Under the pieces are notes generated by a model. The model had not been told where the DNA came from. It made no database searches and saw nothing but the letters and a program-made list of their open reading frames with translations. A DNA stretch of 35,256 nucleotides, from the NCBI GenBank assembly GCA_020833025.1, contig JAJHRB010000008.1, positions 1-35,256 of the forward strand, written 5' to 3'. The DNA is from Thermoproteaceae archaeon. Lineage in GTDB: Archaea > Thermoproteota > Thermoprotei > Thermoproteales > Thermoproteaceae. Made by a program: the position numbers and the translations under genes. Position 1 is the stretch's first letter. Every line of letters starts with the position of its first letter. Shown here piece by piece: positions 1 to 35,256 of the stretch.

Positions 1-976
1 GCAGTGGCCGCCGCCACGCAATCCTGCCTTCCCTGATGGCCACCACCCCGTCCGCGGTGCCGACGAAGAGCCACCTGCCGTCCTGGCTCGCCGCGAACGC
101 CAGCCTCGGCGCGTCTGTGCTGTAGGCAACGAGGACGGGGTCTTGCAGCGTGATGCCGTGGGGGTAAACGCGGAGGTACGGCCTCTCTCGCTTCTCGAAG
201 CAGAGCGCGACCGGCATTTCGCCGGCGCTCACGTACAGCCCGTAGACGGCGCCGCCGCACTCGGCAATTTTTGTGGTTCCTGCCGCCGTCACTGCGTAAA
301 TCCCGCCGCCCTCGGTGCCGGCGTAAATCGCGCCCGCCCCGACCGCCACGGCCGTGACTGGCGAGCCGAGCCTGACGGCGGCCTCGACGGCGCCGCCGCG
401 GACTACGTACACGTCACCCGCCGCGGTGCCGGCGGCGACGAGCTCGCAGTCCGTCGCGAGCGCTGTCACGTTGGCGCGCGGGCCGAGGTTGAGGGCCCAC
501 AGCGGGTAGCCGCTGGGCGCGTGGAGCGACAGCACTGACGTCTTGTAAACCGACGCGAAGACGACGGGGGGAAGCGGCAGCGAGAGGTTCATTACTACCG
601 TCACGGTCTGCGGCAGCTGGACTCCGTACTGCCTCAGCGCGCTGACGAGCTCGTCGGAGAGCCTGAGCTGGACCGGCGCCGACACCTGCGCCTCGTGCCT
701 CCAGGCCCTCACGTCGTATACGTACGGCCTGTTGGCGACCGCGATGCACCTGCCCGCCCTGTCGGCTGCGATCAGCGGGTAGGCGGCGCCCTGCGACCAG
801 AGCTCCCTCCCGTCGGCGCCGATCGCGCCGACCGAGCCGGGAGCCGCCCTGTAGAATATATCGCCGGACTCCGCCGGGATTAGGTGGGCGCTGGCGAGGG
901 CCGCCAGTGCGGCCAGCAGGAGCGCGGCGAGCGCCACGGCGCGCGCGAGCCAGCGAGCCGCGGGACTCCTAGTCAT
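1..976 (-). CDS. Secreted beta-propeller (PQQ/WD40-like) protein, C-terminus beyond window edge
   Basis: Manual reverse translation from ATG at 976: MTRSPAARWLARAVALAALLLAALAALASAHLIPAESGDIFYRAAPGSVGAIGADGRELWSQG...; hydrophobic signal segment followed by repeated 'GDVYVV..GAIYAGTEGGGIYAV..WLFVGTADGVVAI' blades. Missing from the ORF track because it runs off the edge. Confidence 0.75.
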   Translation of the reverse strand, partial: MTRSPAARWLARAVALAALLLAALAALASAHLIPAESGDIFYRAAPGSVGAIGADGRELWSQGAAYPLIAADRAGRCIAVANRPYVYDVRAWRHEAQVSAPVQLRLSDELVSALRQYGVQLPQTVTVVMNLSLPLPPVVFASVYKTSVLSLHAPSGYPLWALNLGPRANVTALATDCELVAAGTAAGDVYVVRGGAVEAAVRLGSPVTAVAVGAGAIYAGTEGGGIYAVTAAGTTKIAECGGAVYGLYVSAGEMPVALCFEKRERPYLRVYPHGITLQDPVLVAYSTDAPRLAFAASQDGRWLFVGTADGVVAIREGRIAWRRPL

Positions 977-990
977 TCCGGCCCCCGCGC

Positions 991-1218
991 TCAACGCCGC
1001 TCACGTCCGGCACGACTGCTGGCTGCAGCGCGCAGCCCCGGCCGCTCCCTGCCCGCCGGCGCGTGGGGCTGCACCTCAACGGCCCTCCCCGACGCCAGCG
1101 TGCCGTGGAAGTCTCCGGGCCTGGCGTTTAGCGCGCGGACGAGGAAGCCGCCGCCGGAGTCGATGTCATGCAGGTGCGCGCTGACGTTAGGCAGGAGGAG
1201 CCGGTCGGGGGAGAGCAT
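991..1218 (-). CDS. Small hypothetical protein, possibly co-transcribed with the beta-propeller gene; start uncertain
   Basis: Open frame ending 14 nt before the propeller start; TATA-like TTTTTATATG (minus strand) near 1216-1226 lies upstream, so the true start may be downstream of 1218. Confidence 0.3.
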   Translation of the reverse strand: MLSPDRLLLPNVSAHLHDIDSGGGFLVRALNARPGDFHGTLASGRAVEVQPHAPAGRERPGLRAAASSRAGRERR

Positions 1219-1245
1219 ATAAAAACAGGGGCTTTCCCGCCGCCC

Positions 1246-1683
1246 CTAGCCTTGCTGCTCGGTCTGCGTGCTGCCCGGCTTGACTATTGCAGTGAACGGG
1301 AAGCTCTGGCCGCCGGCGAGTATCACGCGGCCGCTCAGCGACGTGCCGGGCGCCGGCGTGAGGCCGCTGAAAGTCGCAGTGCACGTGGCATTCGCGCCGA
1401 CCTTTATGATGTTACTAGTTTGCTTACCGACTGTACACGATGGCGTCTGCGACACGCCGGCCAGCTCCACCGCGGCTATCTGCGCGTCGACGGGCCCGGG
1501 ATTGACCATCACCAGCGTGAGCATCTTGTCGTCGGCCGTGACCTCGGCGGTGACCACGTTGAGCCTCGGCTGGCCGGTCATGGCTGCGCCTGCCGTCGTG
1601 TAGAGCCACCAGCCCACCGCGACCGCTATCACCAGTATTATGCCGACGATTATCGCTATCTCCATGCTCGTCAGGCCGCGCAT
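1246..1683 (-). CDS. Archaeal type IV pilin / archaellin-like protein
   Basis: N-terminus MRGLTSMEIAIIVGIILVIAVAVGWWLYTTAGA resembles a class III signal peptide (short basic leader, E near +5, single hydrophobic helix) followed by a beta-rich, Thr/Ser-rich domain. Confidence 0.75.
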   Translation of the reverse strand: MRGLTSMEIAIIVGIILVIAVAVGWWLYTTAGAAMTGQPRLNVVTAEVTADDKMLTLVMVNPGPVDAQIAAVELAGVSQTPSCTVGKQTSNIIKVGANATCTATFSGLTPAPGTSLSGRVILAGGQSFPFTAIVKPGSTQTEQQG

Positions 1684-1754
1684 GTGATGCAGGAGCTGGG
1701 AGAGTTCAAATATCTTGCGTTGCAGTGCGCGGGGGCTAACGCAAGGCAGGGCGG

Positions 1755-2204
1755 CTAGAGGAGGAGCTCAAGCAGAACCTCGGGCGGGTCCTTGAGCGCC
1801 GATATGTACTTCGTCGGGTACGGCAGCGACATGTTCTCCACCATGTACCCCAGCTCCTCGGCGAGGTCCCGCTTGTTCCCGACGACCACCACCTCCCTGG
1901 CCGGGCAGCCGCCGGAGCAGAAGAGCCCGGCGACCTCCTCCAGAGCATTTAGAGTCTCGGGGCGCGTCACGTCGTAGACCAGCAGCGCCCTGTCTATCGG
2001 CCCCGCCCTCCTGGCGGCCCACGCCACCTCGGCGGCGCGCTGCCCCGGCACGTCTATTACGTCAATTGCCTCCCCGCGCGCGTAAATCCTGTACACGCCG
2101 GGCCTCAGCGTGGCGCGCGGCTGCGCCGCGGCGCCCAGAATTCTGTATATCAGTGTCGTCTTCCCGACGCCGCCGACGCCGAGCAGCACGACCCTCCTTG
2201 CCAC
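1755..2204 (-). CDS. Small Ras/MglA-like GTPase
   Basis: GVGGVGKT (Walker A), DVPGQ (DxxGQ), NKRD (NKxD) and SALK motifs. GTG at 2204 is preferred over the ORF-track start at 2225 because of a TATA box near 2230. Confidence 0.8.
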   Translation of the reverse strand: MARRVVLLGVGGVGKTTLIYRILGAAAQPRATLRPGVYRIYARGEAIDVIDVPGQRAAEVAWAARRAGPIDRALLVYDVTRPETLNALEEVAGLFCSGGCPAREVVVVGNKRDLAEELGYMVENMSLPYPTKYISALKDPPEVLLELLL

Positions 2205-2227
2205 CCGCGCCGCCCTCGGCGCCAAAC

Positions 2228-2238
2228 TATATTAATTA
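2228..2238. promoter_or_regulatory. AT box between divergent GTPase and hypothetical genes
   Basis: TATATTAATTA in an otherwise GC-rich gap, 20-30 nt from candidate starts at 2204 (-) and 2252 (+). Confidence 0.5.
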
Positions 2239-2251
2239 CCCGCGCCGCAGG

Positions 2252-2863
2252 CGCGTGCTCTGCGAGTGGCTGACGCGCGGCGCGATGTGCTCGGCGGCCC
2301 ACAGATACCTCGGGCTCCCGCGCGGCACCAGCTGCACCGAGGAGGAGGCGCTCGTGGGCAGGGCGCTGGAGAGGGCCCTGGCGTCGCTGAGGGACGGCCG
2401 GGCGCTGAAGCCGGGCGACGTGCACTCGGCGCTTCTAGTCCTTCTGTCGAAGAGCGGGACTGAGGCGGCGCTGCAGGCCGCCGTGAGGGAGGAGGCGGTC
2501 GGCATTGACTGGGACTACTGCCCGCTCGGCTTCGCGCTCGGGAGGAGGGTGACTGTCTTCGCGGGCTCTCTCGTCGAGAGCGCGGAGGAGCTCTACGAGG
2601 GCTACAGCTGGCTGTTCGAGCGCTTCGGGATGGCCCACGTCTTCGCCAAGGCGGCAGACGATGCCGAGCGCGAGGAGGCGTACCGCAAGTACGGCGCGGA
2701 GGCGGTGATAACGTGCCTGAGGAGGCCCCCGTGGCGCCTGAAGACCTACGTCGTGTCCTGCGACTGGCCGGGCCCGGCGGCCAGGCTTCTCGCCAGGGCC
2801 ATGGGCCTCGAGCTCTACCGCGGGGGCCAGCGGCTGGCCCCCGGCATTTACGTCGTCTCGTAG
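2252..2863 (+). CDS. Hypothetical protein (start GTG 2252 or ATG 2285)
   Basis: Open frame VLCEWLTRGAMCSAAHRYLGLPRG...; upstream part of the ORF-track call (from 2066) is antisense to the GTPase gene. Confidence 0.6.
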   Translation, partial: RVLCEWLTRGAMCSAAHRYLGLPRGTSCTEEEALVGRALERALASLRDGRALKPGDVHSALLVLLSKSGTEAALQAAVREEAVGIDWDYCPLGFALGRRVTVFAGSLVESAEELYEGYSWLFERFGMAHVFAKAADDAEREEAYRKYGAEAVITCLRRPPWRLKTYVVSCDWPGPAARLLARAMGLELYRGGQRLAPGIYVVS

Positions 2864-3030
2864 TCGCGCGAGAATAGCTCGCCGGGCGGCAGCTTCCCCT
2901 CCGCCACGAGCCTCCCCTTAACTATGTCGAGGGCCGCGCGCAGGCGCCAGTAGAAGTCCGCAAGGTCCTCCCTCCCCGTCTCCCTCCACTCTGCATATAT
3001 CAGCCTGGCTATGTGCTCCAGCTCCCTGAC
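2848..3030 (-). pseudogene. 3' part of a gene interrupted by the TnpB element
   Basis: Translates as VRELEHIARLIYAEWRETGREDLADFYWRLRAALDIVKGRLVAEGKLPPGELFSRDYETT*; in frame with 4587-4964 after removing 3031-4586 (1556 nt). Confidence 0.7.
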
Positions 3031-4586
3031 CAGCACGACAAGCCTCGCCCTTCAGGGCGGGGTCGCCCCATCTGCGGCGAAAAGCTTATGAGACCCGGCC
3101 TTGCCAGGGCGATCGGTGCCCGGGGCGGTGCCCCCTCCCTCCCCGGATGAGCCGGTGGGGCGATACCCCACTGTTCTCGCCGCCCCGGGCACTGAATCTC
3201 CCAAATCGAAGGGTAAGAGAAAGCGCGCTTTGGGGGACGAAAACAAGAGGACTGTTAGGCTTAGGTTGTTGCCCAACGGCTCTCAAGAGAGGAAATTGCG
3301 AAGAATAGCCGATACCGCTGCCAAGCTGTGGAACGAATTGAACCACGCCAGGCTGGTTCAGCATAGGGAGAGTAGTGCGATTGATTTCAAGGGTACAGAG
3401 CATGAGTTCTACCACAGGTATAAGAGTGTGTTGGGTGTGAATGCTGGCCAGGTGATTAACCTAAATAATTGGATGTGGAAATCGTTCTTTGAGTTGTCTA
3501 GGCTGTATAAACAAGGCGAGCTACCGAAATTCATGGGTAAGCCATCGCCACCAGGCTTCTGGAAGGACAGGTTACTGGGCAGGAGGGAGCTGAGAGTCCT
3601 CGTGAGGAATGACAGGTACTACATTGAGCCGATCAACAACGGCGAGGGCTACCTAGTCCTAAAGGACTGGGGTTTGAGGATTAGGTATGCTGGCAGAATC
3701 AAGTGGAGTGGAAAGCAGGGCACGCTAGTGATAAAGTACGAGGGTGGCAGGTGGTTCGCCTATGTGCCAATCACCGTTGGGGAGAAACCCGCCAGATCTA
3801 ACCCGAAAGGCTACGTGAGGGGCATCCACGAGAAAATACAAATTGAGAAGCCTAAAGGCAACAACAAGGCCTTTATCGACGTTGGCTTGAACAACTTGTT
3901 CGCGGTGGCGTTTAGTCATACCAATGCGGCTATCTTGATTAAGGGCTCAACAATTAAGGCCGAGTACTACTGGTGGAAGCGTGAAATCAGGACGTATCAG
4001 GCAATTAGGGATTGGCTCAAACACCGTGGTTTTGAGCTATGGAAGAAGTACCACGCACTCTACATGCACGCAGTTTACAAGAGGAGGGAAAGACTTAGGC
4101 ACTACTATAGGACGGCAGTTAGGTTCCTGACAGAGACACTCCACGAAATGGGCGTTGATGAGGTATTCGTTGGTTACCCATACCTGGTGAGCCAGGACAA
4201 CGGTAATGAGTACAACACGAACATTTGGTGGTACGCTAAGGTAATAAAATGGCTCGGCGAGGTGCTGCAAGAGTACGGAATCAAACTCAACGTGGTGAGC
4301 GAGCACGGAACAAGCAAGCAGTGCTCCATATGCAATGCGGAGCACGAGAACGGTAGGGTTAAGCGTGGACTATATGTATGCCCAGTAACGGGTATAAAAA
4401 TTAACGCCGACATAAACGCAGCAAGAAACATTGCAAGGAGGGTAGGTTACGAAGTACCAATACCAAGGAAGATACTGAGCTACATAGTAACAAGTAACGG
4501 AGTAAAACCAATAACCCCCAAAGAGGGGGTAACGGTCGAGACCCCCACGATGGAAACCCCGCCCTAAAGGGCGGGGAGGGGGTCAT
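3031..4586 (+). mobile_element. IS200/IS605-superfamily stand-alone tnpB element (IS1341-like, no tnpA)
   Basis: Terminal subpalindromes: LE CCTCGCCC-TTCA-GGGCGGGG (3043-3062), RE CCCCGCCC-TAAA-GGGCGGGG (4557-4576); left flank ends CTGAC (3026-3030), right end TCAT (4583-4586); frame of the host gene restored on excision. Exact ends inferred. Confidence 0.8.
3101..4567 (+). CDS. tnpB: RNA-guided endonuclease TnpB (start uncertain; GTG 3116 also possible)
   Basis: RuvC-I FIDVGLNNLFAVAF, RuvC-II region VFVGYPYLVSQDNGN, TSKQCSICN zinc knuckle, RuvC-III INADINAARNIARR. Confidence 0.88.
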   Translation: MPGRSVPGAVPPPSPDEPVGRYPTVLAAPGTESPKSKGKRKRALGDENKRTVRLRLLPNGSQERKLRRIADTAAKLWNELNHARLVQHRESSAIDFKGTEHEFYHRYKSVLGVNAGQVINLNNWMWKSFFELSRLYKQGELPKFMGKPSPPGFWKDRLLGRRELRVLVRNDRYYIEPINNGEGYLVLKDWGLRIRYAGRIKWSGKQGTLVIKYEGGRWFAYVPITVGEKPARSNPKGYVRGIHEKIQIEKPKGNNKAFIDVGLNNLFAVAFSHTNAAILIKGSTIKAEYYWWKREIRTYQAIRDWLKHRGFELWKKYHALYMHAVYKRRERLRHYYRTAVRFLTETLHEMGVDEVFVGYPYLVSQDNGNEYNTNIWWYAKVIKWLGEVLQEYGIKLNVVSEHGTSKQCSICNAEHENGRVKRGLYVCPVTGIKINADINAARNIARRVGYEVPIPRKILSYIVTSNGVKPITPKEGVTVETPTMETPP

Positions 4587-4964
4587 CTCGGCCGGGCCAA
4601 GCCTGCCCTCCGCGCCCATCCTGAGGAGCTCCACAAGCCTCCTCCTCGCCTCCTCGGTGTAGTACTTGGTCCTCGCGGGCGGCACTAGGTCCAGGAGGCC
4701 CGTGAGAATTACTGCCTCAGCGCCCGTCAGCACGCCCCTGCTCGAGAGGGCGTGCACGAGCGCGGTGCCGTAGGCGTGGAAGACTCTCGCGAGCTGCCTC
4801 ACGCTCTCGCCAACTTTCGCGACCTCTCCCCTCAGCCTGGCGACCTCCTCCCTCAGCTTGTGGAACTCGCGTCTGAACAGCGCGTAGAGCGCCGCCACCG
4901 CCACGGCCACCAGCGGCGTCTGCGCCAGCGCGTGCGCCGCGACGTCCCAGAGATTCAGGCCCAT
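4587..4964 (-). pseudogene. 5' part of the gene interrupted by the TnpB element (TM + coiled-coil protein)
   Basis: MGLNLWDVAAHALAQTPLVAVAVAALYALFRREFHKLREEVARLRGEVAKVGESVRQL...GAEGRLGPAE; beyond 4587 the ORF-track protein reads through the element antisense. Confidence 0.7.
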
Positions 4965-4999
4965 GACGCTGCACGCCCGGCTGCAGAAAAATCTTAGCG

Positions 5000-5191
5000 C
5001 TAGCCCTCCTCGAGCTCGTCGGCAAGATCCCTGAGCTCGTCCAGCGCCTCCTCGACGAGATCCCAGTCTCTGCCCTCCAGGGCGCTCTCGAGGAGGTCTA
5101 TCACGTCCCTCAGCCTCCTGGCGACGGCCTCCACGCGTGCCTCCCGCGCGGCAGTTATAACTGCGGCGCCGTTAGCCGCGCGCCGGTGCAA
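5000..5191 (-). CDS. Small acidic helical hypothetical protein (start uncertain)
   Basis: ...VEAVARRLRDVIDLLESALEGRDWDLVEEALDELRDLADELEEG; internal TATA-like GTTATAAC near 5154-5161 suggests a shorter protein. Confidence 0.45.
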   Translation of the reverse strand: MHRRAANGAAVITAAREARVEAVARRLRDVIDLLESALEGRDWDLVEEALDELRDLADELEEG

Positions 5192-5302
5192 CGCAAAGTG
5201 TTAATACTCCCCGGCATGTAGGAGCGTGGGAGTGCGCGCGCCCGGCTGCGCGAGACGGCTACCGCGCATTGCGCTGTCTGCGTGCCCCCGCGCGTGTGAG
5301 CC

Positions 5303-6640
5303 ATGGCGTGGGAGGTAGTAGAGGCCGCCCTCGTCTCCTGCATTCTCGTCGGCTTCGTGGCGTTCGCGCTGATCTACGCGACACCCCTGCAAGGGCCTGC
5401 CGCGTACACCCCGCCCCAGCAGCCGCAGCTGATGAACCTGGCGCAGCAGGCGCTTGATCGCGTTGTGCTCGTCAACGGCAGGGTTTTCGCGAGGGATGGG
5501 GGCAGGTGGGCCGTCGCGGATCTCGCGCTCTCCGCGCCGCGCCCTCTCTACCAGCCGCAGATAGACGAGACGAAGCTCTCCCTCCTGCAGGCCCTCGCGG
5601 ACGCGGGGCCCGCCGGGCCCCTGTGCGCGATCAACCAGAAGGCGTTTGTCGACGAGACCGGGATAGAGAGGGCAATCCTTGTAGGCTTCGGCGTCTTGAG
5701 ACCGGCCAGCACGTCCGCGCATTTCGACTACGCCCGCATTCTCAGGAATTTCTTCGGCGGGGACTGGGATAAGTACGATATAGAGCTGGTAATAAAGCCG
5801 CTTGTTAACCTAACCATTTGTCCGAACGTGAGGGTTGCGGGCGTCGACATTACGCGGAGAGACCCCGTGTGCAGCAACGTGCCGCGGGGCAGGGTGTTTG
5901 TCAGGTCTACCGCCGGCGGCAGGGTGGTGGTTACCGGCATGCGTTGCGAAGTGAATGTTGGATGCGACGTCTTCTCGTACGACCTGAGCCTGACCTATGC
6001 AAACGGCGTGTGGCAAGCAGAGGTGCCGCTGCCTCCATCTGCGTACGCCGGGCTGGGCGACACGGCCGGTTTGGCGTTAATAGCGCAGAAGGTAGATTAC
6101 CCAAGGGCGTCTGATCTCTTTGTCTTCAACACGACTTCGCGGAGTTTAGCGTACGGCATGTACGGCCCGGACGGCAAGCTCTGGCTCCTCCACGACCACA
6201 CGGTGAGCTGCGGCACTGGCAGCACTCCGGCCCTGGGGATTAGGGAGCTCGATGTATACACTGGCGCCGGGTTCGTGACGCTTGTTAACGGTGCCGTGCT
6301 CGACCCCGGCGCCGGCGGAGGCAATGTTAAGGTAGATGCCTGCCAGTCGTGCACCAAAAACGCGAGGTGCGCTGCGTGCTGGGTCGAGCCGCCAGCTAAC
6401 GCTATTTTTGCTGTAGCGTGGGTCGAGCGCGAGAGCCAGGGCAAGAAAGACTCCGCCCCGCTCTCGGTCATGTTGCTGGTGCCGCTTGCGCCGGCGCAGC
6501 CCCGATCGGCCATCAGAATCGGCACGTGGCACCGCTGGACGCCGCGGGAGCCGGAGCTGCAGAGCGCGGTTGCCACGAGGATCGCGGACGGGCAGACGAC
6601 AACGTACCAGCTGCGGCTGGTCCTGTACAGGAGGCCGTGA
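5303..6640 (+). CDS. Surface protein with N-terminal pilin-like TM helix (operon gene 1)
   Basis: MAWEVVEAALVSCILVGFVAFALIYATPL then a Cys-containing ectodomain (CQSCTKNARCAACW). Confidence 0.75.
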   Translation: MAWEVVEAALVSCILVGFVAFALIYATPLQGPAAYTPPQQPQLMNLAQQALDRVVLVNGRVFARDGGRWAVADLALSAPRPLYQPQIDETKLSLLQALADAGPAGPLCAINQKAFVDETGIERAILVGFGVLRPASTSAHFDYARILRNFFGGDWDKYDIELVIKPLVNLTICPNVRVAGVDITRRDPVCSNVPRGRVFVRSTAGGRVVVTGMRCEVNVGCDVFSYDLSLTYANGVWQAEVPLPPSAYAGLGDTAGLALIAQKVDYPRASDLFVFNTTSRSLAYGMYGPDGKLWLLHDHTVSCGTGSTPALGIRELDVYTGAGFVTLVNGAVLDPGAGGGNVKVDACQSCTKNARCAACWVEPPANAIFAVAWVERESQGKKDSAPLSVMLLVPLAPAQPRSAIRIGTWHRWTPREPELQSAVATRIADGQTTTYQLRLVLYRRP

Positions 6641-7077
6641 GGTGGGTTATTGAGCTCGGCCTCTCCGCCATCGTGGTGGGCTGCATTTTCTACGCGCTGT
6701 CGGCCGCACTGCCGTCGCCCACGTACATAGCCTCAGAGCGTGAGGTCACCGCGAATGCGTACTTCGTGCTTCTGCGCCTCTCTTCAGACCCGAGCTTCAT
6801 GGCTGTGGTGGAGCGGGCCGTGTGCGGCGACCGAAGCGTGGACATAAGGGCGACGCTCGACGCGACAATCCCCGCGAGGTATTACTACAACTTTACCGTG
6901 TATCTAGACGACGTGCGGCCGCCTGCCTGCAGGGTGTGCGCCGACTGGAGCGCCAAGCTTGTGAGCGTGGCGAGGCCCAATGGCTACCGCGCCGGGAGCG
7001 TCAGCGCCGCAGCGGTCTCTGCATTACTGAGCGACGGCACTAGGGTGAGGATGGCGCTGTCTCTTGAAAGGCCGTGA
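6637..7077 (+). CDS. Surface protein with N-terminal pilin-like TM helix (operon gene 2)
   Basis: GTG at 6637 overlaps the preceding stop (GTGA); VRWVIELGLSAIVVGCIFYALSAALPSPT... Confidence 0.75.
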   Translation: MRWVIELGLSAIVVGCIFYALSAALPSPTYIASEREVTANAYFVLLRLSSDPSFMAVVERAVCGDRSVDIRATLDATIPARYYYNFTVYLDDVRPPACRVCADWSAKLVSVARPNGYRAGSVSAAAVSALLSDGTRVRMALSLERP

Positions 7078-10000
7078 GGGGCCAGCTCATATTGCTGACC
7101 GCGTTGGTAGTGGCGGTGGCCGTTGCGGCCGTAATAGCCGCTCAGATGGCGCTTAACATGGGCCAGTTCTCGTCCAGCGTCAGGACGGGCTACGGCATAT
7201 ACGCCAAGGCATGGCCGGAGGCCGTCGACCTGGCGGACTCCCACGCGCTGCAGGCGGCGCTCAAGGCCGCCTCGCAGATATCGGCGGGCGCGCTCTCGTC
7301 CGGCCTCTACGCGAGCCCCGCCAAGGCCTCAAGGTGGCTGACCTACAACGCCACGTACCTCTACCTCAACAGGTCTCTGGCGGTGGTCAAGGAGAACTTC
7401 CTCCCTCTCGGCGCCCAGCTGGACTTCAGCGTCCGCGTGCGCTACTACGGCTTCAACGGCACGCTGGGCCCCTACCCGCTGGCCGCGCCGCTCGGTAGGT
7501 GGAACATCGAGCCGCTCAGAAACGGCTACATGAGCATCCAAGGCGCTGACCTATACCGGATCGTCGCGGTCTGGCAGGCCCCCGACTACGACGGCTACTA
7601 CGCGGTCACCTACGGGGCGCACGTCTCCGAGCCCGGCGCCGTGGGCGAGATCTACCACGTCGCGCTCGGCGAGTTGCTGCGGAAGCTGAGAAACGCGAAC
7701 CCAGAGCGGAGCCTCTTTGTATTCTTAGTAGACAGCCAGACGTGCAGAATGTGGCAGCTCCCCTGGTGGGCAGAGATGGCGAAATGCCCGCTTTGTCTCC
7801 TGCACGTGCGGATACCAAGCAGGTCTGAGATAGGCGCTAGCGAGCCTGTGCTGCAGGGCGGCAAGGCCCTGGAGTTGCTGGCGGTCCTCACGCCGAACTA
7901 CGTAGGCGACTCTCTACCCGTCATCAAGTCCGGTCCCTGCGCGGGCGGCAGCGTGGAAACAGAACAGGTACCGCTGAACTTTGACATAAATAACAACCCC
8001 AAGGCAGTTTTTGCGCAGACCGTCGAATACAGCGGCCCCCGCCCCAGCCAATATTCAGGTTGGCTTTTCTGGGATGCCAGCGATATAGTTCAGTGGGCTC
8101 AGTCGACGGTAAGCACGACCAGCTCTTGCTACCCGGATCACCCGGTGACAGGCGGCGTCTTGTCCGCGGGCAAGAGCGTTGTTTACGACGCGGGCTTCGG
8201 GAGGGTTGCGGAGGTGTACGCCACCTATGACGGCGGCACGAAGAACTGGGCTTTCAACTTATACACAGGACCTGTGGCTCTCCCATCTAACTGGGCGGGC
8301 TTCATGGTTGAGGCCCTAGTTAGGCCCGCAGCCACAAATACCGTGCGCCCGGCTAGGCTGGATCTTTATTTCTACTCCTCCGATCCCGCCTCGACGCATC
8401 CCATATGTGCGAACTTTCTAGGCGTCCAAGCCGTGTGGCCGGTCTTGGTGTGGTCGAGCTGGAGGGGCCACCCAAACGGCGTCTGGAACGGCCGGACTTG
8501 GGATGACTCGGGTACTGTTTATTTCCAGACGTCGTGGTACCTCTTCTCGCTTGCCGCGTCGACAAGCGTTGTGAGGTATCAGGTGTTTTCCTACAACACC
8601 ACGAGGCCTCTGAGGGTCTTAGGGACAAAGACCCTTCAGGGCAATCCGTGGGGCACCACTTGGCAGTTCTACGTAGTTCTAGGGAGTGCCATTGTGGACA
8701 GCCCAGCAAGCGATCAGCCCTGGACTGAGAGCGCGAGGTATGCCTACGTGAGGGTGAGGCCGTGGGTTGACCCTCCCCCGGCTGTCATGTTTGGCTTCAT
8801 CTCTGGCGCGCCCGCCGTTAGGCCCAGCCGTGTGGATGTCGTCGCGGAACGCTCGGCCTCAGCTATGTCTAGCATAAACCTGACCGGCAGCATAGGCCTG
8901 GCGGGCGTGAGGGACTTGGTAATACGGAGAAGCATCTCCCTCAACGTCAGCGTGTTGGAGGCAGAGGCGGTGAGGGACGGCGCCAACCAGATCGCCTACC
9001 GGTACAGGATTGTGGTGAATTCGTCAGTGCCGAGGGGCTCCCTCGCCGCCTCGCTCACTCTCTTCTACAGCTTGGGCAGTAGCTACGTGAACTCCACGTG
9101 CCCGTCGCCGCTGTGTGAGGCCAACTTAATCGAGTACCGGGGCTACTCCCGCGGCGTCGACACCGCCGTATACGACGTGACGTTTACGGTGCCGGCATGG
9201 GCGAGCCACGCGCTCATAGTGAATGTGTTCGGCACAAAGGCCGCCGTGTCTGCCGCGAGGCCCAGGCTGTACGTCTTGAGCGCGGGCACAAATGCCTACT
9301 ACTTGATAAACGAGGGCGACGGCACGGCGGCATTCGTCGTGCCGTGGCGCCAAGACGGACCTTTGATCACAGGCATAAGCCCCGACGACGCCAAGTTCGC
9401 CGGGCTCTTTCACGTCACCGACGGGAGGGATAGATGGACTGTCCTTCTGGTGCCGCCGGGCTCCGTCGTGAGGGTGGTCACCGCCTCAGCCGTTGATGAC
9501 TGGCGCCAGTACCTAGTCCCGTGGCAGGCGGAGATGCTTACCTATACAGACAGTCCGTGCCCGGATCCCAGATACGTCCGCGTGTACTTCCCGGGCAACG
9601 TGACGCTTAGACGTTACTACGTTTTACTGCCATATCAACCCTCCACGGTGCCTAACGGTCATGCATTTCTCGGCGGCAGGTGGGCTTCTCTAGCTGTCTA
9701 CAGGGATCCTGCGAATATGCTGTGGCTGAAGCTCTCAACGTCGCAGCAATTAACCAACAAGGCGGTTCTCGTGGCGCTGTGCGGGACTGGAACTAACTCA
9801 CCGCCTTCGTCGTTTTTCGACTGGTACAGCCCCACGCCGTCTGGCGGCGCCTTGGAGTTCGCGTCGCCTCCAAGCCTCTCGACCTACCCCGACGGCTACA
9901 CCGTGGCGGTGTGGCACTCCGGCCCTATGAGCGTTGCTCTCCAGAACGGCACTGACTATCCACCCTGGAACTGTTATGAAGGCAGAAGAATTGTGGGCAT

Positions 10001-10346
10001 ACAGTATACTGGAAGTGATCCCGCCTTTCTGTGGCACTTTAACGGCTTCTGTTTCGACATGCATATATGGGAGCGCGTGGGGTCCGGCACGCCGCAGATG
10101 TACGCGCTTTCTATCTCCCCGCAGCCGGTGCTGTACCAGATCTCTACGGGCACGGATGTTGGGAGCTGGTGGCTTAGGTCTTATCCAAACGTGGCGCCTG
10201 CGCTCGGCGGCAGGCCTCTGCAGTCTTTTACGCACGTTTACGGCTCCGCCGGTTTTAGCGCGGCCCTCATCCCGTTTACGTGGCCTAGGCCGTACATTTT
10301 CCTGGACTTTTCGGAGAACCCCGTCGGCCCCTACTCGACGACATGA
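7074..10346 (+). CDS. Large (1090 aa) surface protein with N-terminal TM helix (operon gene 3)
   Basis: GTG at 7074 overlaps the preceding stop (GTGA); MRGQLILLTALVVAVAVAAVIAAQMALNM, then a long aromatic/Ser/Thr/Pro-rich ectodomain with many N-x-S/T sequons. Confidence 0.8.
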   Translation: MRGQLILLTALVVAVAVAAVIAAQMALNMGQFSSSVRTGYGIYAKAWPEAVDLADSHALQAALKAASQISAGALSSGLYASPAKASRWLTYNATYLYLNRSLAVVKENFLPLGAQLDFSVRVRYYGFNGTLGPYPLAAPLGRWNIEPLRNGYMSIQGADLYRIVAVWQAPDYDGYYAVTYGAHVSEPGAVGEIYHVALGELLRKLRNANPERSLFVFLVDSQTCRMWQLPWWAEMAKCPLCLLHVRIPSRSEIGASEPVLQGGKALELLAVLTPNYVGDSLPVIKSGPCAGGSVETEQVPLNFDINNNPKAVFAQTVEYSGPRPSQYSGWLFWDASDIVQWAQSTVSTTSSCYPDHPVTGGVLSAGKSVVYDAGFGRVAEVYATYDGGTKNWAFNLYTGPVALPSNWAGFMVEALVRPAATNTVRPARLDLYFYSSDPASTHPICANFLGVQAVWPVLVWSSWRGHPNGVWNGRTWDDSGTVYFQTSWYLFSLAASTSVVRYQVFSYNTTRPLRVLGTKTLQGNPWGTTWQFYVVLGSAIVDSPASDQPWTESARYAYVRVRPWVDPPPAVMFGFISGAPAVRPSRVDVVAERSASAMSSINLTGSIGLAGVRDLVIRRSISLNVSVLEAEAVRDGANQIAYRYRIVVNSSVPRGSLAASLTLFYSLGSSYVNSTCPSPLCEANLIEYRGYSRGVDTAVYDVTFTVPAWASHALIVNVFGTKAAVSAARPRLYVLSAGTNAYYLINEGDGTAAFVVPWRQDGPLITGISPDDAKFAGLFHVTDGRDRWTVLLVPPGSVVRVVTASAVDDWRQYLVPWQAEMLTYTDSPCPDPRYVRVYFPGNVTLRRYYVLLPYQPSTVPNGHAFLGGRWASLAVYRDPANMLWLKLSTSQQLTNKAVLVALCGTGTNSPPSSFFDWYSPTPSGGALEFASPPSLSTYPDGYTVAVWHSGPMSVALQNGTDYPPWNCYEGRRIVGIQYTGSDPAFLWHFNGFCFDMHIWERVGSGTPQMYALSISPQPVLYQISTGTDVGSWWLRSYPNVAPALGGRPLQSFTHVYGSAGFSAALIPFTWPRPYIFLDFSENPVGPYSTT

Positions 10347-11014
10347 CGTCGCTTGAGGTTTTGATCCTCACCGCGTTCACTCTCCTGATAGTGTTCGCGG
10401 CTCTGCCGTATGTAATCGGCATGCTTCACTCCTCTCTGGCTCCGCTGGAGTACAGAACCGCGGCCGGGTACGTTTTGGCCTTTGCCGACAGCTTAGAGGC
10501 AGATTTCGGGATGGCCGGCGCGCGGAAGTACTTCAACCTGCCGAGGTTTGTCTACGGGAGCTTTGGCCCCGTCAACCGGACGTATACTCTCCAGCTGCTT
10601 GGTTGCGGGCCTCTGCAGACGTTCCGCTGGAATTCTGCGGAGCTGTGGTACAACGCGACCTATCTCGTCGGGGAGCGGAGGCTGCTGCGCGGTCTCAGCG
10701 CGGGCTTGACGGCACGGCCGCCGGACACGTTAATGGCGGTGGAGGCTCTCGAGAGCGGCATCAGGGCGTACCCGAGAGTCTTCATCGTGAGCGGCAAGGG
10801 CGAGGCCTATGTGTATATCATTAACGCCACGGTGCGCCTCTCCGGCGCTGGCACCCCGGCCTACGTGACCTACGAGATGTCCGGCTTAAGGCTGGTGGGG
10901 CCTTTCAGCTGCCGGGACCCCAAGCTCGTGGTGCCCGGCGCCCCGGCCATTCTCGGGAGCGGCGACACGAATGTATACATCGTGATCCAGAACGCTACTG
11001 TGTGGCTGAGGTGA
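10343..11014 (+). CDS. Surface protein with N-terminal pilin-like TM helix (operon gene 4)
   Basis: ATG at 10343 overlaps the preceding stop (ATGA); MTSLEVLILTAFTLLIVFAALPYVIGML... Confidence 0.75.
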   Translation: MTSLEVLILTAFTLLIVFAALPYVIGMLHSSLAPLEYRTAAGYVLAFADSLEADFGMAGARKYFNLPRFVYGSFGPVNRTYTLQLLGCGPLQTFRWNSAELWYNATYLVGERRLLRGLSAGLTARPPDTLMAVEALESGIRAYPRVFIVSGKGEAYVYIINATVRLSGAGTPAYVTYEMSGLRLVGPFSCRDPKLVVPGAPAILGSGDTNVYIVIQNATVWLR

Positions 11015-11541
11015 GGGGGGCAGTCTCGCTCGCGTCGGCAGTTCTATTCATGGCTGTCGCGGCCGCGCTGGCGGTCATCGCTGCAGTCGTGAACATGATA
11101 GCGCAGGGCGTGCTCGAGGACGACGCCCAGGCGGCCGCGCAGTCCGCGGCAGACTTCGTGGCCTCGCAGATAAGGGATGCCGTGCTGTGCGCGTCAGTGC
11201 CCGGGGTCGTTAGCGTGAGGAAGGATCTGCTCGTCCCGGGCACTTTTTACGGGTTCGACAGCGCCGCGGCGGCCGTCTGCGTGGGCAACAGGGACGGGAA
11301 CATCTACGTTAACGTGACGCTGTCCGCGGCGAGGGGCTCTGGGGTGGCTCGCGCAGCGGCGACTGCCTGGGTCTTCAACATCACGGACGGCAGGGTAGTA
11401 CTCATTGAGGGCTCCTACGCCCCGTGTCCCGGCGCGGTGCTGCCGCGGGAGTGCGTGGCCGGCAGTGCGGTGAACTTAACGCGTCCAGGCTGCGCCGCCG
11501 CAATATTTAACGGCGCAACGATATACCTGGGCCCGCCCTAG
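11011..11541 (+). CDS. Surface protein with N-terminal pilin-like TM helix (operon gene 5)
   Basis: GTG at 11011 overlaps the preceding stop (GTGA); VRGAVSLASAVLFMAVAAALAVIAAVVNMI... Confidence 0.75.
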   Translation: MRGAVSLASAVLFMAVAAALAVIAAVVNMIAQGVLEDDAQAAAQSAADFVASQIRDAVLCASVPGVVSVRKDLLVPGTFYGFDSAAAAVCVGNRDGNIYVNVTLSAARGSGVARAAATAWVFNITDGRVVLIEGSYAPCPGAVLPRECVAGSAVNLTRPGCAAAIFNGATIYLGPP

Positions 11542-11641
11542 GCTGCTGGAGCGCGCCAGGATCGATCCTGCCCACTGCCTGCACGCCTGCCAAAGACTTG
11601 CAGCTCTCAGGGCCGCCCCGCCAGCGCAACCTGTCCCCTCC

Positions 11642-12058
11642 TTATTGCTTCTGCGCCGCTGCCTCCCTTACCAGCGCCTCGTACATCTTCCCCAGCAGGC
11701 TGTAGAGCGCGTCGATCCTACTGTTCGTCTCGTCGATCCTCCCGCTCAGCGCGTCTCGGATCTCGTCTATCCTCTTGCTTAGCGAATCGTTTAGCGAGTC
11801 AATCCTCTTGTTTATTTCATCTATCCTCCTATTTGTGTCGTTTCGTAGATCGGCGACTTCCTTTCTGACATCTGCAACTTCCCTCCTTACGTCTGCAATT
11901 TCCCTCCTAACTTCAGCTATCTCACTGCCCATCTCTCGAAATAACCCGAGCATTAACACGACAAGGTCCTCTGTGGACAGCCTCTTGCCCTCGCCAACCT
12001 TTTTCAAGACGGCCTCTAGTGCCTTGTTAACAACTGAGGCGACGGCTGACCCGACCAC
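11642..12058 (-). CDS. Coiled-coil heptad-repeat hypothetical protein
   Basis: IAEVRRE-IADVRRE-VADVRKE-VADLRND heptads; GTG at 12058 about 25 nt after minus-strand TTATAG. ORF track starts at 12097. Confidence 0.65.
   Translation of the reverse strand: MVGSAVASVVNKALEAVLKKVGEGKRLSTEDLVVLMLGLFREMGSEIAEVRREIADVRREVADVRKEVADLRNDTNRRIDEINKRIDSLNDSLSKRIDEIRDALSGRIDETNSRIDALYSLLGKMYEALVREAAAQKQ
11853..11915. repeat. Three tandem 21-nt units encoding coiled-coil heptads
   Basis: gcgacttcctttctgacatct / gcaacttccctccttacgtct / gcaatttccctcctaacttca. Confidence 0.6.
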
Positions 12059-12296
12059 TAAACTGCACGGCCGGCACACTATAAGGCTTTGTGTCATGTT
12101 CGTGAGCGTCGGTTAGTTTGGCTTTGCATAGCACCATTGCCTGCAGGCCCCACGGCCGCGGGCAGATCGAGGGGCGCGCCGGCGGCGCGCGGCATAGTGC
12201 CGGCAGCGCGAGAGCTAGACGCGCAAAGGCGCTGGAGGGGCTGAGACGAGCCCCGGCGGGCTGGGGCGCGCCGGACGTCGCGGAGTATTGCGAATC

Positions 12297-13190
12297 TCAG
12301 TAGTACCAGGTCAAGAAGTGCGCGTGCTCCGGCGGGTACCTTGAGAGAGAGTGCGCCTTGCACGCCTGCCTGAAGGGACACGCGGCGCACCCCGGCGACG
12401 CACGCGTGCAGACCCTGCGCCCGAAGTTCCACAGGTAATCGTCGAGAGCGAAGGGGTGAGCTCCGGCGAGCTCCGCGACGAGCCTCCACGCCCTCTTGAC
12501 CAGCTCCCTCAGCCTCACGTCCTCCTCCAGCGAGACCTCGACGCCGCTCTCAAGAAAGTCGTAGTTTATGTCGACTATCCCAAGCCTGTAGGCAACTCTC
12601 GTCAGGTGGTTGTCGACCGGCACGTCGGCCTCGTCTGCGTCCTTGAATTCGGCCAGCCCCCTCCCGTCGAGAAACTTTGCGAGCAGCAGTGCCTTCTTGC
12701 CGACGGGATCCTCGTAGGCCCTCAGGCCCCTCAGCGCCTCCCTCAGCCTCTTGATGGAGTCGAGGGGGACCAGCCTCTCGAACCCGCCGGAGAGCAGCGC
12801 CTTCCTGCCCGCGTCGCGCAGTAGGAGGACTCTCGCATTAAAGTCCCACACTCTCCTCCCGCCAATTGACAGCAAGGCCTCGGCCTCGGCCGGCGTCATC
12901 CTGGCGAGCCTCTCTGCGGTGAAGAGCCCCTTGTCGTAAGCAATTCTCCCCAGCCTGTAAAGCGCGTCCGCTCCGTGGTAGAACTCGCCGTCTATCACCC
13001 CCTCGAACGGCTCCCAGAGGCCGGTCCTGTGGTCGATCGCGACCATCGCGACGAAGTACGCGAGCTGGCTCTCAAGCGGGTCGTCGGGCGGGGGGTAGAA
13101 GCGCTGGTCCGAGTAGCTCTCGCGCCTAATCTGCAGCCCCCTCACTGCGGCCGCGACCGCCTCGGCCCTGTCAACGTCTATTGCTGGCAT
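12297..13190 (-). CDS. HhH-GPD-type DNA glycosylase-like protein with C-terminal Fe-S motif
   Basis: VPVDNHLTRVAYRLGIV (VDxH-like) and CTRASPGCAACPFRQAC (C-x6-C-x2-C-x5-C). Leaderless: CATAAATTG (minus strand) about 25 nt upstream. Confidence 0.6.
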   Translation of the reverse strand: MPAIDVDRAEAVAAAVRGLQIRRESYSDQRFYPPPDDPLESQLAYFVAMVAIDHRTGLWEPFEGVIDGEFYHGADALYRLGRIAYDKGLFTAERLARMTPAEAEALLSIGGRRVWDFNARVLLLRDAGRKALLSGGFERLVPLDSIKRLREALRGLRAYEDPVGKKALLLAKFLDGRGLAEFKDADEADVPVDNHLTRVAYRLGIVDINYDFLESGVEVSLEEDVRLRELVKRAWRLVAELAGAHPFALDDYLWNFGRRVCTRASPGCAACPFRQACKAHSLSRYPPEHAHFLTWYY

Positions 13191-13274
13191 CGCGAGACTC
13201 GCTGAGACCCCAATTTATGGCCGGCAGCGCGGGGCCGCTAGGGGGCTGTCTCGGGACCCGCCGCGGCCCACCGC

Positions 13275-13302
13275 CGCTCTGACCGGGCTGAGCTACGGCG
13301 GC
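13275..13302 (-). tRNA. Orphan tRNA 5' module (acceptor 5' strand + D arm); possible split-tRNA 5' fragment or relic
   Basis: Minus strand GCCGCCG-TA-GCTC-AGCCCGGTCA-GAGC-G matches tRNA positions 1-26; promoter GGAAAGCTTATAAAG centred about 25 nt upstream; no T arm or CGGCGGC acceptor 3' strand downstream. Confidence 0.5.
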
Positions 13303-13321
13303 CAGGCTCCCCGGGAGGGGA

Positions 13322-13335
13322 ACTTTATAAGCTTT
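13322..13335 (-). promoter_or_regulatory. BRE/TATA-like promoter for the tRNA module
   Basis: Minus strand AAGCTTATAAAGT preceded by purine-rich GGAA; spacing to 13302 about 25 nt. The plus-strand reading also resembles a TATA box. Confidence 0.5.
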
Positions 13336-13382
13336 CCGCGCCTGCGGGCCAAGCGTTAAAAGGTGAGCGCGCGGCGCCGCGA

Positions 13383-14069
13383 GTGAACTGCACGCTCCTG
13401 GTAGTCGACCTGGACGGGACGCTGACTCTCAGCCGCAACACGTACGAGCTCTCCCTCGAGGCGCTCGCGGCACTGAGGCGCGCGAGAGATGCGGGCATCA
13501 GGATCGTGCTCGCCACGGCGAACGGCCTGGACTTCGCGCTCACGGTCGCGCGCTACCTTGGAATAAGGGACGTGATTGCAGAGAACGGCTGCTTCGTCTA
13601 CCTCGACGGCAAGGTCCACGAGCTGTGCTCGGGCGATATGAGCGGGGTCGACAGGGCCGTCCTCGCGACGGGCGCCGTGGCCCCGAGCCCGCAGAACAGG
13701 TGCAGGAGGTACGACCTGGCGTACATACCGCTGGCAAGCAACGCGCTGGAGAGGGTCAGGGCGGCCGTCGGGCCCGGCTACGTCGTTGAGTTCAGCGGCT
13801 ACGCAATTCACGTGAGGCCCGGGGGCGTTGACAAGGGCTACGCCGTGCTGTGGCTGTGCAAGAGGCTCGGGATTCCGTGCCACAAAGTCGCGGCGGTGGG
13901 CGACAGCGATGTTGACGCCGGCATGCTGAGAGTAGCGTGGGGCATAGCGGTGGGGAACGCCTCGCCGGCGGCCAAGAGCGCGGCGCGCGTCGTTGTCGAG
14001 GGGCCGAGCGGCATCGGATTCAGCGAGGCGGTCGACTTGATACTCTCAGGCGCCGCCTGCACTCCCTGA
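13383..14069 (+). CDS. Phosphoglycolate phosphatase (HAD superfamily, archaeal type)
   Basis: VVDLDGTLT, ATANG, GDSDVDAGML motifs; GTG start with GTTAAAAG box about 25 nt upstream. Confidence 0.85.
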   Translation: MNCTLLVVDLDGTLTLSRNTYELSLEALAALRRARDAGIRIVLATANGLDFALTVARYLGIRDVIAENGCFVYLDGKVHELCSGDMSGVDRAVLATGAVAPSPQNRCRRYDLAYIPLASNALERVRAAVGPGYVVEFSGYAIHVRPGGVDKGYAVLWLCKRLGIPCHKVAAVGDSDVDAGMLRVAWGIAVGNASPAAKSAARVVVEGPSGIGFSEAVDLILSGAACTP

Positions 14070-14285
14070 GCCCCTGCAGGAGCCCCTCAGCACGAGCCTG
14101 CCCGCGGCGTACACCAAAAGCCCGTACGCCAGCGTGAGCGCTATTATCGCGGCGTCTCCCACTGTCACGCGGCCCTGGAGGGCCGGGAGGGGGGCACGCA
14201 AGACCGGCAGCGCCGCCCCTCCCAGCGCGAACAGCGCCACGAGAGCTGCGTAGGAGAGCAGCAGCAGCGCCAGCGCCCGCCTCAT
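14046..14285 (-). CDS. Small membrane protein
   Basis: Two hydrophobic segments; start overlaps the stop of the upstream gene by 4 nt. Confidence 0.6.
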   Translation of the reverse strand: MRRALALLLLSYAALVALFALGGAALPVLRAPLPALQGRVTVGDAAIIALTLAYGLLVYAAGRLVLRGSCRGSGSAGGA

Positions 14286-15256
14286 ACTGCCGCGCCCGCG
14301 AGCTTGAGGGCCGCCGCGAGGGCCACTGTCAGGCAGGAGGAGAGCGCCACGAGCGCCGTCAGCGACTTGAATATCTCGTACTCGCCCATCGGCCTGTCAG
14401 CCACGAGAACCCTCACGAGCGAGATCACGCCGGAGTTGCAGTTCTGCACCACGGCGCCGCCTGCCAGCAGGGTCGGCCTTTCAATTTTCTCTCTGCCGCG
14501 CACTCCCCGCGACGAGAAGACTATCAGCGCCCCGTTGATTACAAACGGGAGCGCGGCCAGCACCATGTAGGCGACGAGGTCGTAGAACACGGCCACAGCC
14601 GAGAGGCTGGCCCCGAGGAAGTAGCTCCCGGCGTTCCCGTTCAGGGCCCTCGCCGGGTAGCGGTTGAACGCGTACAGCGCCGCCGACGCCGCGACGTGCA
14701 CGAGGAGGAGGCACGCGGCGTCTGCCTGGCCCCGCAGCGCGGCGACGGCCGCCACGGCGCAGCCGGCTATCGCGCTGGCGGCGGGGAGGAAGCCGTTGAC
14801 GGGGTCGAGCATGTTGAACGCATTTGCCATAATGGGTATTGCGAGGACGGCGAACAACGCAGCCGTTCCGGAGAAGCACGCCGCCAGCGGAATTGTCAGC
14901 ATGAGGGCGCCCCCGGCCTTGACCGCAGACCTGGCAACGACGAGCGCCACGAGGGTCGGGACGAGCACCCTGACGTACTCGTTAACGCCCCTTATGTCGT
15001 CGATAAAGCCGAGAAGCCCGGCGCAGAGAGACGCGACGAGCACGGGAATCGCGCCCTCCACTCCCGCGCTCGCGACGCAGTATCCTGCCGTGGCGGCCAC
15101 CACGGCGACGAGCCCCCCGGAGCGCGGCACTGCATCAATTCCCTTGTGCACGTCGCGCGTTGTAATACCCCTGGCCCTCTGGTAGGGCACCCACCACATG
15201 CCGAATAAAATCCCGGCGGCAGCGGCAACGGCGGCGGCGAGCAGCCCGAGCGTCAT
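14282..15256 (-). CDS. Glycosyltransferase family 4 / GlcNAc-1-P transferase-like membrane protein (MraY/WecA/AglH type)
   Basis: Polytopic; HKG..AVPRSGG, GFIDDIRG, ANAFNMLDPVNG motifs. Confidence 0.8.
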   Translation of the reverse strand: MTLGLLAAAVAAAAGILFGMWWVPYQRARGITTRDVHKGIDAVPRSGGLVAVVAATAGYCVASAGVEGAIPVLVASLCAGLLGFIDDIRGVNEYVRVLVPTLVALVVARSAVKAGGALMLTIPLAACFSGTAALFAVLAIPIMANAFNMLDPVNGFLPAASAIAGCAVAAVAALRGQADAACLLLVHVAASAALYAFNRYPARALNGNAGSYFLGASLSAVAVFYDLVAYMVLAALPFVINGALIVFSSRGVRGREKIERPTLLAGGAVVQNCNSGVISLVRVLVADRPMGEYEIFKSLTALVALSSCLTVALAAALKLAGAAV

Positions 15257-16134
15257 AGCAGCGCGCGGAGCAGCACCGGCAGCACGAGCGTCGCGTCTGC
15301 GTAGACGTGAACGGATCTCGCGCCCGGCTTTATCTTGCCCCAGCTCACTGCCTCTCTCGGCCTCGCGCCGCTTAGAGAGCCGTCGTACTCAACTGCCGTC
15401 GTTATGTAAACGGCGTAGTCCAGGCCGCCCTTGAACTGCGCCCACCAGATGACGTGGTGCTTGCTTATGCCGCCGCCGACTATCAGCGCGGCCATTTTCC
15501 TGCTCTCGAAGACCATGTCCCTCAGCCTCTCCTCGTCCTTGAGCACGTTTATTGACACTCTGGAGCCCGCCGACTTGGCGCGCAGCACGTCGTTGCACGT
15601 CAGCAGCGCGGTTCCCACGGCGCCGTCGACTATGCCTGGCACGAAGACCCTCGCGCCGGCCCTCGCGGCAGCTCCCAGAATTGAGTCTCCCGGCATTTCC
15701 CTGCCCAGCTCCTCCGCCAGCTCGTACGTGGCCAAGTCCCTCCCCGCCAGCCTCTCGCACAGCCCCAGCACGAATCTCTCAACGAGCGGCCCGTAGTCCT
15801 CGCGCCTTATCAGGATGTTGCCCAGGCGGTGGTACCCGCGGCCGGCGAGCTCTGCGTCGTCCATGTCAAACGACGCGGGAATGTATCTGGCCCCCATTGC
15901 CCTGGCAATGTCGTGGTCGAGCGCGCCGGCTGTGGTGACCACGACGTTGAAGAGCCCCCGCCCCAGCGCCTCCGCTATTATTTCCCTGAGCCCCGTGGCG
16001 GCTAGGTTAGCGGTAAAGGAGAGGAAGCGGAGGTCGGCGCTGTCTATGGCCTCCCTGAGCGCGTCATACGCCTCGGCGACGTGCAGCGCCTGAAAGCCGC
16101 CCACTCTCCTGTACAGCTCTACTACCTCCCTCAT
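15253..16134 (-). CDS. dys: Deoxyhypusine synthase
   Basis: GGGISKHHVIWWAQFKGGLDYAVYITTAVEYDGSLSGARPREAVSWGKI. Confidence 0.92.
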   Translation of the reverse strand: MREVVELYRRVGGFQALHVAEAYDALREAIDSADLRFLSFTANLAATGLREIIAEALGRGLFNVVVTTAGALDHDIARAMGARYIPASFDMDDAELAGRGYHRLGNILIRREDYGPLVERFVLGLCERLAGRDLATYELAEELGREMPGDSILGAAARAGARVFVPGIVDGAVGTALLTCNDVLRAKSAGSRVSINVLKDEERLRDMVFESRKMAALIVGGGISKHHVIWWAQFKGGLDYAVYITTAVEYDGSLSGARPREAVSWGKIKPGARSVHVYADATLVLPVLLRALL

Positions 16135-16142
16135 TCACGTCG

Positions 16143-16904
16143 CTATTTTATCACGCGGACTTCCTTGACCGCGCCGAGCTCCCTCAGGCGCTCGACGGCC
16201 TCCCTCACGGACCTGAGAGTCACGCCGAGCTTGACTGCTATTTCCTCCAGCGACGTGCTCCCGTCAATAAGCGACGCGACCTTTCTGAGCCGGTCGTCGT
16301 CGACCAGCACGGCCCTCCCCGGCACGGGCACCTCCCTGCCCGGCATCTTGTAGAGGTACACCTTATGACTGCGCCAGTCCTCGTACACCTCCTCGACGAC
16401 TATCGGGCGCCACCCAGGGACCTCGAAGTCGTGGCTCACGACCCTCACGCCTGGCTTCAACTCCCGCTCTAGCTTCGGCTTCAGCTTCTCGTTAACGCTG
16501 GTGAGGAGGTACATCGTCACCACGTCGGCGTTCGACACGTCGACGTTGAAGAAGTTCGCGTGGATTATCGCTGCTCTGTCCGCGAGGCCCAGGTCGCGTA
16601 CGCGGGCCACGGAGTGCTCGTAGAGATCCCTGCGTATCTCGATGCCGACGGCCCTCGCGCCGAACTCTCTCACTGCAATTATGACAATCCTCCCGTCGCC
16701 GGAGCCCAGATCGTAGACGACCTCGCCGGGTCTCACCCTGGCGAGCTGCAGCATTCTGCGCGCGACGACCTCAGGGGTTGCGACAAACGGCACGTCGTAC
16801 ATAAGGCCCGTGACGCCCGCGCCATATAAGCTTACCAGCGGCAGGTCCCAGGGCCATGACGGCGGCCCGCCCACGCGCTCCCGCCCCTCCCCGTTTTTAC
16901 GCAT
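16143..16904 (-). CDS. SAM-dependent methyltransferase (aKMT-like protein lysine methyltransferase) with C-terminal HTH-like domain
   Basis: [66 protein letters not shown] resemble Sulfolobus aKMT; C-terminal [36 protein letters not shown] is HTH-like. Confidence 0.8.
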
Positions 16905-16988
16905 TCCACAGCATTAAAGGCCGGCGCCTCCGCGCGTTCTACTCTCCCGCCGGCAGCACCATTTTTAAAAGCGGGCTCGCGGAGGGCC

Positions 16989-17444
16989 GTGCCTCACAGA
17001 TCGCGGCACAAGAAAGGCAGGTCCAGCTCGACGAGGCCGCCCCACCCGACGGCGCCTATGTGGATACAGTACACCCCGGAGGAGGTAGAGCAGCTAGTGG
17101 TCGAGCTCGCGCGGCGCGGCTTCACCCCGTCGCAGATAGGCATCATACTCAGGGACCAGTACGGAATTCCCCTCGTCAAGGCGGTGACCGGCAAGAGCAT
17201 AACACAGATACTCGACGAGCGCGGCATCAAGTACGAGGTCCCTGAGGACCTCCTCTACCTGATCAAGAGGGCGCTGAGAATAAGAAAGCACCTAGAGGAG
17301 CACCCGAAGGACGCGGCGTCGCGCAGGGGCCTGCAGCTCGTGGAGTCTAAGATTCACAGGCTGGTCAAGTACTACAAGAGGGCCGGCAGGCTGCCGGGCG
17401 ACTTTGTTTACAATCCCGAGGCGCTGTCGCATCTGGCCGGCTAG
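16989..17444 (+). CDS. rps15: 30S ribosomal protein S15
   Basis: [51 protein letters not shown]. Confidence 0.93.
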
Positions 17445-17459
17445 AGCCGGCCGCTCGCC

Positions 17460-18542
17460 GTGAGCCTCAAGAGCTTTGTAATAAACCACGTCGACAGAGT
17501 GCTGGAGTACCTCAAGCAGAACCCCCTCGTCATTTACGCCAGGAGGACTGTAGACGCCTACCTGGCGGCTTACGCGCTGCTCTCCGCTCTCGGCGAGACT
17601 GCGCAGGTGGCCGTCGTTGACTGGCCCCCCGAGGGCGGCGTCTGCGTCGGCTTTAAGTGCGAGGGCATGTACATAACCGAGCGCGAGGTCGGCATTGACG
17701 GCGACGCGCACGCATCAGAGCCCACGTCGCTGAGCCACCACGCTGCGTCCGTGATACACACGCTGGTGCCCGTGGACGAGGAGGTGCGCCGGGCCCTTCA
17801 CGTAGGCCACTACGCGTGGAGCGTTGACTACTGCGAGTACGGCTGCGCGCTCCCCCGGGAGCTAGCGCGCGGGGACGAGAGGCTCTCTGTAGTCTTTCCC
17901 TTCATGGACAGGCTCCCCGCCAGAAAGGCCCTGTCGCTCTCGACGCTGCCAGTACTGCCCGGCATCACAGGGCGGGAGGCTGAGGACTCCAAGCCCGCGG
18001 CCGAGATGACGAGGGAGGAGGCAATAGATCTGCTCGACTGGGCTCTCGGCGTCGTTGCAAGCGAGGGCTTCCACACGGCAATACTGGACAAGGCGGTCAG
18101 GCCCTACTCGCCGGCCTACAGGCCGGCGGACGTTGCAGTGAGAGTAGAGGCAGACCTCGCGGGATTTGTGGACAGGGACGTCGATGTGTACGTCTCGGGC
18201 CTCGCCGAGGCGCTCTACAGCACGCTTAGGAGGCTGAGAGATGGCGTCATAACAGTCCAGAATCCATTTTATTTACATAAAATACCGCCATACCTGTCCT
18301 ACTGCTTGAGGCTAGTAGACTGGGTGGCGGTGAAGTACGAGACGGCCAGAGGGTTTGCAATAGCCTTGGTGCCCCCGCCGGGGAGGAGGGGCTCGGCGGG
18401 AGCCGCGGCGCGGGCCCTCGCCGAGCTCGGGCAGGTTCTCGAGCTGCCGACGCACCTAGTGGTCTACGTCCCGACGAATAAATACACAGACTTCCTGAGA
18501 GTGTATGAAGAAATTAAAGAGCAGGATAGTGACGCGGCTTGA
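17460..18542 (+). CDS. DHH/RecJ-like (possibly Cdc45-like) protein with degenerate motif I
   Basis: Between rps15 and pcc1; N-terminal VIYARRTVDAYLAAYALLSALGETAQVAVVDWP resembles a DHH domain start with altered catalytic residues. Confidence 0.5.
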   Translation: MSLKSFVINHVDRVLEYLKQNPLVIYARRTVDAYLAAYALLSALGETAQVAVVDWPPEGGVCVGFKCEGMYITEREVGIDGDAHASEPTSLSHHAASVIHTLVPVDEEVRRALHVGHYAWSVDYCEYGCALPRELARGDERLSVVFPFMDRLPARKALSLSTLPVLPGITGREAEDSKPAAEMTREEAIDLLDWALGVVASEGFHTAILDKAVRPYSPAYRPADVAVRVEADLAGFVDRDVDVYVSGLAEALYSTLRRLRDGVITVQNPFYLHKIPPYLSYCLRLVDWVAVKYETARGFAIALVPPPGRRGSAGAAARALAELGQVLELPTHLVVYVPTNKYTDFLRVYEEIKEQDSDAA

Positions 18543-18744
18543 CTGCAAGTTCATAAATGCCGTCAAGCCGGACGACGTTGACGTGCCCAGCGGCGTGTCA
18601 ATCCGGCACGAGTGCGTCGGGGGCAGGTGGGTCGTGGAGGTGGAGTGTCAGGTCGGCGAGCCGGAGGACATTCTGACCGTTAAGAACACGCTGGACGACA
18701 TAGTGAGGGCAATTCAAGTGATCGAAAGGGCCCTCAGTCTATGA
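18505..18744 (+). CDS. pcc1: KEOPS complex subunit Pcc1
   Basis: Small Pcc1-like protein with terminal helix DILTVKNTLDDIVRAIQVIERAL; AATAAATAC box about 25 nt upstream of ATG 18505. Confidence 0.65.
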   Translation: MKKLKSRIVTRLDCKFINAVKPDDVDVPSGVSIRHECVGGRWVVEVECQVGEPEDILTVKNTLDDIVRAIQVIERALSL

Positions 18745-19192
18745 CCTTCCCGCTGGGCGGCGCCACGTACTTGTGTATGTCCTCGGCGTACTTCTCAAGC
18801 GTGTCGGCTATGTAAATGGGCGCGTTTGTCCTGACCGCGAGCGCGACGGCATCGCTGGGCCTGGCGTCAAATGCGTGAACCTTGCCCTCCCTGTCCTTCA
18901 CGTAGACTGTCGCCGTGTAGGTGCTTGAAATCAAGGCGTCTATCGTGATCTTCTCTATCGCGCCGCCGAGGGCCTCTATAATCTCGACGAATAAGTCGTG
19001 ACTGAGCGGGCGCGGGAAGTCTATCTCGCCGAGTCCCTTCTTTATTGACAGGGTCTCCGCCGGCCCGATGATTATCGGCACCGCCCTGTCGCCCCACTCC
19101 TCTGCCCCTATGAGCATTATGCCGACGGCCTGGCCGTGGGCGTCCACGGTCTCAATCACGTCTATCAGCTCGGCTCTCAAGTACTTGGCCAT
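18734..19192 (-). CDS. Bifunctional nuclease-domain (DUF151) family protein
   Basis: MAKYLRAELIDVIETVDAHGQAVGIMLIGAEEWGDRAVPIIIGPAETLSI...HAFDARPSDAVALAVRTNAPIYIADTL; TTTAAAAG box about 20-25 nt upstream. Confidence 0.8.
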   Translation of the reverse strand: MAKYLRAELIDVIETVDAHGQAVGIMLIGAEEWGDRAVPIIIGPAETLSIKKGLGEIDFPRPLSHDLFVEIIEALGGAIEKITIDALISSTYTATVYVKDREGKVHAFDARPSDAVALAVRTNAPIYIADTLEKYAEDIHKYVAPPSGKVID

Positions 19193-19245
19193 TACAAGCC
19201 ACGCGCCGGGCTCTTTTAAACTTTCCACATCGGCCGCAATCTGGC

Positions 19246-19293
19246 GTGATGAAGACCGGCTGGCGAGCGGTGACAGAGCCTGGACCAGGCTGA
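19246..19293 (+). ncRNA. Candidate C/D box sRNA
   Basis: C box GTGATGA (19246-19252), weak D' GCGA, C'-like TGACAGA (19271-19277), 12-nt guide, D box CTGA (19290-19293); 48 nt. Confidence 0.3.
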
Positions 19294-19559
19294 CTATCTG
19301 CCCGGGGCGGTGAAAATTCGCGAGCGGGCGCAGAGATGGCGGGGCGCCGCCCACCGCGCGGGCTCGCGCGCGGAGGCAACGGGGTGGGGCACGCCTAAAC
19401 TCGCCAGGAAGTGTAGCCGAGCTTGCCGGCGTGACGCGCGTGTCCCGGAAAACTGCAGTCTTGTGGTGGCGGCGCGCGGCACAGAGCCGTCAACTCCTCG
19501 GGCAGCAGCGCCCGAGAGCCCTCGGCGAGCACCGCTCCGTTCGGGGCGGGGAGGAACCG

Positions 19560-19835
19560 CTACTCGCCCTCCCTATCGGTCTCCTGCAAGTTCTCCAGTA
19601 GCTGCCTCCTGAGCTCCTCCCGCTGCTCCTGGTCAATTTCAACCCTCTCCTCCTTGGCTATTATGACGCCCCGCCTCTTATCCTCAGACACTCCGGACTT
19701 CTGCCGGTAGCCTTCTCTCAGCCCCTCGGTAGATTTCACCTCGTAACCGCACCTGGGGCACCTCAGCAGGATTACATCACCCCTGCGCTGGGGTATCAGC
19801 AGCGCGCCGTCCCTCGGGCAGAACCGCACTGACAT
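19560..19835 (-). CDS. TFS/RpoM (RPB9)-like protein with only the N-terminal zinc ribbon
   Basis: MSVRFCPRDGALLIPQRRGDVILLRCPRCGYE...; no TFIIS-type C-terminal ribbon. Confidence 0.65.
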   Translation of the reverse strand: MSVRFCPRDGALLIPQRRGDVILLRCPRCGYEVKSTEGLREGYRQKSGVSEDKRRGVIIAKEERVEIDQEQREELRRQLLENLQETDREGE

Positions 19836-19927
19836 TTCTCGCGGAATATTTAAAAGCATTTCCCGGCAGGCAGCTCCCTCAGGGGCTCTAGCCCGGGCCG
19901 GGCAGCGCCTGCGCAGCTAGCAGCGGC

Positions 19928-20734
19928 CTAGTCATCGACAATCCTCCTCCCGCCTATTAAGAGCCAGCCCTCTTCGTCCACGTCAATGGGCCCGCGCCAC
20001 GATCCCCTCTCGACGAGCCTCTTGAGCAGCCTCTGCGGCTCTATCGAGCTGCCGAAGAACTCGAGAATTCTCTCGACGTCGCGCCTCAAGTAGTCCAGCT
20101 CCCTCGGGTGCCCCCGCCTCACGGCGGACCCCCAGTCAATTATCCACGGGCTCTCGCCGTCATAGAGGACGTTAAAGGGGCTCAGGTCGCCGTGCACGAG
20201 GCCTCCCAGAATGTAGACCCTCTCGACGCTCTTGACTATCTCATACAGCACGCTGTCGGGGTCGTCCAGTCCCTCGAGCCCCACGTCTGCCAGCAGCGGC
20301 GCCGGCGTGGTGCCGCTGCCCACGAACCTCATTGCCAGCACGTTCCTGTAGAATCCGTACGGCTCGGGCACGCGGGCTCCTGCCCTGAACGCCCGCGAGA
20401 GGTTTCCGAACTCCTTCCTGCACCAGACTTGAACTAGGTGGAGGTAGTTGCGTACCTTGAGGCCTCTAAATCTGGGATCGCCGAGTACGTAGCCGTAGCG
20501 GCTCTTGACGAACTTCACGGGAACCGGGTAGAATATCTTGAGCGCGGCGTGCGTCCCGTCGCGCCTTCTCGCCAGCACGAGCTTGGCCTCCTTGCCCTGC
20601 CCGACGGGCCCCAGCACGTCATCTATGATGCCGCGCTCCTGGAGCTTCACCACCGCCGCCCACGTGTACGAGTTTATCGCGTCGTCCACTACCCTGAAGT
20701 AGTCGCTGTCCTTCTCTGTCCTGCGGCCCGCCAC
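19928..20734 (-). CDS. rio1: RIO1-family serine protein kinase
   Basis: GQGKEAKLVLA, ALKIFYPV, LVHGDLSPFNVLYD, WIIDWGSAV; GTG 20734 leaderless start preferred over the ORF-track start. Confidence 0.85.
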   Translation of the reverse strand: MAGRRTEKDSDYFRVVDDAINSYTWAAVVKLQERGIIDDVLGPVGQGKEAKLVLARRRDGTHAALKIFYPVPVKFVKSRYGYVLGDPRFRGLKVRNYLHLVQVWCRKEFGNLSRAFRAGARVPEPYGFYRNVLAMRFVGSGTTPAPLLADVGLEGLDDPDSVLYEIVKSVERVYILGGLVHGDLSPFNVLYDGESPWIIDWGSAVRRGHPRELDYLRRDVERILEFFGSSIEPQRLLKRLVERGSWRGPIDVDEEGWLLIGGRRIVDD

Positions 20735-20754
20735 GGCAAGATCCCGCCCGCCGC

Positions 20755-20794
20755 TAAAAACTTGCGCGGCGGGCGCCCGCGCGAAGCTTTTTAG
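20755..20794. promoter_or_regulatory. Near-palindromic divergent promoter of rio1 and the KH gene
   Basis: CTAAAACTTGCGCGGCGGGCGCCCGCGCGAAGCTTTTTAG; TATA-like arms face outward about 25 nt from GTG 20734 (-) and GTG 20814 (+). Confidence 0.6.
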
Positions 20795-20813
20795 ACAGCC
20801 CGCCGGAGGCGGC

Positions 20814-21347
20814 GTGCTGTCCGAGCATGCGCGCGGGACTATAATCCAGCCAGTAGACAAGAAGCGGGCGGAGGCCGCGGCGAGATTCGTGGAGCTGGTC
20901 AGCGGGCGCTACGGGGATGTCAGCGTGGAGTTCGACGCGAGGGACGTGAGCATAAGAATAACCCCCAGATCCGGTGCGACGGTCGACGCGGTGCTGAAAC
21001 TGCGGGAGATGGCAAGAGCGGTGGCGCTTGGCTTCGCGCCGGAGCAGGCACTGCTCCTTGAGGACGAGAACTACACGCTCGCCGTGATAGACCTGAAGGA
21101 GTACGTAAACAAGCCGAATCGCCTGAGAAGAATAAAGGGGAGGATAATTGGCGAGGAGGGGCGCGTGAAGCGCACTATAGAGCGCCTGGCGAGCGTGTCC
21201 GTAATTGTCGGCGACCGCCATGTAGCAATTCTCGGCAGGCTGGAGGACGTGGAGGTTGCGCGGAGAGCTATCGAGATGCTCATTGAGGGCAGAAAGCACG
21301 GCACGGCGTACCGGTACATACAAAGCATAAAGGGAGGGCGGCGGTAG
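20814..21347 (+). CDS. KH-domain rRNA-processing protein (Krr1/Pno1/Dim2 type)
   Basis: Tandem KH-like; RIKGRIIGEEGRVKRTIERLASVSVIVGDRHVAILG. Confidence 0.85.
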   Translation: MLSEHARGTIIQPVDKKRAEAAARFVELVSGRYGDVSVEFDARDVSIRITPRSGATVDAVLKLREMARAVALGFAPEQALLLEDENYTLAVIDLKEYVNKPNRLRRIKGRIIGEEGRVKRTIERLASVSVIVGDRHVAILGRLEDVEVARRAIEMLIEGRKHGTAYRYIQSIKGGRR

Positions 21348-21353
21348 CTCCGG

Positions 21354-22034
21354 CTACTGCGTCTCCGCGCTGGCGCCTGCCTGGGCGACCGCCTCGCGGG
21401 CGGCCGGGCGCGCTCCCTCCTCGGGCGGGTGCATGAGCACCTTTATTTTCGCCACCTCGACCTTCCTGATCGGCGCTATTTTCTTGGCCGCGACGAAGGC
21501 GTCCGCAGCGAGCGTGCCATCTAGTACCTCCCGGAGGAACTGCCCGATGTCCGACTCCGCGGCGCGAGACGTAACGACGTGTATTATTCTCTTTCTTATA
21601 GCCGACTTCTGCGCGGCGCCCACTCCGTGGACGGTTATTGCCATGATGGTGACCCTCATGTGCCAGCCGTCCCTCGTCCTCACATCCATGATTGCAGCGA
21701 CCTTGCTTGTGCCGCGCCTGACGAGAGACTTGATGTAGTCACTGGTCAGCTCGAGCCCCTTGAACCTGGTCGAGGCCCTCACTCCGTCCACCTCCTTTAT
21801 CTGGAGGCGCAGCTTAACCGGCAGGTGGGATATGTCCTTGGTTATGTCGTAGAGAGACACCTCGAGCGTCCTCATGAGCAGCTTCTGCGGCTCGGACGCG
21901 GGAACCTCGGCGAGGAAGACGCCGCCGAGGTAGTGCGGGGCGTAAACGCTGAACCACTTCTTCAGCGCCCACGAGTCTCTCTTCGATATGGCTACCTTTT
22001 CCTGCGCCGCCGCGGCCTTCTGCCTCTCGGACAT
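21354..22034 (-). CDS. rps3ae: 30S ribosomal protein S3Ae
   Basis: WALKKWFSVYAPHYLGGVFLAEVPASEP...KVRTRDGWHMRV-type motifs; ATG 22034 fits the AT box spacing (ORF track starts at 22049). Confidence 0.9.
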   Translation of the reverse strand: MSERQKAAAAQEKVAISKRDSWALKKWFSVYAPHYLGGVFLAEVPASEPQKLLMRTLEVSLYDITKDISHLPVKLRLQIKEVDGVRASTRFKGLELTSDYIKSLVRRGTSKVAAIMDVRTRDGWHMRVTIMAITVHGVGAAQKSAIRKRIIHVVTSRAAESDIGQFLREVLDGTLAADAFVAAKKIAPIRKVEVAKIKVLMHPPEEGARPAAREAVAQAGASAETQ

Positions 22035-22055
22035 CTTGACGCGAGGCACGCCGCG

Positions 22056-22067
22056 AATATAAATTTT
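22056..22067. promoter_or_regulatory. Shared divergent TATA element of rps3ae and Lrp gene
   Basis: AATATAAATTTT is the only AT-rich box in the gap, about 24-28 nt from ATG 22034 (-) and ATG 22085 (+). Confidence 0.6.
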
Positions 22068-22084
22068 GGCTCTTGCTCTCCGCT

Positions 22085-22591
22085 ATGGACGAGCTAGACC
22101 GCAAGCTCGTACTTCTGCTGCAGATCCACGGCAGGAGGGCGCTGAGCGAGCTCGGCAGGAAGCTGAACAGACCAAAGACTACCATCGCGGCCAGAATAAA
22201 GAAACTGGAAGAGGGTGGTGTGATTCTCGGGTACAAGGCAGTTGTGAATCCGTCCGCGCTCGGGTACAGAGTGCTCGCCTTCGTGCTGGTCAGCGTGCGC
22301 AGAGGCCCCTCGGCGCGAGAGGCCAAGCCGCTGCAGCTCGAGGTCGCCGAGAGAGTACTCTCGGAGTGCAACGGCGAGAGGGGAATGCCGTTTGTTGAGG
22401 AGGCATATGTAATAACCGGGCCCTACGACTTGCTCTTCAAGGTCTGGGCGAGGGACATAAAGCAGCTCTCCGCCTTCCTCGTCACGTACCTCGCGTCAAA
22501 CCCTGACATACAGCGCACCGAGACCTTCATCGCCCTAGAGGTTGTCGACGACTGGCGCAGACGGGCGATGCCGCCGGCCGAGCCGGCGTGA
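22085..22591 (+). CDS. Lrp/AsnC-family transcriptional regulator
   Basis: MDELDRKLVLLLQIHGRRALSELGRKLNRPKTTIAARIKKLEEGGVILGYKAVVNPSALGY. Confidence 0.88.
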   Translation: MDELDRKLVLLLQIHGRRALSELGRKLNRPKTTIAARIKKLEEGGVILGYKAVVNPSALGYRVLAFVLVSVRRGPSAREAKPLQLEVAERVLSECNGERGMPFVEEAYVITGPYDLLFKVWARDIKQLSAFLVTYLASNPDIQRTETFIALEVVDDWRRRAMPPAEPA

Positions 22592-22642
22592 GCGACGCTG
22601 CCCGACGCAGCACGGCTTAAATACTGCCGCCTGCTGTTACAC

Positions 22643-22942
22643 GTGAGCAGACGCAGGAAGATGTATTACTATGAAGAGGTCCCGGTAGGACCGCTCGTGA
22701 GGAGCCCCGCGGAGTCGATGGTGTTCAAGTACACTGACTGCTCTGTAGTCGAGAGGGGGCCCTCGTCGCTCACTGTAATATGCAAGCCGGACACCGTGAT
22801 AAAGATTTACAAGGGAGAGGAGGCAGAGTATGTTGTGGAGTTCACAAACACGAACACCGGCGCCTCGGAAAAGCACAAGGTCGACCTCTCCACGGCGGTG
22901 CTCGTGAAGAGATACCTAGAGTCGCGGAGCAGGGCCTCCTAG
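22643..22942 (+). CDS. Conserved-looking hypothetical protein
   Basis: 99-aa frame with normal composition between two Lrp-related genes. Confidence 0.55.
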   Translation: MSRRRKMYYYEEVPVGPLVRSPAESMVFKYTDCSVVERGPSSLTVICKPDTVIKIYKGEEAEYVVEFTNTNTGASEKHKVDLSTAVLVKRYLESRSRAS

Positions 22943-22953
22943 CCGCGCCGTCC

Positions 22954-23196
22954 ATGGAGGCGATGGTCTTTCTTAACGTTGATGTAGGCCTCGAGGACAA
23001 GGTAATGGAGGAGGTTACTGCCATACCGGAGGTGAGGGCGGCTTACTTCACGTACGGCCCGTACGACATCGCGGTTAGAGTGGAGGTGCCAAGCCTTGAA
23101 GCACTGAAGAATGTCGTGAGCGGGAGGATAAGAAGGATCAAGGGAGTGCGGTCCACGGTCACCATGATCGTAATAAGGTCGTACAGGAGACAGTAA
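22954..23196 (+). CDS. Stand-alone Lrp/AsnC ligand-binding (RAM) domain protein
   Basis: MVFLNVDVGLEDKVMEEVTAIPEVRAAYFTYGPYDIAVRVEVPSLEALKNVVSGRIRRIKGVRSTVTMIVI. Confidence 0.8.
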   Translation: MEAMVFLNVDVGLEDKVMEEVTAIPEVRAAYFTYGPYDIAVRVEVPSLEALKNVVSGRIRRIKGVRSTVTMIVIRSYRRQ

Positions 23197-23200
23197 CCTC

Positions 23201-23878
23201 GTGTGCAGGCTCTACGCGTCCAGGGGCCCTGTTGACTTATGTCGTGCGCTCAAACTGGCAGCTAGGTACGACCCCTACAGTCCCGACCCGGAGAGGCGAC
23301 ACGGGGACGGCTGGGGTTTTGCTGTCGTGCAGGGGCCGCGCGTCTTTTACTACAGGTCCAGCATCCCGGCGTGGGAGGACCCGACGTGCATTCCCGCGGG
23401 CGACGTCGTGCTAGCCCACGCGAGAGACGCGTCCGAGGGAGAGCCGGTGGGAGTGCTTCACGCGCATCCCTACATGGTCCACGCCGATGACGGAAGGACC
23501 TTGTTTGTAGCGCACAACGGGTCCGTGGACAAGCGCGCGCTGGCCCCGCTGGCAGGCGTCAGCAGCCCAGAACTCCACACCGACAGCTTCGTGCTTACGC
23601 TGTTCCTTGCTAGGCGCTGGCACGCGCCGGAGAGAGCAATCGAGGAGGCGCTCAAGTACGTAAAGTCAGCCCTCAATCTCGTGGTGTTAGAGCTCCCGGG
23701 CGTCAGGGTGCACGTGCACGCGTACTACAAAGACAGTCAGAACAGGAAGTACTACGCGCTCTATCTCGCGAGGGGCGGCGGCGCGGTTGCAGTAATGTCA
23801 TCGACGCTGCTGAGGCACATAGACGCCGACAGATTCGAGATCCGCGAGCTGGAGAGCGGGACGTATCTCGTGCTGTAA
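23201..23878 (+). CDS. Class II glutamine amidotransferase-like protein
   Basis: MCRLYASRGP (Cys2), HGDGWGFAV, HARDASEGEPV, HPYMV, AHNGSVDKRAL, HTDSFVL. Confidence 0.85.
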   Translation: MCRLYASRGPVDLCRALKLAARYDPYSPDPERRHGDGWGFAVVQGPRVFYYRSSIPAWEDPTCIPAGDVVLAHARDASEGEPVGVLHAHPYMVHADDGRTLFVAHNGSVDKRALAPLAGVSSPELHTDSFVLTLFLARRWHAPERAIEEALKYVKSALNLVVLELPGVRVHVHAYYKDSQNRKYYALYLARGGGAVAVMSSTLLRHIDADRFEIRELESGTYLVL

Positions 23879-23883
23879 CCGCG

Positions 23884-24879
23884 CTACTCAGCGACAGAGA
23901 ATCCGGCGCTGTAGAGCAGGTCAAGCACGTGATCGAATAGCTTCGAGGGCGCGGAGGGCCGCGCGATCTCAGCCTCCCCGCCCTCGATGAAAACCACGCC
24001 GCACTTCAGCCTGGGCGGCTCGCGGGGCCTCCTGCCCCTGACCACGATAACAAGGTTCCTGAGTCTCCACAGCTTGCGGGAGTAAGAAAGCCACGGGCAT
24101 ATTGCAATAACGCCGCTCCTCTCCGCGGAGCCGTCGACAGATAGGTAGTTCATCCCGCACCTGTAGTCCCTGCTGAACTCGTACTCGCCGTGGAGCGACA
24201 GCGCCCTGGCCAGCGCGCTCGCCCTCCTCTGCTTCAGCTGGAGCAGCGCGCTCAAGATCTCGCCGGCAGAGCGCGCCGGGTTTACCACGAGGCCCACGCC
24301 GCTCCGGTAAACCGCGAGGTTCCCGACTCTCACCTCGGCTGGAGCCCTGCCGTAGAATGCCTCGTGGAGGCTCTCGTTGAAATCCCTGGCCAGCATGCCC
24401 TCCAGAAATGCCAGCGTGCCGCCGTCGGAGCAGGACCTCAGCTCGCTCCACACGTCAATGTCGACCGCTCTGGCGCGCTGCGAGATCTCGAGCAGCAGCC
24501 TCGCCAGATAGGGCGGCGCGGCCACGACGTCGTCGCTGTAGTGAATTGCAAGGCCCCATCTCACCAGTCTCTCGACTGCACTGCGGCAGCCAAGCAGCTC
24601 CATGCCCAGCTCCAGCTCGCCCTCCACCGCGAGATTGCGGCCGTACGCCGCGTAGAGCGCGGCGACTTGCTCGTCGTCTATTCTGGACTCGACGAGCCTC
24701 GCTAGATCGCCGGAGTACTCCTCTGCGGCCTTCAGGTCGGCCTCCGAGGCCCCGTCGGAGGCCTTCCACAGCTCCCGCCACGACGCGCCGTACCTGAGCA
24801 TGAAGTCTCTCTGGAGGGTTGCCTCGCTGCCGCGAAACACGGCGCGCTGATAGCGCGCCTCGATAACGGCGGGATCCAC
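23884..24879 (-). CDS. Hypothetical protein
   Basis: 331-aa frame, ordinary composition, no recognised family. Confidence 0.6.
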   Translation of the reverse strand: MDPAVIEARYQRAVFRGSEATLQRDFMLRYGASWRELWKASDGASEADLKAAEEYSGDLARLVESRIDDEQVAALYAAYGRNLAVEGELELGMELLGCRSAVERLVRWGLAIHYSDDVVAAPPYLARLLLEISQRARAVDIDVWSELRSCSDGGTLAFLEGMLARDFNESLHEAFYGRAPAEVRVGNLAVYRSGVGLVVNPARSAGEILSALLQLKQRRASALARALSLHGEYEFSRDYRCGMNYLSVDGSAERSGVIAICPWLSYSRKLWRLRNLVIVVRGRRPREPPRLKCGVVFIEGGEAEIARPSAPSKLFDHVLDLLYSAGFSVAE

Positions 24880-24899
24880 GCGGGCTCTCGCGCGCCCGT

Positions 24900-25200
24900 A
24901 TTTAAGTGCAGGCGCGCTGCTCGCTCCGGGCTTGCGCCCCCTCGCAAGCTCTATTAAGAGCTTGCATACCTTTCAGGAGGGCGGTCTGCAGTACGTCTAT
25001 TCTCTCTGCCAGACCGTCAACTATCCTGCTGACCTCTTGAGGGCCGGGGGCATCAACCCTCCTGTTAGTCTAGTCGACCCCGTCGTCGAGCCCGCCCAGC
25101 CCTGCCCCATGCCCCCAAGCTCCTTGACCACAAGTTTCTGTCGCAAGCCAAGCCCTAGCCGCTCAGCAGTGTCGGAGGTGCGAATAGGCTGGCTCAAGCC
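24900..25200 (-). pseudogene. Candidate decayed ORF
   Basis: Frame A LSQPIRTSDTAERLGLGLRQKLVVKELGGMGQG and frame B VDAPGPQEVSRIVDGLAERIDVLQTALLKGMQALNRACEGAQARSEQRACT* appear separated by a frameshift and an in-frame TAG. Confidence 0.35.
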
Positions 25201-25217
25201 GGCGGCAGCCGCACTGG

Positions 25218-25610
25218 TCAGTAAACGTAGGCCAGCAAAACTCCCCCTATCCTTCTCTCCTTGGCCTCTATGTGCGACATCACTCCCTGGCTTGTCGATA
25301 ATACCAGAATGCCGATGTTCCTGGCCGGCAGGAACTTCTGCTCCCACTCGACTATCTCCCTGTACTTGACAGGGAATCTTGGCTTTATCGGCCCCACCTC
25401 ATTTATCCTGCCGAGCAGCTGCACTATGTACTTGCCGCCCCTCCCGTCATCGACGTACTCTATCTCGCCGACGTAGCCGTAACGCTGCATAACTCTCAGC
25501 ACGTGATATACAAGCTTGTTGACGGGCCATATGGTCACCTGCCTCTTGCCGACCCTCTCTGCGTTTTTTATCATTATCAGCGCGTTTGACAGCAAGTCGA
25601 GCATTACCAC
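25218..25610 (-). CDS. rps8: 30S ribosomal protein S8
   Basis: [49 protein letters not shown]...[27 protein letters not shown]. Confidence 0.95.
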
Positions 25611-25666
25611 GCCTGCCGGCGCCGCGGGACTTTAAAAGTGCTCCCGGGGTGCCGCGGCGCGCTCTC

Positions 25667-26962
25667 TCACGGCCTGACCCTCCTCACGTCGCGCGGGAAC
25701 GGCACGACGTCCCTTATGTGATCCGCGCCCACTATCCACATTACAAGCCTGTCAACGCCGAGGCCGAAGCCCGCGTGAGGCACCGAGCCGTACCTCCTCA
25801 AGTCGATGTACCACTGGTAGTCCTCGGGATTCATGCCGAACCTCACAATCTTCTCCACGAGCTCCCGCGCGTCGTATATCCTCTCGCCGCCGCCAACGAC
25901 CTCGCCGTAACCCTCGGGCATTAGGACGTCGAAGCTGAGGGTCGCCTCGGGCCTCCTCGGGTCGTTCCTGTGGTAGAACGCCTTGACCCTCTCGGGGAAT
26001 CCGTAGAGCACCACCGGCCTGTCGAACTCGAGCGTCAGCGCCCTCTCCTCGTCTGCCCCCAGGTCATCCCCCCACTTGATGGCGAGGCCCCTTCTCTGCA
26101 GTATCTCGACAGCCTCGTCATAGCTAATGCGGTAGAACGGCGGCCTGGCCCTCTCCAGGCTCTCCATTGCGCGGCCGAGCATCTTGAGCTCGTCCTGCCT
26201 CTCGCCCAGCACCCTCTCAATGACGTGGCCAACCAGCTCCTCGCTCACGCGCACCGCGTCCTCAACGCCGGCCCACGCCATCTCCGCCTCTGCGTGCCAG
26301 AACTCCGTCAGGTGCCTCCTCGTTCTGGAGGGCTCTGCCCTGAAGCTCGGCGCCATCGTGTACACTCTCTCGAGGCTGTAGATCAGAGCCTCTAGGTAGA
26401 ACTGCGAGCTCTGCGTTAGGTAGACGTGCCTGCCGAAGTAATCCACCCTGAAGAGCGTCGCGCCGCCCTCGACCGCAGCTGTGACGAACATCGGCGCCTG
26501 CACCTCGTAGAACCCGCGGCTCCTGAAGTACTCGTGAACTGCGCCGAACACGGTGTGCCTCACCTTGAGTATTGCCTGCATCTTCCTGCCCCTCACCCAC
26601 AGGTGCCTCATGTCAAGTAAATACTCGCTGTCGGCCTTAACAGCGTCCTCGTTTATCGGGTACGGCTCTCCGGCGCAGGCCCAGTCGACGCTCTCGACGT
26701 GAAGCTCGACGCTGCCGGGCGCTCTGGAATCCCTGACCAGGACCCCCGTGACGACAATGGACGACTCAATATTGAGATCCCCTGCAACTCTGAACTTATC
26801 GCGCGGGAGCACCAGCTGAATCACGCCTGTGGAGTCCCGCAGTAGGATGAAGACCTTCTCCCTGAGCGCCCGCTTGCGGTAAACCCACCCCCTCAGCGTT
26901 ACACGCCCCTCTCCAAGCTTGATCGCCTCGGCCACAGACGTGGCCCGTTTGAATAGCTCCAT
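25667..26962 (-). CDS. asnS: Asparaginyl-tRNA synthetase (class IIb)
   Basis: TLRGWVYRKR, FRAEPSRTRRHLTEFWHAEAEMAW, GFGLGVDRLVMWI. AsnRS rather than AspRS by overall pattern; not tested by phylogeny. Confidence 0.88.
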   Translation of the reverse strand: MELFKRATSVAEAIKLGEGRVTLRGWVYRKRALREKVFILLRDSTGVIQLVLPRDKFRVAGDLNIESSIVVTGVLVRDSRAPGSVELHVESVDWACAGEPYPINEDAVKADSEYLLDMRHLWVRGRKMQAILKVRHTVFGAVHEYFRSRGFYEVQAPMFVTAAVEGGATLFRVDYFGRHVYLTQSSQFYLEALIYSLERVYTMAPSFRAEPSRTRRHLTEFWHAEAEMAWAGVEDAVRVSEELVGHVIERVLGERQDELKMLGRAMESLERARPPFYRISYDEAVEILQRRGLAIKWGDDLGADEERALTLEFDRPVVLYGFPERVKAFYHRNDPRRPEATLSFDVLMPEGYGEVVGGGERIYDARELVEKIVRFGMNPEDYQWYIDLRRYGSVPHAGFGLGVDRLVMWIVGADHIRDVVPFPRDVRRVRP

Positions 26963-27006
26963 CGGGGCTGCGCCGGGAGCGCGTTAAAATGCCTAACCGC
27001 TGCCCC

Positions 27007-27258
27007 TCAGGGCTGCCGCGGCACCTCCTTGAATATTCCAACGATGAGGCCGCCAGCGCACTCCTGCGTCTGCTTCCCGACAAAATCGCCCTCCTGGTAC
27101 TTTCTCTTCCTTATGCCGTCGTCGCAGCGCACCACGGTATATAGCTCGGCAACTCTCTCCCTCGCTCCGATGGCCGCCCTTCTCCGCAGAACGTGCGTTA
27201 AAAAGGCCAGTATCAGGAGCGCCAGCAACATTAGCAGGAGGTAGTCCGCGGCGCCCAT
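27007..27258 (-). CDS. Small single-TM hypothetical protein
   Basis: N-terminal TM helix YLLLMLLALLILAFLTHVL then CAGGLIVGIFKEV. Confidence 0.55.
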   Translation of the reverse strand: MGAADYLLLMLLALLILAFLTHVLRRRAAIGARERVAELYTVVRCDDGIRKRKYQEGDFVGKQTQECAGGLIVGIFKEVPRQP

Positions 27259-27377
27259 GAAAAAAGAATTCGCGCATGTCCCTTTTATGAATGCTCCCCA
27301 CCTCCCCGCCGCTCCCGGCGCCGGAGGGCCCTCTCGCGTGTCGCGGCGATCCCGCTACCGCCGGCGGCCCAGACGCT

Positions 27378-27512
27378 GTGGGCGTACTTCACAGCGGCGC
27401 TAAGTATAGGGGCCTCGACCCGTACAGGGGCGTTATTGAGAGGTTGAGGCGCGTTGGCTTCAGCGTGTACAGGGTCGACCGCGGGTACGGGGTCTATGCA
27501 GTGCGGCTATGA
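27378..27512 (+). CDS. Possible small protein
   Basis: VGVLHSGAKYRGLDPYRGVIERLRRVGFSVYRVDRGYGVYAVRL; plausible composition only. Confidence 0.3.
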   Translation: MGVLHSGAKYRGLDPYRGVIERLRRVGFSVYRVDRGYGVYAVRL

Positions 27513-27629
27513 CCGCGAGATCGCGAGCCAGGGGCGCTTACGAGAGGGGGCTGGCCTCGCGGCAGATCAAGCAGCGTCAGATCTCTGCCCGCCGCGATCT
27601 AAGCTTTAAGCTGGCCCGGGTAGTGAGGC

Positions 27630-28748
27630 GTGGATGTCGACGAGAGAATGGAGCTAATATTGCGCTACCCCACAGAGGAAGTACTAACAGTCGACGAGCT
27701 TAGAGAGCTGCTCCTCACCGGCCACAAACTCAATCATTACATAGGCTTTGAGATCAGCGGCTTCATACACATAGGCACAGGCATTGTGAGCATGGCAAAG
27801 GTGGTTGACCTGCAGAAGGCGGGTATTAGAACTCAGGTATTCCTTGCAGACATACACTCCTGGCTTAATAACAAGCTGGGAGGGGACTTGGACACGATAA
27901 GACGCGTTGCGGTGACGTACTACATTGAAACATTTAAGAAAATAATCGAGATTTTAGGCGGCGACCCCGGCATGACAAGGTTCATTCTAGGCTCAGAGCT
28001 GTACAGCAAGAACGATGAGTACTGGCTCTTGCTGCTGGACATAACGAGATACCTGACCCTATCTCAAGTGAAACACAGCTTGACAATACTCGGCAGGAAA
28101 ATGGGCGAGTCAATACCGCTGGCGTACTTGGTCTACCCGCCGCTCCAGATTGCTGATATTTTCGCACTCGCTGCCCATCTACCTCACGGAGGCATTGACC
28201 AGCGGAGGGCGCATATACTGGCAAGGCACGTGGCGGGCAAAATCAAGCTCTTCCCGATGGAGGTCGGCGGCAAGAGGATAAAGCCCGTGGCAATTCACCA
28301 CAGGCTGATCCCGGCGCTGAACATAACATCCAAGCCGAGCGGAAGGGAGGAGCTAAGCGAGATTAAAATGTCAAAGAGCGTGCCGCAGAGCGCGATTTTC
28401 GTGCACGACGCACCCGAGGAGGTGAGACGCAAGATATACGGGGCGTACTGCCCGCCCCGGGAGACTGAGTACAACCCCGTGCTGGAGCTGTTGAGACTCT
28501 CAGCATTCAGAGAGAGAAGAAAGGCGCCGCTAGTAATTAAGCGCCCGCCGCAATACGGCGGCGATATCGACGTGTGGAGCTACGAGGAGCTGGAGGCTCT
28601 GTACAGGGACGGCAGAATACACCCGGCGGACTTGAAGGCGGCGGCGGCCGAGGAGCTCATAAAGCTCCTCGAGCCCGTCTACGAGTTCTTCCAGGGCCCT
28701 GGCGCCAGTCTGCTGCGCGAGATGAATAACATCGCGGTCACGCGCTAG
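27630..28748 (+). CDS. tyrS: Tyrosyl-tRNA synthetase
   Basis: [41 protein letters not shown]. Confidence 0.9.
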
Positions 28749-30072
28749 TAGAGGCGCCTGCCAGCGGGTGAGAGCTCAGCAGCCTCCTGAGAGTCTCTGG
28801 CGTTGGGGATCTAGCGAGCTCGCTGCAGACGCCCGGCTTCTCGAGCCACCGCTCCACGTCTTCTGCTGCCGCGCCGAGCGCGAGCGCGTGCCTCAGCAGC
28901 TCTTTTGCGAGCGCCGCCGCCCTCTCCGATATGCGGAACTCGTACCGCACAAACCTCCACCTAACGCCCCACTCTACGCGGTCGTGGGGGTACGCGAGCG
29001 TGAATGGCGCGAGCGCGGCCAGCACCACCTCCTCGGTCTCGAAATCGCTAGGGTCGGTGCAGATTGTCACGGAGAGAGTCCAGCCGAGCTCCATGTCCAC
29101 GATCTTGTCCCGCCCGATTCTCTCCCTAACCGCGTTGATCTGCTCAATAATGCACCTCCCAATGCACTCGCTCATCATCGCCGTGAGAGTCTCGGCCGTC
29201 AATTCGCGCGCGCGGCGTGCCGCGTCAGCGTACTCCTCGAGAAGCTCGGCGGAGGCTGCGCTCTCGGCAAGATAGATTAACGCTTTTAACTCTCTCGCGA
29301 CGCGCGTCACGCTGTCCGACACCTCAACGCTGAGAGTCAGGGGCACGCCCAGCTCCCTGGCCGTCTTGTAGTAAACATACGCCTGGGGGCGGAAGCCGAG
29401 TTCTGCCAGCGTGAGCAGAAGGTCCCTGATCACCTCGGCCGCACCCGGGGACCTCTCTCCGGACTTCCACTCCTCCAGCGCCTTTTTGAGCTGCGCCTCG
29501 ATCACTGCCGCGTAGGACGTAATGCCCGGCGCGAACAGTCTAGCTACGCGCTCGAGAGACTCGAAGAACTTGTCGCGAGAGGCGCAGTCCACCGTGCTAA
29601 AGATGTCGGCATCGATCAGTACTTCAGGGCTCGCGCCGAAGCTCGCAAGGCGCTCTGCGTAGCTCTTAACTCGCGCGCTCTCTATAGGCCCCGCATCGAG
29701 GCCGCAGTACTCCAGCGCGGCCTCCAGCATGTCGTAAATCCGCTGCGCGCGCCTCTGCACGTCCTCCTGGGCAAGTACGCTGGAGTAGTACCTCATAATG
29801 TAGAGAGTCCAGTAGAGGCCGAAGCTAGATAGCGGGTCGTCAGTCCGGGCGACGAGCCCGCCGGCATGCCTGTCTGGCACTATGAGATAAACCACGCGCC
29901 TCTCGTCGCCTCCTGTATGGTAAACCCTGTCGGCAATCTCTTTCAATTGCTCCAGCTCTTCAGTGTTGCCGAATTTTAACGCGTTTACGAGCTCCTCTAG
30001 TGTTATGCCGCGCTCCATTAACCGCGCGTACAGTGCTGCAATCGCGCTGCGGGGGGCCTGCCTACTCGTCAT
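28738..30072 (-). CDS. Hypothetical helical protein
   Basis: [35 protein letters not shown]...; 3' end overlaps tyrS 3' end by 11 nt; family not recognised. ORF track starts at 30141. Confidence 0.6.
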
Positions 30073-30191
30073 GCGCGCCAACCGCGCCGGCCGCTCTTCC
30101 GGCGCCTGCAGGCTCGCTCGCTCGCAGCGCGACCGCAGCACGGCCGCCGAGGCTGACGCCTATTGCCATTTTACACGCGGCGAGTACTATT

Positions 30192-31280
30192 TTAAGTATT
30201 GCCCACCCTCTGCGCGCCTTCTGCCAGCGCGAGAAGGTACCTCACTAGAGCCTCCGTGCCCGCTGCGAGAGACCTTTTGCCCATTAGCGCCGCGGCGGCG
30301 AGAGTCTTCACGTGATCGTCATAGTCAACGGCGACAAAACTCTCCCCGTCCAGTCTGTGGAGCAGCACGTCAATGAGTCTCATGCCGTACAGAGCCCTGA
30401 AGGCCTCGAACGCCAGGCGCAGCTTCAATCTTAGCGGCGTGGTCGCGCGCTCGTAGAGACTCGGCGTGTCGCGCGCCAGCGCCTCTGCCGCCGCCCTGCC
30501 GCTCTGCGCCGCGAGCGCGACGCCGCCCCCGCTCAGCGGCTTGACGAGGCCGGCCGCGCTGCCGATCAAAATCACGCGCCCAAATACCAGGCGCCTCAGC
30601 GGAGGGCCGGCCAGAACCGTGCCTCCGAACGGCGCCCTGACGGCCTTCCCGCGGATTATTTTGACGAGCTTGCCGAGCCTCTCCACCACGCAGCACGTGT
30701 CGGCAAGGCCGACGCGGTAAAGCCCCCGGTCTAGTCCTACAATCCAGGAGAAGTAGGCCCGGGAGAGCTTTCTATTGTAGACTACCGCGATTCCCGGCAG
30801 CTCGAAGTCGCTCTTGACATCGACCTGCACTCCTGCCAGCCCGACGACATGCCCGTAAACGCTGGAGAGTCTCCTGGCCGAGCCCTCGGCTATCACTATG
30901 TAGTCGTAGGGCCCGTATCTGTCGCCGCCCGAGGTATAAACGTACCCCCTAGATATCATTGCGACTCTCTTGTTGAGGTATAGCCGGCGCGCCCTCTCAG
31001 CGAGCCGCCTGTCAAGGCCCGGCCTGTCTATGAGATACGCGCGCCTCCTCAATTTAAAGTGCACAGACCTGCCCTCGAGATCTGTAATCAACAGCTCGTC
31101 GTAGGAGTTTAGTACTACATCTCCCGGGGCCTCGACCAGTCTGAGCGCGGCCTCGCTGACGAGGCCCGTGCAGTGCGCCGGGAGGCCGACCTCGGCGTGT
31201 TCCTCAAAGACGTCAGTGTCGCCAAATCTCGCAGCAAATGAGAGCCCTGCAACTCCGGCGCCAACGACGGCCACTCTCAC
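30192..31280 (-). CDS. Geranylgeranyl reductase-family FAD-dependent oxidoreductase
   Basis: MRVAVVGAGVAGLSFAARFG, VGLPAHCTGLVSEAAL, VILIGSAAGLVKPLSGGGVALAAQSGRAAAEAL. Confidence 0.85.
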   Translation of the reverse strand: MRVAVVGAGVAGLSFAARFGDTDVFEEHAEVGLPAHCTGLVSEAALRLVEAPGDVVLNSYDELLITDLEGRSVHFKLRRRAYLIDRPGLDRRLAERARRLYLNKRVAMISRGYVYTSGGDRYGPYDYIVIAEGSARRLSSVYGHVVGLAGVQVDVKSDFELPGIAVVYNRKLSRAYFSWIVGLDRGLYRVGLADTCCVVERLGKLVKIIRGKAVRAPFGGTVLAGPPLRRLVFGRVILIGSAAGLVKPLSGGGVALAAQSGRAAAEALARDTPSLYERATTPLRLKLRLAFEAFRALYGMRLIDVLLHRLDGESFVAVDYDDHVKTLAAAALMGKRSLAAGTEALVRYLLALAEGAQRVGNT

Positions 31281-31388
31281 GCGCCCCGGCGCGTGGCTCT
31301 ATTTATCACTCGCGCGATAGCTCTCGCCGCGGCTGCGCGGGCCCTGAGGGCAGCTCCCACTATTATTAATGGCACGTTAAATGCTGCA

Positions 31389-32819
31389 ATGCTGCAGTAC
31401 AGAAAGGTCGTCCGAGATCCTGTGCACGGCTTCATCAAGCTCACCGATGAGGAGGTCGCGTTAATTGACGGCGAGCCGCTCGTGCAGAGACTTAGGTACG
31501 TGAAGCAGCTCGGCTTTGTGTATCTCGTCTACCCGACTGCGCTGCACACGCGCTTTGATCATAGCCTCGGCGTGATGCACGCCGCATCTCTAATAGGCGA
31601 GAGGGCGCTTCAGCAGCTCGGCGAGCGCGACGACGCAATACTGAGGCACTTGCGGGTCGCCGCGCTGCTCCACGACATAGGCCACCTCCCCTTCTCTCAC
31701 ACGTTTGAGGTGCTGGCCGAGGACGTGGTGCGCGCGGCCGTCAAGATGGGCTGTGTCAGTGCCAGTCCTGCGCGCTTAGACGCCAGCACGGGCAGGCTGC
31801 ACGAAGCTGTATCCAGGCTGGTAGTCGAGAGAATGTCTGACAGACTAACAAGGCTCGGCTACGATCCCGAGACTGTGAGAGACCTGCTGCTCGGGCGGGG
31901 CCGCAGGTATCGGCTTCTCGGCAGTATTCTCTCGGGCAGCTTTGATGCCGACAAGCTCGACTACATAATGCGCGACATGTACTTCACCGGCGCGACTGTG
32001 GGCTCCAGTTTCACGCACATAGACCTCGAGAGGATAGTAGAGAACTTGGAGATCGAGGACGGCAGGTTTCAGTTTAATGAGAAGGCAAGAGTGAATATCG
32101 AGGGCTACTTAATCACGAGATACAATCTGTACAGGCACGTGTATCTGCATCACAAGACCGTGCTATTTACAGAGATCGCGCGGAGCGTGGTAATGGACAA
32201 CGCAACAAAGTGCGCCGGCGGTCTCGGCGAGGGGGCGATCTGCCAGTACCTCTGCGATCTGGCGCGCTTCATTACGGGCAACATCGATAGTGATGAGGCC
32301 TGGAAGATCACAGACCATTACTTCATCTCGGTGTTCATGCGGGACCCTAGGTTCAGAGATCTGCTGGCGAGAAAGCCGCCGGACTACGTGGCGTTATGGA
32401 AACGTGAGAAGGACTTCATGGAGGCAGTCGGGAATCCCGCGAAGTTCAATGAAGTAGTGGGCGCGTTAAGGTGGCCCAGACTGGAGGCGCTCAAGAGGAG
32501 CTTAATAGAGAGCCTCAACAAGGCGCTTGTGGGCTGCGAGCTCTCGCCGGGCGATCTCTTGATATCGCACGCGTGGTTCGAGCCGTACACTGAAGATCTC
32601 TACATCACAACGGCAACGGGCCCCGCCCCTCTGTCGAGTATCTCGCCGTTTGTCAATGCCATATACGAGGCTTGGAAGCGAGCGCCTCACGTGTTCATGT
32701 ATGTGAGCAGGAGGGCCCTCAAACGCTGCGGCGACAGATTACTCGATCGCGTGAGGTCAGAGCTGAGACTTCTCGTCGAGGAGATCGGCAGAGGTCTAGA
32801 GCTCGCGGGGAGGAGCTGA
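31389..32819 (+). CDS. HD-domain phosphohydrolase (SAMHD1/dNTPase-like)
   Basis: MLQYRKVVRDPVHGFIKLTDEEVALID, RFDHSLGVMHAA, LLHDIGHLPFSHTFE, SFDADKLDYIMRDMYFTG. Confidence 0.88.
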   Translation: MLQYRKVVRDPVHGFIKLTDEEVALIDGEPLVQRLRYVKQLGFVYLVYPTALHTRFDHSLGVMHAASLIGERALQQLGERDDAILRHLRVAALLHDIGHLPFSHTFEVLAEDVVRAAVKMGCVSASPARLDASTGRLHEAVSRLVVERMSDRLTRLGYDPETVRDLLLGRGRRYRLLGSILSGSFDADKLDYIMRDMYFTGATVGSSFTHIDLERIVENLEIEDGRFQFNEKARVNIEGYLITRYNLYRHVYLHHKTVLFTEIARSVVMDNATKCAGGLGEGAICQYLCDLARFITGNIDSDEAWKITDHYFISVFMRDPRFRDLLARKPPDYVALWKREKDFMEAVGNPAKFNEVVGALRWPRLEALKRSLIESLNKALVGCELSPGDLLISHAWFEPYTEDLYITTATGPAPLSSISPFVNAIYEAWKRAPHVFMYVSRRALKRCGDRLLDRVRSELRLLVEEIGRGLELAGRS

Positions 32820-32865
32820 CGCGTTTTCCCGCTAGCTTTACTTATGTAGATATTTCCGCTAGCGG

Positions 32866-33060
32866 ATCTGGGCCTGGCGCTGGATCGCCCGCGCCGCACG
32901 GGCCCCGCCGAGACGCGACGAGGAATCCCGTCTGGGCGCGCGGCCGGCGCCCCCGCCCCGTCTGCAGCTCCCGCCGGCCTTGCTGCCTCTTCCTGCACGC
33001 CTCCTTGCTGCGTTGTGCCGGTCTCGCGGCGCGGGGCCCTGAGAGCGGCAGGGCTGGGGG
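32866..33060 (+). ncRNA. Candidate structured non-coding RNA (strand tentative)
   Basis: Long-range pairing GGGCCCCGC(32900-32908)/GCGGGGCCC(33031-33039), CGAGAC(32909-32914)/GTCTCG(33021-33026), outer GCCGC/GCGGC; TATA-like TTTACTTATG upstream. Confidence 0.4.
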
Positions 33061-33119
33061 CACGAACGCCGCCTTGCGCTCGGGTTACGAGATTAAAGGC
33101 AGTGCAGCGGCGCCGCCTC

Positions 33120-33869
33120 GTGAAAATCATAGTGACGAACGACGACGGTCCCCACTCGCCGCTACTGAGCGCGCTCACCAGTGCATTGAGAGAGGCTGGA
33201 CACCAAGTCGTAGTGGTAGTGCCCGAAAAGCCGAGATCGGCGGCGGGTCTCGCGAGGACTTACCACAAGCCGCTCAGGGTGAGAAGGCTTGGGGACTACT
33301 ACCTCGTTAACGGGTTTCCCGCAGACGCCGTGTTTGCGGCCCTCAGAGTGATAGCGCCTGACGCAGACCTCTTGATATCGGGTATTAATATTGGCGAGAA
33401 CTTAGGCGTGGAGGCGACCTACGGCAGCGGCACAGTCGGCGCGGCAATACAGGGCGGCATCCTGGGAGTGCGGTCTCTCGCAGTGTCCATGGAGGGCAAC
33501 GGCAGCGTAGAGCTTGCAATGCGCGTTGCCGTGGAGGCAGCTGCCGTCGCTGACAGGCTGCACGATGACGTACTCGCGGTAAGCATAAACATCCCGAGCG
33601 ACTGGAAGGGAGGGCTTTACTGCGTGAGAAAGCTCGCAAGAGCCGTGTCCCGAGAGCGAGTCTACGAGGGGGTTGACCCGCGCGGCGAGAAGTTCTACTG
33701 GCGCTGGGGGCCGCGCGCCAGCGCCTTTGAGCCGGGGACCGATGCGTACTACTTTTACGTGAATCGCGGTATTACAATTCTCGGGCTCTCTGGATCGGGC
33801 ATTATCAACATAGCGGCATTCGCGACCGGGCTCGGGACTAGACTAGATGCCAGGCACGTGCACTGCTGA
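33120..33869 (+). CDS. surE: 5'-nucleotidase SurE
   Basis: VKIIVTNDDGPHSPLLSALTSAL, SGINIGENLG..TYGSGTVGAAIQG. GTG 33120 with ATTAAAGG box about 25 nt upstream; ORF track starts at 33015. Confidence 0.92.
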   Translation: MKIIVTNDDGPHSPLLSALTSALREAGHQVVVVVPEKPRSAAGLARTYHKPLRVRRLGDYYLVNGFPADAVFAALRVIAPDADLLISGINIGENLGVEATYGSGTVGAAIQGGILGVRSLAVSMEGNGSVELAMRVAVEAAAVADRLHDDVLAVSINIPSDWKGGLYCVRKLARAVSRERVYEGVDPRGEKFYWRWGPRASAFEPGTDAYYFYVNRGITILGLSGSGIINIAAFATGLGTRLDARHVHC

Positions 33870-34052
33870 GCTCGCCCCGCTCCCGGCCGCCTTATGGAGG
33901 CCAGAGCCCCGGAGCCTCTCGCGCGCCTGTCAGTTGCCGCGCCCAAGCGTAACATAACGAGGCCGCTGTCAGTAGTGCGGCGGTAGTCCGGGCGTGGTGC
34001 ATGCCTGTCGGCTGGCGCTGCAAATAAATGCTGCACTGAGATATCCCGCCCC

Positions 34053-34397
34053 ATGGAGTCTGACGTGGTTAGGGCCATGCGCTATAAATTCGTGCGCTAC
34101 TGCATTAACAAAGCCTACGCAGAAATGGACTTCGGAGGGGTGCCGGCCGAGGTTATCAATGTATTTGACGACGTGGTCGACCAAATTAGACGTCTCGAAA
34201 AGTATTTCACGTCCATAGAGTCTATTAAAACTGCACTGCAGACAGACATAGCAGAAAAATTGAGAGCGCTCAAGGAGAGAGATCCGAACTTCACAAAAGC
34301 ATTTGTGGATAAAGTTGTGAAGCACTGCCTAGAAATTGAGGAAATAGCCGGCTCCGAAATCCGGCAGTACATTGAGATGTTGCGCGAGGTCGTGTAG
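34053..34397 (+). CDS. Hypothetical helical protein
   Basis: Leaderless ATG with CAAATAAATG box about 25 nt upstream. Confidence 0.6.
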   Translation: MESDVVRAMRYKFVRYCINKAYAEMDFGGVPAEVINVFDDVVDQIRRLEKYFTSIESIKTALQTDIAEKLRALKERDPNFTKAFVDKVVKHCLEIEEIAGSEIRQYIEMLREVV

Positions 34398-34474
34398 CGG
34401 GCGTGCCAACCGCGCCGGCCGTTACAGAAGTTTTTATACGAAAAAATAAAAAACTACGCCACAAAGAAGGCTTT

Positions 34475-34843
34475 ATGGATGGCGCGCGCACGATTTCGCG
34501 CAGCTACAGCGAGAGACTTGACGCGCTCAGGATAAAGCTCGCGATAATTAAATTCCTCAAGGAGCTTGTGCAGAGTGCAAAGGGCAACCTAGTAACTTTC
34601 AGACCGTCCAAGGTAGTGCAAGAGCTGCACATATACGACTCACACGATATGCGAACCAAGACCGTAATGATTAGAGCCTTCCTCGACGAGCTAGTACAGC
34701 GTGGCTACATCACGGTAATAAAGAGAAGCGCGCGGGGCAAGGTTTACGGGCTGTACAGAAACAACAGGTTCTGGAGTGTGCTGCTCAGCCGCGAGCCGGA
34801 GGGTGTGCTTGAGACTCTGAACATGGAGGAGGCGCGCCGCTGA
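34475..34843 (+). CDS. Winged-helix DNA-binding-like protein
   Basis: IIKFLKELVQSAKGNLVTFRPSKVVQELHIYDSHDMRTKTVMIRAFLDELVQRGYITVIKRSARGKVYGLYR; TTTTTATA box upstream. Confidence 0.6.
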   Translation: MDGARTISRSYSERLDALRIKLAIIKFLKELVQSAKGNLVTFRPSKVVQELHIYDSHDMRTKTVMIRAFLDELVQRGYITVIKRSARGKVYGLYRNNRFWSVLLSREPEGVLETLNMEEARR

Positions 34844-34895
34844 CAGCAGTAAATTCTCACTGCTGCGCTTATATTAGCAAGGTATCACACTTTAG

Positions 34896-35256
34896 GTGGA
34901 CGCTGCTGCCATCCTGCGCGCGCTGCACGAGAAGTACAGAGGGGGGCGGGCATTCAGAGTTGCAATTATCGGGGCTTACAGCGGCGGCAGGTACGTAGAA
35001 CCGCCCCGTCTGAGACCCGGCAACTACATACTCATGCTCCCGTTCGTACCATCAGCAGTACTGACAGTCCTAAATACTGGTATTATCACCCAGCTAACTG
35101 CCGGCGTGTGCGCCATACTTGCATCTTATATAATAATTTATTACTACATGAGGAGGGCGTGTTTCACGCCCGACGAGATTAAAGTCGTGCGGACAAATTA
35201 CAGAGACACAAGCTACTTATCGTCGAGCAAGCTCAAGATTCTGGAGGAGCCGCAAC
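34896..35256 (+). CDS. Membrane protein, C-terminus beyond window edge
   Basis: VDAAAILRALHEKYRGGRAFRVAIIGAYSGG...GNYILMLPFVPSAVLTVLNTGIITQLTAGVCAILASYIIIYYYMRRACF; TTATATTAG box about 25 nt upstream. Not in ORF track because it runs off the edge. Confidence 0.6.
   Translation, partial: MDAAAILRALHEKYRGGRAFRVAIIGAYSGGRYVEPPRLRPGNYILMLPFVPSAVLTVLNTGIITQLTAGVCAILASYIIIYYYMRRACFTPDEIKVVRTNYRDTSYLSSSKLKILEEPQ

What the first reader, a model, noticed from the sequence alone, without database searches (positions are those of the whole stretch)
13222..13335. Orphan tRNA 5' module with its own promoter: split-tRNA fragment or relic
On the minus strand GCCGCCG TA GCTC AGCCCGGTCA GAGC G matches tRNA positions 1-26 with a perfect D stem, and a BRE/TATA (GGAAAGCTTATAAAG) sits about 25 nt upstream of position 1. 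Downstream there is no anticodon arm with U33, no T arm and no CGGCGGC; instead a GC-rich tail GCGGTGGGCCGCGGCGGGTCCCGAGACAGCCCCCTAGCGGCCC with GGGCCGC/GCGGCCC pairing. Split and tri-split tRNAs with GC-rich pairing tails are known in Thermoproteales (Caldivirga). Alternatives are a degraded tRNA or an unusual intron arrangement.
Basis: partly seen in the sequence, partly recalled or inferred. Interest (0 to 1): 0.65.

Follow-up and report, generated by a model that had tools for sequence, protein, structure and literature searches.

The report
Split tRNA-Asn gene, 5' half
This is the front half of an asparagine tRNA gene whose back half lies on a different contig of the same Pyrobaculum genome; the two RNAs carry matching tails that would bring them together for splicing, and at least seven other tRNAs in this genome look broken in the same way.

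Summary
Window 13302-13271 (minus strand) is identical, 32 of 32 nt, to the start of tRNA-Asn(GUU) in relatives. It has its own BRE/TATA and ends exactly at the 30/31 site where several relatives have a cis intron. The missing 3' half is on another contig of the same genome, G000:C74:5782-5845, with its own TATA box. Its leader pairs with the window's tail through 13 uninterrupted Watson-Crick pairs plus flanking pairs, forming a strict bulge-helix-bulge (GG^U / AU^G) at the exact exon ends. Joined and with one small cis intron removed, the halves give a tRNA-Asn(GTT) that ARAGORN accepts. No other tRNA-Asn was found. Eight tail/leader pairs in this genome form a unique optimal matching (1 of 40,320 permutations). 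One pair, Lys(UUU), lies on opposite strands of one contig, so cis splicing is impossible. Chan 2011 found no split tRNAs in five Pyrobaculum genomes. A second species, Pyrobaculum sp. WP30, has split Asn, Lys(CUU) and Trp genes interrupted by homologous inserts; the longest encodes a LAGLIDADG-like protein, suggesting how such splits arise. No transcript was tested.

The parts
13323..13337 (-). BRE/TATA promoter GGAAAGCTTATAAAG of the 5' half
   Evidence: coordinates; TATA at about -29 to -21 from tRNA position 1; similar boxes precede intact tRNAs of this genome
13271..13302 (-). tRNA-Asn(GUU) 5' exon, positions 1-30
   Evidence: 32/32 nt identical to tRNA-Asn of related genomes; no anticodon or 3' exon in cis
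13244..13270 (-). 3' tail of the 5' half, complementary to the leader of the 3' half on contig C74 (uninterrupted 13-nt run at 13248-13260)
   Evidence: bulge-helix-bulge: exon CGGC 13276-13273, bulge GG^U 13272-13270, helix GGGC 13269-13266
13212..13220 (-). TATA-like CCATAAATT of the next gene, just downstream of the tail
   Evidence: sequence and coordinates; role inferred from about 22 nt spacing to the ATG
12297..13190 (-). neighbouring gene, DNA glycosylase of AGOG/MutY type (weak matches); not part of the tRNA
   Evidence: Pfam AGOG E 3e-4, below cut-off; NCBIfam mutY E 1e-5, below cut-off
13383..14069 (+). neighbouring gene, HAD-type phosphoglycolate phosphatase; synteny marker
   Evidence: G010 has a contiguous tRNA-Asn divergently beside its ortholog

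Best explanation
The locus is the 5' half of a split tRNA-Asn(GUU) gene. It is transcribed from its own BRE/TATA as a short RNA: exon positions 1-30 plus a GC-rich tail. The 3' half (anticodon arm from position 31, variable region with a small cis intron, T arm, acceptor strand, CCA) is transcribed from contig C74 from its own TATA, with a leader complementary to the tail. The two RNAs pair, forming a bulge-helix-bulge at the exon ends. The splicing endonuclease would cut GG^U and AU^G and the tRNA ligase would join position 30 to 31, yielding the cell's tRNA-Asn (the only one found here). Shown: both halves, promoters by sequence, complementarity, BHB geometry, a normal joined tRNA, absence of another copy in the assembly, and an endonuclease gene. 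Inferred: transcription, cleavage and ligation.
For: 32/32 identity of the exon to tRNA-Asn. The 3' half begins at the next nucleotide, on C74. 13 uninterrupted Watson-Crick pairs within a longer helix, duplex -51.7 kcal/mol, not reached by 5,000 random window 32-mers. Strict 4-bp central helix, 4-bp leader helix and 3-nt bulges at the exact exon ends. Joined sequence called tRNA-Asn(gtt) by ARAGORN. Only one CTGTTAACCCG in the genome and no second Asn-like gene. The same site carries a cis intron in G004, G009, G012, G015, G016 and G017. Seven further 5'/3' pairs in the genome; the identity matching is the unique optimum of 40,320. The Lys(UUU) halves are on opposite strands of contig C81. 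Pyrobaculum sp. WP30 has a split Asn at the same site with a different but self-complementary pair of leaders, 12-nt run. PF01974 endonuclease: one strong hit plus one weak second hit.
Against: No RNA data. The genome is a 126-contig draft, 94% complete, so an intact tRNA-Asn in the missing part is not excluded. No T-run terminator follows the tail, so where the 5' transcript ends is unknown. A 13-nt run to this tail is not very rare by itself (65 of 70,423 overlapping window 45-mers, which include the tail's own complement); the weight comes from its place at the exon border and from the eight-pair matching.
Confidence: 0.94

Rival explanations
1. One tRNA-Asn gene with a very long (at least about 19 kb) gene-bearing intron, spliced in cis, whose two ends lie on contigs C20 and C74.
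For: The halves are on different contigs whose relative order is unknown. In WP30 the halves are on the same strand, 3.75 kb apart. Two other pairs in this genome, Lys(CUU) and Thr(GGU), are close tandem pairs.
Against: The 3' half has its own TATA at leader-start distance. A protein gene with its own TATA-like box follows the 5' half. The Lys(UUU) halves lie on opposite strands of one contig, so the genome must splice some tRNAs in trans.
Confidence: 0.035
2. A non-functional tRNA relic left by integration or rearrangement, with the working tRNA-Asn elsewhere.
For: tRNA genes are common integration sites, and partial tRNA fragments are reported in related archaea (PMC3218864).
Against: No other tRNA-Asn found. 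The exon is identical to functional genes; the partner carries the rest and a matching leader; promoter boxes are intact; eight pairs in the same genome.
Confidence: 0.015
3. Assembly artefact: a contiguous intron-bearing tRNA-Asn was broken and misjoined onto two contigs.
For: The genome is a fragmented draft; repeats such as tRNAs can cause misjoins.
Against: Both breaks would have to fall exactly at the exon ends and each add a promoter- or tail-bearing flank complementary to the other. WP30 (a single 1.99 Mb contig, CP012158.1, titled complete genome) has the same kind of split.
Confidence: 0.01

Closest known systems
Split (trans-spliced) tRNAs of Nanoarchaeum equitans and Caldivirga maquilingensis
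   Same: Separate transcription of halves, GC-rich complementary leaders, bulge-helix-bulge at the junction; Caldivirga is in the same order (PMC4390854, PMC4033280)
   Different: Different genus, isoacceptor and split site (30/31); at least eight such tRNAs here against six in each of those species
Recently split tRNA-Asp(GUC) of Aeropyrum/Thermosphaera and tRNA-Lys(CUU) of Staphylothermus (Chan 2011, PMC3218864)
   Same: Derived from intron-bearing genes, 3' half with its own promoter, intact genes in relatives
   Different: There the Asp split is at the canonical 37/38 site; here 30/31 and many tRNAs. Chan 2011 states that none of five Pyrobaculum species has trans-spliced tRNAs
Noncanonical cis introns of Pyrobaculum/Thermoproteus tRNAs at 30/31
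   Same: Same site and BHB type; e.g. tRNA-Asn of G004, G009, G016
   Different: Those exons are contiguous in one gene; here the two exons are separate genes
Caldiarchaeum tRNA-Thr disruption by an inserted element (Sugahara 2012, PMC3293823)
   Same: Mobile DNA proposed to scatter tRNA fragments
   Different: In the passages read it describes tRNA fragments and intron gain, not a functional split tRNA; the WP30 inserts sit inside three paired, complementary split tRNAs

Membership tests
archaeal split tRNA | 5' and 3' halves encoded at separate loci | tested here: met
   C20:13302-13271 and C74:5782-5845
archaeal split tRNA | each half has its own promoter | tested here: met
   GGAAAGCTTATAAAG at 13337-13323; CTTAAATAAA upstream of the C74 leader; by sequence only
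archaeal split tRNA | complementary tail and leader flanking the junction | tested here: met
   13-nt uninterrupted run; eight-pair permutation test 1/40,320
archaeal split tRNA | bulge-helix-bulge at the exon borders | tested here: met
   4-bp central helix, 4-bp leader helix, bulges GG^U and AU^G
archaeal split tRNA | joined halves form a complete tRNA | tested here: met
   ARAGORN tRNA-Asn(gtt), 78 nt with CCA, after removing one small cis intron
archaeal split tRNA | no intact gene for the same tRNA | tested here: inconclusive
   none found in a 94% complete draft
archaeal split tRNA | halves transcribed, cleaved and ligated | not testable with these tools
   needs RNA data or an enzyme assay
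heterotetrameric (alpha2beta2) splicing endonuclease host | two PF01974-type subunits | tested here: inconclusive
   one hit at 100 bits, a second at 19 bits, below the 27-bit cut-off
LAGLIDADG homing endonuclease (WP30 insert protein) | LAGLIDADG fold and motifs | tested here: inconclusive
   two conserved motifs (QIGWRASDE, LLAWYLGDG-like); model pLDDT 80; Foldseek hits dominated by LAGLIDADG enzymes but best E 1.7e-3 with low TM-scores; no Pfam family

The most novel reading that the evidence does not exclude
Split tRNAs of Thermoproteaceae are born when a mobile element with a homing-endonuclease-like protein invades the anticodon-arm intron site of tRNA genes. The element's left end provides a stop for the 5' half and its right end a promoter and leader for the 3' half, so the host splicing endonuclease turns the insertion into a harmless trans-splice. 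Later decay and rearrangement leave scattered halves such as the one in the window. WP30 and MAG G018 show young stages; the window genome, with eight or more split tRNAs, an old one.
Probability: 0.45. Interest if true: 0.92.

Novelty: new member of a known kind. Interest (0 to 1): 0.82.

Why it matters
Split tRNAs were known from seven archaeal genomes by 2014 (PMC4033280) and reported absent from the five Pyrobaculum genomes examined in 2011 (PMC3218864). This Pyrobaculum genome appears to carry at least eight, more than the six of either record holder. Relatives retain contiguous genes with a cis intron at the same site, which supports split tRNAs being derived from intron-bearing genes. 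WP30 adds what Sugahara 2012 (PMC3293823) said was missing: direct sequence evidence linking mobile DNA to tRNA disruption.

Tried and rejected
Rfam scan of the locus: nothing. The internal tail hairpin: not better than shuffles. H/ACA or C/D guide RNA: considered by eye, dropped once the exact tRNA-Asn match appeared. Remnants of the WP30 insert around the G000 halves: none by blastn, so the element origin is not shown for the window itself. Synteny of C74 genes beside tRNA-Asn in relatives: no match in the stretches fetched, so the path of the 3' half is unknown. A paREP2 identity for the WP30 protein: Pfam gives no family. Solved-structure sequence search: none. Partner for the Thr(CGU) 3' half on C91: not settled; it may share the C34 5' half (duplex -50 against -38 kcal/mol for Thr(UGU), but a 7-nt against a 10-nt run).

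Full report
Observation. On the minus strand, 13302-13271 reads GCCGCCGTAGCTCAGCCCGGTCAGAGCGGCGG. ARAGORN finds no tRNA in the window and Rfam nothing at the locus. A search of 41 related genomes found the 32 nt identical to the start of a gene in G010, G026, G002 and G034. Reading on in G002 and G034 gives GCTGTTAACCCGTAGGTCCCGGGTTCAAATCCCGGCGGCGGC, i.e. tRNA-Asn(GUU). In the window the match stops after position 30 (anticodon stem strand 27-30, GCGG) and is followed by TGGGCCGCGGCGGGTCCCGAGACAGCC. The BRE/TATA is at 13337-13323.

The other half. In the window's own genome (G000, 126 contigs, 94% complete) CTGTTAACCCG occurs once, at C74:5783, and a full tRNA-Asn query hits C20:13271-13302 (nt 1-32), C74:5782-5797 (nt 33-48) and C74:5815-5845 (nt 48-78). 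The 3' half is preceded by CTTAAATAAATGTCTGCAGAGAGAGGCAGTCTCGGGACCCGTCGCGCTCGCCGAT: a TATA box, then a leader containing GTCTCGGGACCCG, the complement of the window tail. The longest Watson-Crick run is CGGGTCCCGAGAC, 13 nt; the tail-leader duplex is -51.7 kcal/mol, against a best of -42.8 in 5,000 random window 32-mers.

Junction. With cleavage assumed between positions 30 and 31, the strands form exon CGGC paired with leader GCCG, bulges GG^U and AU^G of three nt each, and leader-side helix GGGC/GCUC. That is the textbook bulge-helix-bulge, and its cuts fall exactly at the ends of the tRNA-Asn match. The joined RNA, with a small cis intron removed from the variable region, is called tRNA-Asn(gtt) by ARAGORN.

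Not alone. The same searches showed further orphan 5' halves and 3' halves in G000: Lys(UUU), C81, both halves on opposite strands within about 0.2 kb; Lys(CUU), C31 tandem; Arg(UCU), C89 and C13; Trp(CCA), C46 and C28; a CAU tRNA (Ile2 or Met), C100 and C13; Thr(GGU), C74 tandem; Thr(UGU), C34 and C88; and a Thr(CGU) 3' half on C91. Uninterrupted complementary runs for the eight pairs (Asn, Lys UUU, Lys CUU, Arg, Trp, CAU, Thr GGU, Thr UGU) are 13, 9, 9, 13, 14, 12, 11 and 10 nt; assigning tails to leaders by tRNA identity is the single best of 40,320 permutations. By summed energy three permutations do as well or better (identity included). Some individual BHBs are relaxed: the Lys(CUU) junction fails the strict register test. 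The two tandem pairs could be long introns with an internal promoter.

Relatives. tRNA-Asn is contiguous in G001, G002 (P. oguniense by its 2,436,033-bp length, PMC3558965), G004, G006, G009, G010, G011, G012, G013, G015, G016 and G017; six of these (G004, G009, G012, G015, G016, G017) have a cis intron at 30/31. In G010 the contiguous gene sits divergently beside the same HAD phosphatase gene as the window's 5' half, so the 5' half is at an ancestral place and the 3' half has moved (inference). G003, G005, G007, G014 and G018 were not resolved.

WP30. G008 has the length of CP012158.1, Pyrobaculum sp. WP30. Its tRNA-Asn, Lys(CUU) and Trp are interrupted at 30/31 by 3,754, 541 and 939 nt. Each has a self-complementary pair of ends (12, 12 and 10 nt) that fit their own partner best. 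The three inserts are homologous to each other (74-89% in aligned blocks): the left ends include a T-run after the tail, the right ends share a TATA region like AAAAACTTAAAAACACACAAAAACAAAG. The longest carries a 1,043-codon frame running into the 3' half. Related near-full copies in G018 abut tRNA 3' parts. A central domain has two conserved motifs resembling LAGLIDADG; AlphaFold gives pLDDT 80, and Foldseek's list is dominated by LAGLIDADG endonucleases, led by archaeal I-Tsp061I at E 1.7e-3, with low TM-scores. The reading as a mobile homing-type element is an inference. No remnant of it was found near the G000 halves, and leaders differ, so the window's split is probably independent or much older.

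Literature. Chan 2011 states that none of five Pyrobaculum species has trans-spliced or permuted tRNAs and that N. equitans and C. maquilingensis have most (six). A 2014 review counts seven genomes. Searches of the held library found no paper describing split tRNAs in WP30 or another Pyrobaculum; subscription papers are not held. Sugahara 2012 says direct evidence linking disrupted tRNAs to mobile elements is lacking.

Verdict. The window holds the 5' half of a split tRNA-Asn, a new member of a known kind in a new genus and isoacceptor (the latter to my knowledge). Its setting, a genome with eight or more split tRNAs and a sister species with apparent element insertions in tRNAs, is what makes it interesting. 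Processing is inferred, not shown.

Noticed in passing
G000 contigs C81, C31, C89+C13, C46+C28, C100+C13, C74, C34+C88, C91: Seven further split-tRNA pairs (Lys UUU, Lys CUU, Arg UCU, Trp CCA, a CAU tRNA, Thr GGU, Thr UGU) and an unpaired Thr(CGU) 3' half in the same genome.
   Followed up: yes
L105:4945-8746, L181, L207 (Pyrobaculum sp. WP30): Three tRNAs (Asn, Lys CUU, Trp) are interrupted by homologous inserts that carry a T-run after the 5' half and a shared promoter before the 3' half; the longest encodes a 1,043-aa protein with a LAGLIDADG-like domain.
   Followed up: partly
L215:2580-2850, L233 (MAG G018): Near-full copies of the WP30 insert abut tRNA 3' parts, one of tRNA-Tyr joined before position 22, suggesting other target sites.
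   Followed up: partly
L105:4945-5000: The WP30 insert frame overlaps its tRNA-Asn 3' half and stops at the TAG in CCCGTAG, so protein and tRNA exon share DNA.
   Followed up: no
L188 (G000 C13:6800-7500): The CAU and Arg(UCU) 3' halves of two different split tRNAs are divergent neighbours on C13, possibly sharing a promoter region.
   Followed up: no
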